NCBI GenBank assembly: GCA_020631135.1
Contig: JAHDHU010000004.1
Location: forward strand, 1-64,000
Length of the DNA: 64,000 nucleotides
Direction: 5' to 3'
Source: Saprospiraceae bacterium
GTDB lineage: Bacteria; Bacteroidota; Bacteroidia; Chitinophagales; Saprospiraceae
Both the position numbers and the translations under genes were made by a program. Within the stretch, counting starts at the first letter, position 1. Each line of letters begins with the position of its first letter. The notes beneath the pieces are model-generated. The model ran no database searches. It was not told the DNA's origin and was given only the letters and a program-made list of their open reading frames with translations. This document shows, one piece after another, positions 1 to 64,000 of the stretch.

Positions 1-435
1 CGTTTGAGCTATGGGCTTTTCAAGCAAAAGATCGTACCCCATTTCTAAGGCCTTCATTGCTGGTCCATGATGTAAATCATCTGGCGTCGTCACGATAATA
101 AAATCAGCAAATTTTGGTCTGTCAAAAACATGCTCCCAAGTAACAAATTGATTATCCTTTGGAATGTTATGTTTTTTACTGAATTTATTTATTCTAAAAG
201 GAATTGGCTCAGCAACACCTACGATATCCAGTTCATCAGGATATTGTATGCCATAATTTCCATAAACATTTCCTCGTGCGCCAGCACCACAGACTATAGC
301 AGTTAATTTTTTATCGAGATTGGGTTGTTTCTCAAGTTCCGCCGGATCATATTGTTTTTCGACTACATTATCAATCGCCTTACAACTGACCAATGGTAAT
401 AAACCCAAAGATTTGAGAACATTTCTACGCTTCAT
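1..435 (-). CDS. Gfo/Idh/MocA family oxidoreductase, C-terminal part outside window
   Basis: The first 145 residues of an NAD(P)-dependent sugar dehydrogenase-type protein. The gene runs off the left edge, so only the nucleotide-binding domain is visible. The N-terminus (MKRRNVLKSLGLLPLVSC) combines a Tat-like arginine pair with a possible lipobox cysteine, so the enzyme is probably exported, as is common for Bacteroidota members of the family. A Rossmann glycine motif (CGAGARG) lies near residue 50, and the family's EKP motif (LLEKPIAQ) is at the truncated end. Its ATG at 435 directly abuts the stop codon of the upstream permease gene, so the two are one operon with the haem/DUF1080 genes further upstream. 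Members of such clusters commonly oxidise or reduce keto-sugars; the substrate here is unknown. Confidence 0.9.
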   Translation of the reverse strand, partial: MKRRNVLKSLGLLPLVSCKAIDNVVEKQYDPAELEKQPNLDKKLTAIVCGAGARGNVYGNYGIQYPDELDIVGVAEPIPFRINKFSKKHNIPKDNQFVTWEHVFDRPKFADFIIVTTPDDLHHGPAMKALEMGYDLLLEKPIAQT

Positions 436-1650
436 TTAACTGTCTTTATATTCTACTTTTTCATTTTTGAAAAAAATCAAAAACAAGATCAAAACACCGC
501 CTGCAAAAAATGCCGGCCAAGTCCAAATCTCTTGCCATAAATGGCTACCGTCAGCATTTAAAAATTTATCTGTAATGGTTCCGGAAACTTTAAATCCGAT
601 CAGCATTCCTAATCCATAGGTAGCGAGAGTGATCAATCCTTGAGCTGCACTCTTAATGCTTTCAGCTGCTTTAGAATCGGTATAAATCTGTCCTGAGACA
701 AAAAAGAAATCATAACAAATGCCATGCAATGCGATGCCTATTATTAGCATAAAACTCAATTCACCAGCATCACCAAATGCAAACAGAAAATAACGTAACA
801 CCCAAGCCATCATACCGATAATTAGGGTCCACTTAATTCCAAATCGCTTAAAAAATACAGGCAATAATAACATAAAGAGAACTTCTGAAATTTGACCAAT
901 TGTCATCTTACCTGTAGGATTACTTACTCCTATTTCTGATAAGAAAGGATTTGCTTGAGCATAATAAAAGGCCAATGGAATGCAGATTAAAATGGAAGAA
1001 ATTACAAAAACCAGAAAATTTCGATCTTTTAATAATCCGAAAGCCTCAAAGCCTAGGATCTGGGCTATGCTTTTGTTTTCCGTATTTGCTTTAGGCGGAG
1101 TTTTAGGCAGGAAAAAACTAAATATTCCTAAGGCCAAAGAAGCAATGGAGACCATTAAAAATGTGTTTTGAAGTCCATTGGTCTCTTCCCATTTGGTCGC
1201 ATAACTAATTATCAATCCAGCGACCACCCATCCAATCGTACCCCAGAGTCTAATATGAGCGAAATCCTTTGCGGGATCATCCATTTGATTAAATGATACT
1301 GAATTAACCAATGCCAAGGTCGGCATATACAAAATCATATAAACAAGGACCAAAGGATAAAATTGACCAAAGTCTCCGGAACTAAACATCATATACATCA
1401 ATCCTGCACCAATGAGATGTAAAACACCCAAAATTCTTTCAGCATTAAAATACCGATCAGCAATGAGGCCAATAATAAATGGAGCAATAATAGCACCCCA
1501 AGATTGAGTCGAATAAGCCTGACCTATTTGCCCTCCTGATGCTTGCAAATTATTACCTAAATATGTGCCCAACGTAACAAACCATCCTCCCCAAATAAAA
1601 AATTCGAGGAACATCATCAATGAAAGTTGGGCTTTGGTTGTTGTTTTCAT
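436..1650 (-). CDS. MFS permease, nucleoside:H+ symporter-like family
   Basis: A 404-residue inner-membrane transporter with about twelve hydrophobic segments spread along its length. The N-terminus (LMMFLEFFIWGGWFVTLGTY) and the following GAIIAPFIIGLIADRYF stretch match the Nuc_H_symport branch of the major facilitator superfamily, best known from NupG/XapB. In Bacteroidota this branch is frequently found beside Gfo/Idh dehydrogenases and DUF1080 proteins, where sugars or sugar derivatives may be the real cargo; that is inference. It is 5 bp downstream of the DUF1080 gene and abuts the dehydrogenase gene, so the three are probably co-transcribed. Length is normal for the family and nothing looks damaged. 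Confidence 0.88.
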   Translation of the reverse strand: MKTTTKAQLSLMMFLEFFIWGGWFVTLGTYLGNNLQASGGQIGQAYSTQSWGAIIAPFIIGLIADRYFNAERILGVLHLIGAGLMYMMFSSGDFGQFYPLVLVYMILYMPTLALVNSVSFNQMDDPAKDFAHIRLWGTIGWVVAGLIISYATKWEETNGLQNTFLMVSIASLALGIFSFFLPKTPPKANTENKSIAQILGFEAFGLLKDRNFLVFVISSILICIPLAFYYAQANPFLSEIGVSNPTGKMTIGQISEVLFMLLLPVFFKRFGIKWTLIIGMMAWVLRYFLFAFGDAGELSFMLIIGIALHGICYDFFFVSGQIYTDSKAAESIKSAAQGLITLATYGLGMLIGFKVSGTITDKFLNADGSHLWQEIWTWPAFFAGGVLILFLIFFKNEKVEYKDS

Positions 1651-1655
1651 TCTTG

Positions 1656-3695
1656 CTATAATTCTTTGATTTTTATATTTCGATACCAGACATGATCGCC
1701 ATGATCTTGAAGTGCAATTTTACCTTTACGCGCCAAACCAAAATCGGGCATATCAACAAACTTGCTATTCGCAATCATTTTTTTCCATTCTTCATTATAC
1801 ATTTCAAATTCCACAACTTTATAACCATTGAGCCAAAATTCGATTTGTCCATTATTAGAATAGATTCTTGCCTCATTCCAGTTGCCAGCGGGTTTTACTG
1901 TTACTGGATTAGCTTCTATCATATCATACAAATCTCCCGCTCGATGTGTCGGAAATTTAGTATCAGGATGACACACATTATCCAGTACTTGCATTTCGAC
2001 ACCTGTTAAATATGAACAACAATATTTTTCATTTTCTACAACATTGTAAAAAATTCCGCTATTTCCGCAGTTTGCAATTTTCCATTCTAGAGACAACTCA
2101 AAATTTTCGTATTCATTATCAGTTACGATATCTCCACCTTCTCCATTGGCCTTAGGTCTAAAATGTAATTCACCATCTGGTGTAACCGTCCATTTGGTGG
2201 GAGAATGCATTTTTCCATTGTTAAAATTATGCCATCCCGAAAAAGTCTGACCATCAAATAGTGACACCCAACCTTCTTTTATTTCTTGATCAGTTAAACC
2301 ATTTGCTACAAATTCAACAGGGCTTTTTAAAACCTCGCCCAAATCATTTTGAGGAATTTGATTCATCGTGTACCATGCTTCAGTGGACCACAAAGATTTT
2401 TTCTCATCACTAATAAAATTCTCTCTAAGATGAATGTAAATTACATGACCTTCTTTAATTCCATCGATCTCTAGAAAAACCTTATTGCCTTGATCATTTT
2501 TGGATACTGATTTGATAAACAAATTTTCTTCATCAATTTTAGGACCTCCGTAATTAACTGTTGGCTGGTAGTACCACTGTTTAACTTCATAACTGGTTGG
2601 ATTCCAGCCGTCATCACCTACTAAGTTTTCAGTAAACTCTATTTCAATTCCATTTGATTTAGCTCTTACTGCAAGCATTTCAAAAGCTTGTTCACCGGTT
2701 AACTCTAACTTTTGAAGACCATACCATAGTTTTTGATTTTGTCCCCAATTTCCGGGATTGCCAATACCTCCAACATACAATGATTTGTCAGAACCCCATC
2801 TCAAACGATTTACTGCTGCTTCTAAACCTTGAGAAAAACGAAATACACATCCTTGCAATTTATCGTTAATCTCTTCTACAAAAACACGTTTTAATCCACC
2901 ATGATAAACATCTCCATGGAGCATTTGATTTTTATATGGACCGAAATCTATACCAACCATTTGCGTCGGCGAATTTCCAATTTCATCTTGAGGCAACCAG
3001 ACTACAGGCTTAGTCTCTTCTAAGTCCTCCGTACCTTCAAAGTCAACTGACCTTGATCCATACCAGTCACCTTTCTTTAAGTGAATAATTTTAGATGACG
3101 GTAGCCAGTCACCTTCGTTATCGGAAATAAAGATTTCTCCATCATACCCGATACCTACCCCGTTAGGGGTTCTCAAGCCATGAGCCACTCTTTCCATCTC
3201 TCCAGACTCAATATTTACCCTTATGGCATTACCTCTATCCTCGTGTTGGTCAGGCATACTAGCCCCTCCAGGCAAAATTCCTGTTGCCAAATTGGCATAA
3301 AGCCAACCATCTTTTTCTTCGAGGCCAAATCCAAATTCATGAAAATTATCGGATACTCCCCAATCATTGCAGATGGTTTGATATTCATCAATGATCTCAT
3401 CACCATCCGTGTCCACAAGTTTCGTTATTTCTTGCTTCTGCATAACAAAGATGTCACCGTTTACAACTTTTAAACCTAGAGGTTCTGCCAAACCTGATGC
3501 TATTTTCTTGTATTTAATGTTTTCCGGATCCTTGGTTTTCTGGTCCACGATATAAACATTTCCTGCGGCATCCCAAGTAGAAATAACTAATCTTCCGTCA
3601 GGTAAAAAATCTAATCCACCCACTTTAGGGGTAAAAACTGAAGGTCTTGCTTGAAATATTTTAAAACTGGGATGTACATCTTCTGGCCTGATCAC
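1656..3695 (-). CDS. beta-propeller plus DUF1080 (3-keto-disaccharide hydrolase-like) protein; 3' part of a frameshifted gene
   Basis: Residues 1-350 resemble the propeller-type glucose/sorbosone dehydrogenase-like module of PVC-type haem-binding proteins (VGGLDFLPDGRLVISTWDA; later GLRTPNGVGIGYDG). Residues ~465-679 are a DUF1080/PF06439 domain (EGWVSLFDGQTFSGWHNF, ending DHGDHVWYRNIKIKEL), a family linked to hydrolysis of 3-keto-glycosides. The frame opens with a GTG inside the upstream gene and has no signal peptide, although these modules are normally extracytoplasmic. The reading frame continues upstream of the GTG as KYQVIRPEDVHPSF, and removing one base from an AAAA run (3702-3705) would join it to the upstream lipoprotein as one protein of about 1213 residues. 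I therefore read it as the 3' part of a frameshifted gene or of a sequencing error. Confidence 0.8.
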   Translation of the reverse strand: MIRPEDVHPSFKIFQARPSVFTPKVGGLDFLPDGRLVISTWDAAGNVYIVDQKTKDPENIKYKKIASGLAEPLGLKVVNGDIFVMQKQEITKLVDTDGDEIIDEYQTICNDWGVSDNFHEFGFGLEEKDGWLYANLATGILPGGASMPDQHEDRGNAIRVNIESGEMERVAHGLRTPNGVGIGYDGEIFISDNEGDWLPSSKIIHLKKGDWYGSRSVDFEGTEDLEETKPVVWLPQDEIGNSPTQMVGIDFGPYKNQMLHGDVYHGGLKRVFVEEINDKLQGCVFRFSQGLEAAVNRLRWGSDKSLYVGGIGNPGNWGQNQKLWYGLQKLELTGEQAFEMLAVRAKSNGIEIEFTENLVGDDGWNPTSYEVKQWYYQPTVNYGGPKIDEENLFIKSVSKNDQGNKVFLEIDGIKEGHVIYIHLRENFISDEKKSLWSTEAWYTMNQIPQNDLGEVLKSPVEFVANGLTDQEIKEGWVSLFDGQTFSGWHNFNNGKMHSPTKWTVTPDGELHFRPKANGEGGDIVTDNEYENFELSLEWKIANCGNSGIFYNVVENEKYCCSYLTGVEMQVLDNVCHPDTKFPTHRAGDLYDMIEANPVTVKPAGNWNEARIYSNNGQIEFWLNGYKVVEFEMYNEEWKKMIANSKFVDMPDFGLARKGKIALQDHGDHVWYRNIKIKEL

Positions 3696-5298
3696 CTGGT
3701 ATTTTCGAACTATTAGACATCGGCAAACTCAGATCTCCAATTAGCGCATGATCAGAACTTAAATGCGAATAAGCTTCTGGCGGAACTACCATCCATCGAT
3801 CGGCCTTCGAAGGCTTCCAATTAAAAGACAAGAATTTTCCGCCTTCTCCTTGATAAAATTCCAAATAAAAAGGGTGAAATCCCTTTTGTAAATAAAGCTC
3901 CGTTTCTTTATGTGAAACACCGTGAGGTCCATCGTGATCTAAGATGAGCTTATCGGAAAGCGTTACCCTTGAACCATCGTCGCTCCAAACTCTAAACTTA
4001 TATAATCCATCTTCAGGAATTTCAATATAGCCTCTGGCATCAATCGCAAAATTTTCTACGAGGTCACCAAAATCATTATCGGCAATATTATCGAAGCTTG
4101 GCATTATACCGGCTTGCAGAATTTTAAGTTTATCGAAAGATGGGATTTTCACAGTACCCTTAGGAACCTCAAAAACTCTCGTTAAAGCACCAGGGATCAA
4201 TTCACCGATATTGACCTCTTTAGATTTAATCATTTGGCCTACTTCTGTTTGGGCCAGAGCTTGCAAATCATCTGGTTCATCTATGCTTAAAATATAACTT
4301 ACCATTTGACGTATGTCCTCTTCAGTATACTCTGGATGAGCTGTCATTAGCTGTGAGCCCCAAACTCCACCTCCACCTCTTTTTACTTTAGCAGTGAGTA
4401 TTTCCAAATTATCATCTGTATCCGCATATTTTTTTGCAATGGCTCGATAAGAAGGACCAATCGTTTTAACATTTTTATTGTGGCATGATTTACAATCACT
4501 TTTTGCAATCAAAATGGCTCCCTTGGGCAGATCTTCTTTATCCTCTTCTTCATAAATTGCTTTTTTAGGGTTTTCAACTACCGGGGTGTCAATTAGTTTG
4601 ATATGAAACTTGGTGTTACCTCGGTTGAGTTTCAATTTACCTTCAAAACTCAAGATTTCTCTTTTATTGAAAAGCTTAGTTTCTTCTTTTAAAACTTCTA
4701 GTTCCCCATCCGTTTCTACATTTTCTTTGACGACTATGCTGTTTACATTGGTATTCATATAAAGTTTCAAAACTGAGGGCATTGTGACATCATAATCTCT
4801 TTGGAAAATCAGGTTTTTTTCCGAGTCCTGAATCGCTTCGACCGTTTCTGTCACGCTTACACGATAATCTCCTGAAACAATATGATACATTAGTTGTGCT
4901 TTCTCATCAACAATTCGATGTCCCTTATAATCGATCGTAGTTTCGAGATATTGACCTTTGGGTCCTCTTAATTCCCATGGCTCCTCAAAATTATTTTCAA
5001 AAAAAGCATCACCAATCGTCGTCGGTTGAGGACCATGATATGTGGTATAAACTGCGCCATCAAAATTTACCCTACCCTTCCATACCTTGTATAAACTGGC
5101 AGTTTGAGTATTATAGGCAGCCCATAGATTTTGGTGCAGAGCCAATGTAATCATCCGTGGCGTTTCGTCCAAGACTGTTCTAAATATCCAAGGATTATGC
5201 GGACGTTTTTCGTTGGCTATATCGAAGGTTTCATTTTCACCTGAACATGATAAAAAAATGCAAAATATAGCTAGTAAAAAAAAAGTTAGGTTCTTCAT
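3661..5298 (-). CDS. lipoprotein with c-type cytochrome and PA14 domains; 5' part of a frameshifted gene
   Basis: The N-terminus is a lipoprotein signal (FLLAIFCIFLSCSG, Cys near residue 18). After an all-beta region there is one haem c site, CKSCH at residues 269-273, followed by GPSYRAIAKKY and a plausible distal Met ligand near 318 (a class I cytochrome domain). Residues ~385-500 look like a PA14 carbohydrate-binding domain (EDGLYKFRVWSDDGSRV). The last ~13 residues (IPGDQARRCTSQF) look out of frame; shifting frame in the AAAA run at 3702-3705 continues into the propeller/DUF1080 gene. The combined order cytochrome-PA14-propeller-DUF1080 fits an outer-membrane oxidoreductase/hydrolase for glycosides and agrees with the dehydrogenase and permease downstream. 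Confidence 0.82.
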   Translation of the reverse strand: MKNLTFFLLAIFCIFLSCSGENETFDIANEKRPHNPWIFRTVLDETPRMITLALHQNLWAAYNTQTASLYKVWKGRVNFDGAVYTTYHGPQPTTIGDAFFENNFEEPWELRGPKGQYLETTIDYKGHRIVDEKAQLMYHIVSGDYRVSVTETVEAIQDSEKNLIFQRDYDVTMPSVLKLYMNTNVNSIVVKENVETDGELEVLKEETKLFNKREILSFEGKLKLNRGNTKFHIKLIDTPVVENPKKAIYEEEDKEDLPKGAILIAKSDCKSCHNKNVKTIGPSYRAIAKKYADTDDNLEILTAKVKRGGGGVWGSQLMTAHPEYTEEDIRQMVSYILSIDEPDDLQALAQTEVGQMIKSKEVNIGELIPGALTRVFEVPKGTVKIPSFDKLKILQAGIMPSFDNIADNDFGDLVENFAIDARGYIEIPEDGLYKFRVWSDDGSRVTLSDKLILDHDGPHGVSHKETELYLQKGFHPFYLEFYQGEGGKFLSFNWKPSKADRWMVVPPEAYSHLSSDHALIGDLSLPMSNSSKIPGDQARRCTSQF

Positions 5299-5394
5299 CT
5301 TTAATTGATAAATAGAATTACAAGATAATAAACCAAATTAGGAGTAGAGCAAGCATTCTGTAAATATGGAAAGCATTATTTTTACTTCAATTAA

Positions 5395-6420
5395 ATGCTT
5401 AAAATGAAATACTTAAAGTGGCCCCTGTTTATACTCCTAGCACTAGTTCTTATATATGTTATTCTTTGCTTGATTGGTCCGAAAAACATGGATACTTCTA
5501 GATCCACAGAAATCAAATCATCACCTGCTCAAGTTTTTAACTTGATAAATAATCTAGAAAAGTGGGAAACTTGGTCACCTTGGTCCAAAAGCGATACGAC
5601 ACAGGTCTTAACTTACGGTAACAAAAAAGAGGGTTTGGGAGCCAGTTACACTTGGAAAGGTGATACAAATGGCGCTGGAGACTTAAATGTTACTGAGTCT
5701 ATCCAAAACGAAAAGACTAAAGTAACTATGAATTTCCATGACTATGGAAGTACTTCATTTGTGGATTTTGATCTTAAATCAGCCGGTGATAAGGTTAATT
5801 TGACCTGGTCAATGAAAGATGAAAAAGATTTACCTTTTTTACTTCGAGGAATGATGTTTATACAAGGAATGAAAGGAAGTATGGTCGAGAGTTTTGATCT
5901 TGGTTTATCCAATATTAAAGAAATAGCTGAAAACCGAGCGATGGGCAAATACAATGGCTACGAAATCAAGGCTCTGGAAATGCCAGAAAAGCATTTCGTA
6001 TTAAATCGCCAGGAAGTAGCAATGGATAAAATAAGCCAATTTTATAGTTCTAATCTCGGAAGTCTAATAGGAAAATTACAAAGCGGCAATGTACAAATGT
6101 CTGGTGGTAAACCCAGTGGATTATTTTTTAAATGGGACGAAGCCAATGGTAAAACAGATATGGCAGCTGCTATACCTGTTGCAGATGCAGTTTCACTAAA
6201 AGGTACGAGTTCCTTAACCATACCGGCATCTGGAGCTTTGCAAATTGATTATTATGGAGATTTTTCCAAAACCGCAACTGCTCATTACGCTATGGAGGAA
6301 TATATGAAAGATCACGGTTTACTGAGTAACCCGCCTGTTATTGAAGAATATGTAACTGATCCAAGTGAAGAACAAGATCCAACAAAATGGCTGACTAAAA
6401 TTATTTACTACGTAAACTAA
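5395..6420 (+). CDS. membrane-anchored SRPBCC plus GyrI-like domain protein
   Basis: One N-terminal membrane helix (WPLFILLALVLIYVILCLI) is followed by a polyketide-cyclase/SRPBCC ligand-binding fold (residues ~35-180, with the typical SRSTEIKSSPAQVFNLINNL and WETWSPW) and a C-terminal GyrI/AraC effector-binding-like domain (from about YNGYEIKALEMPEK to the end). Both domains bind small hydrophobic molecules in other proteins; the ligand here is unknown. The start could be the first ATG or the Met three codons later (MKYLKW). It is divergent from the haem/DUF1080 operon and 26 bp ahead of pabB, so a shared transcript with the pab genes is possible. Confidence 0.78.
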   Translation: MLKMKYLKWPLFILLALVLIYVILCLIGPKNMDTSRSTEIKSSPAQVFNLINNLEKWETWSPWSKSDTTQVLTYGNKKEGLGASYTWKGDTNGAGDLNVTESIQNEKTKVTMNFHDYGSTSFVDFDLKSAGDKVNLTWSMKDEKDLPFLLRGMMFIQGMKGSMVESFDLGLSNIKEIAENRAMGKYNGYEIKALEMPEKHFVLNRQEVAMDKISQFYSSNLGSLIGKLQSGNVQMSGGKPSGLFFKWDEANGKTDMAAAIPVADAVSLKGTSSLTIPASGALQIDYYGDFSKTATAHYAMEEYMKDHGLLSNPPVIEEYVTDPSEEQDPTKWLTKIIYYVN

Positions 6421-6446
6421 TTTGATCAACATTACGTCCTTTTATT

Positions 6447-7442
6447 GTGATCGAAATTCTTGATAAAAAAGAAGCAACGAAACGAATAAATCGACTTGCC
6501 TCTGAAAAGACTCCATTTATTTTTATTATCGATTTCGAAATGGATAAATGTCAGGTTTATCCATTATCTAATATTCCGAAAGAAATCAAATATAACATCC
6601 GAGGAAATGGCAATTTAGAAGAAGTCTTAATTTCGGAAAACTATGCTTCGCTTGAATTTGAAGCAGTAAGTTTTGAAACCTATTCAAAAGGGTTTAAATA
6701 TGTGCAGGATGAAATTAATTATGGTAACTCATTTTTATTAAACCTTACCTATCCAAGCAAAGTCAAAAATAAGGTCAATTTAAACTCCTTGTTTCATCAA
6801 GCATATGCTCCTTATAAACTTTTAATTGAAAAAAAACTATTGGTGTTTTCACCTGAGTGTTTTGTAAAAATCGCAAATGGTACGATTTCATCGTTTCCAA
6901 TGAAGGGCACAATAAATGCTTCGGTACCAAACGCTAAATCACAAATTTTAGAAGATCAAAAAGAAAAAGCAGAACACTACACCATAGTTGATTTAATACG
7001 AAATGACTTAAGTATCGTTGCCAATAAAGTTTCAGTAGAAAATTTTAGATATATAGATTCAATACATAGTAAAAAAGGAGATCTTCTTCAAGTAAGCTCC
7101 AAGATAGTCGGTCAACTCCAATCAAATTACCTAGAAAAAATGGGGGACATTATTTTTGCCCTTCTACCTGCCGGAAGTATTTCGGGAGCACCAAAAAAGA
7201 AAACATTGGAAATCATCAAAGCTGCTGAAAATTACGAGCGAGCTTATTATACTGGAGTATTTGGGGTTTTCGATGGAGAAGCTTTGGATTCTTCGGTTAT
7301 GATTAGATGCATTCAAAACATAGGAGATGATTTGTTTTATTTTAGTGGTGGTGGAATCACACACAAAAGCAAACTTAAAGAGGAATATCAAGAACTAATT
7401 TCAAAAATTTATGTCCCAACTTTTCGAAACGATACAAATTAA
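6447..7442 (+). CDS. pabB: aminodeoxychorismate synthase component I (chorismate-binding)
   Basis: Converts chorismate and ammonia to 4-amino-4-deoxychorismate for folate synthesis. The chorismate-binding core is clear: PMKGT at 151-155 (with the Lys typical of PabB), DLIRNDL at 182-188, and PAGSISGAPKKKT at 241-253. At 331 residues it is the short form lacking the N-terminal tryptophan-binding-like extension, common in Bacteroidota. The start is GTG; no upstream ATG is available in frame before the preceding gene's stop. Its 3' end overlaps the aminotransferase-class-IV gene by 32 bp, so the two are translated together, which agrees with consecutive steps of p-aminobenzoate synthesis. No glutamine amidotransferase (pabA) lies in the window. 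Confidence 0.9.
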   Translation: MIEILDKKEATKRINRLASEKTPFIFIIDFEMDKCQVYPLSNIPKEIKYNIRGNGNLEEVLISENYASLEFEAVSFETYSKGFKYVQDEINYGNSFLLNLTYPSKVKNKVNLNSLFHQAYAPYKLLIEKKLLVFSPECFVKIANGTISSFPMKGTINASVPNAKSQILEDQKEKAEHYTIVDLIRNDLSIVANKVSVENFRYIDSIHSKKGDLLQVSSKIVGQLQSNYLEKMGDIIFALLPAGSISGAPKKKTLEIIKAAENYERAYYTGVFGVFDGEALDSSVMIRCIQNIGDDLFYFSGGGITHKSKLKEEYQELISKIYVPTFRNDTN

Positions 7443-8004
7443 AGATGGGAGCATCTTAAACCTGAAATATCATCAGGACAGGTTTGACTTTTCCAGAAAA
7501 CAATTGTTTCCAAATTTTCGAGACATCTCATTGGCCCAAAAAATCCATCTGCCTAGTTATTATCAAGTCGGACTCATAAAATGTCGAATTTCTTATTCAG
7601 AAAAAATCAATGAAATCGTATTCGAACACTATTCCATTCGACAAATAAAGTCTATAAAGAAGGTTCATCACGATAAAATCGATTACTCTTATAAATTTGA
7701 AAACAGAAAAATTCTCAAAACTCTTTTTAATGGTCGTCAAGGTCATCAAGAAATTCTAATCATCAAAAACGGCTTAGTTACAGATTGCTTTTATTATAAC
7801 GTAGCATTTTTCGATGGTCATAAATGGCTGACTCCTGAAAAGCCATTATTAAAAGGAACCAAACGGGCATTTTTACTGGATCACAACAAAATTTCCCTTG
7901 CTCCAATTTTAGAAAAAGACATACCCAACTTTCATAAGATTGCTTTATTCAATGCACTTAGTGATTTTGGTGAGGTACAATTAAGTGTCGATCAAATTTT
8001 TTGA
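7411..8004 (+). CDS. pabC: aminotransferase class IV, probable aminodeoxychorismate lyase
   Basis: A 197-residue PLP fold-type IV protein. NLKYHQDRF near residue 18-26 matches the phosphate-binding arginine region, Lys95 (YKFENRK) sits where the Schiff-base lysine is expected, and GTKRAFLL matches the C-terminal phosphate loop. The usual VTE...N signature reads VTDCFYYN, a conservative Glu-to-Asp change. Length is short for the family (usually 240-280), partly because the N-terminal region is compact. Position directly after and overlapping pabB argues for the ADC lyase that yields p-aminobenzoate; a branched-chain or D-amino acid aminotransferase is less likely. It converges on the next gene and overlaps its end by 24 bp. 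Confidence 0.75.
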   Translation: MSQLFETIQIKDGSILNLKYHQDRFDFSRKQLFPNFRDISLAQKIHLPSYYQVGLIKCRISYSEKINEIVFEHYSIRQIKSIKKVHHDKIDYSYKFENRKILKTLFNGRQGHQEILIIKNGLVTDCFYYNVAFFDGHKWLTPEKPLLKGTKRAFLLDHNKISLAPILEKDIPNFHKIALFNALSDFGEVQLSVDQIF

Positions 8005-9213
8005 GTCGATCTTAGAAACCAACAAGCAGAAAAACAAAAAGAAGCAAATACCGGTTGAACGCTCCAATTGAGTTTCAATAAAAAAGGTACTGAATACGAT
8101 GGCATACAATACTAATGTAAAAGAATTAGCATAAAGCTTTTCTTTAAAGAACGGAATCCAAATTCCCAACTGATAAAGAAAAAAACCTAACAAACCAGTC
8201 GATGTTAATGCAAACAAAAATTGATTATGAGGATAATTCAATTTGCCTTTGTAATCCTCAACATTGGCCAAATACCAATTTTCACAACTAGAAGATAAAT
8301 CACCCAGACCTGTACCCATAAGCATGTTTTCCCTAAACACTTCACAACCCATTTTGAGAGATAAGTACCGTCCCCCATCAGAATAATTAACCGCCTTACC
8401 TTCAGCCAACATCGTCAGATCCCAGACCGAATACCCAACCTTGTAAAAAAAACTCGGCACAAAGTAATAAGCGATTATTGGCGCAATAGCGCAAAGGATC
8501 ATACATCCAACCCCCTGCAAAATATTTTTAGTCAAATAAACCTGGCGAAAACTCAAAATAATCAAACCAATATACATAGTCACAATACCAGTTCGCACAG
8601 CAAGGATATGCATAAACATAAAAAGCAAGCCAGCTAAGCCCAAAGCCAACCACCTCATTTTGATAAAATATCTATCTTCTAAAAACAATATTACTCCAGT
8701 AATCGCAGCGAAGGAAAGTATTAAACTATAGCTGACATGATGAATTGGGGTAGCCAAGCTTTGTCCATGCTGAATCAGCTTATTGTAATAGTCCATATCT
8801 AAAACATACAACAGCATTACATGAGCAGCTGAAATAGACGAAATACTTAAAAAAGCGTAAATGATCAGATGAAAATTCTTCTTAGCTATTGGATTTAGAT
8901 GATAAAAAGCAATGGGCAATACTAAGAAAGGAAGCTTAAGTTGTAAGTGTTTAAACCATTCGCTAAGGTTATAAGAATTTATTCCACTCATCAGGATACT
9001 CAAAAAAACCAAGGTGTAAGCCAATATCCAAATACTACCTTTTTTAGAGAGATTTAGATCTATAGTTCTTCGAGTAGTTAGCCATTCGGCGAATGCCAAA
9101 AAAGCAAAGCCAAACAAAGTCAGTGACAAAACAAATTTTGAGTAAAAAAGAGCTACAAAAAAGACCAGACTTAATCCCACAAAAATCTTCTGCACTAAGT
9201 TGGTCGTTTTCAT
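7981..9213 (-). CDS. O-antigen ligase/polymerase-like membrane protein
   Basis: A polytopic 410-residue inner-membrane protein with roughly ten to twelve hydrophobic segments. A large extracytoplasmic loop lies in the C-terminal third, holding GTGLGDL and the PHNQFL motif typical of the Wzy_C (WaaL/Wzy) superfamily. Members transfer or polymerise undecaprenyl-linked glycans, or glycosylate proteins, at the periplasmic face. No other polysaccharide genes are adjacent, so the acceptor cannot be deduced, although a WecA-like initiating transferase is encoded near 54 kb. The 3' end overlaps that of pabC on the other strand. Confidence 0.8.
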   Translation of the reverse strand: MKTTNLVQKIFVGLSLVFFVALFYSKFVLSLTLFGFAFLAFAEWLTTRRTIDLNLSKKGSIWILAYTLVFLSILMSGINSYNLSEWFKHLQLKLPFLVLPIAFYHLNPIAKKNFHLIIYAFLSISSISAAHVMLLYVLDMDYYNKLIQHGQSLATPIHHVSYSLILSFAAITGVILFLEDRYFIKMRWLALGLAGLLFMFMHILAVRTGIVTMYIGLIILSFRQVYLTKNILQGVGCMILCAIAPIIAYYFVPSFFYKVGYSVWDLTMLAEGKAVNYSDGGRYLSLKMGCEVFRENMLMGTGLGDLSSSCENWYLANVEDYKGKLNYPHNQFLFALTSTGLLGFFLYQLGIWIPFFKEKLYANSFTLVLYAIVFSTFFIETQLERSTGICFFLFFCLLVSKIDSKNLIDT

Positions 9214-9263
9214 CTTTTCGTTCAGTCTGTACCGCTAACTAACGAATTAATAAGGGAATAACT

Positions 9264-9271
9264 TACCTTTG
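9264..9271 (+). promoter_or_regulatory. Bacteroidota-type -7 promoter element for pheS
   Basis: TACCTTTG is an exact match to the TAnnTTTG element used by the primary sigma factor in Bacteroidota. It ends 23 bases before the pheS ATG. I do not see a good -33 TTTG at the usual spacing. The same 23-base distance recurs for ahcY, gyrB and skp in this window. Confidence 0.6.
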
Positions 9272-9294
9272 TACATTCCAAAATTGTAATAGGA

Positions 9295-10332
9295 ATGTCA
9301 AAAGATGCTTTCGAAATTGTAGAAGAGATTTCCAAAAAATTATCACAGATCAAAATTGACTCTGTTGAAGAATTAGAAAAATTCAGGATTCAGTTTTTAG
9401 GTTCTAAAAATGAACTTAAATCTTTATTTGGAGAGATACGAAATGTTTCCAATGAACGTAAAAAAGAATTTGGCCAAGCAGTCAATGCGTTAAAATCACA
9501 GGCGGAAGAAATATTTGCTGAGCATAAATTCGCTTTAGCTGCAAACGAATCTAAAAAAGAAAGCGCATCCATCGATATGACGATGCCTCCGAGCCCAAAT
9601 CCTCAAGGGTCAATTCACCCCATCACAATAGTCATGGATCGTATAATTAGAATCTTCGAAAAGATAGGTTTTACGATTGCTGAAGAGAGAGAAATAGAAG
9701 ACGATTGGCACAATTTTACTGCCATGAATACGCCGGATGACCATCCAGCACGGGACATGCAAGACACCTTCTATTTGCAAAATTCTACGGAACAATTGCT
9801 TCGAACCCACACTTCCTCTGTACAAGCTAGGGTGATGACCACTCAAAAACCACCGATAAGAATTATCGCACCTGGTAGGGTTTATCGAAATGAAACCATC
9901 AGCGCCAGATCTCATTGCCAATTTCATCAGGTTGAAGGCTTATTTATTGATAAGAAAGTTTCTTTCGCAGATATGAAACAAACCCTGATGTATTTTACCA
10001 AAGAAATGTACGGTCCTGATGCGAAAATTAGATTGAGACCGAGCTATTTTCCTTTTACTGAGCCAAGTGCTGAAATGGATGTTTATTGGGGTTTAGAAGA
10101 CGAACATGCGTATCGAATTACCAAAGGAACCGGATGGTTAGAAATCTTGGGATGTGGGATGGTCGATCCAAACGTATTAAAAAATTGCAATATTGATCCA
10201 GAAGAATACTCGGGTTTTGCATTCGGTATGGGTATCGAAAGACAAGCTATGTTACATTATCGAATTAACGATATCAGAATGTTATTTGAAAACGACGTTC
10301 GATTCTTAAGACAGTTTAATTCGGCAATGTAA
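9295..10332 (+). CDS. pheS: phenylalanyl-tRNA synthetase alpha subunit
   Basis: Catalytic subunit of the alpha2-beta2 enzyme that charges tRNA-Phe. After a coiled-coil tRNA-binding arm (~1-85) come the class II motifs: motif 1 region near IEDDWHNFTAMNTPDDHPAR, motif 2 PGRVYRNETISARSHCQFHQ, and motif 3 AFGMGIERQAML near the end. 345 residues is the normal size. hisS follows after 3 bp, so the two synthetases share an operon; pheT is not in the window. In the mRNA, ACATTCC (9273-9279) can pair with GGAATGT (9292-9298), which contains the start codon. Confidence 0.97.
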   Translation: MSKDAFEIVEEISKKLSQIKIDSVEELEKFRIQFLGSKNELKSLFGEIRNVSNERKKEFGQAVNALKSQAEEIFAEHKFALAANESKKESASIDMTMPPSPNPQGSIHPITIVMDRIIRIFEKIGFTIAEEREIEDDWHNFTAMNTPDDHPARDMQDTFYLQNSTEQLLRTHTSSVQARVMTTQKPPIRIIAPGRVYRNETISARSHCQFHQVEGLFIDKKVSFADMKQTLMYFTKEMYGPDAKIRLRPSYFPFTEPSAEMDVYWGLEDEHAYRITKGTGWLEILGCGMVDPNVLKNCNIDPEEYSGFAFGMGIERQAMLHYRINDIRMLFENDVRFLRQFNSAM

Positions 10333-10335
10333 GCT

Positions 10336-11670
10336 ATGAAACCACAAATTTTAAAAGGGACTAGAGATTTTCTGCCTCAACAAGTTTACAAACGCAATTA
10401 TATTTTTGATACGATCAAAGAAGTGTTTCAAAAATATGGCTATCTACCTATAGAGACTCCCGTTATGGAGCATCTTTCTACCCTTACGGGAAAGTATGGA
10501 GAGGAAGGAGACAAGCTTTTGTTTAAACTCCTCAATAATGGAGATTTTTTAAGCAAAGCAGATGAAGAGGCATTGGCCAACAAGGATTCTAAAAAGCTAT
10601 TGCCTAGCATATCTAAACGTGGATTGAGATATGACCTCACTGTACCCTTTGCGAGATTTGTTGTGATGCATCAAAATGAAATTAGTTTCCCTTTTAAAAG
10701 ATATCAAATCCAACCAGTGTGGCGAGCGGATCGTCCCCAAAAAGGTCGATATCAAGAATTTTATCAATGCGACGTAGATGTAGTAGGTTCAGATTCTCTC
10801 ATTTATGAGGCGGAGTTAATTCAAATTTATGATGAGGTTTTTACCAAACTGGGACTCAATGTCACCATCAAAGTCAACAATCGTAAAATATTAAAAGGGA
10901 TAGCAGAAGAAGCCAATATCGGTGATCAATGGGTAGATATGACAGTTGCCATTGACAAGCTCGATAAAATTGGTGAGGATGGAGTCAAAAAAGAATTATT
11001 AAGCAAAGGAATAAGTGCTGATTCTATTTCTAAAATCTTTGCACTTCTTGAGACCAATAATGTTGAAGAGCTAAACTTTACCAACGAAGAAGGTAGGAAA
11101 GGTAAGGAGGAATTATTGAAGATTCATGAATACCTTGATCAATCCAAGCTCAAAAATGAAGTAAAATTTGACATGACTCTTGCGCGTGGTCTGGGATACT
11201 ATACTGGGTTCATAGTCGAAGTCTCAGCCAATGACGCCATTATGGGAAGTATTGGAGGTGGAGGAAGATATGATGACTTAACGGGGGTATTCGGCATGAG
11301 GGATATGTCAGGTGTGGGTATTTCTTTTGGGGCTGCACGTATTTACGACGTCATGGAAGAGTTGGCTCTGTTCCCAAAAGAAATTACTGAATCTACTAAA
11401 GTAATATTGCTCTCTTTTGATGAAGATTGCTTAATCCATTCCACGAAAGTGGCAAATCAGTTAAGAGAAGCAGGAATATCAACTGAAGTATATCCGAGTG
11501 CTGCAAAAATGAAAAAGCAAATGAAGTATGCCAATGATAGAAGCATACCTTATGTAATGGTCATAGGAAGTGATGAAGTGGATTCTGGTTTATACAAACT
11601 AAAACAAATGGAGACTGGAGATCAACAAGAATTAGATATATCCGAAATCATCCAAAACTTGATGAGTTGA
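10336..11670 (+). CDS. hisS: histidyl-tRNA synthetase
   Basis: Class II synthetase that charges tRNA-His. Starts with the family's GTRDFLPQ near residue 7; motif 2 is seen in YQIQPVWRADRPQKGRYQEF, the histidine-binding ARGLGYYTGFIVEV in the middle, and motif 3 in GVGISFGAARI. The C-terminal ~95 residues form the anticodon-binding domain (VILLSFDEDC onwards). 444 residues is typical. Its stop codon overlaps the TTG start of the next gene by 4 bases, suggesting translational coupling to a small membrane protein. Confidence 0.97.
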   Translation: MKPQILKGTRDFLPQQVYKRNYIFDTIKEVFQKYGYLPIETPVMEHLSTLTGKYGEEGDKLLFKLLNNGDFLSKADEEALANKDSKKLLPSISKRGLRYDLTVPFARFVVMHQNEISFPFKRYQIQPVWRADRPQKGRYQEFYQCDVDVVGSDSLIYEAELIQIYDEVFTKLGLNVTIKVNNRKILKGIAEEANIGDQWVDMTVAIDKLDKIGEDGVKKELLSKGISADSISKIFALLETNNVEELNFTNEEGRKGKEELLKIHEYLDQSKLKNEVKFDMTLARGLGYYTGFIVEVSANDAIMGSIGGGGRYDDLTGVFGMRDMSGVGISFGAARIYDVMEELALFPKEITESTKVILLSFDEDCLIHSTKVANQLREAGISTEVYPSAAKMKKQMKYANDRSIPYVMVIGSDEVDSGLYKLKQMETGDQQELDISEIIQNLMS

Positions 11671-12242
11671 AAAAGTTTTTCAACAATAAAAATTTGTTCA
11701 AATTCTTAAGAGAAATGCTCCCTATCATTTTGGGGGTCTTGATCGCATTGCTCATTAACAATTGGAATCAAAGCAGATTGGATAAAAAATTTGAAAAAAC
11801 GGTTCTAAATTCAATCAAAAACGAACTCACCGAAAACTTGGAAGAACTCAATGCCGTTATCCCAGATCATCATAAACTGGTCGACACCATCTCATTGTAT
11901 CAGTTTGACGAAGATGTAAGCATAGGTCAAATTCTAAATAAGGTCAAAGGAATCCAGAGTGCAAGCATAAAAAATACTTCTTGGAAATCCATTCTAAATT
12001 CAAATATTCAACTCTTTGAATATGACCTTCTCACTCAACTTATCAATATTGATGAAGGGAAAGCAGATCACAAAATGCTGGCTAATAAACTTCTTGATCT
12101 AATCTATGACTCTTTGGAAAAAAAAGATGTTGTTTCGAAACAGAAATTTTCAATTGTCATCAATGACTTTATCTCAGTTGAAGATGATCTAAGAAAGTCT
12201 CATGAAGCTTGCTTGTTGCAATTAAAATTTGATTTGGAGTAG
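11667..12242 (+). CDS. small membrane protein resembling the DUF6090 family
   Basis: A 191-residue protein with one N-terminal membrane helix (MLPIILGVLIALLINNWNQ, residues ~17-36) followed by a mostly helical, charged soluble region. The helix followed by NNWNQSRLDKKFEKT strongly resembles DUF6090 proteins, which are widespread and uncharacterised in Bacteroidota. The TTG start overlaps the hisS stop (TTGA), and no ATG gives a better beginning, so expression is probably coupled to the synthetases; whether this means a functional link is unknown. Confidence 0.7.
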   Translation: MKKFFNNKNLFKFLREMLPIILGVLIALLINNWNQSRLDKKFEKTVLNSIKNELTENLEELNAVIPDHHKLVDTISLYQFDEDVSIGQILNKVKGIQSASIKNTSWKSILNSNIQLFEYDLLTQLINIDEGKADHKMLANKLLDLIYDSLEKKDVVSKQKFSIVINDFISVEDDLRKSHEACLLQLKFDLE

Positions 12243-12289
12243 GTAACGAAATAGAAAATCTCCGTCCAAACAACAAATCAAAAAAAGAA

Positions 12290-12997
12290 ATGAAAAATTC
12301 TATATTATTGGCTTTGACATGCTTTTTTGTCTTGTCGTCTTGTGCATCATTAAAAAATGCATTGCCAATACCCACAGATCTTGAATCCGCATTGGCATTA
12401 AAAGAAGTTCTGAACAGTTCAACTTTTAAGGCAATTAAAACCCTAAACCAAATGAAAAATGGTGGGGACGCACTTCCTAAAGAAATACAACCTGTATTGG
12501 CTGCAATGAGAACCTTAGGTTATGGAGATCAAGTTGAAAAAGTTACCAAATCGATACAAAAAGCATCCTCTGTAGCAGCTGCAGAAAGTGAATTGATAAT
12601 GAAAGACGCCATTAAAGAAGTAAAGTTTAAAGATGCTGCAAAGATTGTGGTCACCGGAGGTGATGCCGCAACTGGTGTACTTAAACAGGTCATGTATCGT
12701 ACGGTGACTAAAAGGTATAGTGAGCGAATTGATAAAGAACTGGTTAAAACAGATGTCAAGAAATTTTGGCCCTTAGCTGCAGGTGCCTATAACATATTTG
12801 CCAAAGAAAAAGTAGATGATAATGTTTCGGATTTTTTAGCCAAGCGAGCCGTTGACGCTTTGTTCCTCACTACAGGTGCAAAAGAAAAAGAAACACGTGC
12901 CGACTATAAGAAAGTAGGAAGTGTAGTCGTAAATAAAGTCTTTGATTATTACAAGGATAAAAAAATCAACACCAAAGGGAAAATCGTCAAGAAGTAA
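12290..12997 (+). CDS. DUF4197-family lipoprotein
   Basis: The signal peptide ends in a lipobox (FVLSSCAS, Cys at about 18). The 235-residue mature part is helical. ALALKEVLN near the start, the MYRTVTKRY segment and the C-terminal tail match DUF4197, a family of periplasmic or outer-membrane lipoproteins of unknown function. It lies 47 bp after the DUF6090-like gene on the same strand and is the last plus-strand gene of this group, converging with thioredoxin. Confidence 0.78.
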   Translation: MKNSILLALTCFFVLSSCASLKNALPIPTDLESALALKEVLNSSTFKAIKTLNQMKNGGDALPKEIQPVLAAMRTLGYGDQVEKVTKSIQKASSVAAAESELIMKDAIKEVKFKDAAKIVVTGGDAATGVLKQVMYRTVTKRYSERIDKELVKTDVKKFWPLAAGAYNIFAKEKVDDNVSDFLAKRAVDALFLTTGAKEKETRADYKKVGSVVVNKVFDYYKDKKINTKGKIVKK

Positions 12998-13031
12998 GTT
13001 CTTGTTCAAGTACTAAAAAATTATTGGTTAA

Positions 13032-13409
13032 TTATTCCTCTTCGTCAATTCTATTTTTTGAAGCTTGGATATATTCATCCAAAATTTCTTGAAGATTTGG
13101 CTTCGGGATTAACCCATTAAATCTTTCTTTTAACTGTCCATTGTCAATCATCATTAATGTTGGTATGGATTTGATTTTAAAGTATTGACTCAAACCTGGA
13201 TTTGCTTCCGTGTTAATTTTAGCAACCAGAGCCCTACCTTCATACTCTTCAGCCAATTCATCAATGATAGGACCAATTACTTTACAAGGTCCACACCAAT
13301 CGGCATAGAAATCCAATAGTACTGGAATTTTCGATGTGCCAACGATTTCGTTAAAATTGGTATCCGTAATCTGAGTTGTAGGATACTTTGCCTTCCTTTT
13401 CCAAAACAT
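13032..13409 (-). CDS. trxA: thioredoxin
   Basis: A cytoplasmic dithiol-disulfide oxidoreductase of 125 residues. The active site is WCGPC (Cys39, Cys42) after LLDFYADW, and the cis-proline is in IKSIPTLMMID. A short basic N-terminal extension (MFWKRKAKYP) precedes the thioredoxin fold, and there is no signal peptide. It is transcribed alone: a strong hairpin terminator separates it from the DUF1761 gene upstream. Confidence 0.93.
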   Translation of the reverse strand: MFWKRKAKYPTTQITDTNFNEIVGTSKIPVLLDFYADWCGPCKVIGPIIDELAEEYEGRALVAKINTEANPGLSQYFKIKSIPTLMMIDNGQLKERFNGLIPKPNLQEILDEYIQASKNRIDEEE

Positions 13410-13423
13410 AAAAAGCTCAATTA

Positions 13424-13456
13424 AAAAGAGTATTAGAAAAAATCTAATACTCTTTT
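13424..13456 (-). terminator. intrinsic terminator after the DUF1761 gene
   Basis: A 14-bp perfect inverted repeat (13424-13437 with 13443-13456) around a five-base A/T loop. Read on the minus strand the stem is followed by more U residues, so it should end transcripts coming from the DUF1761/outer-membrane-protein genes before trxA. Confidence 0.75.
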
Positions 13457-13479
13457 CATGCTAAAAATAATTTGATTTT

Positions 13480-13881
13480 TTACCAAGGCCATGCAGCGAT
13501 GATACCACCCGCAACAGTAAGTCCAATGATTTGATATGGTGCATCAATCAGCCAAAGTTTTATGCTTCTTTGCTGATATATGTAGTTGATGCCCATGGAC
13601 ATGGCAGCATAGAAAACACCTATTGCCGCTCCATGTGCTGCACCGTGACCAAAGGTCTGGCCTTCAGCAGCGAAATGTCCTGATAAACTTGCCTTGATCG
13701 CAAAACACATCGCGATCATGCAAACTAAACTCAATACCATTTTCAGAGCCATGTTGCCCTTTTGTAAATATTCGTCGGTAAAACCTAATTCGTTTTGCCA
13801 AGCTTTGCCCAGTACATTGTACCAGATCGCACCAAGAAACCAGAATGCAAGTCCTGCTGCAACAAATGATAATCCTCCCAT
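13480..13881 (-). CDS. DUF1761-family integral membrane protein
   Basis: About 133 residues with four membrane segments; the opening GGLSFVAAGLAFWFLGAIWYN and LGKAWQNELGF are characteristic of DUF1761, whose function is unknown. The frame is open for another 52 codons upstream (to 14037), but that extension overlaps the 3' end of the outer-membrane-protein gene by 95 bp and does not resemble the family. I therefore place the start at the ATG at 13881, which leaves a 61-bp intergenic gap. Probably co-transcribed with the upstream gene and ended by the terminator at 13424-13456. Confidence 0.72.
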   Translation of the reverse strand: MGGLSFVAAGLAFWFLGAIWYNVLGKAWQNELGFTDEYLQKGNMALKMVLSLVCMIAMCFAIKASLSGHFAAEGQTFGHGAAHGAAIGVFYAAMSMGINYIYQQRSIKLWLIDAPYQIIGLTVAGGIIAAWPW

Positions 13882-13942
13882 AGTAGTAGTTGTTTTATTA
13901 AAGGGTTGAATAAAAGTTGTTATCTCCTTTAAAATACGGAAT

Positions 13943-14758
13943 TTAAAACTTCCTGCTAAAGCCGAAGACATAATTAAACTGACCAAATAAAAAAGACTGA
14001 GCAGCGTAGTCCATATCGTTTGAAGAAATTCGAACACTTGGCATGTGAATGTACCCTCCTTTTAGCTCTGATTGAAGAAAAAACCATTTTCCAATATTAA
14101 CATTTAAACCCACCAAAGGAGCAAAACCAACTCCGGACAAATGATATGCGTCGCGATTATAACTATTAAATAAAATTGTTCGCGTGCGGGGCACTAAAAC
14201 ACCAACTCCACCACCACTTACCAGGTTAACTTTAATCAACTTATAATTCAAAAGTTGATCAAACCTCCTTAATTCGATATTTACGTAGTTTAAACCATCT
14301 GTGTGCTCCAATTCTAAAAAAGATTCAGTCAAGACAATTTTATCCTGATTATAGGTGCCATTAAATTCATTATCAGCTAAAATCTGCCCCGTTATTTCGA
14401 CCTCCTGATCTTGAACAACAACATATTTCATATGATCAAAACCTAACGAAACATTCCAACGATTATTAAAAAAATAACCTAATCTCAAATTCGTTTGAGG
14501 GATTGTAATTTTGCCTGGATGAAAATAAGGGTCTAAAGCAAAGGGAGTTTGCCTATCCGTGGCTTTAACATCTTTAAGCATAAAATCAAAATCCTCCCCT
14601 TTAAAACGCATGTCCGTTTTACCATAGCAATCTAAGTTCCATCCCCAAGAAATATAAAATCTTTTCTCATTCACCCTCTCTATGGAAATGGGATCGTTTT
14701 GGCCAAATGCAATTAGAGGACAAACCAAAAAGAAGACTAAAATTTGGATCAGTTTCAT
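13943..14758 (-). CDS. outer-membrane beta-barrel protein, function unknown
   Basis: A Sec signal peptide (MKLIQILVFFLVCPLIAFGQ) precedes 250 residues of alternating hydrophobic strands with frequent aromatic and glycine residues (LRLGYFFNNRWNVSLGFDHM, then VSGGGVGVLVPRTR), ending in a terminal Phe (FGFSRKF). This fits a small outer-membrane barrel of about 10-12 strands. No specific family is recognised. It is the first gene of a two-gene unit with DUF1761 and is divergent from the SDR gene. Confidence 0.7.
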   Translation of the reverse strand: MKLIQILVFFLVCPLIAFGQNDPISIERVNEKRFYISWGWNLDCYGKTDMRFKGEDFDFMLKDVKATDRQTPFALDPYFHPGKITIPQTNLRLGYFFNNRWNVSLGFDHMKYVVVQDQEVEITGQILADNEFNGTYNQDKIVLTESFLELEHTDGLNYVNIELRRFDQLLNYKLIKVNLVSGGGVGVLVPRTRTILFNSYNRDAYHLSGVGFAPLVGLNVNIGKWFFLQSELKGGYIHMPSVRISSNDMDYAAQSFLFGQFNYVFGFSRKF

Positions 14759-14831
14759 TTATTAATTTTAAATCCTATTTGAAGGTCTTCAATTTGAAAA
14801 CAAATTTCAACTTTCTCACTCACTTTAAGCT

Positions 14832-15653
14832 ATGACATATTATCAAGGAAAAAAAGTTTGGATCACTGGGGCAAGTTCAGGCATTGGAAAATCATTAGCC
14901 ATCGAATTATCAAAAATGGGTGCCGAACTAATTTTATCCTCTCGTAAAATAGATGCTTTAGAAAAAGTAAAAGCTTTATGCCTTTCGGCAATGTCAGACG
15001 CTAACAGAACGAATAAAGTCCATATTGTGTGTTTAGACCTCGCTAATCATGAAGAATTAGAAAGTATTTTCAAAGAAAATGAATCAATCCTTAGTCAAAC
15101 GGATATCTTGTTTAATAATGGAGGTATCTCACAACGTTCATTTGCTGAAAACACATCCTTTGATGTATATCAAAAGCTCATCGACATAAACTACTTAGGA
15201 ACGGTCAAAATAAGTTTATTGCTTTTACCATTTTTCAAGAAAAGAAATTCCGGACATTTTGTGGTTACGAGTAGTTCAGCAGGCAAGTTTGGCGTACCTG
15301 TCCGAACTGGATACTCAGCAAGTAAATTTGCTTTACATGGATTCTTTGAAGCATTGAGAGCTGAGTTACACAAAACTAAAATCTATGTCACCATGCTATG
15401 TCCGGGTTATATAAAGACTGACATTTCACTAAATGCATTAACTGGTGATGGCAATGCGCAAGGAACCATGGATCAGGCACAAGCCAATGGCATGCCAGTT
15501 GAAGTAATGTCTCAAAAGGTGCTTAGAGCAGTGGCTAGTAAAAAAGCTGAATTTTTAGTAGGCGGCCTGAAAGAAACGCACATGGCTGTTTGGATGTCAC
15601 GAATTTTTCCTTCATTATTTCGAAAGATAATTGCTAAAAGTAGAGTTACTTAA
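14832..15653 (+). CDS. short-chain dehydrogenase/reductase (SDR)
   Basis: A classical SDR of 273 residues: cofactor motif TGASSGIG at 12-19, NNGG near 95, catalytic Ser near 148 and YSASK at 161-165 (Tyr161, Lys165). The pattern and the C-terminal region (LVGGLKETHMAVWMSRIFPS) resemble DHRS7-like membrane-associated SDRs. It should use NAD(H) or NADP(H) to interconvert an alcohol and a ketone; the substrate is not visible. It stands alone, divergent from the outer-membrane protein. Confidence 0.88.
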   Translation: MTYYQGKKVWITGASSGIGKSLAIELSKMGAELILSSRKIDALEKVKALCLSAMSDANRTNKVHIVCLDLANHEELESIFKENESILSQTDILFNNGGISQRSFAENTSFDVYQKLIDINYLGTVKISLLLLPFFKKRNSGHFVVTSSSAGKFGVPVRTGYSASKFALHGFFEALRAELHKTKIYVTMLCPGYIKTDISLNALTGDGNAQGTMDQAQANGMPVEVMSQKVLRAVASKKAEFLVGGLKETHMAVWMSRIFPSLFRKIIAKSRVT

Positions 15654-15894
15654 GTCACTTTTCTCGTTAGGTTACAGAAATTTGTCTTACAACGGTTAAA
15701 CGATATGTGCTTGTTTACAATCCAAGAACCTTAGAAACGTATAATTTTTGCTTTGTAGTCTCAAAGGATGTCGCCAAATACACATCATTAAACATTTTAT
15801 GACGGCAAACTTTCCACTCCGATCAATTAAACTTTGTATCCATAAAAAATACCAGTAGCTTAAGAAATACATTATTCATCACTGAATTACCACT

Positions 15895-17481
15895 ATGTTT
15901 TTTAAGTCACGCAATATTATTCGTAAATCGATTAAATCTCTTTTGATTTTATTTCTGTTCAGTACCATTCTGATTGCACAAGAAGATAGCACAGACTGTC
16001 CATACTTTAGTGTGAATGCTTCTGACACAACGGATGTGTCTTTTTCTTTGGTCTCCTCCAATATTGATGCCTTAGTAAGTGGCGTGATTGCCAATGTTGT
16101 CGTGGAACAAGTGTATGTCAATTCTGGAGATTCGATCGTAGATGCTACATATGTATTTCCAATGTCATCCAATGCTGCAGTCTATGGCATGGAAATGCAG
16201 CTAAATGAGAAAATAATTAAGGCCGAGATTAAAAGAAAAGATGAAGCACAAACCATTTTTGATACCGCCAATCAAAATGGTCAAGCTGCAAGTTTATTAG
16301 AACAACATAGACCTAATGTTTTTCAGATGAGTCTTGCTAATATTGAAGCAGGAGATACGGTATCGATTAAAATGAATTATACCGAATTACTCATTCCTGA
16401 AAAAGGAAAATACCAATTTGTATTCCCTACCATAGTTGGACCCAGGTATACTTACCAAGGTGAAAATTGGGTGAGCCAATCCGCCATCGATTCTCTGAAC
16501 ACCGCTGCAACAGAACTTAATATCAACCTAAAAATAAACGCAAGCACACCATTGTTGGCTGAATGCAAATCACACAATATTCCTATAGATTATCAAGGAA
16601 ATTCTGCAAACATGTATTTATCAACCAGTCCCGAAAAAGATTTTATTGTTGATTATTCTTTAGATGGTAATCAAATAGAAACAGGAATTTTGCTTTACGA
16701 AGAAGACGAAGAAAATTTCTTTTTATCCATGATACATCCTTCAAAACCAAACGTTGGTTACGACATTCCGCAAAGGGAATATGTATTTATAATGGATGTT
16801 TCAGGTTCGATGTCAGGCACACCTTTAGAAACTTCAAAACATCTGATAAATTTATTGCTGGAAGATTTAAACCAAAGTGATCGTTTTAATATCCTGTTTT
16901 TTGCTGGAGGAAGTTCAGTACTATCCCCAAACTCCTTAGCAGCTACGACGGACAATTTAAATTTAGCTACCGAGTTTATAGAAAATATAAATGCCGGAGG
17001 AGGCACAAACTTACTTCCGGCTTTAGAAAAGGCCTTGGACATGAACGGAACTGAAGATTTTGCGAGAACTTTTGTGATTTTAACCGATGGATTGGTAACC
17101 GTCGAGAAAGAAGCTTACAATCTCATAAGATCAAATCTAAATAACGCCAATTTTTTCTCTTTTGGAATTGGCAGTTCAGTGAATAGATTTATCATCGATG
17201 GCATTGCTTATGTTGGGGAAGGAGAAGCTTTTGTTGCAACGAACGATAGCGACGCAAATCAGATTGCCCAAAATTTTAAAGAATACATCGACCGCCCTGT
17301 TCTTACCAATATTGAAGCAATTTTTGAAGGCATCGATGTGTATGATATCGAACCACTGACCATTCCAGATGTTTTCGCCGAAAGACCAATCATTATTTAT
17401 GGCAAATATGATAAACCAGCAGAAGGTACTTTAGAACTAAATGGCGAATATGGATCTGGTTTTGTTTCGGAAATATTGTAA
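15895..17481 (+). CDS. VIT and von Willebrand A domain protein, 5' part interrupted by in-frame TAA
   Basis: A signal peptide (~residues 1-29, ending ILIAQ) is followed by a VIT domain (~35-165, with VYGMEMQLNEKIIKAEIKRK) and a vWA domain (~292-460) whose MIDAS motif DVSGS is at 301-305. Such proteins resemble inter-alpha-trypsin-inhibitor heavy chains and bacterial surface adhesins. Translation ends at TAA 17479-17481, but the same frame continues without another stop through FENYQDDKDENVALKYLWARK, which is the normal continuation of this family, and on to a T9SS sorting domain. A single base change would restore one ~712-codon gene. As written, the product would be exported to the periplasm but lack its cell-surface sorting signal. 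Confidence 0.8.
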   Translation: MFFKSRNIIRKSIKSLLILFLFSTILIAQEDSTDCPYFSVNASDTTDVSFSLVSSNIDALVSGVIANVVVEQVYVNSGDSIVDATYVFPMSSNAAVYGMEMQLNEKIIKAEIKRKDEAQTIFDTANQNGQAASLLEQHRPNVFQMSLANIEAGDTVSIKMNYTELLIPEKGKYQFVFPTIVGPRYTYQGENWVSQSAIDSLNTAATELNINLKINASTPLLAECKSHNIPIDYQGNSANMYLSTSPEKDFIVDYSLDGNQIETGILLYEEDEENFFLSMIHPSKPNVGYDIPQREYVFIMDVSGSMSGTPLETSKHLINLLLEDLNQSDRFNILFFAGGSSVLSPNSLAATTDNLNLATEFIENINAGGGTNLLPALEKALDMNGTEDFARTFVILTDGLVTVEKEAYNLIRSNLNNANFFSFGIGSSVNRFIIDGIAYVGEGEAFVATNDSDANQIAQNFKEYIDRPVLTNIEAIFEGIDVYDIEPLTIPDVFAERPIIIYGKYDKPAEGTLELNGEYGSGFVSEIL

Positions 17482-17514
17482 TTCGAAAATTATCAAGACG
17501 ATAAAGATGAAAAT

Positions 17515-18033
17515 GTGGCTCTGAAATATTTATGGGCACGCAAAAAAATCAAACTGATGTCTGATTATGGTGTAGCCAGCAATGAGACCGATACCATTTC
17601 TATAGAAGAAGAAATAACTCTTTTAGGACTTAAGTATAGCCTAGTGACAGAATATACATCCTTCGTTGCCGTAGATAGCTGTGCCAGCATAAATCCCGAA
17701 AATGACACGGGTAATGATGATGGAGGAGGAGTAGTCTCGGATTTTCATGAATTTATTCCTGATATAAATCAACAAAAATGCTTGAACATCATTGGGAATA
17801 TTACGCAAAACCGATTGCGACTCCGTTTAAATGAATTGTGCCTTAATAATCAAATCGGAAGTTTAATAATTTCCGATCTATCGGGAAAATATCTTTTAAG
17901 CATTGATTTGAGTAAAATTTCGGACCCAAGTTTACTCGAGATACCAATAGATCATTTTACCCAAGGCTTATATTTTGTTTCCTGGTTAAAAGAAGGAAAA
18001 ATGATTTCCACAGAAAAATTTGTCAAACAGTAG
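17515..18033 (+). CDS. C-terminal part of the VIT/vWA protein with T9SS sorting domain
   Basis: Same reading frame as the preceding gene part, separated only by one TAA codon and 11 sense codons. It contains the end of the VIT/vWA architecture (LKYSLVTEYTSFVAVD, normally just after the vWA region), an acidic/Gly linker, and a type A T9SS C-terminal sorting domain (SLIISDLSGKYLL ... TQGLYFVSWL ... STEKFVKQ). An internal start is unlikely to be meaningful because no signal peptide would be made. It is therefore a remnant, a readthrough product, or a sequencing artefact. The ATG/GTG options here are arbitrary; the first candidate is the GTG of GTGGCTCTG. Confidence 0.7.
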   Translation: MALKYLWARKKIKLMSDYGVASNETDTISIEEEITLLGLKYSLVTEYTSFVAVDSCASINPENDTGNDDGGGVVSDFHEFIPDINQQKCLNIIGNITQNRLRLRLNELCLNNQIGSLIISDLSGKYLLSIDLSKISDPSLLEIPIDHFTQGLYFVSWLKEGKMISTEKFVKQ

Positions 18034-18163
18034 ATTAAAATATAGGCTCTAGATACTAACAAATTTGGAATTTTAACATTCCAATTATATTGGGATAACT
18101 CTCTGAATTGTTGGTAATTACACGAATTATTGACTTTCTTTGCGTTTCCAAAAATTAGTAGAT

Positions 18164-19399
18164 ATGGATATTTTTGATCGCATTGTAAAAGAACCGGGAC
18201 CATTAGGAATTCATGCAAATTCTGAAGGCTATTTTATTTTCCCTAGAATTGAAGGCGAGTTAAGTAATCGCATGAAATTTGAAGGAAAAGAGGTGGTTGT
18301 TTGGTCTATCAATAATTATCTCGGCTTGGGAAATCACCCAGAGGTTAGAAAAGCTGATACAGAGGCTACAGAAAAATATGGTCTTGCCTACCCGATGGGA
18401 TCTCGAATGATGTCTGGTGACACAGATTTACATTACGAATTAGAAAAAGAGTTGGCCGAGTTTGAACAAATGGAGGCCGCGGTATTGGTAAATTTTGGAT
18501 ACATGGGTATCATGTCAGCGATTGATTGTCTTTTATCAAGAAGAGATGTGGTGGTTTATGATCGTGGTTGTCATGCATGTATCGTCGATGGTGTTAGAAT
18601 GCACTCTGGAAATCGCTTCGTTTTCCAACACAATGACATGGATAGCTTAGACAAGCAACTGAAATCAGCAACCAAAGTGGCTGAAGAAAATGGCGGTGGA
18701 ATACTTGTAATTTCTGAAGGTGTATTTGGCATGAGAGGTGATCAAGGAAAACTGAAAGAAATTGTAGCGCTCAAACAAAAATATAATTTCCGATTGATGG
18801 TTGATGATGCTCATGGTTTCGGAACCTTAGGTGCCACCGGAATGGGGGCAGGTGAAGAACAAGGAGTACAAAAAGACATCGATGTTTATTTTGCCACCTT
18901 TGCGAAATCTATGGGTGCAGTAGGTGCATTTTTAGCAGGTAGTAAAGAAGTTGTTCAATATTTGAAATACAACATGCGTTCGCAGATTTTTGCTAAATCT
19001 TTGATGAGTCCGTTAGTTGCAGGAAATCTCAAGCGATTACGAATGCTCAGAACAATGCCTGAACTTAAAAATAAGCTATGGGAGAATGTAAATATTCTTC
19101 AAAATGGTTTGAAAGAAGCTGGTTTTGATATTGGAGTTACCAATTCGTGCGTTACTCCTGTTATGATGAAGGGATCTGTAGAGGAAGCCAAAAAATTAGT
19201 ATATGATCTAAGAGAAAACCATGGAATCTTCTGTTCGATCGTGGTTTATCCTGTTATACCTAAAGGAATGATTTTGCTTAGATTGATACCTACCGCATTG
19301 CATAACAAGCAAGACATCGACGAAACTATTGTTGCGTTCCAAGCGATTCAAGAAAATTTGAAAGCTGGAAAATACTTAGAACAAGAAGCAGTAAGTTAA
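18164..19399 (+). CDS. alpha-oxoamine synthase family enzyme, serine palmitoyltransferase-like
   Basis: A PLP fold-type I acyltransferase of 411 residues: PLP-contacting DDAH at 214-217 and the Schiff-base Lys248 in FAKSMGAVGAF. It joins an amino acid to an acyl thioester with decarboxylation. In Bacteroidota the closest roles are serine palmitoyltransferase (sphingolipids), cysteate acyltransferase (sulfonolipids) and KBL/BioF; the SRMMSGDTDLHYELE and YDRGCHACIVDG segments favour the lipid-forming branch but do not settle the substrate. I start at ATG 18164 rather than TTG 18140, because a likely promoter (TTGG at 18111, TTTCTTTG at 18135-18142) lies over the longer start. It is followed after 3 bp by a VOC gene. 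Confidence 0.85.
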   Translation: MDIFDRIVKEPGPLGIHANSEGYFIFPRIEGELSNRMKFEGKEVVVWSINNYLGLGNHPEVRKADTEATEKYGLAYPMGSRMMSGDTDLHYELEKELAEFEQMEAAVLVNFGYMGIMSAIDCLLSRRDVVVYDRGCHACIVDGVRMHSGNRFVFQHNDMDSLDKQLKSATKVAEENGGGILVISEGVFGMRGDQGKLKEIVALKQKYNFRLMVDDAHGFGTLGATGMGAGEEQGVQKDIDVYFATFAKSMGAVGAFLAGSKEVVQYLKYNMRSQIFAKSLMSPLVAGNLKRLRMLRTMPELKNKLWENVNILQNGLKEAGFDIGVTNSCVTPVMMKGSVEEAKKLVYDLRENHGIFCSIVVYPVIPKGMILLRLIPTALHNKQDIDETIVAFQAIQENLKAGKYLEQEAVS

Positions 19400-19402
19400 A
19401 CT

Positions 19403-20464
19403 ATGTCAAACCAACTTCCGATCATTAGCGGAATCCAGCAAATTGGAATAGGTAACACTTCGGTTTATGATACTTGGGATTGGTATCGTAAATATTTGGG
19501 AATGGACTTGCCTGTTTTCGATGAAGCAGCCGAAGCAGCATTGATGCTACCTTACACCGAAGGTGAGCCGAGATCTCGTCACGCAATTTTGGCTTTGAAT
19601 ATGATGGGTGGTGGCGGAGCCGAAATTTGGCAATATACCTCTCGAGTAGGTCAGCCCGCAAATTTTGAGGTTCGGCTTGGTGATCTTGGAATTAATATTG
19701 CGAAATACAAGAGCATTGATATTCAAAAATCACATGATGCATTAAGCAAGGATAATCCTTGTAGTGACATTCGTCAATATATAGATGGGCGTAAACACTT
19801 TTTTTGTCGTGACCCTTTCGGGAATGATTTAGAAGTTGTAGAAGCCGATGATTGGTTTCAGAAGAAAATTTCACACAGTGGTGGTGTTTACGGTGCGATC
19901 ATCGGGGTGAGTGATATGGACAATTCCATTAAATTTTATCAAGAGTTGTTGGGTTATGATAAAATTTTGAGTGATCAAACCAATACTTTCGAGGATCAAG
20001 CATTTTTAGCAGGTGGTTCCGAAAAATATAGATCTGTGATTCTGTCGCATTCGCGAATGCGAAAAGGTCCTTTTAGTCCTCTATTTGGCAATTCCGAAAT
20101 CGAATTAATCCAAGCCTTAGACCGGAAGCCTAAAAAAATCTTCGAGGGGAGAATGTGGGGAGACCTCGGATACATTCACCTGTGTTTTGATATCAGTGGA
20201 ATGGACCAATTACGTCAAAAGTGTAAATCATACGGACATCCCTTTACAGTGGATAGCGGTGATTTCGATATGGGAGATGCAGGAGGACAGTTTGCATACA
20301 TCGAAGATCCAGATGGTACATTAATCGAATTTGTCGAAACGCATAAAGTACCGGTACTTAAAAAGATTGGTTGGTATTTAAACCTTAAAAACCGAAATCC
20401 CGAAAAATCCTTGCCGCGTTGGATGATTAAATCGATGGGACTAAATCGTAAGAAGCTTAAATAA
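19403..20464 (+). CDS. tandem VOC-domain protein (glyoxalase/dioxygenase superfamily)
   Basis: Two vicinal-oxygen-chelate halves are visible: residues ~10-150 (GIQQIGIGNTSVYDTWDWYR ... DPFGNDLEVVEADDW) and ~155-315 (YGAIIGVSDMDNSIKFYQEL ... EDPDGTLIEFVETHK). The layout recalls 4-hydroxyphenylpyruvate dioxygenase and dioxygenases of aromatic compounds. In the second half one His (YIHLCFDIS) and one Glu (IEFVE) sit at usual metal-ligand places, but the first-strand His is absent (YGAIIGV), and the first half also lacks it (QIGIG). The metal chemistry is therefore doubtful. Only 3 bp after the SPT-like gene, so a role in the same lipid pathway is plausible but unproven. Confidence 0.8.
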   Translation: MSNQLPIISGIQQIGIGNTSVYDTWDWYRKYLGMDLPVFDEAAEAALMLPYTEGEPRSRHAILALNMMGGGGAEIWQYTSRVGQPANFEVRLGDLGINIAKYKSIDIQKSHDALSKDNPCSDIRQYIDGRKHFFCRDPFGNDLEVVEADDWFQKKISHSGGVYGAIIGVSDMDNSIKFYQELLGYDKILSDQTNTFEDQAFLAGGSEKYRSVILSHSRMRKGPFSPLFGNSEIELIQALDRKPKKIFEGRMWGDLGYIHLCFDISGMDQLRQKCKSYGHPFTVDSGDFDMGDAGGQFAYIEDPDGTLIEFVETHKVPVLKKIGWYLNLKNRNPEKSLPRWMIKSMGLNRKKLK

Positions 20465-20505
20465 AAAGTAGCCAAGCTTTATCTCATCACAAATACCCAA
20501 AAGTA

Positions 20506-20940
20506 TTATATAGGATTTAACAATGAATCTGGAATTGGAGGATCTTCGTTTATTGGGAGTCTGACATACGTATTGATAATGGAATCTATCTCTTCTAGTG
20601 TTTCAGAAGGTCCAAACACTTCAATATTAGATTCATCAATTTCCTGAATCTTCAAAAAGGTATTTTCATTAGTAAAGATTATTTTATTTCTATTTCTATG
20701 ATCCGAATCAACTAGTTCTTCGACATGGAAATTCTGAAGAATGGTATCCTTTGTAGAAAAAAAATACTGTGCTGTTACTATTTCGTTTGGACCTACCCTC
20801 TTTTGACCGCTCGAAAAATACATATCCACATCATCGATTTTCTGCCAATGGCCTTGCCACCATTCACCGTTTTCGAATATAATATCTTCCCCAGTACAAG
20901 CTGACATCATCAGTAAAAATAGTATGGCTAAATTTCTCAT
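20506..20940 (-). CDS. hypothetical lipoprotein
   Basis: A 144-residue protein with a clear lipoprotein signal (LAILFLLMMSACTG, Cys near 15). The mature part is acidic, rich in beta-strand-forming residues, and contains a WWQGHWQKIDD segment. I do not recognise a family. It is transcribed alone, convergent with the VOC gene and divergent from the glycosidase-like gene. Confidence 0.65.
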   Translation of the reverse strand: MRNLAILFLLMMSACTGEDIIFENGEWWQGHWQKIDDVDMYFSSGQKRVGPNEIVTAQYFFSTKDTILQNFHVEELVDSDHRNRNKIIFTNENTFLKIQEIDESNIEVFGPSETLEEIDSIINTYVRLPINEDPPIPDSLLNPI

Positions 20941-21085
20941 AAGTGATTTTTACAAGCTTAAAACTGTCCAAGAATTTTAAACAAAACGAAAAAAATCTTT
21001 GTGAGCTGCTTTTGATTTTCCTTCGTTAAATAAAATCTATATTCAAACTTAAAGCCTAAATTTATCCAAGCACAATAAAAGCATT

Positions 21086-22180
21086 TTGATCAATTTATTA
21101 ATAAACCGTAAAGTTCGATTTCTCTTAGTTGTTTCGTCAATATTTCTCACTATAAGTTGTCAAAGAGAAAATCAATTTAGTCCTGATAAGACAAGCACTA
21201 TTAAGATAAACTTTGGGTCCAAACAAAAAGGAGCACATGTTTTTGGTTATTTTGATTCGCTCAGTATTGCACCCTTTAGAGAATATGGTTTGGATTGGAT
21301 CACAGTCGTGCCCTATGGAGTTCAAGATCATTATCAAAGCCCAATATTACGACATCACAATGGGGACAGTACAGTCATCAAAAATTCGAATGAGCAATGG
21401 CTCAAACAAATAAAACACGTCAGAGATGCTGGCTTTAAAGTATTTGTAAAACCACATATTTGGTTGATGACTGATGAAAAAGGCAAGTGGAGGTCAGATA
21501 TTTTTCCAAGCAATGATGAAAACTGGAAATCTTGGAAAGAAAGTTACACAGACTTCATTTTGCGCTACGCTATTCTTGCAGAAGAAGCCGAAGCTGAGAT
21601 GTTTTGTCTAGGTGCAGAATTAACGCGCTTATCACTAGAGAAAACTGATTATTGGTTGGATTTATTAAAGAAAGTTCGAACTGTCTATTCGGGTAAAGTT
21701 ACTTATGCGGCAAACTGGAACAAAGAATACGAAAAAATACCATTTTGGAATCAACTAGATTTTATCGGCATTCAGGCCTATTTTCCACTCACAAAAAAAT
21801 TGAACCCCTCAATCGAAGAATTAAACAATGGTTGGCAAAAGCACATCGAAAAAATGCATAAGATAGCCCATACATTTAACCGTCCCATACTTTTTACTGA
21901 GTTGGGTTATAAGAGCACTTCTGACGCTGGGATTTCTCCTTGGTCCTGGATCGATTATTCATCGAATGATGATAATGCTAAAATAGATGTTGAAACACAA
22001 GCTAATTGTTATCAATCCTTTTTTGAAAGTGTTTGGAATTTAGAATGGATTGCCGGTGTACACATCTGGCAAATGCGAGATGACTTTGTTAAAGGAAGAG
22101 GCAAGAGTGATTTAGATTTCACGCCACAAGGAAAACCTGCAATGGCAATTATAACCAATCAATTTAAGACAAAGGATTAA
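21086..22180 (+). CDS. GH113-like TIM-barrel glycoside hydrolase, lipoprotein
   Basis: A lipoprotein signal (FLLVVSSIFLTISCQ) followed by a (beta/alpha)8 barrel. FCLGAELTRL in the middle and LFTELGYKS in the last third match the acid/base and nucleophile glutamates of glycoside hydrolase family 113-like (clan GH-A) proteins, a family that includes beta-mannanases. Conserved aromatic and polar residues also occur in KVFVKPHIWL and IAGVHIWQMRD. The start is TTG at 21086; no in-frame ATG precedes the signal peptide. Substrate unknown. Convergent with the TonB receptor gene, 9 bp apart. Confidence 0.78.
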   Translation: MINLLINRKVRFLLVVSSIFLTISCQRENQFSPDKTSTIKINFGSKQKGAHVFGYFDSLSIAPFREYGLDWITVVPYGVQDHYQSPILRHHNGDSTVIKNSNEQWLKQIKHVRDAGFKVFVKPHIWLMTDEKGKWRSDIFPSNDENWKSWKESYTDFILRYAILAEEAEAEMFCLGAELTRLSLEKTDYWLDLLKKVRTVYSGKVTYAANWNKEYEKIPFWNQLDFIGIQAYFPLTKKLNPSIEELNNGWQKHIEKMHKIAHTFNRPILFTELGYKSTSDAGISPWSWIDYSSNDDNAKIDVETQANCYQSFFESVWNLEWIAGVHIWQMRDDFVKGRGKSDLDFTPQGKPAMAIITNQFKTKD

Positions 22181-22189
22181 AAAAATTAT

Positions 22190-24868
22190 TCACTTGCTGA
22201 AAACAATTCGCCAAGCAACATTAAAAGTTCGTTCTAATAGTCCACTTTCATTTCCTACTATAATGTTTAGTGTCTCAGTATTTTGATCTACTTCTTCCGA
22301 AATATTTTGAACATACTTTACATTTTCTCTATTTAGCAAATTAATCATCGAAAAGGACAAGCTAGAATCAATTGACCTGATTTTAAATTGGTAAGTACAA
22401 CTAATATCAATACGACTATATGCAGAAACCCGCTTAAATCGATCTTTAGGACTACTGTTTCTAATGTCGCCATTCGAGCCCAAGCTTGCAATATTCGTAT
22501 ATGGCCTGCCACTGGAATAAATCCAATCTAGACCTAAACTTAGTTTACGAAAATGTAATAGATTAATCCATTTTAATTGATGTCTTCGATCATCTTCTGA
22601 AGCAAAGTATTGATTCATGGCGATCTCTTTAAATCTTTCTTTTGTTGTGCTTAGCGTATAAGAAAGGTAAGTATCATATTTATTAATCTGTTTACTTAGT
22701 GTTAGATCTATACCTTGTGTAAAACCGTCACCAATAAACAAACTATAATCTCTCGGACCAACTGTGTCACTCTGGTTACCCATGCCTGGCTGCAACAAAC
22801 TATACTCCGTTATACCTTTAAAATTTTTCCGATAAGCTTCAATATTCAACCCTACTAAATCAGACAAAATTGTAAACCCGATCATTCCATTTGTTGCACT
22901 CAATACGGGTACATTATCAAAACCTGCACTTACCCATAATTTTCGATTGGTACCTCGATACTCATAAGGAAACTCTCTTATAAATTGCTGATAGAAGCCA
23001 AAAGAGGATTTCATTTGAAAATATTTGGAAACTTTATATTGAATCAAAGCACGAGGAGAAAAATAGACTCGATCTGTCCCTTCAAAATAAGTGATTCGAT
23101 TGCCTAGCTTCATTGTTAAAAGTGAATCTAATTGCAGATCAAGTTGGGACCAAAGACTGAGGTCATTAGGCTTATAATTGCCTTTCAGTTTAGATTCGGA
23201 ATTATCATTAAGATTATAGTTTATCTGATGATTTATCAACTCCGTACCTATCGCCAAAGAATGATTATTTATTGGGAATGCAATTTGCGTCTTTACTCCC
23301 AAGTCAACAATTGCATTTTCTTGCCCGAGACTTAAGTTTAATGGTTTGGGGATTTCACCTGAAGAACGTGGAGGTTTTCTTACAATTAAATCAACTTGGC
23401 CTTCACCCATAAATTGACTCAAATATGCCGTGGATTGAACTAAAGTTTTTCCAATCTTTAATTTATAATTTAGACTGGTTCCCCAATTACTCCACGTCTC
23501 AATTTCATGACCTTCGATGTTAAAAGACTGGTCATTTTCATTTTTAATTCTACGATCGTAATTGTTGTCATACTGATCAAAACTTCGAAAGCCATTTAAA
23601 GAAATACTAGACTGATCGTTTGGTTTCCAAATCAATTTTGCATTAGCATCATAAAAATTAAAGGCGGGATTTGTTTTAAGAGGCTTCGAAGAATCAGCAA
23701 AGGATTGCACCAAAGTTTCTTCATCAGTTTGTGCCGCTGATAAATTATTGAATTGCGTATTGCTGATATCTCTGAGAGTAGATCTTCCTGCTAAACTGAA
23801 ACCAACTTTATTGGATAAACGACTGTCAATTTTTGTGGATGCCGTCAACAAATTTATTTCAGCCTCCGCTGAATTCATATCAGGTATGTTCGAATTGCTT
23901 TTGACATTAACGATACCACCTGTTTTACCACCAAATTCCACTGGAAAATAGCTGCGATACAATTTTAGTTCATTTACATAACTTGAGTTAATTGCATTAA
24001 ATATTCCATAAAAATGAGAGCAATTATAAAGCGGTATTCCGTCCAAAACGATCATAGTTTCATCGGCACGACTTCCTCTTATTTTGATTTCGGATGATGC
24101 ATCATCACTGGCATTAACACCAGTTAACATATGCAAATTTCTGGAAATATCGTCAGCCAATAATCCAGCTTTTAATTCGTTAGCTAGATTTAGATATATG
24201 GAAGCTTCTTTATCAATAAAGCGTATTTGCTTTTCCTTATTTACAATGATAATTTCTCCAAAATCAAAAACTCCTTCGTTTAAGGCAACTAAAAGAAACT
24301 CATCTTTTAGATCCTTAATCAAAAAACTTTGATCTTCAAATCCAAGAAAATGAACTGTCAAACTATCGTTTATATTATCAAAAGGAATCTCCAAATCAAA
24401 ACTCCCGTTCTCATCTGTATAAGTTCCTATATTAGAATTCGCTACATAGATATTTGCGAATTCCAAAAAATTTTTTGACTCGGCATTTGCTATTTTTCCT
24501 TTGAGGTGAAGTGTCTTTTGATAAGATTCATCATGGGTTTCTTGATAATTATCAGCTTTGCGGAGCAGGATATTATTTCCTACAAGTTTAAAATCTATTT
24601 GTTCTTTCTGGAGTAAATACTTTAAAGCATCATCAAGGTCCTCATCTATAAACTTACAGCTCTTTTTTTTGTCCAAAATAGATGCAGTAGAAAATGAAAA
24701 ACGCAGTCCATATTGATTTTCTAAATCCTCAAAAATCGAAGCCAATGATTTATCTTGAGAAGAATAATTTACTTTGAATAAATTGGAATCCGTTTGAGAT
24801 GAACCCTTTATCAAAAACATCACAAAAAATAATGAAGCTATATATTTGATCAGTACTTTATTCAACAC
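22190..24868 (-). CDS. TonB-dependent receptor with STN and carboxypeptidase-like N-terminal domains
   Basis: An 892-residue outer-membrane transducer. After the signal peptide comes an STN signalling domain (~30-105, IFEDLENQYGLRFSFSTAS), a CarboxypepD_reg-like domain (~125-205, LEFANIYVANSNIGTYTDEN), a plug domain (IRGSRADETMIVLDGIPLYN) and a 22-strand barrel ending in a terminal aromatic-rich strand (TFNVAWRIVFSK). The STN domain is the signature of receptors that signal through FecR to an ECF sigma factor, and the fecR- and sigma-like genes are immediately upstream in the same operon. The ligand is unknown; no SusD partner is present, so an ordinary Sus glycan system is unlikely. Confidence 0.9.
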   Translation of the reverse strand: MLNKVLIKYIASLFFVMFLIKGSSQTDSNLFKVNYSSQDKSLASIFEDLENQYGLRFSFSTASILDKKKSCKFIDEDLDDALKYLLQKEQIDFKLVGNNILLRKADNYQETHDESYQKTLHLKGKIANAESKNFLEFANIYVANSNIGTYTDENGSFDLEIPFDNINDSLTVHFLGFEDQSFLIKDLKDEFLLVALNEGVFDFGEIIIVNKEKQIRFIDKEASIYLNLANELKAGLLADDISRNLHMLTGVNASDDASSEIKIRGSRADETMIVLDGIPLYNCSHFYGIFNAINSSYVNELKLYRSYFPVEFGGKTGGIVNVKSNSNIPDMNSAEAEINLLTASTKIDSRLSNKVGFSLAGRSTLRDISNTQFNNLSAAQTDEETLVQSFADSSKPLKTNPAFNFYDANAKLIWKPNDQSSISLNGFRSFDQYDNNYDRRIKNENDQSFNIEGHEIETWSNWGTSLNYKLKIGKTLVQSTAYLSQFMGEGQVDLIVRKPPRSSGEIPKPLNLSLGQENAIVDLGVKTQIAFPINNHSLAIGTELINHQINYNLNDNSESKLKGNYKPNDLSLWSQLDLQLDSLLTMKLGNRITYFEGTDRVYFSPRALIQYKVSKYFQMKSSFGFYQQFIREFPYEYRGTNRKLWVSAGFDNVPVLSATNGMIGFTILSDLVGLNIEAYRKNFKGITEYSLLQPGMGNQSDTVGPRDYSLFIGDGFTQGIDLTLSKQINKYDTYLSYTLSTTKERFKEIAMNQYFASEDDRRHQLKWINLLHFRKLSLGLDWIYSSGRPYTNIASLGSNGDIRNSSPKDRFKRVSAYSRIDISCTYQFKIRSIDSSLSFSMINLLNRENVKYVQNISEEVDQNTETLNIIVGNESGLLERTFNVAWRIVFSK

Positions 24869-25837
24869 CTATTTTTTGTAAATTCTAACCTTTTTAGATT
24901 TAATTTCAAAAGCCAATCCAAGAGGCCAACAAATCTCTGAGAGTGCCATTTCTTTATTGCTGGCATCAAAACTTCCGGTATAAAGTAATTCTCCTAAACC
25001 CTCTTCTAGCTTTATCTCAAGATCAAGTTGTCTTTCCAGTTCTAAAACAATTTCTTGAAGCATTGATTGATCGTAATGAAAAATACCATCAATCCAATCG
25101 ATTCTTTTGTTTTCGCTAACAATCTGTGTTTGATGCATCTTTCCTTTGATCAATACTTTTTCATTTGGGTTTAAGATCGTTTTGTCAAAATCAGAAATCA
25201 CTGCAACTTTTCCAGTTTCACAAAAGACCTTCAAAATTTCATCACGTGCGAAAACATTAAAACTTGTTCCTAATACTTCTACCCTCCCTTTGGCTGTAAT
25301 CACAACAAATGAAGATCCTTTCTTAACTTCAAAAAATGCTTCACCATCCAATTTCAATTGTCTATTTTCTAAAAATTCATTTTCATCATAGCTTAAGATA
25401 GAGCTGGCATTTATCTGAACTCTAGATCCTTCTGGCAATTGGATTGTTTTAATTTCTGCTAATGAAGTTGATAGCATTTTAGTTGAATCTCCACCAAACG
25501 TAAAATATATAATGGCTAATAAAGTTGCAGCGACACCGGTCCACTTAAGCCAGCCAAAAGAATTAGGAATAGTTTGGTCTTCCTTAGCTTCAATAGATAT
25601 ATTCTTTTGAATTTCAGTCCAAATAGATTTCTCTTTTTCTAATGGCGCATTGTTTGACTTGAAACGCAAATTCTCTACCAGTCTTTTAGACTTGAGGACT
25701 ATTTCGGTTTTTGAAGGATTACTTTTTATCCAATCTTCCCAAAAATCAACAGCCGTTTTATTATCATTCTTAACCCAACTAATAAACGATTCATCTAAAG
25801 CAAAATCTTCTGGTGTATAATGTAAATATTTATCCAT
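24869..25837 (-). CDS. FecR-family anti-sigma regulator
   Basis: 322 residues: a cytoplasmic N-terminal region that would hold the sigma factor, one membrane helix (WTGVAATLLAIIYFTFGG, ~100-118), then a periplasmic FecR domain (IQLPEGSRVQINASSILSYD; AEVKKGSSFVVITAKGRVEV-like region with GTSFNVFARDE) and a C-terminal DUF4974-type domain (SMLQEIVLELERQLDLEIKL). The stop codon abuts the start of the receptor gene. Together with the sigma factor and STN receptor it forms a cell-surface signalling system. Between it and the sigma gene lies an extra lipoprotein gene, which is not usual. Confidence 0.9.
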   Translation of the reverse strand: MDKYLHYTPEDFALDESFISWVKNDNKTAVDFWEDWIKSNPSKTEIVLKSKRLVENLRFKSNNAPLEKEKSIWTEIQKNISIEAKEDQTIPNSFGWLKWTGVAATLLAIIYFTFGGDSTKMLSTSLAEIKTIQLPEGSRVQINASSILSYDENEFLENRQLKLDGEAFFEVKKGSSFVVITAKGRVEVLGTSFNVFARDEILKVFCETGKVAVISDFDKTILNPNEKVLIKGKMHQTQIVSENKRIDWIDGIFHYDQSMLQEIVLELERQLDLEIKLEEGLGELLYTGSFDASNKEMALSEICWPLGLAFEIKSKKVRIYKK

Positions 25838-25845
25838 ATACTGTA

Positions 25846-26304
25846 TTAAAGATTAAACAATTCATTTAAAAGTTCATTCCTATTTGATGCATTATATATA
25901 ACACTGCATGAGCCGGATCCATCTTGCATTATACTCAGACAAATTCCATTTTGGTTACTTCCATTAAAATGATCCTTTCCCAAAACGCAATGTCCTAATT
26001 CGTGAAACATAAGATATTCCTTTTCGTAATCATCCAAAACACTCCATATTTCTTTATCTATGGTTATGGTTCTTGATTCGTTGCTGTAGGTAAGACATTG
26101 GCCCAAAAGATTTCTGGGTTCTAAACTCGCGAACTCTATGTTAATTGCTAGAGCACTAACGTTTACGTCCACATCTCTGTTAAAAGCTTCCAATTCGAAT
26201 ATAGAAACATACTCTTCAAATGCTGGATCGATAATATATTCGGTATTAGTTTGACATGCTTGCATAAGCGCTATAATCATAATCACTTTAAGTGGATACT
26301 TCAT
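25846..26304 (-). CDS. metzincin-like zinc metalloprotease lipoprotein
   Basis: A 152-residue lipoprotein (signal ending ALMQACQT, Cys17). It carries the zinc-binding helix HELGHCVLGKDH at residues 101-112 (HExxH with a third His) and a Met-turn-like SIMQ at ~124-127, as in small metzincin-like lipoproteins of Bacteroidota. The spacing to the third His is one residue longer than the textbook HExxHxxGxxH. It lies between the sigma gene (9 bp) and fecR (8 bp), so it is part of the signalling operon. A role in processing FecR or a surface partner is an attractive inference but nothing in the sequence proves a substrate. Confidence 0.8.
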   Translation of the reverse strand: MKYPLKVIMIIALMQACQTNTEYIIDPAFEEYVSIFELEAFNRDVDVNVSALAINIEFASLEPRNLLGQCLTYSNESRTITIDKEIWSVLDDYEKEYLMFHELGHCVLGKDHFNGSNQNGICLSIMQDGSGSCSVIYNASNRNELLNELFNL

Positions 26305-26313
26305 CTTCTTTTA

Positions 26314-26901
26314 CTAACTAAAGCAAAAGAATAGAAAAATGTACTCACTTATTAAAAAGAATAATATGGTCAAGATAATATGCTTAGATAGTTTGCTTAA
26401 TGCTCTGTGTAATAGATTTCTGGCGGATTGGTAATTTAAATCCATTTGAACCGCAATCGATTCATAATCCATATTTACATAATATTTTAAAAAAACAATT
26501 TCCCTTTGCCTATTACTCAGAGAATTAAACGCTTCTTCAATCATCTTCTTTCTAGAAGACTTGTCCTCATCATTTACTAAAATCGCTTCAATATCTAATT
26601 CGGCATCAAAATGATACTCTTTAATTTCTAGATCCGTTTTTCGATTTTTTGAAATCGTTTTTAAAATTTTTCTTTTTAGAGAAACCAACAAATAGGGCTT
26701 TATACTATCCGTTTCGGATAATCTTTCTCGGGAGTTCCACAATTCAACAAATAATTCTTGTATGCAATCCTCCACCGTCGAACTATCCTTAGTAAATTTT
26801 ACACCATAGTTATATAACAATTGAAAGTACTGACCATAAATAGATGCAAGCGCTTTTTGATTACCCTTTCGAAGCTCACTCCACAATAGCAAATCCGACA
26901 T
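26314..26901 (-). CDS. ECF-type sigma-70 factor with hydrophobic C-terminal tail
   Basis: 195 residues. Region 2 is seen in VEDCIQELFVELWNSRERLS and region 4 in LSNRQREIVFLKYYVNMDYE followed by a helix-turn-helix. It is FecI-like by its context: first gene of an operon with fecR and a TonB receptor. The last ~22 residues (IILTILFFLISEYIFLFFCF) are strongly hydrophobic and could insert in or lie on the membrane. No autoregulatory promoter is evident upstream. Confidence 0.88.
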   Translation of the reverse strand: MSDLLLWSELRKGNQKALASIYGQYFQLLYNYGVKFTKDSSTVEDCIQELFVELWNSRERLSETDSIKPYLLVSLKRKILKTISKNRKTDLEIKEYHFDAELDIEAILVNDEDKSSRKKMIEEAFNSLSNRQREIVFLKYYVNMDYESIAVQMDLNYQSARNLLHRALSKLSKHIILTILFFLISEYIFLFFCFS

Positions 26902-27056
26902 GTTTAAAGGCTTGGTGAATAAATACTAAATACTAAAAGTAAATTTTTTGAAAAAAAGTTTACTCAGGTGAGTACAAAAAGAAAGATGTCTGCTTCTCCT
27001 TATAAACCACATAAAAGTATTGGTTTTAATTATTAATCACTTTAAAATTTATCATC

Positions 27057-27740
27057 ATGATTGTAAAAAGAAAATTTAATTTATTCAGCTTAATTGGTTT
27101 ACTCAGTCTATTTATTTTTTCATTAACATCTTGTGAGACTGAAGAACAATCAATTGTAGACATTGATAATTTTGCAGACAGTTCGATCGAACAAATACAA
27201 CAAAAAACAGTAGGTAAGAAATATTGTCTAGAGTACGTTTTTCCCATTTCGATCCAATTTATAGATGGTACAATAGCTGAGGTTACAGATTATGAAAATC
27301 TTCACGAAACAATATCTACCTTCTTTGAAGAAAACGATATTGAAAAAAACAAGGAAAATAAACCCACGCTTATTTTCCCCGTAGAAGTGCTCAATCAAGA
27401 AGGCGAAATCATTCAAGTAACGACACAAGACGAATTACGCGAACTAAAATCAGAATGTCCTAGAGAAGGTAAATGTAAATCTGGTAAAAAGGGAAAAGGA
27501 TTTAAATGCTTCGATCTTGTCTTTCCTATAAGTGTAATTATAGCTAATCAAACTTTAAGCTTTGATGACAAGGCGAGCTTAAAAGCTGCAATAAAAGCAT
27601 ACAAGGAAGACACAGGTGATGAAGCTGAAAGACCTGAACTGGTTTTTCCACTGTCTATAATTTATGAAGATGGGACCATCACTGAGGTAGTCACAAAAGA
27701 AGAATTAAAAGCCTTAAAGCAAGCATGTCAAGATAACTAA
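27057..27740 (+). CDS. lipoprotein with two copies of an unrecognised ~75-residue domain
   Basis: A lipoprotein signal (LSLFIFSLTSCETE, Cys ~31) is followed by two homologous halves. The first begins CLEYVFPISIQFIDGTIAEV and ends LRELKSECP; the second begins CFDLVFPISVIIANQTLSF and ends LKALKQACQ. Within each half the pattern (I/V)FP(I/V/L)...DG.I.EV...EL recurs again, so the protein is built from four related ~35-residue strand pairs. Each half opens and closes with a Cys, which suggests a disulfide per domain. No family recognised. It is divergent from the sigma factor gene, 155 bp away, and followed by the haloperoxidase-like gene. Confidence 0.75.
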   Translation: MIVKRKFNLFSLIGLLSLFIFSLTSCETEEQSIVDIDNFADSSIEQIQQKTVGKKYCLEYVFPISIQFIDGTIAEVTDYENLHETISTFFEENDIEKNKENKPTLIFPVEVLNQEGEIIQVTTQDELRELKSECPREGKCKSGKKGKGFKCFDLVFPISVIIANQTLSFDDKASLKAAIKAYKEDTGDEAERPELVFPLSIIYEDGTITEVVTKEELKALKQACQDN

Positions 27741-27885
27741 GTATAAGTTCTTATTGACAGATGTCATCCATTTGCAAAGCTAAGATACCGGTATCATGTT
27801 TTTTTAGGCCATATAAGACTTATGCAACATTCCCAATGAGTGGACATTTAGTGTCCGCATTTATTAACAATTAAAAATAAATATT

Positions 27886-29310
27886 ATGAAAAACTACAGA
27901 ATAAGTTTTTTGTTTCTATTAACCTTATCCTTATTAGTCATTCAATCTTGTACCGAGGAGACTGATTTAGTCGATGTTGAAAATTCTGCACGAGGAGGAA
28001 GACCAGGAGGAGGAAATGGTGGAAACGGTGGTAATGAAGAATCTATCAGAAACATTGATAGTGAAGTTGTTCAAAAATGGAATAGTTTATTTTTAGAAGT
28101 AGACAGATATGCTACAGGTATGAGACCTAATGCTACTGCACGAGCTTTGGCTTATATTCACTTAACTCACTATGAAGTAGCCGTATCGGGAATGAGAGAC
28201 TATCACTCAAACCAGTTATTGCTTTCAGAGTTAACGATTGATGAGGATCAAAAATCAAGAAGAATAGATTATGAAATAGCACTTAATCGTGCTGCAAGTG
28301 TGGCTTTATTGCACTTTGTACCTAATATTCCAAATGACGTAAGAAATAAAATATTTCAATTAGAGGATGAAGTAGAACAAAGCTTACGTGCGGGTAAAAG
28401 CAATCGCTTAATTGATGATTCAAAAGAATGGGGAGAGTATGTAGCTCAAAGTGTAATTACATATGCGCAAACAGATTTAGAGGGAGAAAAACAGATATTA
28501 GATCCTCAGCCACATAGTTATATTCCACCACAAGGTGCGGGATATTGGACTTTTTCCGCTGAGCCAGAGAGAGCATTGTTTCCATATTGGGAAACAGTTA
28601 GAACCTTTGTGATTTCGGCAAATCAAACTACGACCGTGGCTCCTTTAGCCTATAGCACCAATCCGAATAGTGAATATTTTCAACAAATGATGGATGTCTA
28701 TACTTCAAATAACACAGCAAAAGAACAAGATAATGAAGATCTGTGGATTGCTGAATTTTGGAGTGACGATGTTGAAAATCTGATGTTCAGCCCACCTGCT
28801 AGACAAATTTCTATTGCTAATCAATTAATTGATCAATTTAATTTAGATCTAGAGGAATCATTGCTACTCATGTTAAAAACAGGTTTTGCATTAAATGATG
28901 CAGCTGTATCGACATGGAAATATAAGTATGAGCACATGGTTATGCGTCCAAGTGTATTTGTTCAAGAATATATCGATCCAGATTATCAAACAAATCTATT
29001 TAGATTGATTCCTTGGCCTAACCCAACATTTCCAGGTTATCCTTCAGGACATTCTGCTTTCGCGTCAGCTGCAGCTGGAGTTTTTATCGATGCTTTCGGA
29101 GACGATGTAAGTTTCACAGATAGGTCACATGAGGGAAGAACCGAATTTAGAGGAATGCCGCGGACCTTCAATACTTTATCTGAGATGGCTAGCGAAAATG
29201 CGTATTCCAGAATTCCATTAGGTGTTCATATCGAAATGGATTGTACCGAAGGTTTGCGCTTAGGATATGAAATTTCGAATGCAGTCAATCAATACGATTT
29301 GAGAAAATAG
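27886..29310 (+). CDS. vanadium-dependent haloperoxidase/PAP2-family lipoprotein
   Basis: 474 residues with a lipoprotein signal (LVIQSCTEE). The complete oxyanion-binding signature of the PAP2/vanadium haloperoxidase superfamily is present: K-x6-RP (KYEHMVMRP), PSGHSA, and SRIPLGVHIEMD (SR-x3-G-x-H with H-x3-D). The helical N-terminal half and the total length fit vanadium-dependent haloperoxidase-like proteins rather than short PAP2 phosphatases. A Gly/Arg-rich linker (GGRPGGGNGGNGGNEE) follows the lipid anchor. It may halogenate or act as an acid phosphatase; the sequence does not decide. A terminator follows directly. Confidence 0.85.
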   Translation: MKNYRISFLFLLTLSLLVIQSCTEETDLVDVENSARGGRPGGGNGGNGGNEESIRNIDSEVVQKWNSLFLEVDRYATGMRPNATARALAYIHLTHYEVAVSGMRDYHSNQLLLSELTIDEDQKSRRIDYEIALNRAASVALLHFVPNIPNDVRNKIFQLEDEVEQSLRAGKSNRLIDDSKEWGEYVAQSVITYAQTDLEGEKQILDPQPHSYIPPQGAGYWTFSAEPERALFPYWETVRTFVISANQTTTVAPLAYSTNPNSEYFQQMMDVYTSNNTAKEQDNEDLWIAEFWSDDVENLMFSPPARQISIANQLIDQFNLDLEESLLLMLKTGFALNDAAVSTWKYKYEHMVMRPSVFVQEYIDPDYQTNLFRLIPWPNPTFPGYPSGHSAFASAAAGVFIDAFGDDVSFTDRSHEGRTEFRGMPRTFNTLSEMASENAYSRIPLGVHIEMDCTEGLRLGYEISNAVNQYDLRK

Positions 29311-29336
29311 CATTTTTTGTATAATAGTGGTGATCA

Positions 29337-29367
29337 CCCCCGAGTATGACTATGCTTGGGGGTTTTT
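29337..29367 (+). terminator. intrinsic terminator after the haloperoxidase-like gene
   Basis: An 8-bp stem (29337-29344 with 29355-29362, including one G-U pair) capped by a 10-base loop and followed by GTTTTTATTTT-type U-rich sequence. It ends plus-strand transcription just before the convergent M28 peptidase gene. Confidence 0.8.
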
Positions 29368-30808
29368 ATTTTCTTCCGCGATCACCATTTATCCAAGGAA
29401 CCCATACGTTAAACATACGCATTGAAAATTCTGTGTCATGTTTATCAAAAATGGATTGTATTTCACTTCTTGATTGTCGGTGCAAATCAATATTATCTGT
29501 TTCATCATTGGCGTAAAGCCATAATAAAGAAGCAATCAATTGTGTATTCTTGGTCAAAGATGTAAAATCAACCTTATCATAGGTATCTGAACTTGCATGA
29601 TAATTTATACCATAACTCGCAGGTCTATGTGCAGCAACCAAATTTGGAATGCCCTCAAGCATGAAATCAAAATTATCAGTGCCAATAATAGGCACATCAA
29701 TCATAGTAAGGCTTTTATCTTGATTTAATGGTGACAATATTATTTCCATCGCCTGTTTTAAATCATCTCTCCCATTTGTAAAAAAGCCAATAATTTCGCC
29801 ACTACCTATATCAACAGACATGGCCATTTTATGATTATCCAATTCGCTTTGATATTCTTTGGTATATGCCCAAGAACCAAAATACCCCTGCTCCTCACCG
29901 TTCCACAATGCAAATCTTATGGTCCTCTTTGGCTTTAAGCCCAACTCTTGCATTTGACGTGCAATATTGATTAACATAACCACATTACAGCCATTATCAT
30001 TGGCTCCCGTTCCTAAAGCCCACGAATCTAAATGTGCACCTACAACTATTACCTCATCTACTTTACTCGAACCTTTAATTTCTGCTAAAACATTATGAGA
30101 CATAAATTCGCCACCTATATCTGCGCGAACTGTAGTCATAAATTTTAAATTCTTACCAGCACGAATGCTACGTAAACATCGTTTGGCATCTTCTCTAGCC
30201 ATAATAAACTGGGGCAGATCATTTTCTACTACCTTGGAAGGTATGAATCTATACAATAGCTTTTGAGGTCTTGACGACATAAAGACAATCCCTTTGACTT
30301 TGTACTTTCTTAACAAGGCTTCCACTGTTGCCGCATGTACATATTCGTTAAAGAGACCGTCGATATCAAGACACATTTCGGTTTCTACCAAAGCAAAGTT
30401 TTGATATAATTTATTCTTGACAATTTCTACCTCCTCCGGCGAGCCGGATCCAACATCAACCAAATCAGCAATATAGTTTCCAGGAGGGGTTTGATACTTT
30501 GCCACTGCTAGGGGTCTAAATTCTATTTCACCAGAAACTCTAAATTTAGAAGCTCCTTCCATCCACATCACAGGCATTTCAAATTCTTGCTTCCATGTTT
30601 TTACCTTGGCTTCTTTAAACTTTTCAAACGCCCATTTTACAGATTTTTCATTGGCCTTTGAGCCCGTCACCCTACCGCCTATTTGATCACACAATTCTTG
30701 TAGATCTTTTTCTAGATGCCTTGAAATAGAGAGACTTTTTTGCAAGCTTGCTAGGTGATCTTGAGAAAACCCAAAAAGAGGAAAAAGAATAAAAATTAGA
30801 TACCTCAT
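29366..30808 (-). CDS. M28-family zinc peptidase (carboxypeptidase Q-like), exported
   Basis: A signal peptide (LIFILFPLFGFSQ) precedes a 480-residue protein. A PA-type insert lies at ~120-220 and an M28 catalytic domain after ~240: metal ligands in GAHLDSW (His, Asp), GANDNG (Asp), WNGEEQGYFGS (Glu-Glu), and YHASSDTYDKV (His). This is the order of carboxypeptidase Q/PGCP-type di-zinc peptidases, which cleave small peptides in the periplasm or outside the cell. Its start overlaps the yidD stop (TAATG), so it is coupled to yidD and the DUF6702 gene. Confidence 0.9.
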   Translation of the reverse strand: MRYLIFILFPLFGFSQDHLASLQKSLSISRHLEKDLQELCDQIGGRVTGSKANEKSVKWAFEKFKEAKVKTWKQEFEMPVMWMEGASKFRVSGEIEFRPLAVAKYQTPPGNYIADLVDVGSGSPEEVEIVKNKLYQNFALVETEMCLDIDGLFNEYVHAATVEALLRKYKVKGIVFMSSRPQKLLYRFIPSKVVENDLPQFIMAREDAKRCLRSIRAGKNLKFMTTVRADIGGEFMSHNVLAEIKGSSKVDEVIVVGAHLDSWALGTGANDNGCNVVMLINIARQMQELGLKPKRTIRFALWNGEEQGYFGSWAYTKEYQSELDNHKMAMSVDIGSGEIIGFFTNGRDDLKQAMEIILSPLNQDKSLTMIDVPIIGTDNFDFMLEGIPNLVAAHRPASYGINYHASSDTYDKVDFTSLTKNTQLIASLLWLYANDETDNIDLHRQSRSEIQSIFDKHDTEFSMRMFNVWVPWINGDRGRK

Positions 30809-31032
30809 TAAACTTTATTTTTTTTTGGTACTGGATCATCACCAAAACCACCCCACGGATGACATCTGCAAATACGTTTTATTCCCATCCAAAATCCATT
30901 AAACACTCCCCATTCTTCAACGGCTTGGATCATATAAGAACTGCATGTTGGATTATAGCGACAGTTTTTGCCCAGTAGTGGAGATATTAGTTTTTGATAT
31001 ACCCTTATCGGAAAAATGATCAATTGCTTCAC
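30808..31032 (-). CDS. yidD: membrane protein insertion efficiency factor YidD
   Basis: A 74-residue amphipathic protein with the characteristic [20 protein letters not shown] motif region, [12 protein letters not shown] and RCHPWG. YidD assists YidC/Sec-dependent membrane insertion at the inner membrane. Usually found near rnpA/yidC, but here it sits between a DUF6702 gene (8 bp upstream) and an M28 peptidase gene (overlapping stop/start). Confidence 0.95.
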
Positions 31033-31040
31033 GCTGAAAT

Positions 31041-31538
31041 TTACATAAGCTTTTCAGAATAGTCACGATGATCCATTATAAAAAAGCCTTCACGTTTACC
31101 GTCAATTTTGAAAGACACTATGTTTTTTTGATCATCGAATCGCGACAACATGATTTGATTATCGAGCATTAATGGTATTTGCTCAACATCTTCTATTAGC
31201 AAATAAGTCCAGACGGCTATAAGATCCTCCGAAACTTCTTTCCCGACAAATTGGAAATTCAATGGTTTCGAGTTTTGAGTTAAGACGAAATGTTTTTTGA
31301 TGTAACTCATTAAAAATTCTTCAGCTGACTCAGTTTCTCGTTCAGTGCAAAGAAAAAGGTCTTTCCCACCTATTAGTTCTAATTCGTCTTCCAAATCATC
31401 CAAGAAAATGTGCAAGCTTATCTGCACAGATCTTTCTTTGGATTTATAGTGAATTTCAGCTTTGCTTATATGTACATCATGTAAGTCGGCACTCGTAAGA
31501 GAAAAACATGTTATGAAGAAATATAGAATGAATCGCAT
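31041..31538 (-). CDS. DUF6702-family exported protein
   Basis: 165 residues with a signal peptide ([15 protein letters not shown]). The opening of the mature part ([28 protein letters not shown]) matches DUF6702, a small beta-rich periplasmic family of Bacteroidota with unknown function, often encoded next to M1 or other peptidases. First gene of a three-gene unit with yidD and the M28 peptidase. Confidence 0.78.
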
Positions 31539-31591
31539 AATCTATAAACGTGCTTTGAAGGCAGCAAGTTTACAAGAATAAAGTCTAATTC

Positions 31592-32767
31592 TTAGTTTTT
31601 TATCAATTGGATTGTCTTTATGTGATTATCAAAAGCAAGCTTAATAACGTATATACCATTTTCAAGATCAACAGTTGAGATATTAGAATTCTTGATATTT
31701 TCTTGTTCAAGAATTTTCTGTCCTAGAACATTAAATACGCCTAGCTTATTGATGACCTCCTGACTGGTAACTTGTATGTTATTTTGAAAAGGATTAGGTC
31801 CCACTTTTATATTCCAAGTTTTTGGTTCTTCAATAGATGAAGTTTGTGTGTATTGCCACACATCTTGTAAATAATTTTGATTTTGATCCCAACCACTTAT
31901 AATATAGCCTGAATCTGAAGAAGACGATCCAATAGATAATGATCGTTTACCATTTTCGAAACCGTCAACACTCATCCAATTATCAGTTTGTGGATTGTAA
32001 ATGTAATAGTCATCAAAGTAATTGATATTCTTATCGTATCCACCTCCAACTACGAAGCCATTATTATATTTAAAAACAGAAGCATTAAGTCGTCCACTAC
32101 CAGGAAAGTTTGCCATTTGTAACCACAAATTTGTATTTGGATCATAAGACCATAAATCATTAAAATCCTGATCATCGTTTATACCAAGACCTAAATACAA
32201 TAGTCCATCTGCTTCAAAACTTATTCCTGCTCCTCGCCCTTCCAAAACTGGTGCCGTAAGTTGCTGCCAATTATCATTTACTAAATCGTAGACCCAAAAT
32301 TCATTCACCCAATTATTTATTTTTCCTCCAAAAACATACAATTTATCGTCCACTATAACACCCATCGCTTGTCGGCTTCCATTGCCGGGATAATTGCTTA
32401 CATATGTCCAGGTATTAAGATCAATATCAAATGAATATATGTCCGAAAAATGTTGACTGCCATTCCAGCCTAATCCACAATAAACCAAACCATTATATTC
32501 TCCATTTATACCAGTTCTCCTTGGTTCACCTGGAAAATCTTCCATTTGTATCCAAAGATCATCCTTCGTATAGTACAACCATGTCTCATTACTATTTCCT
32601 GATTGGGCCAAACCACAGGAAATTAGGATTCCTTCCTCTAGGGCACTGGCAAAAGAACCAACTTTACCTTCGAAAGGAGTTGATTTTTTTTCGATCCATT
32701 CTTGTGCAGTGAGAGATGTTGCTAAACCTTGAGCTATTAAAATAGTGTAAAAGAATAATTTTTTCAT
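31592..32767 (-). CDS. Kelch-repeat protein with T9SS sorting domain
   Basis: A signal peptide (MKKLFFYTILIAQGLATSL, cleaved near TAQ) is followed by about six Kelch-type blades, e.g. GVIVDDKLYVFGGKINNWVN and GLLYLGLGINDDQDFNDLWS, so a beta-propeller of residues ~30-310. The last ~75 residues are a type A T9SS sorting domain (WNIKVGPNPFQNNIQV ... LGVFNVLGQKIL ... ENGIYVIKL), so the protein should be secreted or surface-anchored. The frame is open for 10 more codons upstream, but the ATG at 32767 gives the signal peptide directly. Upstream lies the 1.3 kb non-coding repeat region. Confidence 0.85.
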   Translation of the reverse strand: MKKLFFYTILIAQGLATSLTAQEWIEKKSTPFEGKVGSFASALEEGILISCGLAQSGNSNETWLYYTKDDLWIQMEDFPGEPRRTGINGEYNGLVYCGLGWNGSQHFSDIYSFDIDLNTWTYVSNYPGNGSRQAMGVIVDDKLYVFGGKINNWVNEFWVYDLVNDNWQQLTAPVLEGRGAGISFEADGLLYLGLGINDDQDFNDLWSYDPNTNLWLQMANFPGSGRLNASVFKYNNGFVVGGGYDKNINYFDDYYIYNPQTDNWMSVDGFENGKRSLSIGSSSSDSGYIISGWDQNQNYLQDVWQYTQTSSIEEPKTWNIKVGPNPFQNNIQVTSQEVINKLGVFNVLGQKILEQENIKNSNISTVDLENGIYVIKLAFDNHIKTIQLIKN

Positions 32768-33043
32768 CTCATCATAATTTCGAGCTCCATAATACACCTT
32801 TCTTTAAAAAAATAAAAGATCGTGTATTGTTACAAATCCAATTTAATCAAGGTTGAATTATTTAATCAAAATGTTATCAGTCATTTTTCTTTTTGTTTTT
32901 GACATTCGTCGAATGTTTTGATACGTTCGACGATAGAGTTCCAAAACAGATAACCTTAACTTTTTTATAACGTGTTTATTATGTCAGTCAAAGGAACCTG
33001 CTTTAGAATACCAGGTATTTATAAAGTAGGCTTTTTTAAAAAT

Positions 33044-33069
33044 GGATCTTCAATGAATGTTGAAGATCC
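33044..33069 (-). terminator. 10-bp perfect hairpin, possible terminator
   Basis: GGATCTTCAA and TTGAAGATCC flank a six-base loop. On the minus strand the stem is followed by ATTTTTAAAA, on the plus strand by TTCTT, so it could end transcription in either direction, better on minus. It lies between the repeat region and the Kelch gene. Confidence 0.5.
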
Positions 33070-33310
33070 TTCTTAGAGAAAATTCGTAATCACCTACGAT
33101 CAAAATATAGTACTACAGACGAGCCTTTTGTCGCTTAGGGCGGCAACTGGCTTTCTAATGTAAAGGTCAACTTATAACTTAAAATATTTCTCCATGCGCT
33201 TTGCTTAGTCGAAATGGAAAAAGAAATAAAGATCTGCGTTAGGTAAATAAAAAATCAATCCATCTTAACTCAAAGGTTTGAGCTTAATTCCATTCACGAA
33301 AGTGAAATAA

Positions 33311-33590
33311 ATAATATCCGATTTTTTTTATCGTGGGCTCACTAACATGTTCATGAAGACTGGACAATTCCGATGAATTCTTGAATCGGAATTTAGAGCT
33401 GCTAAATGCAGCTCTAAAAGTGAAGGAACTGTGACCTCCGTGTCACAGCTAGAAATTATTTCTCTAAAGAATACTTTGTCCTCCGTGTCACTGCTAGAAA
33501 TATTTCTTTCAAGATTAATGCGACCTCCGAGTACAGCTAAGAAAAATATTAGTCTAAAATGAACTTAAAATAAGCTTTCAAGAAAGATTT
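33311..33590. repeat. copy 1 (degenerate) of a ~312-bp tandem repeat
   Basis: Shares with copy 2 the block from ACTAACATGTTCATGAAGAC to the TAGAGCTGCTAAATGCAGCTC hairpin and the three inner hairpin repeats beginning at about 33429, 33474 and 33518. The CTAACATG landmark is 313 bp from that of copy 2. Its terminator-like start has decayed: the A-run is gone and the stem is only four to five base pairs. Confidence 0.75.
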
Positions 33591-33901
33591 CCAAAACTCA
33601 TGGTTACTAAATTACTGGGCAAAAAAAAACCCCGATTTTTACATCGAGGGCTCGCTAACATGTTGATGAAGACTGAACGGTTCCGATGAATTCTTGAATC
33701 GGAATTTAGAGCTGCTAAATGCAGCTCTAAAAGTGAAGGAACTGTGACCTCCGAGTCACAGCAAGAAATATGTCTCTCAAGATTACTGTGACCTCCGAGT
33801 CACAGCAAGAAATATGTCTCTCAAGATTACTGTGGCCTCCGTGTCATAGCTAATATTAGTTTAAAATAAACATGAACTAAGCAGCATCATAGTAAGGTTT
33901 A
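33591..33901. repeat. copy 2 (most complete) of the ~312-bp tandem repeat
   Basis: Begins CCAAAACTCATGGTTACTAA and has, in order: an A9 run plus stem (33621-33650, a terminator when read on minus); a TTCCGAT/ATCGGAA hairpin (33681-33687/33698-33704); a perfect AGAGCTGC/GCAGCTCT hairpin (33708-33715/33721-33728); and an inner direct repeat of period 44 whose units start CTGTGACCTCCGAGTCACAG, itself a 7-bp hairpin, at 33742, 33786 and (degenerate) 33830. Because 44 is not a multiple of three, the inner repeat is not a coding repeat. Confidence 0.85.
33621..33650 (-). terminator. minus-strand intrinsic terminator inside repeat copy 2
   Basis: On the minus strand, CCCTCGAT and ATCGGGG pair with one bulged base and are followed by nine U residues. 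It is the equivalent of the stronger terminator in copy 3. Confidence 0.65.
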
Positions 33902-33990
33902 CCAAAACTCATGGTTATTAAATTACTGGGCAAAAAAAACCCTCGACGTTTCGGTCGAGGGCATCGCTAACATGTTGATGGGATAACTGA
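33902..33990. repeat. copy 3 (partial) of the ~312-bp tandem repeat
   Basis: Repeats the beginning of copy 2: CCAAAACTCATGGTTATTAA, the A-run plus hairpin, and GCTAACATGTTGATG, at offsets of 311-312 bp. After about 33990 the sequence no longer matches and leads into the 3' end of the large T9SS gene. Confidence 0.8.
33932..33961 (-). terminator. minus-strand intrinsic terminator inside repeat copy 3
   Basis: On the minus strand a perfect 8-bp stem (CCCTCGAC/GTCGAGGG, 33940-33947 with 33954-33961) with a six-base loop is followed by eight U residues. It is the first strong terminator after the large T9SS gene that ends at 34095. Confidence 0.82.
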
Positions 33991-34094
33991 ACGCTAAGAA
34001 ATTTATTCCTTATCAAAGCAAGTGAACCTTGCTTTGAAGAGAAGGCACCGAGCCATCAGGCTCGGGAATCATCCTTTAGAATAAATATCCTTAC

Positions 34095-36572
34095 CTAATG
34101 AACTATCAACTTGCCTGAAAAAACCTTTCTTTTAGAATTTACCATCCTTATCAAGTAAGTTCCTTCACTCAAATTGTGGCCTGATAAATCAAACCTCTTA
34201 TTTCGAATTTCATCATTTACCAATAATTTACCTATGACATTGTAAATTTCGATTTGCATATCATCTACTCCTTCAGCATCTACGTAAATAGTACTAGAAT
34301 TAGTAGCAGGATTTGGTGAAATAGAAACATTAATATTTTCTGGATTATCAATGGTGGATAACGAAGCGTCTTCTACGAAGTCAGTTCCTATTTCTAAAAA
34401 TGTTTGATTGGTGATAATGGGTTCATTAAAGTCAAAATAGATCGCTGCATCATTGTAAATAAGCTCTCCATCGGACAGATTTTCATTCATGTCAATTTGG
34501 AAACTTACAAAACCATGTGAAGCTGGTTCGTTGGTAAGACTATCCACAAGATTGATATCATTAAAAATAAACGAAACGGTTCTGTCTTCAACTACTACCT
34601 CGTGAGGATGGCTAAACGAAGTACGTTTAAAAGTACTCATGTCTAATAGTTCCGAAATGGTATCTACAACGATTACTCTAAATGCAGTATCTGTACCTGT
34701 ATTTTGAAAACGCACTTTATAATCAATGGTTTGATTTCTTTTTACGTAATGCTCATCTCCATAACCTGCAGGAATGGAAGCTTTATCATTAGGATCATAG
34801 GATCCGATATTTTCTTGACAATCGACATCTTCATAAGGTAAATAATCACTCATCGAAAAATCAGTAATAAAACCTGTACTGAAATTACCATCTTCATTTA
34901 CACCACAACCTTCAACAAAAGCGCTTGCCAATTCTGAGTAAGGAAAACCAAAAGATTGTTCGGCATTAAATCTCAATGTTTTACCATTTGCTGGAAAAAT
35001 ATAATCCGCAGATGATAATGCATTTAATTGGAAGTTTCCAACCTCTGTCATAACATCATCTTCTACCACGATAAATTCTGCTGAAGTCAACATGTTTTCA
35101 GTTCCAGTATTCCATATGGTAAACTTTACCTCGTCATTTGAGCATTCTGCAATTACATCAATGATTGGCCCTGTCCAACCTGCAAGAGCTGCTTGACATG
35201 GATCCTGTGGATAAATTGTCGCTATTGTGCAATGCGTTTCTCCAAGTTCAGCATCACAACTTACCTCTACTGACATTGTTATTGTTCCACACTCTAGTCC
35301 AACAGTACCAATGGTAAAAGTCACCAATTGACCATCAACTGTATAAGGATGAGAAGCATCCAACAAGATTAAATCTTCATCTAATTCTACTTCGATGTAA
35401 ACATTTTCAGCATCTGCTGTACCATAATTGCAATATTCTATGTGGTATGTATTTGGAAAACATCTTCTCAAAAATGGAGTGGATATATTGACTTCCATAA
35501 ACGAACAAGCGAGTTGAGCATTAGCCGTAAAATCCACAGTAGTTTGATCTCCAACATTTGGTAAACTAATCGCTATGTCATTATCACAAAATCCCCACAT
35601 AACTGAATATGGAAAAGCACTTACGGTATAATCTCCAGGAAGAACTACTCTTTTATAATTTCCATTTTCATCAGTGGATGTAAAATATTCCTCAGATCCG
35701 TTAAATATTCTTACTAACCAATTTTCTAAGTTGGTAGGATTATTAGGCGAACATCCTAGATCTTCATTTCGTGAAATATTACCGTCTACTTTTACTCCGT
35801 TGGCACTTACAGAGGCTGCAGAAGTATTTACACATATTAATTCTTGATCGGCATTCGCGAATTCTAATGCAATAGAACCAGCAACAAAGTTTTGCGAAAC
35901 ATCAACTTGGCTTGTTCCATTTTCTAGTACATCAAACTTTAAACTAAATAAAGTTTCGTTTGCATTAAAATCAGAATTTGTGCTGGTCGCATCGAACCAA
36001 ACCATATTGATCAAGCCCGGTTCGAATTCGTTTGTATTTGTAGTTCCTACTGTAGTAACGGCACCTGGCAAGAGTGCATCAAAAGCCATCATTGTTGGAT
36101 CATACTCCAAAGTCCACTGCAAGGAACCAATGGATTGGTCATTTTGCAATACTACATCAACGATAATCTCGTCAACTCCTACATCATTGACAAAATCGAT
36201 ATAGGCTGTATCAACACAACTGGTAACAAAAACATCTAAAATACCCCAACATGAATTGGAGCTTACTGGATCAGTTACTGTGTATTGGAAAGTTGTGTGG
36301 TTAAATAATTGTATCGTCAATGGATCGCCGCCTGAAAAAACATTAGTTGGATCATCTTGATCCTCTAGAGAAATTTCTAATCCTGTTATGGCAGGACCTT
36401 CTAACAACATATCTGCAGTTACAGTAATCCATCCGTCTTGGGTGGTAGTTGCATTTATTTGTTGGTTACAAATTAGAGTTTGACTTTTTATAGCAGGAAC
36501 GCAAGCCAAAAACATACAAACTGTAAGTAAAATGTGGTGGAACGTTTTCATTTTTTTCTTTTTCGTGTTCAC
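34095..36572 (-). CDS. large T9SS-secreted protein with cohesin-like and DUF7619 domains
   Basis: 825 residues, signal peptide near residues 8-30 (HHILLTVCMFLACVPAIKSQ). Residues ~120-255 look like a cohesin-type domain (GVDEIIVDVVLQNDQSIGSL, FSLKFDVLENG), ~260-345 a carboxypeptidase-regulatory/Cna-B-like repeat (STDENGNYKRVVLPGDYTV), and ~585-740 a DUF7619/DUF11-like domain beginning GSYDPNDKASIPAGYG and YKVRFQNTGTDTAF. The C-terminus is a type A T9SS sorting domain (NVSISPNPATNSSTIYV ... EGTYLIRMVNSKRKVFSGKL). It is a cell-surface or secreted protein of unknown role. Its 3' flank is the repeat region. Confidence 0.85.
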   Translation of the reverse strand: MNTKKKKMKTFHHILLTVCMFLACVPAIKSQTLICNQQINATTTQDGWITVTADMLLEGPAITGLEISLEDQDDPTNVFSGGDPLTIQLFNHTTFQYTVTDPVSSNSCWGILDVFVTSCVDTAYIDFVNDVGVDEIIVDVVLQNDQSIGSLQWTLEYDPTMMAFDALLPGAVTTVGTTNTNEFEPGLINMVWFDATSTNSDFNANETLFSLKFDVLENGTSQVDVSQNFVAGSIALEFANADQELICVNTSAASVSANGVKVDGNISRNEDLGCSPNNPTNLENWLVRIFNGSEEYFTSTDENGNYKRVVLPGDYTVSAFPYSVMWGFCDNDIAISLPNVGDQTTVDFTANAQLACSFMEVNISTPFLRRCFPNTYHIEYCNYGTADAENVYIEVELDEDLILLDASHPYTVDGQLVTFTIGTVGLECGTITMSVEVSCDAELGETHCTIATIYPQDPCQAALAGWTGPIIDVIAECSNDEVKFTIWNTGTENMLTSAEFIVVEDDVMTEVGNFQLNALSSADYIFPANGKTLRFNAEQSFGFPYSELASAFVEGCGVNEDGNFSTGFITDFSMSDYLPYEDVDCQENIGSYDPNDKASIPAGYGDEHYVKRNQTIDYKVRFQNTGTDTAFRVIVVDTISELLDMSTFKRTSFSHPHEVVVEDRTVSFIFNDINLVDSLTNEPASHGFVSFQIDMNENLSDGELIYNDAAIYFDFNEPIITNQTFLEIGTDFVEDASLSTIDNPENINVSISPNPATNSSTIYVDAEGVDDMQIEIYNVIGKLLVNDEIRNKRFDLSGHNLSEGTYLIRMVNSKRKVFSGKLIVH

Positions 36573-36714
36573 GGGATATTCCCTTTTGACTCAAAGATGA
36601 GGGCTAAAAAGAGAATAAAAAACAACATAATTACCTAATTGTAATTATTTTTAACTAACTATACAAATATTATTCATTGATTATCAGTATTTTACGCACT
36701 TAATAGTAAACATC

Positions 36715-38109
36715 ATGCATTCAAAATTATATTCTCTGCTCAGTAGTTTAAATAATAAAATGCTGATTTCAATAGAAAGTTATCTCAATGCCACTTTTGG
36801 CTCTAATCATGAATATATACTACTATATAATGCCATAACTAGACATTTAGCTGCACCGACTAATCAATTTATAAAGGAAAGCATTTTTGCTGATATATAT
36901 CCGGATAAAAGCTTTGACGATCAAAAATGGAGATTAATTAATAGTCAGGTCTTAAAAAAGATTGAAAGACATCTTGCGGTTCAAAAAATATTAGAAAACA
37001 ATGAATTGATGCACCTAAAAATTCTTGAAACCTACAAAGAGTTGAATTTAAAATCCCACTACGAGTCTCATTTAAAAACGGCCAGAAAATCATTCGCGAA
37101 TGCGAGAATAAAAGATACCAATCATCATGATTTACTTATTGAATTAGAACACGAACAATCTGAATTTTTACTATCTCAAAAGAGGAATCAAAAATTAAAC
37201 ATCCAAGAGACCTTGGATCAGGTTGATATATCTTTTTTAATAAAGAAGTTGAAATTTGCCTGTTCTGCACTCGCTCACGAATCTGTCTTTTCGATAAATT
37301 ATGACTACGGAATATTACAAATAGGGTTGGAAAGTATTAAGTACTTGGATTTAAGTCAATATCCTGCATTAGACCTCTACTATTCGTGTTACCTCATGCT
37401 CAGAGAACCCGATCAACTTGATCGATTTGTAAATTTTCGTAAAAATATTTCTAGGTATCAGAACTATTTTAAAAAGTCCGAAATAAGATCTATTTATCTC
37501 TTGGGAATAAACATGTGCATCCGAAGGTTAAACAAAGGGGATCAGCAGTTTGGTAAAATTGGATTGGAAATGTACGAGGAAGCCTTAAATAATAAGCACC
37601 TCTTTATTAACAATAAGTTATCGCGATATAGCTATCGAAATATTGCAATGATGGCCATTAGATCTGGAGACTTTATTTGGGCAAATAAGTTTACTGAAGA
37701 TTATAAAGTCTATTTGAAAAAATCGGACATGAATAGTGCTTACCATTTAAACAAAGCGTTGATCCACTATCATCAAAGTGAACTGGAGGCTGCTAGAGAC
37801 AATATCATAGAAGCAGATTTTAAAGATCATCTAATCAATTTAGCCGCAAAAACACTACAAGCAAAGATTTACTTTGAGTTAGATGAATATAATTTATTGC
37901 TATCCCATCTTGATAGTATGGAGATGTATATTATTCGAAAAAAGGTTTTAGGCTATCACAAGCAGAATTACAAAAACTTCATTTCTTTTAGCAGAAAGTT
38001 AATTCGATTACCACAGTACGATAAGAAAAAGAAACTTAAACTGAAAGATCAAATCAATGAGGAAAAAATACTCATTGAAAAAAAATGGTTTAATCAGCAA
38101 TTGGCTTAA
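36715..38109 (+). CDS. hypothetical helical-repeat protein
   Basis: 464 residues without a signal peptide or membrane segments. Composition and periodicity suggest an all-alpha TPR-like solenoid (for example ALIHYHQSELEAARDNIIEA and KTLQAKIYFELDEYNLLLSH), with a basic C-terminal tail. I do not recognise a named family; similar lone proteins occur in Saprospiria-type genomes. It is divergent from the T9SS gene (142 bp) and converges with the anti-sigma-barrel gene, only 4 bp apart. Confidence 0.7.
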   Translation: MHSKLYSLLSSLNNKMLISIESYLNATFGSNHEYILLYNAITRHLAAPTNQFIKESIFADIYPDKSFDDQKWRLINSQVLKKIERHLAVQKILENNELMHLKILETYKELNLKSHYESHLKTARKSFANARIKDTNHHDLLIELEHEQSEFLLSQKRNQKLNIQETLDQVDISFLIKKLKFACSALAHESVFSINYDYGILQIGLESIKYLDLSQYPALDLYYSCYLMLREPDQLDRFVNFRKNISRYQNYFKKSEIRSIYLLGINMCIRRLNKGDQQFGKIGLEMYEEALNNKHLFINNKLSRYSYRNIAMMAIRSGDFIWANKFTEDYKVYLKKSDMNSAYHLNKALIHYHQSELEAARDNIIEADFKDHLINLAAKTLQAKIYFELDEYNLLLSHLDSMEMYIIRKKVLGYHKQNYKNFISFSRKLIRLPQYDKKKKLKLKDQINEEKILIEKKWFNQQLA

Positions 38110-38113
38110 AGAA

Positions 38114-39460
38114 CTAAAATTTTCTAGATAGCCTCATCCCTAATCCCAAATTGATATACCTCTGTTCGATCGAATAAACATCTGGATTGGTAAACGATTT
38201 GCCATAATATTTAAAACTAGGCAAAATACTTAGTTTCCAATTGTCATTTATCCTTTGATGATAACCAATGAGAAATTCATAACTCACTCCTAAATTTTTC
38301 CTAAAATATTCTGAATTGGAAACTTCCAAAAATTCATCAAAATTTATGATGTTTCCTTTTGTGGCGGTTGAAATATTAAAGATTAGTCCCGCTTGAACCG
38401 ACAAAGCTTGGTGGCCCAGTTGCCAAGAGTAACCTAATCTTAAGGGAACATCAATCATTCTGATCTTATTATATCTAACCCTTTCTCTAACAAAAATATT
38501 TTGATAAACTCCAGTTCCTGCCAATTCTTCAGGTGTGGGTACCAGCAATTCTTCCGTTACTGAACTCAAAATCGAACGATCATTTATCTGATTATAATTG
38601 AGACCTGTGGAAATTACAAAACCACTGCGATGTTGTAAATCGAAATTTATTCCAAGCCCCCATTCTTCCATAAACTTTTCACTTCGCAATCTATAATCCA
38701 ATCCTTGCTCCAGCGAATCTTTGCTCTTTAAATTTCTCCAGCCTTTTAAATAGCTACCGCTTACCCCAATGGCTTTTGTCCAATTTTCACTTCTCTCAAT
38801 GGTCTCTTTAGGTAAAAGAAAAACATCTGAATCTATCTGAATCAAATTTCTGTCAAAAAGAAGATTCGTAGGATTCGAACTTTGAATTTGTGGCAATAAT
38901 CCTAACGTTGCCAATCTTGGATTATCATATTTTTCATTGATTTGGCTAGAATTCGCTTTAGAAAATGAAACATTCAAAGCTCCTTTCCTTTTAGGTAATA
39001 AAGAATGAATGTTGGAATTTACTTTTTCTCTAAATACTTCTGTCATTGTGATACCTACAATATTTGGGGAGTCACTTTGTTTTTTTGATTTTAATTTTTG
39101 CTTAGAAATTGGGTATGCTTCAACTGATTCTGTTATCTCTTTTTTTACTTCTTGTAGAATCAGCTCTTGGTCATCTTCGATTATATCATGAGATGAATAA
39201 TTTGAATTTGAAACTGCCTCAGTCTCGAATGTTTGACTTTCGGAAGCTAAACCAAATTGATCCTCCGTCTCATTATTCAAAAATAAATTTATCACAATGC
39301 CCATTATGATTACTCCGATTAGTCCAGAAATAATCCATAAAAAAGGCCTTTTCTTTCTTTTCTTCTTTTGAATGTTATCCCATATCAAATCTGGGTCAAC
39401 CTCAGAATGATGATCAAATACTTGATCCTTTATGTATTCTTCTAACCTGTCCTTACCCAT
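38114..39460 (-). CDS. anti-sigma-like cytoplasmic segment and membrane helix fused to a C-terminal beta-barrel
   Basis: 448 residues. The N-terminus (DRLEEYIKDQVFDHHSEVDP) is a short soluble segment typical of genes directly after ECF sigma factors. One membrane helix follows (FLWIISGLIGVIIMGIVINL, ~39-60), then a long low-complexity polar linker, and the last ~230 residues have the strand pattern of an outer-membrane barrel (RLGYSWQLGHQALSVQAGLI, ending LGLGMRLSRKF). If both predictions hold it spans the envelope, with cytoplasmic, inner-membrane and outer-membrane parts. The gene overlaps the sigma gene by 19 bp. Confidence 0.72.
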   Translation of the reverse strand: MGKDRLEEYIKDQVFDHHSEVDPDLIWDNIQKKKRKKRPFLWIISGLIGVIIMGIVINLFLNNETEDQFGLASESQTFETEAVSNSNYSSHDIIEDDQELILQEVKKEITESVEAYPISKQKLKSKKQSDSPNIVGITMTEVFREKVNSNIHSLLPKRKGALNVSFSKANSSQINEKYDNPRLATLGLLPQIQSSNPTNLLFDRNLIQIDSDVFLLPKETIERSENWTKAIGVSGSYLKGWRNLKSKDSLEQGLDYRLRSEKFMEEWGLGINFDLQHRSGFVISTGLNYNQINDRSILSSVTEELLVPTPEELAGTGVYQNIFVRERVRYNKIRMIDVPLRLGYSWQLGHQALSVQAGLIFNISTATKGNIINFDEFLEVSNSEYFRKNLGVSYEFLIGYHQRINDNWKLSILPSFKYYGKSFTNPDVYSIEQRYINLGLGMRLSRKF

Positions 39461-39996
39461 GACATATGTTCTTTGTTAGCTAATATTTTTTTTCGTAAAA
39501 GTGATTTTGCCCTTGATAAATTTGATCGCGAACTTGCCTCTTCTATTTCTAAAAGTTGAGCTATTTCTTTATGGCTATATCCTTCGACACAATTTAAATT
39601 AAATACAAGTCTATATTTTTCAGGCAATTCTTTTATCAACTCCAGCAACTCTTCAGCATTCAATTTTTGATAAATATCAGGATCTACAGAGGTTACTTTA
39701 ATCTCATCACTTTCGAGATTATTAGTTTTTAACCTGTTCTTTTTGATTGCCTGTAAAGCAGTATTGATGGTTATCTTTCTCATCCATCCTTCAAAACTTC
39801 CACGGGAATCATCATACTGGTTAATCGCTTTAAAAATTCTTATAAAAGAATCTTGAAGTATATCCTGAGCTCCATAATGTGCTAGTGCATACCTCCTGCT
39901 AACGGTCATTAACATGGGTGCATATCGGCGCACCAATTCCCTTTGTCCTTTCGGACTACCCTTTATACAAGCACTTATTATTTCGGCTACGGTCAT
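39442..39996 (-). CDS. ECF-type sigma-70 factor
   Basis: 184 residues: region 2 in QDILQDSFIRIFKAINQYDD and FEGWMRKITINTAL, region 4 in LPEKYRLVFNLNCVEGYSHK followed by IAQLLEIEEASSRSNLSRAK. It should direct RNA polymerase to a dedicated promoter set and be held by the product of the overlapping downstream gene. The downstream partner is not FecR and no TonB receptor follows, so this is a different regulatory type from the system at 22-27 kb. Confidence 0.88.
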   Translation of the reverse strand: MTVAEIISACIKGSPKGQRELVRRYAPMLMTVSRRYALAHYGAQDILQDSFIRIFKAINQYDDSRGSFEGWMRKITINTALQAIKKNRLKTNNLESDEIKVTSVDPDIYQKLNAEELLELIKELPEKYRLVFNLNCVEGYSHKEIAQLLEIEEASSRSNLSRAKSLLRKKILANKEHMSWVRTG

Positions 39997-40071
39997 AAAA
40001 GTGGAGCGTAAAAATGGAGAGAACCATAAGCTCCTAATTTGTGGTTCTCTCCGAATATAAAACGGTTAATA

Positions 40072-41832
40072 TTAATTTTCTCGTTCGACCCTAAATTCAC
40101 CGGAGAATTGTTCCGCTACCCCATTTACATCTAAAATACCATCAAAATTGCCTTCATAATATTCTCCTACATTGTTGGCAACTTCAGTAAATGTTACATT
40201 CATTTGTTGACATCCTTGACAAGATGCCCAAAAGAAAATATCATTTTGTGTAATGCCACCTAAACTCATATAATCTGGATTAGTGATAACGTTTAATGGA
40301 GGATCTTGAAAGTACAAGTTTACCGTTGTCGAATCCAAATTTGTACCCGAAATGATCGGACCTCCATCCCATACAGCCTCTGGATCTAAAATACTGTAAG
40401 TTTCAGATTGATATTCAAAATTGAAATACTCATCTATCAATTCACAAGTAGAAATGATTCCGAAGTCAACAGTCCCTGATGTAGGAATTGGAAGAATGAC
40501 AGGATCACTTCTCAATGCATCGTCATAATCGTAAGCAGTAAGTTCTATATTAAGAACTTGGTCACAGTTATAATATGGAAGAGAAATTTCTCCATTGGCA
40601 TCAGGAGGCAACAAATAATATTCTCCATTTTCACTTTCAATTTTGAGATAACCATTTACCAAAGGAGTTGTACCATCACATTTTCTCAAAGATCCTTCAA
40701 CTAAAGTGTATCCATCCCCTGGATTGGTCACATTTACATTTGGATGTGTAGTATCATCACTAAATGGTCCTAAATTTTCGGAATGAATTACTTCACCACA
40801 ATAATCCAAAACTTCCATTATCAATAAATTATTTTTTGGGACTTTTAACGAATAGGTTCCATCAGTCTGAATCCAAGCATAGCCAAAAGTTGCATCTTCA
40901 GCAATAAATCTGACACGAGTTAAGTGCATTGGATTACTATTAAGATCAGTAATGCTACCGGTCAACTCAATAAAATTTTCTGGAATATCACAATTCCAAA
41001 ACGAAAAGTGACTTACTCTGGCCTCGTATGTTCCATTTATCAGTGGGGCTTCCCCGTCTTCTAACCAATAACCTGAGCCTTCATCGAAGTGCCATAACGG
41101 AATAGTCGTAGGTGCATTAGAAACCATTACGTCAGGTATTGGGAAAGTCAAATTGGCATGTTTGCCATCTAATAAGTTAAGATCGTTTCCATTATCATCT
41201 TCCAATTCTACAGCCATCATCCCATAAGTTCCAAGTTGTTGGAATTGTTGATCTGCGTTTACGGCCCTCAAATCACCGGGCATAGTAAATATTAAATCTG
41301 TAGATGAAGGGTCATACCAATGTGCATAAACATTTACATTTCCAGAAAAGGCATCACCATTTCCATCGGCAATTACATCTTCTATAAAGTTAATCTGAGC
41401 TCCTCCATTGGTTGTAAAAGAACCACCAATGTCAGAAGAAAAATTACCAACTAAACTTCTTTCAACTAAATGAAGTTCTGTGTATACTCTTTGACCATTT
41501 TGGGGTTGGACAAATTTAGATCCCAAAAAATAACCCGATTTACTTACTGTAATATTGGTGCCATACTGATTCATTTGCATTTCACCAGTTCTAAAAGCAC
41601 CATCTTCATTTGTAAGTGCGACCAATTCTCCGTCTACTTCTACATTAGCACCTTCGATAGCTTTTCCAGATTGATCTTTTACTAACCCAATTAGCGTAGC
41701 TTGTACAGAAATATTGGGAGGATCAATGGGAATGGTAGTGATCGGTCCATCTTTATCTTCATCTTGGCGACATGATATCAAACAGAGAGAAACCATTAAA
41801 AACAAAAAACTTATTTTACTAAACGACTTCAT
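40072..41832 (-). CDS. large lipoprotein with carboxypeptidase-regulatory-like domain
   Basis: 586 residues; lipoprotein signal FLMVSLCLISCRQDED (Cys ~21). Residues ~45-125 are a carboxypeptidase-regulatory-like beta-sandwich (LVKDQSGKAIEGANVEVDGE), ~285-360 looks like another such repeat (SITDLNSNPMHLTRVRF), and the segment with WLEDGEAPLINGTYEARV and HFSFWNCD resembles the FAM171-like module of bacterial surface lipoproteins. No enzymatic motif is visible. It lies 75 bp upstream of nothing on its strand but 75 bp downstream of the sigma gene, and might be a member of that sigma factor's regulon; this is a guess from position. Confidence 0.75.
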   Translation of the reverse strand: MKSFSKISFLFLMVSLCLISCRQDEDKDGPITTIPIDPPNISVQATLIGLVKDQSGKAIEGANVEVDGELVALTNEDGAFRTGEMQMNQYGTNITVSKSGYFLGSKFVQPQNGQRVYTELHLVERSLVGNFSSDIGGSFTTNGGAQINFIEDVIADGNGDAFSGNVNVYAHWYDPSSTDLIFTMPGDLRAVNADQQFQQLGTYGMMAVELEDDNGNDLNLLDGKHANLTFPIPDVMVSNAPTTIPLWHFDEGSGYWLEDGEAPLINGTYEARVSHFSFWNCDIPENFIELTGSITDLNSNPMHLTRVRFIAEDATFGYAWIQTDGTYSLKVPKNNLLIMEVLDYCGEVIHSENLGPFSDDTTHPNVNVTNPGDGYTLVEGSLRKCDGTTPLVNGYLKIESENGEYYLLPPDANGEISLPYYNCDQVLNIELTAYDYDDALRSDPVILPIPTSGTVDFGIISTCELIDEYFNFEYQSETYSILDPEAVWDGGPIISGTNLDSTTVNLYFQDPPLNVITNPDYMSLGGITQNDIFFWASCQGCQQMNVTFTEVANNVGEYYEGNFDGILDVNGVAEQFSGEFRVEREN

Positions 41833-41933
41833 ATTTTCTTTTTTTTTAAAAAATTTGGTGGTTACGAATTAACTAATGTTGTATGCATACACTCACTATA
41901 TTCTTTTCTAAATAAAAACGTTGCGTCAAGCTC

Positions 41934-41969
41934 AAAAAAAAATTCCTTACTCGAAGTGAGTAAGGAATT
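41934..41969 (-). terminator. intrinsic terminator of ahcY
   Basis: A 12-bp perfect stem (41941-41952 with 41958-41969) and five-base loop; on the minus strand it is followed by nine U residues. It lies 40 bp after the ahcY stop codon. Confidence 0.9.
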
Positions 41970-42008
41970 ATTATAACATTCGCCGAAAGGCGTAAATAAA
42001 ACTTCTAA

Positions 42009-43322
42009 TTAATATCTATAATATTCTGGCTTATAAGGACCTTCCAAAGGTACGTTTATATAATCCGCCTGATCTTTAGACATTTCCTCCAGTTCTACTC
42101 CAATTTTAGCCAAGTGTAATCTTGCTACTTTCTCATCCAAGTGCTTAGGTAACATATATACTTTGTTCTCGTACTTATCTGTATGCTGCCATAATTCCAA
42201 TTGGGCCAATACTTGGTTGGTAAATGAATTTGACATTACAAATGAAGGGTGACCTGTAGCGCAACCCAAGTTTACCAATCGACCTTCTGCCAAAACTAGA
42301 ATGTCCTTCCCGTCTAAAGTATACTTATCTACCTGAGGTTTGATTTCTATTTTCTCAGCTCCTGATTCATTGTTTAACCAGTTCATATCAATCTCATTAT
42401 CGAAATGACCAATATTACAAACGATGGTTTTATCATTCATTTGCTTAAAATGTTCGGCTCTGATAATATCTTTATTACCTGTTGCTGTAACGACGATGTT
42501 TGCGTCTTTAAGTGCAGTACTCATCTTCTTAACTGCGAAACCATCCATAGCAGCTTGTAAAGCACAAATCGGATCGATTTCAGTAACTACTACCCTACAA
42601 CCAGCACCTTGCAACGAAGCCGCAGATCCTTTACCTACATCTCCATATCCAGCAACCACAGCAACTTTACCTGCCATCATTACATCAGTGGCTCTTCTGA
42701 TTGCATCTACACAAGATTCTTTACAACCGTATTTATTATCAAATTTTGACTTTGTAACTGAGTCATTAATATTAATTGCAGGCAAGGCCAGAGTACCGTT
42801 GATTTCTCTTTCATAAAGTCTATGCACTCCGGTGGTTGTTTCTTCCGAGATTCCTCGAATGTCACTCACCATTTCTGGAAAACGATCCAAGACCATATTG
42901 GTCAAATCTCCACCATCATCTAAGATCATGTTCAATGGTTTCCCATCCGGGAATGCAGTGAGCGTTTGTTCTATACACCAGTCAAATTCTTCTTCGTTCA
43001 TTCCTTTCCAGGCAAATACTGGAACACCGGCAGCAGCTATTGCAGCAGCCGCATGATCTTGAGTTGAGAATATGTTACATGAGGACCAAGTAACATCAGC
43101 TCCCAATTCCACAAGTGTTTCGATTAACACAGCTGTTTGGATGGTCATGTGAAGACATCCCGCTATCCTAGCACCTTTCAATGGTTTAGAATCACCAAAT
43201 TCTTCTCTTAATGACATTAAACCAGGCATTTCTGCTTCGGCCAATTCTATTTCTTTTCTTCCCCAATCAGCAAGGTTAATATCTTTTACTTTGTAGTTCA
43301 ATTTTGTTTCTGTTGCTTGCAT
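42009..43322 (-). CDS. ahcY: adenosylhomocysteinase
   Basis: Hydrolyses S-adenosylhomocysteine to adenosine and homocysteine in the cytoplasm, closing the methylation cycle. 437 residues. Seen: the substrate-site stretch [17 protein letters not shown], the NAD-binding [19 protein letters not shown], and the C-terminal [10 protein letters not shown] that completes the active site of the neighbouring subunit. Transcribed alone from a TACTTTTG promoter 23 bases upstream of its ATG and ended by a strong terminator. Confidence 0.98.
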
Positions 43323-43345
43323 TAAATATGTTTCTAAATTTTGTG

Positions 43346-43353
43346 CAAAAGTA
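43346..43353 (-). promoter_or_regulatory. Bacteroidota-type -7 promoter element for ahcY
   Basis: On the minus strand TACTTTTG, an exact TAnnTTTG match, ends 23 bases before the ahcY ATG. The spacing equals that of pheS, gyrB and skp. Confidence 0.6.
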
Positions 43354-43382
43354 CAACTGTACAGCGTTAATTGCTTTAAAAT

Positions 43383-44138
43383 TTAACTGAATAACACATT
43401 TGCTACCAATCTTTCGATTGTGGGTTCTTCACTACAACCGAGTGGCTCGATTGTTATATTCAAGGATTCCGCATTATCGAGGTAATCTATTTCGACAAAT
43501 TCTTGGGTTGATTGGAAAGTCCCACGACTGATCATCTTATGATTTTTATCGGCCCAAATTTGATAACATTGATTTTTTTCAAGAGCTGGTAAATTTCTAA
43601 TTTGTAGCAAAGCCTCGTTGTAATTCCGATTCCAAAAGACCACGGCTTCTGAGTTGTTACCAAAAGATTCACCTGTGAGTACGAAGGTTTTGGTACTTGC
43701 ATCTTTTATAAATTTTAATTGCCCTGCTTTAACCGCAAACATTTGATTTTTTTCCTCGCATTTATCCTTTAATAAGGCGTAATCTTCTTGTAAGCGAGAC
43801 AACTCTTGCTTAGCATTCCACCAAAAAAATGCAGCGGTTAACAAAGCCAAAGCTAAAATGCCACTTAGTAAACCCGAAGTATTGATAGAGGAAGTACTGG
43901 GATTAGGATTTTCCTGAGAAATACGATCCATTAATTGACTTTTAATGGCATGAGGTACTTCAATGGCATTTTCATCCGCCATGTTTTCTATGGCTATCTG
44001 GTAATCTTCGTAAGCTTTTTTTACTTGAGGATAGGCATCAATGTATTTTTCCATCTGAAGACTTTGTTCTTCAGTGCAATCACCCATTAAATAAGATTCT
44101 AATAGGCCGCTTTCTAATATTTGCTTTACCCTATCCAT
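43383..44138 (-). CDS. RskA-like anti-sigma factor
   Basis: 251 residues: a cytoplasmic N-terminal sigma-binding region of ~80 residues (LLESYLMGDCTEEQSLQME, with an anti-sigma zinc-finger-like position but no HxxxCxxC), a membrane helix (LLSGILALALLTAAFFWWN, ~88-107), and a periplasmic RskA domain (GQLKFIKDASTKTFVLTG; LPALEKNQCYQIWADKN). It should sequester the ECF sigma factor encoded just upstream, whose gene it overlaps by 13 bp. The ahcY promoter lies just beyond its 3' end, so ahcY is separately expressed. Confidence 0.88.
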   Translation of the reverse strand: MDRVKQILESGLLESYLMGDCTEEQSLQMEKYIDAYPQVKKAYEDYQIAIENMADENAIEVPHAIKSQLMDRISQENPNPSTSSINTSGLLSGILALALLTAAFFWWNAKQELSRLQEDYALLKDKCEEKNQMFAVKAGQLKFIKDASTKTFVLTGESFGNNSEAVVFWNRNYNEALLQIRNLPALEKNQCYQIWADKNHKMISRGTFQSTQEFVEIDYLDNAESLNITIEPLGCSEEPTIERLVANVLFS

Positions 44139-44713
44139 ATGGAAACCATTATGATCAAAATTGCAATCGACTTTAAATCTTTTTGCCCTTTATAATCATA
44201 GTATTTTTTCATTTCTTTCAATGCGTATCTTACCCTTGTCTTTACAGTTCCAAGCGGTAAGTTTAGTGCTTCTGATGCTTCTTTAAATGTAAATGCCTTA
44301 AAATATATCAATTCGATCACATCAATATATTTTTTATCCAAATTCTTTAAAACACCCTTAATATCTAATGTTTCATAATTACTTTGAATACTAGGATCTA
44401 TTTTGAACTGATCTTTATAGTCCATCAATCGATTCGTTCTTTCACCTTTTAAATTGAGCGTATTTAAAGTCGTATTTCTTGCTATTTGATACAGCCATGT
44501 AAACAGTTTGGATTTCGCAGGATCAAATTTTTCAGCATTGTTCCAAAGTTTAAGAAAGACCTCTTGTAGGATCTCTTCGGATAATTGTTCGTTTTTAGTC
44601 ATCCTAAGAATCAATCCAAATAATGGCCGACTGTATTTATCATAGAGTTTTTCAAAAGCTCTTTGATCTTTGGCCTTTAATCTTTGAACAATATGTTTTT
44701 CCGAATCAAACAT
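44126..44713 (-). CDS. ECF sigma factor, SigK/RpoE-like
   Basis: 195 residues with region 2 (SEEILQEVFLKLWNNAEKFD, LFTWLYQIARNTTLNTLNLK) and region 4 (VIELIYFKAFTFKEASEALN, PLGTVKTRVRYALKEMKKYY). The last ~14 residues are hydrophobic (IAILIIMVSIWI). Overlap with the RskA-like gene indicates a sigma/anti-sigma pair. The fasciclin gene is divergent 148 bp away and could be a target. Just upstream on the minus strand AACCTTTG is one mismatch away from the standard -7 element. Confidence 0.9.
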   Translation of the reverse strand: MFDSEKHIVQRLKAKDQRAFEKLYDKYSRPLFGLILRMTKNEQLSEEILQEVFLKLWNNAEKFDPAKSKLFTWLYQIARNTTLNTLNLKGERTNRLMDYKDQFKIDPSIQSNYETLDIKGVLKNLDKKYIDVIELIYFKAFTFKEASEALNLPLGTVKTRVRYALKEMKKYYDYKGQKDLKSIAILIIMVSIWIG

Positions 44714-44861
44714 TTATGACTGGTCAACATTGATTTGAGTCAAAGGTTCATCTCACGATTTAAAAAAAATATGATCAGGAAAAATCCAAATTGAAAAAAT
44801 GGCGGTAATACAGATTGACAATAATTAATCATGATGTATTTACATCACTAAAATTTAGAAA

Positions 44862-45422
44862 ATGAAAATTTTAAAGTTTGTTTTATTCACTTGTTGTTTT
44901 TTCACCCTTTCAAATGCAATTGCTCAATGCGGTTCTAATAAAAAAGCACATCAGGCATCTTACAGCAGTCATACTTCAAATACAGTTGTTGACATTGCAT
45001 TAGAATCAGAAATTCATAAAACACTGGTAGCTGCATTAAAAGCAGCGGACCTAGTTGAAGCGCTTCAAGATGATGGACCATTCACTGTTTTTGCTCCAAC
45101 AGATAACGCCTTTGGAAAAATACCAAGTACAACTTTAAACAACTTATTACAAGCTTCGCAAAAAAAAGCGTTGCAAAACATACTTACCTACCACGTTATA
45201 CCCGCTGAAGTTACTGCTTCAACTTTGTTAACTGCCATCGAAGCAAGTGGAGGTGCTTATACCATCAAAACTTTAAGTGGTGGTAACCTAATCGCAAAAG
45301 TTTTAAATAACGAAGCTGTTTTAGAAGATGAAAAAGGAAATATTGCAATAATTCGCAATACAGATCTTAAGGCCGGCAACGGAATAATCCATGTGATAGA
45401 TAGCGTGGTACTTCCGAAATAA
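44862..45422 (+). CDS. exported fasciclin (FAS1) domain protein
   Basis: A signal peptide (FVLFTCCFFTLSNAIAQC) precedes a single FAS1 domain covering residues ~45-186: VVDIALESEIHKTLVAALKA, the H1 motif FTVFAPTDNAF, ILTYHVIP, and the H2-type end GIIHVIDSVVLP. FAS1 domains mediate adhesion or ligand binding outside the cell. Monodomain secreted forms are common in Bacteroidota and often lie beside an ECF sigma/anti-sigma pair, as here. Confidence 0.93.
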   Translation: MKILKFVLFTCCFFTLSNAIAQCGSNKKAHQASYSSHTSNTVVDIALESEIHKTLVAALKAADLVEALQDDGPFTVFAPTDNAFGKIPSTTLNNLLQASQKKALQNILTYHVIPAEVTASTLLTAIEASGGAYTIKTLSGGNLIAKVLNNEAVLEDEKGNIAIIRNTDLKAGNGIIHVIDSVVLPK

Positions 45423-45432
45423 AATATTTAAT

Positions 45433-45491
45433 AAGTTTAGGGTTTAGAGATTCATGACTTCGATAAATAGAAAATCTTAAACCCTAAACTT
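45433..45491. terminator. bidirectional terminator between fasciclin gene and gyrB
   Basis: A 14-bp perfect inverted repeat (45433-45446 with 45478-45491) around a 31-base loop, followed on plus by TTTATTTAA and on minus by an A/U-rich tail. It lies between two convergent genes and can serve both. Confidence 0.7.
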
Positions 45492-45511
45492 TTTATTTAA
45501 TGCATAAAATA

Positions 45512-47458
45512 CTAGGCATCAATATTTGCGTACTTCGCGTTTTCTTCGATAAACTGTCTTCTTGGGGGTACCTCATCACCCATTAATTTAGAAAAGGTAA
45601 TATCAGCACTTACGGCATCTTCGATCGTAACCTGTCTTAGGATTCGTTCATCCGGATTCATCGTTGTTACCCAAAGTTGTTCAGCATTCATTTCACCCAG
45701 ACCCTTATAACGTTGAATCTTAATACTGCCACTTTCATCTTTACTTCCTCCGTAAGCTTCAATAGCCTCTTGCCTTTCAGCCTCATCCCAACAATACCTA
45801 AATTGCTTTCCTTTCTTGACCATATATAACGGTGGCGTCGCAATGTAAACGTAACCTTGCTCAACCAAAGGTTTCATATATCTAAAGAAAAATGTCAAAA
45901 TCAAGGTTTGAATGTGACTACCATCGACATCGGCATCACACATAATGACGATCTTATGATACCTGAGTTTCTCAATATTTAAGTCTCTTTCACCATCATT
46001 TTCAACTATACTTACTCCTAAAGCGGTAAACATATTTTTGATCTCTTCATTTTCGTAGATCTTATGTTCCATTGCTTTTTCGACATTAAGTATTTTTCCC
46101 CGCAAGGGTAAAATAGCTTGAAACTTTCTATCCCTTCCTTGTTTAGCAGTACCACCTGCAGAATCACCCTCAACTAAGAATATTTCACTTTCACCAGGAT
46201 TTTTTGAACTACAATCTGATAACTTACCAGGAAGTCCAGATCCAGTCAGAACATTTTTTCTTTGGACCAACTCTCTAGCCTTTCTTGCAGCATGTCTTGC
46301 TGTTGCTGCTAAGATTACCTTATTAATGATGACTCGTGCCAACTTTGGATTCTCTTCTAGGAAGTTTTTCAGTGCTGTTCCCATTGCACGTGATACGATT
46401 CCAGACACCTCCGAATTTCCAAGTTCGCCTTTTGTCTGCCCTTTAAACTGAGGTTCTGGGACTTTCACAGAAACGATGGAAGTTAAACCTTCACGAAAAT
46501 CTTCACCAGAAATGGTAAACTTCAATTTGTTGAAGAATCCATTATCCTGACCATATTTGGTAAATTCTCTATTGACAGCTCTTCGAAAACCTGAAACATG
46601 CGTTCCACCTTCCCTTGTGTTTATATTGTTTACGAAGGAATAAATATTTTCTTTAAAGCTTGAGTTGTATTGCATCGCTACTTCTACCTCTACGTTATCT
46701 TCCTTACCCTTAACGTATATCGGTTCCTCGATAATCGGCGTTCTAGCTTGATCCAAATATTTAACAAACTCCTTTAATCCACCTTCAGAATAAAACGTTT
46801 CTTGCTTCGGTTTCCCTTCTTCTAAATGACGCATGTCCGTTAATGTCAGGGTAAGACCAGAATTTAGATATGACATCTCTCGAATTCTATTCGCTAAAAT
46901 ATCGTAACGATATTCCAATGTTTCGAAGATCTCACCATCTGGTTTAAAGCTGATATAAGTTCCAGTGATGTTAGTTTTACCAATTTCTTTTACATCCTCT
47001 TTGGGCTTACCGATAGAATACTCTTGCATAAAGACTTTACCCTCACGATGAACCTCAGCTTTTAAGTATGAGGACAATGCGTTAACACAAGAAACTCCCA
47101 CACCATGCAGACCACCAGAAACCTTATAAGTATCCTTGTCAAACTTTCCACCTGCGTGCAAAACAGTCATTACCACCTCCAATGCAGATTTTTTCAGTTT
47201 TTCGTGCATGCCAGTAGGAATACCCCTTCCATTATCCTTCACCGTAATGGAATTGTCTTCGTTGATAATTACATCAATTTGAGAACAATGACCAGCTAAA
47301 TGCTCATCAATAGAATTGTCAATAACCTCCCATACAAGATGATGTAAACCTTTCGAATCAGTAGACCCGATGTACATTCCAGGTCTTTTTCTTACCGCTT
47401 CTAATCCTTCTAGTGCAGTAATATTACTAGCACTATAATTCCCTTTTTTATCACTCAT
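45512..47458 (-). CDS. gyrB: DNA gyrase subunit B
   Basis: ATPase subunit of the type II topoisomerase that introduces negative supercoils. 648 residues: GHKL ATPase domain (EVIDNSIDEHLAGHC, NGRGIPTGMH, GGLHGVGVSCVNALS), transducer domain, Toprim (EGDSAGGTAKQGRDR, DADVDGSHI) and C-terminal QRYKGLGEMN. The length and the lack of the ~165-residue gammaproteobacterial insert are normal for Bacteroidota; ParE is less likely because of the opening SASNITALEGLEAVRKRPGM and overall fit. Single-gene unit with its own promoter. Confidence 0.95.
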   Translation of the reverse strand: MSDKKGNYSASNITALEGLEAVRKRPGMYIGSTDSKGLHHLVWEVIDNSIDEHLAGHCSQIDVIINEDNSITVKDNGRGIPTGMHEKLKKSALEVVMTVLHAGGKFDKDTYKVSGGLHGVGVSCVNALSSYLKAEVHREGKVFMQEYSIGKPKEDVKEIGKTNITGTYISFKPDGEIFETLEYRYDILANRIREMSYLNSGLTLTLTDMRHLEEGKPKQETFYSEGGLKEFVKYLDQARTPIIEEPIYVKGKEDNVEVEVAMQYNSSFKENIYSFVNNINTREGGTHVSGFRRAVNREFTKYGQDNGFFNKLKFTISGEDFREGLTSIVSVKVPEPQFKGQTKGELGNSEVSGIVSRAMGTALKNFLEENPKLARVIINKVILAATARHAARKARELVQRKNVLTGSGLPGKLSDCSSKNPGESEIFLVEGDSAGGTAKQGRDRKFQAILPLRGKILNVEKAMEHKIYENEEIKNMFTALGVSIVENDGERDLNIEKLRYHKIVIMCDADVDGSHIQTLILTFFFRYMKPLVEQGYVYIATPPLYMVKKGKQFRYCWDEAERQEAIEAYGGSKDESGSIKIQRYKGLGEMNAEQLWVTTMNPDERILRQVTIEDAVSADITFSKLMGDEVPPRRQFIEENAKYANIDA

Positions 47459-47481
47459 ATATTTCTTTCAAATTCAAGCTG

Positions 47482-47489
47482 CAAATGTA
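47482..47489 (-). promoter_or_regulatory. Bacteroidota-type -7 promoter element for gyrB
   Basis: On the minus strand TACATTTG, an exact TAnnTTTG match, ends 23 bases before the gyrB ATG. No perfect -33 element at the usual distance. Confidence 0.6.
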
Positions 47490-47639
47490 CTAAAATTTAA
47501 GCCTAAAAACGACCTTAAGCTAATGTATAACTCATTAATAATGAGGGATTTTTGGAGTAATTTTTACAAGTGAGGGCTATAATTATAAATCTCATTAAAT
47601 TGAGTTTAAAATTTACTTTCAGACAGTTTAAAATACCAA

Positions 47640-47647
47640 TATATTTG
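47640..47647 (+). promoter_or_regulatory. Bacteroidota-type -7 promoter element for tsaE
   Basis: TATATTTG matches TAnnTTTG; a TTTC (one off TTTG) lies 19 bases upstream at 47617-47620. The element ends only 9 bases before the ATG at 47657, implying a very short 5' leader and arguing against the longer open frame that begins at 47570. Confidence 0.6.
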
Positions 47648-47656
47648 GTGCCTGAA

Positions 47657-48067
47657 ATGAAGGAATTTATAATAAACCAAGAAGCTGAATTGGAAGAATT
47701 CGCTAAAGAAATTTTCTCCATCAGCAATCACAAAATTTTTCTTTTAACTGGTGATTTAGGCAGTGGCAAAACCAGTTTTACCAAAGCAATGGTTCCTTTA
47801 TTAAAATGTCAAGATTCAGCCCACAGTCCTACTTTTTCGATCATCAATGAATACGAGGCAAATGGCAATGCTATTTATCATATAGATCTTTATAGAATGC
47901 AATCGCTAGAGGAAGTGATGGCCATTGGTATAGAAGATTATTTGTATAGCAATAACTACTGTTTTATCGAATGGCCAGAAATTATTCGATCTATCGTTCC
48001 TAATGAACATCACAGCTTAGATTTTCATATCTTGGAAGACAACAAACGGAAAATAATTTTTTCATAA
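47657..48067 (+). CDS. tsaE: tRNA threonylcarbamoyladenosine biosynthesis ATPase TsaE
   Basis: A small P-loop protein that works with TsaB and TsaD in making t6A at position 37 of ANN-decoding tRNAs. Walker A is GDLGSGKTSFTKA near residue 36, followed by the family's HSPTFSIINEYE and IYHIDLYRM, and a late FIEWPEII. I use the ATG at 47657 (136 residues); the frame is open 29 codons further upstream, but that part lies over the promoter and is not family-like. Followed 10 bp later by ald, an arrangement common in Bacteroidota. Confidence 0.93.
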   Translation: MKEFIINQEAELEEFAKEIFSISNHKIFLLTGDLGSGKTSFTKAMVPLLKCQDSAHSPTFSIINEYEANGNAIYHIDLYRMQSLEEVMAIGIEDYLYSNNYCFIEWPEIIRSIVPNEHHSLDFHILEDNKRKIIFS

Positions 48068-48077
48068 AACAACTGAT

Positions 48078-49307
48078 ATGAGCGATTTTGGAAAGAAAAT
48101 TACTTTTTCTGATTTCTTTTCAGAAGGTCAATTTGAAACTCAAGTTGAAACCTTAGCCGTGAGTAAAAAAAAGGGGTCTCTCTCAATAGGAGTTCCATCA
48201 GAAATAACCCTTTCTGAAAATCGTATTCCATTGGTTCCCAATTCCATTAGAACCTTAGTAGGATATGGACATAAAGTTGTAATAGAATCTGGAGCAGGAG
48301 AAAAAGCACATTTCTCTGATCATGATTACTCCGAAGCAGGAGCACTGGTCGTTCACAGTAAAGAAGAGGTTTTTAAATGCAATGTTATTCTCAAAATAGC
48401 ACCGCCTACCTTAGATGAAATTGATTTATTTTCTTCAGATCAAATTCTCATTTCTCCTTTACAGATTCCAATACTCTCAGATGAATACCTGCAAAAATTA
48501 AAACAAAAGAAAGTCATCGCCTTAGCGATGGAATATTTAAAGTCGGATGATGGTTATTTTCCGATCGTTAGGATCATGAGCGAAATTGCTGGGATGGAAT
48601 CCATCTTAACTGCAGCAGAAATACTATCTAAATCTAATGGGGGAAGAGGAACCTTACTAGGTGGTATTTCTGGAATTCCCCCTGCTAAAGTAGTTATTCT
48701 TGGGGCTGGCGTGGTTGGAGAGTTTGCGACCAAAACAGCTTTAGGTTTAGGGGCATCCGTCAGAGTCTTCGACAATGATATTTCCAAATTGATGAGATTA
48801 CAATCTCAAGTTGGGAGACAACTACATACTTCGGTAATAAATCCTGTTTACTTAGGTTACCAATTGGTTAGTGCAGACGTAGTGATTGGAGCAATGCATT
48901 CACAATTGGGACGCACTCCGATCATAGTAACCGAAGAAATGGTTAGCAAAATGAAAGAAGGGTCGGTTATCGTAGACATTAGTATTGACCAAGGTGGAAT
49001 TTTTGAAACCTCAGAAATGCGAACTCTAGATAATCCTACTTTTAAAAAGCATGGTGTGATTCATTATTGTGTACCTAATATTGCCTCAAAAGTTTCTAGA
49101 ACTGGATCGATCGCTGTAAGCAATATTATGACACCTTTATTGTTACGAGCAGGAGCATCGCTCAACATAGAATCCTTACTTTATAAAAGTAAAGGAATCA
49201 GACATGGTGTTTATGTCTATAAAGGTTGTTTAACCAACGAATATTTGAGTAAAAGATTTGGTATGAAATACATTAGTCTTGACCTCCTCTTGACCAGTAA
49301 TCTCTAA
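48078..49307 (+). CDS. ald: alanine dehydrogenase
   Basis: Interconverts L-alanine and pyruvate with NAD and ammonia. 409 residues; the N-terminal substrate domain shows GVPSEITLSENRIPLVPNSI (normally KEIKxxExRV), and the Rossmann motif VILGAGVVGEFA lies near the middle with a following acidic residue (VFDND). Later DISIDQGGIFETS is typical of the family. An extra ~30-residue N-terminal segment is seen in Bacteroidota homologues. Same operon as tsaE; ends ~60 bp before the ileS promoter. Confidence 0.9.
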   Translation: MSDFGKKITFSDFFSEGQFETQVETLAVSKKKGSLSIGVPSEITLSENRIPLVPNSIRTLVGYGHKVVIESGAGEKAHFSDHDYSEAGALVVHSKEEVFKCNVILKIAPPTLDEIDLFSSDQILISPLQIPILSDEYLQKLKQKKVIALAMEYLKSDDGYFPIVRIMSEIAGMESILTAAEILSKSNGGRGTLLGGISGIPPAKVVILGAGVVGEFATKTALGLGASVRVFDNDISKLMRLQSQVGRQLHTSVINPVYLGYQLVSADVVIGAMHSQLGRTPIIVTEEMVSKMKEGSVIVDISIDQGGIFETSEMRTLDNPTFKKHGVIHYCVPNIASKVSRTGSIAVSNIMTPLLLRAGASLNIESLLYKSKGIRHGVYVYKGCLTNEYLSKRFGMKYISLDLLLTSNL

Positions 49308-49364
49308 GACTTACGGTTCTGCTTCTCGATAAAAATTGAATTTCGTTTAAATTCAACAATACCT

Positions 49365-49372
49365 TACTTTTG
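49365..49372 (+). promoter_or_regulatory. Bacteroidota-type -7 promoter element for the ileS leader
   Basis: TACTTTTG matches TAnnTTTG exactly, with TTTCG (close to TTTG) 19 bases upstream at 49341-49345. The element ends 5 bases before the GTG of the leader reading frame, so the leader mRNA would begin at or within a few bases of that start codon. Confidence 0.65.
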
Positions 49373-49377
49373 CAATC

Positions 49378-49428
49378 GTGAGTATCGATATTATAGATAT
49401 TATAATTATTAGAAAGAATCATCCTTAA
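49378..49428 (+). CDS. isoleucine-rich leader peptide of ileS attenuator
   Basis: A 16-codon frame starting with GTG and ending in TAA; the peptide reads VSIDIIDIIIIRKNHP (first residue Met when initiated). Seven of 16 codons are isoleucine (ATC, ATT, ATA), with four in a row at 49399-49410. It lies directly after a TAnnTTTG promoter and ahead of a terminator hairpin in front of ileS. I read it as the sensor of a ribosome-mediated attenuator: ribosomes stall at the Ile codons when charged tRNA-Ile is scarce. There is no room for a ribosome-binding site, so translation would be nearly leaderless. AT-rich DNA makes Ile codons common, which is the main reason for caution. Confidence 0.7.
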   Translation: MSIDIIDIIIIRKNHP

Positions 49429-49484
49429 TCGGAAGAGTAAATATTATTTAAAAGCTCCGACGATTTAGTTGGAGCTTTTTTTTT
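49429..49484 (+). promoter_or_regulatory. ileS transcription attenuator (antiterminator segment plus intrinsic terminator)
   Basis: The terminator is an 11-bp stem with one G-U pair (49451-49461 with 49468-49478) around a six-base loop, running into nine T residues (49476-49484) and ending 13 bases before the ileS ATG. Immediately after the leader stop codon, TCGGA (49429-49433) can pair with TCCGA (49455-49459) in the 5' arm, which would block the terminator. A ribosome at the leader stop codon would cover TCGGA and allow termination; one stalled on the Ile codons would leave it free. The alternative pairing is short, so the antiterminator part is less certain than the terminator. Confidence 0.72.
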
Positions 49485-49497
49485 GAAGTTGATAGCA

Positions 49498-52400
49498 ATG
49501 AGCAAATACAAAGAATACAAACACCTGGACCTTCCTTCGATAGATAAAGAAATGTTGAAGTTTTGGGAAGATCAAAATATTTTCCAAAAAAGTGTGGATC
49601 AGAAGCCTGATTCTAAACCATTCGTGTTTTACGAAGGTCCACCTTCGGCAAATGGTAAACCAGGAATTCACCACGTGATGGCTAGAGCAGTCAAAGATCT
49701 CTTTTGCCGATACCAAACTATGAAAGGACATCGAGTCGAGAGAAAAGGAGGTTGGGATACTCATGGCCTACCAATCGAATTAAGTGTAGAAAAAGAACTG
49801 GGAATCACCAAAGAGGATATTGGCACTAAAATCTCTGTTGACGAATACAACCAACAATGCCGAACCACGGTAATGAGATATAAAGATCTATGGGATGACA
49901 TCACTCGAAAAATGGGTTACTGGGTTGATTTAGACAATCCTTACATCACATTCGAAAACAATTACATTGAATCTGTTTGGCATTTGCTAAAAAAACTATA
50001 CGACAAAAATTTACTTTACAAAGGCTACACGATACAACCATTTTCTCCTGCAGCCGGAACAGGTTTAAGTTCACATGAATTAAATCAGCCTGGATGCTAC
50101 AGAGACGTGAAGGATACATCTGCAGTAGCTCAATTTAAAATTAAGAAATCTGAAAAATCTGAATTTCTTTTTGACGGTGTAGAAACAGGTGATCTATTTT
50201 TTATTGCTTGGACGACGACACCTTGGACATTGCCCTCTAATACTGCATTAGCCGTTGGTAAAAAAATAGACTACTTGAGGGTTAAAACTTACAATCCTTA
50301 TACTAAAGAACCTGTTAATATTATTCTTGCTAAAGCTTTACTTGGCAAATGGTTTAAGCCGGAGCAAGCTGAAATAGATTTTGACAGTTATTCAACTGAT
50401 GATAAACTGATTCCCTATTGTATAACTGGTGAATATAAGGGTGAAGCCTTTGAATTGATCGAGTACGAACAACTTCTGCCTTATGTGCAACCAGAAGACG
50501 GTGATGCCTTTAAAGTGCTACTGGGAGATTTTGTATCGACGGAAGATGGTACCGGGATAGTTCATTTAGCTCCTTCATTCGGGGCCGATGACATGAGAGT
50601 CGCTACGAAATATGGGATCGGTTCTTTGACACTCGTAGATAAACAAGGAAAGTTTGTTGATGCCGTCACCGATTTTGCAGGACGTTATGTTAAGGATTAT
50701 AAAGACGAGGGTGACGCATACGCGAATGTAGATGTAGATATTTCTATAAAATTGAAAACGGAAAACAAAGCATTCAACGTCCAGAAGTATAGCCATAATT
50801 ATCCTCATTGTTGGAGAACAGACAAACCAATTCTATACTACCCACTTGATAGTTGGTTTATTAAAGCTTCTTCTGTAAAAGAAAGAATGCAAGAGCTCAA
50901 TAAAACTATCAATTGGAAGCCTGCGCATACGGGTGAAAAACGTTTTGGAAACTGGTTAGAAAACCTTCAAGATTGGAATCTCTCCAGATCGCGATATTGG
51001 GGAATCCCATTACCCATCTGGAGAACCACTGATGGAGAGCAAGAAAAATGCATTGGTTCAATTGAAGATTTAGAAAAAGAAATAGAACTTGCCAATCATC
51101 AATTGGGCCTAAATCAAGTTGCTCCTAAAGATCTCCATCGACCATATATTGATGATGTCGTTTTGGTCTCAGATGATGGTCAAAAGATGGTGAGAGAATT
51201 GGACCTCATCGATGTTTGGTTTGATAGTGGCTCAATGCCGTATGCACAGTGGCATGCACCTTTCGAAAATGAAGATAAATTCAAACAAAACTTCCCTGCT
51301 GATTTTATCGCCGAGGGTGTGGATCAAACCAGAGGATGGTTTTATACTTTGCACGCAATAGCGACTATGGTATATGACAGTGTTGCCTACAAAAATGTTG
51401 TTTCCAACGGATTGGTATTGGATAAAAATGGGGTAAAAATGTCAAAGAGACTGGGCAATGCAATTGACCCATTCGATACTTTAGCCACATATGGCGCCGA
51501 TGCAACCAGATGGTATATGATCTCAAATGCTCCACCATGGGATAATCTAAAATTTGATCTTGAAGGAGTTGAAGAAGTGCGAAGAAAGTTTTTTGGCACT
51601 TTATATAATACGTATTCTTTCTTTTCGCTTTACGCGAATATAGATGGCTTTAATTACAGTGAAAAACAAGTCCCATTGGCCGAAAGGCAAGAAATTGATC
51701 GATGGATCATCTCAAAATTAAATTCGCTAATTAAGGAAGTCGATGAGGATTATGCCGCCTATGAGCCTACTTCGGCTACAAGAAAAATTCAATCTTTCGT
51801 TGAAGATCATTTGAGTAACTGGTATGTAAGATTATGTCGTAGAAGATTTTGGAAAGGTGAATACACTACAGACAAGATTGCTGCATATCAAACCTTATAC
51901 GAATGCATGAACGCAATTTCTAAAATGATGGCTCCTGTAGCTCCATTTTTCGCGGATTGGCTATACCGCAATCTAAACTTAGCAACACATTTAGAACAGC
52001 ATGAATCAGTCCACTTAGCCGATTTCAATAAATTTGACGAAAGTCTGATAGATAAAGCACTAGAGGAAAGAATGGATTATGCGCAAAGAATTTCCTCATT
52101 GGTACTCTCACTAAGGAAAAAAGAAAAACTTCGAGTAAGACAACCTTTACAAAAAATTCTTATTCCTGTTTTAAATGAAGGATTTCAATCTCAAGTAGAT
52201 GAGGTCAAAGATTTAATTTTAGCAGAAGTTAATATTAAGGATATCGAGTATCTATCAGATGATGATGGTTTTATCAAAAAGAAGGTGAAACCAAATTTTA
52301 AAACACTCGGTCGAAAATTGGGTAAAAACATGAAAACGGCAGCTGGAATCATTAGCCAGTTGGGACAAGAAGATATTGCTACAATAGAAAAAACGGGAAG

Positions 52401-52797
52401 TTTCGAATTAAGCATCGATGGTGAACAATTTAATCTTACACTTGAAGATTTTGAAATATCCTCAGATGATATACCTGGTTGGCAAGTGGCTAACGACCGC
52501 GATATAACAGTTGCTTTAGATATAGGTTTAACACCAGAATTACAAGCTGAAGGCACTGCCCGCGAAATTGTTAACCGCGTTCAGAACATCAGAAAATCTA
52601 AGGACTTTAATGTAACAGATAGGATCAAAGTTATTATTGGAGATCATGAAAAAATCCAAACAGCGATCAATCAATTTGGAGATTATGTTAAAAATGAGGT
52701 ATTGGCTGATGCAATCCTAATACAAGAGAACTCAGGTGAAGAATTCGATTTATATGATGAGATCAATGTAAATATCGACATCGAGAAGTCAAGTTAA
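49498..52797 (+). CDS. ileS: isoleucyl-tRNA synthetase, type 2-like, with GIHH signature
   Basis: Charges tRNA-Ile. 1099 residues from the ATG at 49498; a longer TTG start at 49483 would sit in the terminator U-tract and is rejected. The class I signature HIGH is replaced by GIHH at residues 56-59 (in ANGKPGIHHVM), while KMSKR is intact at 647-651. The editing domain is present (TTTPWTLPSNTALAVG). The C-terminal region lacks the Cys-rich zinc motif of type 1 bacterial enzymes and resembles the eukaryote-like type 2 form, which is usually less sensitive to mupirocin. Expression is probably controlled by the upstream attenuator. Confidence 0.96.
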   Translation: MSKYKEYKHLDLPSIDKEMLKFWEDQNIFQKSVDQKPDSKPFVFYEGPPSANGKPGIHHVMARAVKDLFCRYQTMKGHRVERKGGWDTHGLPIELSVEKELGITKEDIGTKISVDEYNQQCRTTVMRYKDLWDDITRKMGYWVDLDNPYITFENNYIESVWHLLKKLYDKNLLYKGYTIQPFSPAAGTGLSSHELNQPGCYRDVKDTSAVAQFKIKKSEKSEFLFDGVETGDLFFIAWTTTPWTLPSNTALAVGKKIDYLRVKTYNPYTKEPVNIILAKALLGKWFKPEQAEIDFDSYSTDDKLIPYCITGEYKGEAFELIEYEQLLPYVQPEDGDAFKVLLGDFVSTEDGTGIVHLAPSFGADDMRVATKYGIGSLTLVDKQGKFVDAVTDFAGRYVKDYKDEGDAYANVDVDISIKLKTENKAFNVQKYSHNYPHCWRTDKPILYYPLDSWFIKASSVKERMQELNKTINWKPAHTGEKRFGNWLENLQDWNLSRSRYWGIPLPIWRTTDGEQEKCIGSIEDLEKEIELANHQLGLNQVAPKDLHRPYIDDVVLVSDDGQKMVRELDLIDVWFDSGSMPYAQWHAPFENEDKFKQNFPADFIAEGVDQTRGWFYTLHAIATMVYDSVAYKNVVSNGLVLDKNGVKMSKRLGNAIDPFDTLATYGADATRWYMISNAPPWDNLKFDLEGVEEVRRKFFGTLYNTYSFFSLYANIDGFNYSEKQVPLAERQEIDRWIISKLNSLIKEVDEDYAAYEPTSATRKIQSFVEDHLSNWYVRLCRRRFWKGEYTTDKIAAYQTLYECMNAISKMMAPVAPFFADWLYRNLNLATHLEQHESVHLADFNKFDESLIDKALEERMDYAQRISSLVLSLRKKEKLRVRQPLQKILIPVLNEGFQSQVDEVKDLILAEVNIKDIEYLSDDDGFIKKKVKPNFKTLGRKLGKNMKTAAGIISQLGQEDIATIEKTGSFELSIDGEQFNLTLEDFEISSDDIPGWQVANDRDITVALDIGLTPELQAEGTAREIVNRVQNIRKSKDFNVTDRIKVIIGDHEKIQTAINQFGDYVKNEVLADAILIQENSGEEFDLYDEINVNIDIEKSS

Positions 52798-52845
52798 ACT
52801 TTGGAACTTTTAGGTAGCATTTATAGATAATAATGGCTTACAGGA

Positions 52846-53730
52846 TCACAACTTGTGCTTGTAATCGTATTCATCGATATAACCTGATTCTAAGATTCTT
52901 CTTTCTTCCTGATTTATTTGACCTGTTTTAACGGCAAAGGTCATACGTCGATAAAGTGCATCCAAGAACAGGTTTTTATTTTTTTGACTAAAAGCAATAT
53001 CATACTCTTTTTCAAGTTCTCTTCCGACTCGATATTGATCGTTAATAATCTGATCTCTCCTTTCATCAAAAAAATTAGGAACTCGATATCGATCAATGTA
53101 ATAAGTCTTTAAACCGCTTGAAATAAATGGAAAAGAATGGAGATAATCATACAAACGTTCTACCCTTTCTCCTTCGTTTAACATATTATGGTATCTCGCA
53201 AACCACTGTCCTTTTTTTGAAGAATAAAATTCATCAATGTGTTCTATTAAGTATTCGATGTTTTCTTTTGAGAGGTCAGAAACATCCGACTCAATTAAAC
53301 TGGACAACTTATCATCTGCAGATAGATTATTTAGGGCATAATGTGCAATTCCCTTCAGAGAATTTGCCTCTTTAAAACCTCGGGCTTGTATTTTTTGAAC
53401 GCCATTGTCATCCATAAAGATCATCACAGGATAACCACCTATTCCATAATTATAAGCAATGCTTCTTAATGGACCGTGTTCTGCTTCTGCCTTAATGGAA
53501 ACAAAATGTTTATTCATCAAAACGCCTAAAGAGTCATCTTTAAAAGTTGTCTGATCCAACTTCTTACATGGACCACACCAAGTAGTATAGATGTCAACAA
53601 AAATCTCTTTATTTTCACTTTTTGCTTTTGCTAAGGCTTCGTCCCAGGTGCCTTCAAAAAATTTAATCCCTTGCGTATTGGCGCAAAAAACTGTGAGCAT
53701 AAAAAAAATTATGTAAAGGTGCTTAAGCAT
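52846..53730 (-). CDS. exported thioredoxin-fold protein with helical C-terminal region
   Basis: A signal peptide (MLKHLYIIFFMLTVFCANTQG) followed by a thioredoxin-like domain with WCGPCK near residue 49-54 and cis-proline in IGGYPVMIFMDD; residues ~145-294 are helical and unassigned. It resembles Thioredoxin_7/DUF255-type periplasmic disulfide reductases. The frame is open 11 codons further upstream, but the ATG at 53730 begins the signal peptide and overlaps the crcB stop by 8 bp. Last gene of a three-gene minus-strand unit with crcB and the WecA-like gene. Confidence 0.83.
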   Translation of the reverse strand: MLKHLYIIFFMLTVFCANTQGIKFFEGTWDEALAKAKSENKEIFVDIYTTWCGPCKKLDQTTFKDDSLGVLMNKHFVSIKAEAEHGPLRSIAYNYGIGGYPVMIFMDDNGVQKIQARGFKEANSLKGIAHYALNNLSADDKLSSLIESDVSDLSKENIEYLIEHIDEFYSSKKGQWFARYHNMLNEGERVERLYDYLHSFPFISSGLKTYYIDRYRVPNFFDERRDQIINDQYRVGRELEKEYDIAFSQKNKNLFLDALYRRMTFAVKTGQINQEERRILESGYIDEYDYKHKL

Positions 53731-54085
53731 ATTTAGCCAATTGGTATCCCAAAAATATAGCAAAAAGACAGATTAAAACACTCAACATAATATAGAGGCT
53801 TGCCAAGAAGAAATTAGTGCTCTGAAGAATTTTAAAAGTTTCAGCCGAAAAGGTAGAAAAAGTGCTAAATCCACCACAAAATCCCGTCATCCAAATAAGC
53901 TTAGTGGACTCATTCCATGGTTTATGGACATTTTCTCCAATAAAATATCCAAGTACTAAACAAGCGATTAAGTTGGCAATAAAAGTGGCCCACGGAAATC
54001 CATTATGATATGGAAAAAGTTTGGACAAGCCAAAACGACAAATACTACCTAGACCTCCTCCTAAAAAAACATACAACCAAGACAT
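53723..54085 (-). CDS. crcB: fluoride-specific ion channel CrcB/Fluc
   Basis: A 120-residue inner-membrane protein with four hydrophobic helices. Seen: GGGLGSICRFGLSKLF, the pore Asn in TFIANLIACLVLGYF, and the conserved GFCGGFSTFSTFSAE break/Phe-box motif. It forms antiparallel dimers that export fluoride. It lies 1 bp after the WecA-like gene, and no fluoride riboswitch is apparent upstream. Confidence 0.95.
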   Translation of the reverse strand: MSWLYVFLGGGLGSICRFGLSKLFPYHNGFPWATFIANLIACLVLGYFIGENVHKPWNESTKLIWMTGFCGGFSTFSTFSAETFKILQSTNFFLASLYIMLSVLICLFAIFLGYQLAKYA

Positions 54086-54086
54086 A

Positions 54087-55151
54087 TTATGAAGAAGCTT
54101 CCTTTTTACGATTGTTTGCTATAAAGTACAGAATAGTCGAAAGTATAAGTGCTATCCCTAAAACAAGGACCAATAGATTGACACTTCCAATATGTTGGAG
54201 TTTGACTACGATAAAAATAAACATCATATTAACCATTACCAATGTACTCGTGGCTTGCATATGTGTCAAACCAGAATCTATTAACAGGTGATGAATATGA
54301 GTCCGATCAGGATAAAAAGGAGACTTACCTTTCATTAACCTCATGGTAAACACCCTTAAAGTATCAAACAAGGGTAAGATTAATATTCCTACAGCTACAC
54401 TTGGTGCTGATTCGAATGCAAATTCTGCATATTGAGAACCAGGTAAATCACGGTGCAACTCTATGAACTTGATTGCCAAAATAGAACAAACCAATCCTAA
54501 GAGAAGAGAACCTGTATCGCCCATAAATATTTTTGCGGGTGTTACATTATACTTTAAAAAGGCCAAAATCGAACCCGATAGGGCGAAAGCCACAATCGCT
54601 ATCTCTATGCGGTCAATTTGATAAAACCAAACACCCAATACAACCGAAATCAAAATTCCAATACTTCCACTCAGGCCATTTATGCCATCGATTAAATTAA
54701 ATGCGTTAATAATTACTAAGATGGTCAATAAGGTCAACAAAACACTCACCGCGTAAGGAATCTCATAAATACCAAATATTCCTTGAAAACTGGTTAAGAT
54801 GACCTTAGCCTTAAATATCAAAATCAGTGCAGCAAATATTTGTCCTACAAACTTTTTGTAAGGTGACATCGGATCGATGTCATCCTTGGCACCAATTAAG
54901 AAAATAATTATGAATGAACAAAGAATGTATTGGAGATCCCCAAAATATTTGAAAGGTGTCCATAATATTATCGAAAAAATGGTACCGGCAAAAATTCCTA
55001 TTCCTCCCAAGGATGGGGTACTCACTTGGTGTGACCTCCTTTCTCCAGGTTCATCCATCAGTCTTTTCTTGATGGCCACACTAATGATAGACGGGATAGC
55101 CAAAAAGGTCAAAATGAAAGACGTAAGAAATGCCAATATAATATCGTACAT
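54087..55151 (-). CDS. MraY/WecA-family undecaprenyl-phosphate sugar-1-phosphate transferase
   Basis: 354 residues with about ten to eleven membrane helices. Family motifs: DEPGERRSHQVSTPSLGG near the start, DDIDPMSPYKKF (catalytic Asp pair), NAFNLIDGINGLSG, FMGDTGSLLLG, and the His motif RTHIHHLL. It belongs to the WecA/TagO branch that starts O-antigen, teichoic-acid-like or capsule glycans by placing GlcNAc-1-phosphate (or a relative) on the lipid carrier; MraY is unlikely because no cell-wall cluster surrounds it. The lipid carrier is made by the divergent uppS gene product. Confidence 0.88.
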   Translation of the reverse strand: MYDIILAFLTSFILTFLAIPSIISVAIKKRLMDEPGERRSHQVSTPSLGGIGIFAGTIFSIILWTPFKYFGDLQYILCSFIIIFLIGAKDDIDPMSPYKKFVGQIFAALILIFKAKVILTSFQGIFGIYEIPYAVSVLLTLLTILVIINAFNLIDGINGLSGSIGILISVVLGVWFYQIDRIEIAIVAFALSGSILAFLKYNVTPAKIFMGDTGSLLLGLVCSILAIKFIELHRDLPGSQYAEFAFESAPSVAVGILILPLFDTLRVFTMRLMKGKSPFYPDRTHIHHLLIDSGLTHMQATSTLVMVNMMFIFIVVKLQHIGSVNLLVLVLGIALILSTILYFIANNRKKEASS

Positions 55152-55246
55152 AGCTAATACAAGGATACTAGAATTTATTGTTTCTAGGCAAAGATTTCAC
55201 CAGAAAGGCAAAAAATGATTTCAAAGCTTCCCTTTGTCTATTTTCT

Positions 55247-55254
55247 TACCTTTG
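55247..55254 (+). promoter_or_regulatory. Bacteroidota-type -7 promoter element for uppS
   Basis: TACCTTTG matches TAnnTTTG and is identical to the pheS element. It ends 41 bases before the uppS ATG and lies in the divergent region shared with the WecA-like gene. Confidence 0.6.
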
Positions 55255-55295
55255 TGGACCCAAAATGTTTCCATTTTTGCTAACGAGTATAGTTA

Positions 55296-56036
55296 ATGTC
55301 TAAACAAGAGCACATAGATAATTCGAAATTACCCAAACACATTGCGGTAATAATGGATGGCAATGGTCGTTGGGCAAAGCAAAAAGGCATGCCAAGGATA
55401 TTTGGTCACAAAAATGGAGTTAAAGCAGTTAAAGAAATAACTGAGGCTGCCGCTAAAATCGGCATCGAATATTTAACCCTTTATGCCTTTTCAACAGAAA
55501 ATTGGAATCGTCCAGCGATTGAAGTAGATGCACTAATGAGATTATTGGTTGAGACGATTAAAAAAGAAATAAATGACCTTAATAAAAATGGCATCCGCTT
55601 AAATGCAATAGGAGATATATCAAAATTGCCACCTAGGAGTAAAACTGCTTTAGAAGAAGCGATTGAAGAAACAAAGGCTAACTCCAAAATGGTTTTAAAC
55701 TTGGCTTTAAATTATAGCGCCAAATGGGAAATCGTCAACGCAGTTCAAAAAATTGCGACAAGCGTACAAAATGGTGATTTAAACGTTAGTAACATAGATG
55801 CTGACTATTTTAGTCAACAATTAGAAACTGCTGGAATGCCCGATCCAGAATTACTAATTAGAACAAGTGGAGAAAAAAGAATCAGTAATTATCTTTTATG
55901 GCAATTAGCTTACACAGAATTGCTGTTTTTAGACATTTATTGGCCTGACTTTAAAGAATCGCACTTGATAGATTGCATAATAGAATATCAAAATCGTGAA
56001 AGAAGATTTGGTAAGACCAGTGAGCAACTCACTTAA
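55296..56036 (+). CDS. uppS: isoprenyl transferase (undecaprenyl diphosphate synthase)
   Basis: A cis-prenyltransferase of 246 residues that elongates farnesyl diphosphate with isopentenyl diphosphate to the lipid carrier for envelope glycans. Catalytic Asp in IMDGNGRWAKQKG (near 20), LYAFSTENWNRP, and the C-terminal RTSGEKRISNYLLWQLAYTE. Followed 76 bp later by bamA and then skp, the usual Bacteroidota order. Confidence 0.96.
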   Translation: MSKQEHIDNSKLPKHIAVIMDGNGRWAKQKGMPRIFGHKNGVKAVKEITEAAAKIGIEYLTLYAFSTENWNRPAIEVDALMRLLVETIKKEINDLNKNGIRLNAIGDISKLPPRSKTALEEAIEETKANSKMVLNLALNYSAKWEIVNAVQKIATSVQNGDLNVSNIDADYFSQQLETAGMPDPELLIRTSGEKRISNYLLWQLAYTELLFLDIYWPDFKESHLIDCIIEYQNRERRFGKTSEQLT

Positions 56037-56112
56037 AATTTAGTTAAAGAAATTCTAATTACCTATCGTGAATAGTATTAGCAATAAACTTGTTATCCCG
56101 AATAAAAAAAAT

Positions 56113-58731
56113 ATGAAATATCTTAAGTTTTTGTGTTTAATCGTTCTGTTGCAAGCCAACTTTATGACCAATGCACAAGACACATTAAAAACCTACGATT
56201 ACACTGAAAGAGGAGAATTCGAAATTGGTGGTGTTGAAGTTGTAGGTGCAGAAACCAGGGATAAAAATGCAATTAGATCTATCACAGGACTTACGGTGGG
56301 TCGAAAAATTGAAGTTCCCGGTGTAGAAATTCCTCAAGCGATCAAATCTTTATTGCGTTTACAGCTTTTTGATGATGTCCAAATCATTGAACAAAAAAGA
56401 GCGGGAGATATCATTTTTTTAGAAATACGATTAAAAGAAAGATTTACACTCTCGAGACATTCATACAAAAACATAAGAAAAACACTTCATGATGACTTAA
56501 ATGAAATCGTCAATCAAGTCTTTACCAAAGGATCTATCGTTACCGATGATCAAAAAGAACTATGTAAAAAAAGGATCAACGACTATTTCGCTACCAAAGG
56601 ACATTTAGATTGTAAAACACATATTCAAGAAATTATTGACAAAGACAAACCCAATTCAATAAGATTGGTATTTGATATTGACAGAGGTGAAAAGGTCAAA
56701 ATTGAAGGAGTCTATTTTGTTTCTAGCGATAAGATTAAGCCTAAGAAATTGCGTAAAGCAATGAAAAACACCAAAGGTAAATTGTCTTCTTTTAAGCGAA
56801 GTAAATTTATCGCCGAAGAATACGAAGCTGATAAAGAAAATGTAATCAACACATATAACAAAAATGGATTCAGAGATGCCAAAATCTTGAAAGATTCGGT
56901 TTGGCGAAATGACATGGGTGAAGTAATGATTACACTTGACATTCACGAAGGTGAACAATACTTTTTTCGAGACATAAAATGGAAAGGAAATTCTAAATAC
57001 ACTAACGAACAATTAACTAGGGTATTAGGTATTTTGCCGGGTGATGTTTTTAATGCAGAATTACTTGAAAACAGATTGCGATTTAGTCAAGATGGTAGAG
57101 ATGTTTCTTCGCTCTATTTAGATGATGGATATCTATTTTTTGAAGTGGTTCCTGTCGAAATAGCAGTTGAAAATGATTCCATAGACATGGAAATGAGAAT
57201 CTATGAAGGTCCGCAAGCAACCATCGCAAATGTTACGATAAGAGGAAATGATCGAACCAATGAACACGTAATTCGAAGAGAATTGCGAACAAGACCTGGA
57301 GAGAAATTTTCAAGATCTAATATTATTAGATCACAAAGAGAAATAATAAATCTTGGATATTTTAATCCGGAAAATTTAGATATACAGACCCCAGTTAATC
57401 CTCAAAGAGGTACGGTTGACATAGATTATACGGTTGAAGAAAGACCATCTGATCAATTAGAACTCTCTGCGGGATATGGAGGTGCTAGTGGTTTATTAGG
57501 TACCCTAGGAGTAACTTTTAACAACTTCTCAGTAGCCAACATTAAAAAAAGAGAAACTTGGAGTCCGCTCCCTCAAGGTGATGGTCAAAGGGTTTCTGTT
57601 CGACTCCAGTCGAATAGTAGATTTTTCCGATCGGGAAATCTATCTTTTACTGAACCATGGCTTGGTGGTAAAAAGAGACAATCGTTTACAGTAGGTGCGC
57701 TATTTTCGGCTTTTGACTATTCCGATTTTGCCGCTGGATCACTTAGTATTCGCAGATTTTACACAGGACTCGGATCTCAGCTCAAATGGCCAGATGATTT
57801 CTTTAGCAGAAATACTCAATTGACTTTTGAGTTTTTAAACATGGATAATTATGCTCAGGGAAGATTCTTCGTGGATGTTCCGGGAAGAGCGAATGCCCTA
57901 AATATCGAAACCGGAAACTTTAAAAACTTCTCTATACGTCAAGTATTTACAAGAAGCTCTGTTAGTGAACCGATTTATCCAAGAAGAGGTTCTCGTATCT
58001 CCTTGACTATGCAGTTTACACCACCCTACTCTTTATTTAGAAAAAATAATTTTTGGGATTGTAATGATGGATGTGTAAATACGATTAGAGAAAGAATGGA
58101 AAGAGAGTTAGGACCTAGGGAGGTTGTCACAGATGTAGCTCTCACTGAAGAAGTATTGAAATTTGAAGAATCTCAAAAACACGAATGGTTAGAATACCAC
58201 AAGTGGAGAGTCGACGCCGAATGGTATTATAATATTGTCGACAAATTGGTTATTGCCGCAAATGCAAAAATCGGTTTCTTAGGAAGATATAATCGTGATA
58301 TTGGATATTCCCCATTCGAAAGATTTGAATTGGGTGGTGATGGCCTTTCTAATCAAAATGTAGGAATTACCGGTAAAGATATTTTAGCCTTAAGAGGTTA
58401 TGAAGTTGACGATATTTCGCAGAACAATCGAGGTGGAGCTACCGTATTTAATAAATTCACGATCGAACTTCGATATCCTTTATCCTTAAACCCTAGTTCA
58501 TCCATCTATTTTCACACCTTTTTCCAAGGTGGAAATTCATGGGGAGACATCAAAGATTACAACCCATTCCAATTGCAAAGATCTGCCGGATTTGGTATGC
58601 GTGTATTCTTACCGATGTTTGGTTTACTTGGATTTGATTATGGTTTAGGATTGGATAAGAACCTACCATCCAACGCGAGTTTAGGTCAATATGGTAAATT
58701 TAGTATCGTACTCGGATTTGAGCCTGATTAA
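56113..58731 (+). CDS. bamA: outer-membrane protein assembly factor BamA
   Basis: 872 residues: signal peptide (FLCLIVLLQANFMTNAQ), five POTRA repeats (~45-425, e.g. FEIGGVEVVGAETRDKNAIR and YFFRDIKWKGNSKYTNEQLT), and a 16-stranded barrel of the Omp85 superfamily ending FSIVLGFEPD. The core catalyst for inserting barrel proteins in the outer membrane. The barrel contains an insert of about 50 residues (near ERMERELGPREVVTDV) as in other Bacteroidota. I use ATG 56113; a GTG at 56068 is possible but would bury the signal peptide. Confidence 0.95.
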   Translation: MKYLKFLCLIVLLQANFMTNAQDTLKTYDYTERGEFEIGGVEVVGAETRDKNAIRSITGLTVGRKIEVPGVEIPQAIKSLLRLQLFDDVQIIEQKRAGDIIFLEIRLKERFTLSRHSYKNIRKTLHDDLNEIVNQVFTKGSIVTDDQKELCKKRINDYFATKGHLDCKTHIQEIIDKDKPNSIRLVFDIDRGEKVKIEGVYFVSSDKIKPKKLRKAMKNTKGKLSSFKRSKFIAEEYEADKENVINTYNKNGFRDAKILKDSVWRNDMGEVMITLDIHEGEQYFFRDIKWKGNSKYTNEQLTRVLGILPGDVFNAELLENRLRFSQDGRDVSSLYLDDGYLFFEVVPVEIAVENDSIDMEMRIYEGPQATIANVTIRGNDRTNEHVIRRELRTRPGEKFSRSNIIRSQREIINLGYFNPENLDIQTPVNPQRGTVDIDYTVEERPSDQLELSAGYGGASGLLGTLGVTFNNFSVANIKKRETWSPLPQGDGQRVSVRLQSNSRFFRSGNLSFTEPWLGGKKRQSFTVGALFSAFDYSDFAAGSLSIRRFYTGLGSQLKWPDDFFSRNTQLTFEFLNMDNYAQGRFFVDVPGRANALNIETGNFKNFSIRQVFTRSSVSEPIYPRRGSRISLTMQFTPPYSLFRKNNFWDCNDGCVNTIRERMERELGPREVVTDVALTEEVLKFEESQKHEWLEYHKWRVDAEWYYNIVDKLVIAANAKIGFLGRYNRDIGYSPFERFELGGDGLSNQNVGITGKDILALRGYEVDDISQNNRGGATVFNKFTIELRYPLSLNPSSSIYFHTFFQGGNSWGDIKDYNPFQLQRSAGFGMRVFLPMFGLLGFDYGLGLDKNLPSNASLGQYGKFSIVLGFEPD

Positions 58732-58781
58732 CAAAAGACCTTAATCTTTCGTTAAAATATGGGTATTATCTATCGGTTAGA

Positions 58782-58789
58782 TATATTTG
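58782..58789 (+). promoter_or_regulatory. Bacteroidota-type -7 promoter element for skp
   Basis: TATATTTG matches TAnnTTTG and ends 23 bases before the ATG at 58813. It lies inside a longer open frame beginning at 58759, which supports the shorter skp start. Confidence 0.55.
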
Positions 58790-58812
58790 CCGTCCTTAAA
58801 GAAAACATTTAC

Positions 58813-59325
58813 ATGAAATTTATAAAATCGACTTTGGTAATTGCAAGTTTCTTATTGCTTATGGGTACGTCCTTAAATGCTCAGAAATTTGGATATGTAA
58901 ACTCTACACAGCTTCTACTTGAAATGCCAGATGTAAAAAGTGCCGATTCTCAATTGGAATCTTATCAAAAACAATTGATTGCCAAAGGAGAAAATATGGT
59001 AAAAAGCTTCGAACAGAAATATCAAGCTTATGTTACTGAAGCCAACGCTGGTGGTCTTAGCAAAATTCAAATGCAAAAGCGTGAAGGAGAGTTAGCTACA
59101 GAGCAACAAAATATTCAGAAATACGAATTAGAAGTACAACAAAAGATCTTAAGTAAAAGAGAAGAATTGTACAAGCCTATTCTGGATAAAGTTCAGAATG
59201 CCATAGATGCTGTTGGTAAAGAAGGTGGTTACACAATGATTTTTGATGCGAGTACCGGTGCTTTGTTACATGCAAATAACTCTGAAGATTTAACTACTCA
59301 AATTAAATCTAAACTAGGTATCTAA
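58813..59325 (+). CDS. skp: OmpH/Skp-family periplasmic chaperone
   Basis: 170 residues: signal peptide (FIKSTLVIASFLLLMGTSLN, cleaved after NAQ), then FGYVNSTQLLLEMPDVKSAD typical of OmpH, and a long coiled-coil (~residues 40-130) that forms the tentacles of the trimer. It holds unfolded outer-membrane proteins on their way to BamA, encoded just upstream. The ATG at 58813 is chosen over the in-frame 58759 start because it begins the signal peptide and follows the promoter. Its stop overlaps by 4 bp the convergent M50 gene's stop. Confidence 0.92.
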   Translation: MKFIKSTLVIASFLLLMGTSLNAQKFGYVNSTQLLLEMPDVKSADSQLESYQKQLIAKGENMVKSFEQKYQAYVTEANAGGLSKIQMQKREGELATEQQNIQKYELEVQQKILSKREELYKPILDKVQNAIDAVGKEGGYTMIFDASTGALLHANNSEDLTTQIKSKLGI

Positions 59326-60410
59326 GTTTTACCATTTAAAAAAGAATTAAAAATATGGCGATCGATCATTCCAATGATTTGATCGCCTTTTTTTATTCCG
59401 ACGACTGCCAATCCCATTGTATTCATTTGTTGAAAAAGGATTTCTAAGCTTTCGTCCCATTCAAAGGTTTCTACCGCCTGAGTCATAAAGGAAGAAATTT
59501 GATTTTCCAACTTGATTGGCTTTTTCAACCAACTCAAAATAAATTGCTCTGGTATAGCGCCCACGATTTTGGAACTTTCATCAAATATTAGAAAGTTTTT
59601 GGCTTGACCTGCATTATACAATTGAACCGCTTTTTCTAATTTATCCTCATGGTATAAGATAGGATAATTGGCATTCATTATTTCCGAGGCTATGGTGGAT
59701 TGTAATCTAGATTGTAGCAATATCTGTTTATACTCAGCATTTGCCATATAAAAAACAAATAAACCTACAAATGCTAGAGTAGGACTGGTAAGCCAAAAGG
59801 CCAATATGATGAATAATGAAGCTATAAACTTGCCGATGTAACTAGCGATTTTAGTAGCTTTTAGTTTTCCCCATTTCATTGAAAGTAAAGCACGGAGAAT
59901 TCTTCCACCATCCATGGGAAAAGCAGGAATCAAATTGAAGACGAGCAATACAATATTTAAAAAGATAACTAGCCGTAAGTATCCTTCAAAGTTTTGCTTT
60001 GTAAGATCTAATTCGTCAAATTCAGTAAAACTAAAACCGAAGATGGTGTAAAATGCAAGGATTAAAATGGCAGCAATTAGAACATTAACCAATGGGCCTG
60101 CTATAGCGATTACCATCTCCTTCCAGGCCTTTTTAGGCATTGATTCGAGTCTAGCTACCCCACCAATCGGAGAAATAATTATATCCTTTGTCGATACTCC
60201 ATATTTCCTTGCGGCCAATGCATGTCCAAATTCATGTAAAATAACACAAATGAACAAGGTCAAAATATAAGCGCAAAACCAAGTCAATGCTTGTAAAGAC
60301 AAACTATCTTTTACGGCCACGTAAATAATGAATAATCCAATAAATCCAAAAGTCCAATGTACATAGATGGGAATACCAAGGTATGTACCGAGGTATAAAG
60401 ATTTACCCAT
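59322..60410 (-). CDS. site-2 protease-like M50 metallopeptidase with CBS domains
   Basis: 362 residues. Five to six membrane helices carry HEFGHALAARKYG (zinc ligands and catalytic Glu) and, about 100 residues later, NLIPAFPMDGGRILRALL (third ligand Asp). Two CBS domains follow (~230-360). This is the S2P/SpoIVFB-like group that cleaves membrane-embedded substrates and responds to nucleotides through CBS domains; the substrate is unknown. Start overlaps the DUF4286 stop (TAATG), so the TPR-DUF4286-M50 genes are tightly coupled. The ECF anti-sigma proteins in this window would be candidate substrates, as inference only. Confidence 0.9.
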   Translation of the reverse strand: MGKSLYLGTYLGIPIYVHWTFGFIGLFIIYVAVKDSLSLQALTWFCAYILTLFICVILHEFGHALAARKYGVSTKDIIISPIGGVARLESMPKKAWKEMVIAIAGPLVNVLIAAILILAFYTIFGFSFTEFDELDLTKQNFEGYLRLVIFLNIVLLVFNLIPAFPMDGGRILRALLSMKWGKLKATKIASYIGKFIASLFIILAFWLTSPTLAFVGLFVFYMANAEYKQILLQSRLQSTIASEIMNANYPILYHEDKLEKAVQLYNAGQAKNFLIFDESSKIVGAIPEQFILSWLKKPIKLENQISSFMTQAVETFEWDESLEILFQQMNTMGLAVVGIKKGDQIIGMIDRHIFNSFLNGKT

Positions 60411-60727
60411 TAGCCTTCATTTAAAATATTCATAAGCGTTCGGAAAGCAACATATTTATTCTTATATCTAATACTATGTTCTTCTTGCAGTTTTTTGGCG
60501 TGATCCAATTGGTAAGATTGAAAAGTTTCCATATTAAATGAAACGTACTGAATTGCAAAAGTCCGACCTTCTTCGTCTTCTTCAATGATTTCAGAGAGTT
60601 TATAAGACTCAAATTTACCAGTTGACATTACATCAGGGATATGAACCTCATTCATCCACTTTAACCATTCTTCAGAGATATCTCGTAAAACTTTAACTGT
60701 AACGTTATATAATATTTTATTTTTCAT
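60410..60727 (-). CDS. DUF4286-family protein
   Basis: A small cytoplasmic protein of about 105 residues. YNVTVKVLRDISEEWLKWMN, the HIPDVMSTGKF segment and TFAIQYVSFN match DUF4286, a ferredoxin-like-fold family of Bacteroidota with no known function. The ATG at 60727 overlaps the stop of the TPR gene (TGATG); a GTG one codon earlier is also possible. Middle gene of a three-gene coupled unit. Confidence 0.88.
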   Translation of the reverse strand: MKNKILYNVTVKVLRDISEEWLKWMNEVHIPDVMSTGKFESYKLSEIIEEDEEGRTFAIQYVSFNMETFQSYQLDHAKKLQEEHSIRYKNKYVAFRTLMNILNEG

Positions 60728-62553
60728 CACTGTATGTCATCTCCTCGAAGAGATCTATATTTTTTTCGAGCATCAACGGCTAGCGTGCTATTAGAGAAAT
60801 CAAGGAATAATCTTTTGTATAGACCTTCTGCTTTTTCTAAATCCGCTAATTGAAATTCATACAATTGAGCCAATTCGTATAGGGCATTATCGGCACGAAT
60901 TTCTTCAGTATAATTATCAATTACAGTGTTGTAAGCGCTAATGGCTAAATCATACTTCTTTTGTTTGACATAAATTTGTGCCTTTTTATATAATATGTCA
61001 TCCAATAAGGTATGTTCCGGATAGACCAATCCAATAGAATCAAGTTTTAAAAAAGCTTGATCATATTTTCCTTGAAAAATTAACATTTCAGAATCTGCAA
61101 ACATTTTTAATGGAACATCTGTAGTGTCTAATCCCATATTATCTGTGATGAAAACAGACATATCTATGGCGTCATTAGAAATTAATCTTGAGGTGGCGGC
61201 TTTCAGAATATCGAATTGTTCTTGAGCCCATTCAAAATCACCGTTATAGTAAGAGAACATTGCATTTTTGAATCTAGCTGTTTCGCCAATTTGTTCTTCT
61301 TTAAATTCTTTGTCCACTTGAGAATACAAAAGCGTGGCTTCCCATATTTGGCCATCTACCAAATAATAATCAGCTAAACTTAGTTTTGATCTGGCACGTA
61401 TCAATTTATTTATTCCTCTCAGTTCGACCAATTCTTCGAGCAAGCCAATGGCTCCAGAAACATCATCCGCGTAAGTGGCTTTTAATTTAGCAAAATCCAG
61501 CATTAGCCAAGCCGTTTGACTATTTTTACCAAACTCGTTTAAAAAACTATCGTACTCAGTATTAAGAGGTTTGAAATCTTCTTTTTCGAAAATCAAGTCA
61601 TCAACAATCAACTTTTTCTTAGCGATCAACTGAAATTGTTTAGCCTCAAAATAATAGCTAGAATTCTGTCCTTTACTTTCGATGATATATTGATATCCAT
61701 CAATGGCATCTTCATATGCCCCATCTCTTCGTGCTGTTTCTGCCAATCTATATACGCGTTGACCAGTTTCGTCAAACCTTCTGTCCAAAGATTTGGCCTG
61801 TCTCATGGCTTTTTTATAATCTCGCTCTTGCTCAAATACCCACTGCAATAAATCCGGGTAAACAGATTCATCAGGGAATTCTTGAATTTCTTCGTAAAGC
61901 TTTGCCTTTAACTCATTTCGACCTTCTTCTAAACCATCTTTTTGAAAGATAGCGCTGAAATTACTTTTGATGGAATTTACATTTTGAGGACGCGTTCTAA
62001 GGCTATATAAATAATATTTGATCGCATTCTTCAAATCTCCTTTTCTTCTGTATGTATTCGCAAGATTACTCGAAAAATAATCTTTGGGAGCCATTAGCTC
62101 CATTCCACGTTCATAAACCTCAATTGCCAAATCATACTTTCGAAGATTTACAAAAGCATTTCCAAGTTTGCTAATCCCGCTTTGGTCATTGGCAGCAGAA
62201 TTTATTGCTCTTTGATATATTTTTTGAGCCTCTTCCTTTTTTTCTTGACGCTCTAATAGATTACCCAAAGTTGTGTAAAGGGTAATGTCTTGAGGCCGCT
62301 CTTTAATCATGGAATTAATCCGATTTTCAGCCAAATCGAAATCTTCCATAGAAATTAAACAATCAATATACTTATTGAAATAATGGTAATTTCTAACATT
62401 TTGGGTGTAAAGTTCATTGTAAATCTGGGCTGCTTTTTCGTACTCCCCCGAATTATAGTATTGATAGGCCAATTGAGTTTTGTTTCCTTGACCTTGACTT
62501 TGCCCAGAAAACCACAAAAACACTAGCGTAAAAAGGAAAAATAATTTCTTCAT
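60727..62553 (-). CDS. exported TPR-repeat protein
   Basis: 608 residues: signal peptide (LFFLFTLVFLWFSGQSQ) followed by many tetratricopeptide repeats, e.g. AYQYYNSGEYEKAAQIYNEL, AFVNLRKYDLAIEVYERGME and LYELAQLYEFQLADLEKAEG. It should be a periplasmic scaffold; repeats resemble those of YbgF/BamD-like and gliding-associated TPR proteins, but no closer assignment is justified. First gene of the unit with DUF4286 and the M50 protease. Confidence 0.85.
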   Translation of the reverse strand: MKKLFFLFTLVFLWFSGQSQGQGNKTQLAYQYYNSGEYEKAAQIYNELYTQNVRNYHYFNKYIDCLISMEDFDLAENRINSMIKERPQDITLYTTLGNLLERQEKKEEAQKIYQRAINSAANDQSGISKLGNAFVNLRKYDLAIEVYERGMELMAPKDYFSSNLANTYRRKGDLKNAIKYYLYSLRTRPQNVNSIKSNFSAIFQKDGLEEGRNELKAKLYEEIQEFPDESVYPDLLQWVFEQERDYKKAMRQAKSLDRRFDETGQRVYRLAETARRDGAYEDAIDGYQYIIESKGQNSSYYFEAKQFQLIAKKKLIVDDLIFEKEDFKPLNTEYDSFLNEFGKNSQTAWLMLDFAKLKATYADDVSGAIGLLEELVELRGINKLIRARSKLSLADYYLVDGQIWEATLLYSQVDKEFKEEQIGETARFKNAMFSYYNGDFEWAQEQFDILKAATSRLISNDAIDMSVFITDNMGLDTTDVPLKMFADSEMLIFQGKYDQAFLKLDSIGLVYPEHTLLDDILYKKAQIYVKQKKYDLAISAYNTVIDNYTEEIRADNALYELAQLYEFQLADLEKAEGLYKRLFLDFSNSTLAVDARKKYRSLRGDDIQ

Positions 62554-62610
62554 TTAGCAAGACTTAAAATTAGGACGAACACAGAAACTATTTGGTAGCA
62601 GAATAAAACC

Positions 62611-62646
62611 AAAAAAGGCCATCTTTATTACAAAGATAGCCTTTTC
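62611..62646 (-). terminator. intrinsic terminator of tonB
   Basis: On the minus strand AAGGCTATCTTT pairs with AAAGATGGCCTT (one U-G pair, five-base loop) and is followed by six U residues. It lies between tonB and the TPR gene, so these are separate transcripts. Confidence 0.8.
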
Positions 62647-62668
62647 TATATTCGAAACTAGAAGTGTT

Positions 62669-63598
62669 TTATCCTTCCAATTTAAATTTTACTGGTAAAG
62701 TATATTGAACTTTCACTGCTCTTCCTCGTTGCTTTCCTGGTGTCCATTTTTGCCCCATGTTGTTCATTGACTCAACAACTTTCTGAGCAGCAGCACCTGT
62801 TCCTGCTCCAGGATCTCTCACTAAGTTAACCTCAGAAACACTTCCGTCTCTTCCAACTACAAACTGTACAACTGCCATTCCTTCTACACCGTTTTCACGC
62901 GCGATTGCTGGATACTTCAAATTTTTATAAATATATTGAAGTAGTTTTTCATCAGCACACTTCTTCTTTTCTGCCTCACTTCCTCCTGCATTTTCGCAAC
63001 CTGGAAATCTAGGCATTTGCTCAACCACTTTAAATATTTCTTCCTCTTCTGGAGGCGGTGGTGGTGGAGGTGGTGGCGGTGGAGGTGGTGCCTCTTCTTC
63101 GACCACTGGTGCATCTTCTATAACTGTTTCTTCTTCCACAGTCATATCTTCGAATACTGGTTCTTCTTCTTCAATTATTTCTTCTTCTGGTACTTCCTCA
63201 ATCACCGGAGGTGGTGGTGGCGGTGGAGGTGGTGGTGGTTCGGCAGTTCTTGGTGGTTCAATTTCAATTTCTTCATCTAATTCTAATGCACCCTCAGGGA
63301 TAAAGATTTCTTCATCTACTGTAGTCCAACTAAATGAAAATAAAACCAAAGCTAAAGCTGCAGCTAAACCATATCTAAATACAGATCTAGATAATCCGAA
63401 GGCATTTGCTTCAGGATATTTACTTCTTCCTTGTAATGGAGACTTCCATTGGTGATCTCTATATTTTTCAGTCAACTCATTTGCTGAAAGGCTGCTATAT
63501 TTTCTTCTAAAAAAGAAAATGATCCCCAACGTAAGCAACACCAAAAAAACAAGCAACATCAGCAAACCACTTCCTGAAATAGCTATATCATTTAACAT
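62669..63598 (-). CDS. tonB: energy transducer TonB
   Basis: 309 residues. Two membrane helices: one at ~12-30 (LLMLLVFLVLLTLGIIFFFR) and one at ~75-95 (YGLAAALALVLFSFSW), with an intervening cytoplasmic loop. A periplasmic Pro/Glu linker with two poly-proline runs (~118-130 and ~168-185) leads to a C-terminal TonB domain (~215-309, RFPGCEN, YPAIARENGVEGMAVVQFVV, LPVKFKLEG). It passes proton-motive energy to TonB-dependent receptors such as the one at 22-25 kb. The extra N-terminal helix before the usual anchor is unusual. ExbB/ExbD are not in the window. Confidence 0.93.
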   Translation of the reverse strand: MLNDIAISGSGLLMLLVFLVLLTLGIIFFFRRKYSSLSANELTEKYRDHQWKSPLQGRSKYPEANAFGLSRSVFRYGLAAALALVLFSFSWTTVDEEIFIPEGALELDEEIEIEPPRTAEPPPPPPPPPPPVIEEVPEEEIIEEEEPVFEDMTVEEETVIEDAPVVEEEAPPPPPPPPPPPPPEEEEIFKVVEQMPRFPGCENAGGSEAEKKKCADEKLLQYIYKNLKYPAIARENGVEGMAVVQFVVGRDGSVSEVNLVRDPGAGTGAAAQKVVESMNNMGQKWTPGKQRGRAVKVQYTLPVKFKLEG

Positions 63599-63600
63599 GC

Positions 63601-63966
63601 TTAAATTTTTAATAAATACTTAGTTAAAAATGCTCCTATTATGGCGCCTATAATATTAGCCATAATATCAAGAAATTCAAAACTCCTTCCCGTAAAAAAG
63701 ACGTATTGGGCACATTCTAAGGCAATTCCATAGACAATTGCGATCGACAACGATTTAAAGAAGAAATGCTTACTACCTTTTTCATTTAGGACATATATCC
63801 ATAAAAAAGTTAATATAGCGTAAGCAGTCAAATGCATCAGTTTATCAACCTGAAAAAAATCAAGTGGATTAATCTTTCGAATCGTATTGGAATTGATTAA
63901 AGAACCAACACCCAATAAAATCATGTACACTAAAGGAGTCCATATATTTCTCAATATGGAATTCAA
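63601..63966 (-). CDS. VanZ-family small membrane protein
   Basis: About 121 residues with three to four membrane helices; DKLMHLTAYAILTFLW and GIALECAQYVFFTGRSFEFL followed by DIMANIIGAIIGA are the VanZ-like signature. Function unknown outside teicoplanin resistance; in Bacteroidota it often lies beside gcvH. The start is uncertain (TTG at 63966 or TTG at 63954), since no ATG is available. It ends 2 bp before tonB, so the two are likely co-transcribed. Confidence 0.82.
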   Translation of the reverse strand: MNSILRNIWTPLVYMILLGVGSLINSNTIRKINPLDFFQVDKLMHLTAYAILTFLWIYVLNEKGSKHFFFKSLSIAIVYGIALECAQYVFFTGRSFEFLDIMANIIGAIIGAFLTKYLLKI

Positions 63967-64000
63967 TATCCTTTGATATTACTTACTAGATGCAAAATGA

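Follow-up and report, generated by a model that had tools for sequence, protein, structure and literature searches.

Integron attC sites are folded DNA that is recognised by its structure, and their stems are variable. Among short palindromic repeats, the GTAG and CGTC REPs have been defined, and G-T pairing is frequent in the GTAG repeats (PMC3733652). The CGTC repeats, which occur in Bacteroidetes among other phyla, have no dedicated transposase (PMC3733652), and REPINs have been described together with their RAYTs (PMC3116915). The family described here bears on how REP-like palindromes spread without a RAYT: it offers many copies, two sites at which filled and empty DNA can be aligned to the base, and genomes that contain no Y1 transposase. 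A literature search, with most subscription journals outside its cover, returned no paper on such repeats in Saprospiraceae.

The starting point was an array in a window of 64,000 nucleotides from a Saprospiraceae bacterium (assembly GCA_020631135.1, contig JAHDHU010000004.1, positions 1 to 64,000). This array probably consists of three clustered copies of a short non-coding element that is scattered through genomes of the family and is best read as REP/BIME-like non-autonomous mobile DNA.

Structure of the Array and Plan of the Element

Between the two flanking genes (32797–34095), no ORF of 60 aa or more is present, in agreement with the initial annotation of the region as non-coding. The repeat at 33311–33990 has the structure first attributed to it: units of 312/313 bp with hairpins, a 44-bp inner repeat present three times, and minus-strand terminators. 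The units at 33309–33621 (313 bp) and 33622–33933 (312 bp) are 83.7% identical over 307 aligned positions, and in each of them the 44-bp hairpin repeat occurs in three copies, with TRF scores of 199 (copy 2) and 146 (copy 1). Hairpin H2 of the array, TTTAGAGCTGCATTTAGCAGCTCTAAA, is perfect. Minus-strand terminators lie at 33932–33962 and 33621–33651; the terminator copy at 33313–33338 has lost its T-run, and the same unit 1 has lost two of its three H1 hairpins, so that the decay of this copy was correctly recognised. The third tail and terminator (33932–33983) belong to an additional, diverged three-hairpin core, U3 (33984–34065), which had been overlooked beside the T9SS gene.

Comparison of the array with its matches in congeners gave the plan of the element on the minus strand: H1, linker TTCCYTCACT, H2, H3 and tail CCRTTCAGTYAT. 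H1 mostly has a 7-bp stem and a 6-nt loop, ACGGAG or similar; H2 has a stem of 8–11 bp and the loop ATTTA; H3 is a small hairpin with a short variable stem. The three hairpins of the core are perfect palindromes; their stems vary from copy to copy yet stay palindromic, while loops and linkers are constant. Copies with both ends readable measure 87–125 bp, the 5' end being subtype-dependent and well defined for some subtypes only. R1, a covariance model of H1-linker-H2, was used for the copy counts and for the scores below. The features of the locus are as follows.

34095–36572, minus strand: upstream gene for an 825-aa secreted protein with cohesin-like, DUF7619 and T9SS sorting (Por_Secre_tail) domains
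34048–34065, minus strand: core U3 (oldest, diverged), hairpin H1 CCGAGCCTGATGGCTCGG; R1 match 34010–34065, 40.8 bits
34038–34047, minus strand: U3 conserved linker TGCCTTCTCT
34013–34037, minus strand: U3 hairpin H2 TCAAAGCAAGGTTCACTTGCTTTGA, of a subtype shared with the G002 copy at the orthologous site
33995–34012, minus strand: U3 hairpin H3, identified by eye
33984–33994, minus strand: U3 tail GCGTTCAGTTA, with which the inserted element ends on its 3' side; its junction with the 3' UTR is empty in G003
33962–33983, minus strand: 3' UTR native to the T9SS gene, TCCCATCAACATGTTAGCGATG; G003, which lacks the element, has it immediately after the stop codon
33932–33962, minus strand: intrinsic terminator 3, the gene's own
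33830–33849, minus strand: unit 2 H1 repeat, outermost, CTATGACACGGAGGCCACAG
33786–33805, minus strand: unit 2 H1 repeat, middle, CTGTGACTCGGAGGTCACAG
33742–33761, minus strand: core U2 H1, the repeat copy that adjoins the linker and H2; R1 83.7 bits
33732–33741, minus strand: U2 linker TTCCTTCACT
33705–33731, minus strand: U2 hairpin H2, loop ATTTA
33681–33704, minus strand: U2 hairpin H3
33651–33680, minus strand: U2 tail CCGTTCAGTCT and duplicated 3' UTR TCATCAACATGTTAGCGAG
33621–33651, minus strand: intrinsic terminator 2, duplicated
33519–33536, minus strand: unit 1 H1 repeat, decayed
33474–33493, minus strand: unit 1 H1 repeat, decayed
33429–33448, minus strand: core U1 H1, intact; R1 86.4 bits
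33419–33428, minus strand: U1 linker TTCCTTCACT
33392–33418, minus strand: U1 hairpin H2, identical to that of U2
33368–33391, minus strand: U1 hairpin H3
33338–33367, minus strand: U1 tail and duplicated 3' UTR
33313–33338, minus strand: terminator 1, decayed, without T-run

Elsewhere in the window, a 15-bp tandem repeat, TGGAGGTGGTGGCGG, is present in 2.7 copies at 63050–63090.

A Dispersed Family in Saprospiraceae

The family is dispersed and, as far as sampled, confined to Saprospiraceae. A BLASTN search with the array found only itself in its own genome, and short matches in congeners. With R1, 6 copies were found in the same genome and 2, 17 and 4 in three congeners, at least 74 in another genus of the family (G016) and at least 29, 8 and 5 in three genomes of a further one, g51; the family member G088 has 14 or more (14 candidates scored); since the genomes are draft MAGs in which repeats often break contigs, all of these counts are minima. 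Among 395 genomes of the class, R1 matched at E ≤ 0.001 in three Saprospiraceae genomes only, all convincing matches among about 500 relatives were from Saprospiraceae, and a pattern scan of named genomes yielded real members only in MAGs of this family. Pattern matches outside it (Labilibacter, Clostridia, viral contigs) lacked the structure or scored near chance. The initial annotation had tied a local neutral duplication to a lack of expression and of related copies. An ordinary duplication of this kind, of no wider significance, is extremely unlikely: the 312-bp and 44-bp tandem copies of the window are indeed local duplications, but the duplicated unit itself belongs to a dispersed family with numerous related copies.

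Within a single genome, the stems are more diverse than expected for a recently spread element, G016 and G088 being the exceptions. Amplification of H1 is a habit of the family, as it recurs with five 50-bp units in L064 and with units of about 103 bp in L023. The five tandem H1-plus-spacer units of L064 (G002:C21, 4180–4427) have a CRISPR-like look, but the short end of the contig carries no cas genes close by. In G016 (L085, L096, L099, L101), two to four tandem copies of the tail GCACCATTCAGTCAT lie downstream of H2-H3. Another dispersed palindrome, GAGTCATGCTGAATTTATTTCAGCATCTGGG, occurs with variants in L075 (G053:C142) at 7420–7450, 7600–7625, 7910–7970 and 8350–8365, where it is interleaved with three-hairpin elements; it resembles CGTC-type REPs.

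RNA or DNA Behind the Covarying Stems

One of the two initial interpretations saw in the array a series of minus-strand small-RNA genes that each end in a terminator of their own. Units 2 and 3 do end in terminators, the hairpin loops and the linker are conserved, and the unit folds 3.8 sd below shuffles on the minus strand; however, the plus strand folds as well (3.55 sd below). Moreover, the array contains no Bacteroidota-type promoter (TTTG-N17-23-TAnnTTTG) and its sigma-70-like sites are below shuffle level. The terminators are part of the 3' UTR of the neighbouring gene and are missing at most other copies of the element. As the annotation had stated, no known RNA family is recognised (best Rfam match 24.4 bits, 42 required). 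Copies are found in either orientation: relative to the nearest upstream gene, 22 are sense and 23 antisense, and relative to the downstream gene the numbers are 25 and 28, which reveals no orientation bias. Together with the stems, which are free of wobble, these observations make small-RNA genes very unlikely.

The stems covary strongly and are maintained as exact Watson-Crick complements. In 86 distinct rows, all 18 stem pairs have two-sided changes and 96.1% of the cells are paired, compared with 60% in shuffles, a pattern that would ordinarily point to an RNA. An RNA helix tolerates G-U but not A-C, and selection on the opposite strand would give the reverse. Here, G-T makes up 1.5% of stem pairs versus 8.3% (21/252) in tRNA stems from the same loci, a small control of 12 sequences, with related element copies, e.g., within clusters, not being independent; the low value is conservative because the R1 search model favours G-U. 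The better-filled rows contain 16 G-T and 17 A-C pairs, a symmetry which means that selection for an RNA helix acts on neither of the strands, and the covarying stems give no sign of G-U wobble tolerance on either strand. The hairpins thus look like DNA structures and not like small-RNA genes. Their perfect stems could be kept without any protein, by template-switch correction of palindromes. More generally, the count of G-T versus A-C is a simple test of whether RNA or DNA lies behind covarying stems, and may help to avoid the annotation of such repeats as small RNAs.

Three RNA-based candidates were rejected. The H1 loop fits the ANGGAN hexaloop of a CsrA sponge (CsrB/RsmZ type), but CsrA (PF02599) was found in 0 of 101 relatives. 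An H-type pseudoknot formed by GGAG of the H1 loop with UUCC of the linker is, judged by eye, geometrically unlikely, as no loop nucleotides are left to span the 7-bp stem, and the H1-H3 loop-loop kissing seen in L026 (CUCCG) is missing from other copies.

Filled and Empty Sites

The existence of an empty orthologous site and of uninterrupted paralogs shows, at the level of sequence, that the element inserts into DNA. The T9SS gene has an ortholog in G003, the closest relative, which is 65% identical over the C-terminal 501 aa; the orthologs in G002 and G001 reach 56% and 49%. In G003, the gene ends with GTTCATTAA, followed directly by TCCCATCAACATGTTAGCGATG and the terminator, and the element is absent. 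In the window, GTTCATTAG is followed by the element, which ends in CGTTCAGTTA, and only then by TCCCATCAACATGTTAGCGATG and the terminator; the element therefore sits behind the stop codon and ahead of the 3' UTR and terminator that are native to the gene. The proposal that the array is a duplicated 3' UTR of the T9SS gene was half right: CATCAACATGTTAGCGA and the terminator are native to this gene, given the element-free ortholog, and were duplicated with the hairpins, but the hairpins themselves are an inserted element.

The G002 ortholog carries elements at the same place as the window and the G001 ortholog carries none. A point against our reading is that a site filled in the window and in G002 and empty in the closer G003 implies either that an element was lost precisely or that insertion took place twice. 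The position between stop codon and terminator, and the H2 subtype shared by the window and G002 at the orthologous site, would fit a functional RNA element at the transcript end of the T9SS gene, for example an mRNA stabiliser or a processing signal. Such a function is nevertheless unlikely: the element is missing in the G003 and G001 orthologs, its copies elsewhere have no preference for sense 3' ends, and its stems lack wobble.

In genome G053, which belongs to another genus, a serine recombinase gene is disrupted by a copy of 87 bp, and the paralogs of this gene on contigs C24 and C27 have no such interruption. The filled site reads TCTGCTTCTGG, 87 bp, ACAT and the paralogs read TCTGCTTCTGG, GCGATTGGTGTTTC, ACAT; 14 bp of target were lost and nothing was duplicated. 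The ends of this copy, CTACAACCCAT and TTCGGTCTT, are not inverted repeats; one G088 subtype has a weak 9-bp resemblance between its ends. No target-site duplication is evident at the T9SS site or at the serine recombinase site. The two interrupted copies (L076, L077; G053:C50 and C124) differ at 1 of 87 element bases and the aligned 347-bp stretch is only 91% identical overall. Divergence is thus far lower inside the element than around it, which suggests constraint or gene conversion inside these pseudogene copies. A tyrosine recombinase pseudogene harbours two more copies of the element. At four sites in G088 whose outer flanks are unrelated, one subtype recurs without any difference between H1 and tail and so forms a discrete unit of about 120 bp.

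Genomic Sites and Candidate Mobilisers

Eleven-mers derived from tRNA genes lie near 12 of 66 copies, compared with 4% of random positions in the same loci. Tails abut fragments of tRNA-Val (L068, L074) and tRNA-Cys (L179, L192) without a gap, and in L025 a tail directly meets a tRNA 3' end, in L038 the 5' part of tRNA-Asp; other tails stop at a convergent stop codon. By eye, the tail looks similar to the T9SS target GTTCATTAAT and to GTTCRANTCC, the consensus of the T-loop. Because tails resemble their targets, the 3' tail may be the joining site.

Tyrosine integrases of 404–425 aa start 209–477 bp from a copy in three congeners (L025, L029, L063), two of them with neighbours typical of integrative elements (excisionase-like HTH, VirE/primase-like). 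As mobilisers the adjacent integrases of G002:C32, G001:C12 and G000:C84 were rejected, being different proteins of separate integrative elements; for the same reason, their proximity to the copies probably reflects a shared preference for tRNA sites.

Movement by a RAYT that was missed or lost would make the element a REP or REPIN. The copies are short, palindromic, extragenic and clustered and lack target duplications, as REPs do, and RAYTs are common in the order. However, the Y1_Tnp domain is present in 67 of 101 relatives and in none of the six element-rich genomes checked (G000–G003, G016, G053), and GTAG precedes H1 in only 1 of 67 distinct copies, which makes this origin very unlikely. 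The CGTC tag was found in 0 of the same number of copies and its complement GACG in 1/67. An integron attC origin was rejected, since none of 12 carrier genomes has an integron integrase above the TIGR02249 cut-off; other tyrosine recombinases are present. Spread by a reverse transcriptase was likewise rejected, no RVT_1 being found in five carriers (G000, G002, G003, G005, G016).

For the window, we infer that an element first entered between the T9SS stop codon and the gene's own terminator, and that a second element with another stem type inserted at a duplicated 3' UTR. A 312-bp segment of hairpins, 3' UTR and terminator would then have doubled in tandem, and H1 would have multiplied in steps of 44 bp before the outermost copy decayed. 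By analogy with REP systems, the element would be recognised and moved as folded DNA, probably single-stranded, by an enzyme that acts in trans and is presumably not a Y1/RAYT transposase. It is possible, although doubtful, that the family represents a new class of non-autonomous mobile DNA, built of three single-strand-forming palindromes in a fixed order and inserted site-specifically by a non-Y1/HUH enzyme; the site-specific part of this proposal refers to the tail resembling its target and to the preference for tRNA and gene ends.

Comparison with Known Systems

Like MITEs and RUs, the element is non-coding, about 100 bp long and dispersed, within genes as well as in intergenic DNA; unlike in them, neither terminal inverted repeats nor a duplicated target is evident at the two sites for which an exact reading was obtained. 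With attC sites it shares folded DNA and variable stems, but the 12 carriers checked have no integron integrase above the cut-off and no gene cassettes were seen between its copies in the loci read. The CGTC REPs are similar in being palindromic repeats without a known dedicated transposase and in counting Bacteroidetes among their hosts (PMC3733652). However, they consist of one 8–9-bp stem with a 4–5-nt loop and rarely form clusters, whereas the element has three hairpins, no CGTC, and frequent clusters. From GTAG REPs, in which G-T pairs are frequent (PMC3733652), it differs by the rarity of such pairs in its stems, by the missing GTAG tag and by the missing Y1 transposase in the six carriers checked. 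The closest likeness in our reading is to REPs, BIMEs and REPINs in general: short extragenic palindromes with many copies per genome, spacer mosaics and tandem clusters, and variable stems with constant loops, from which the element is set apart by its three different hairpins in a fixed order, joined by conserved linkers.
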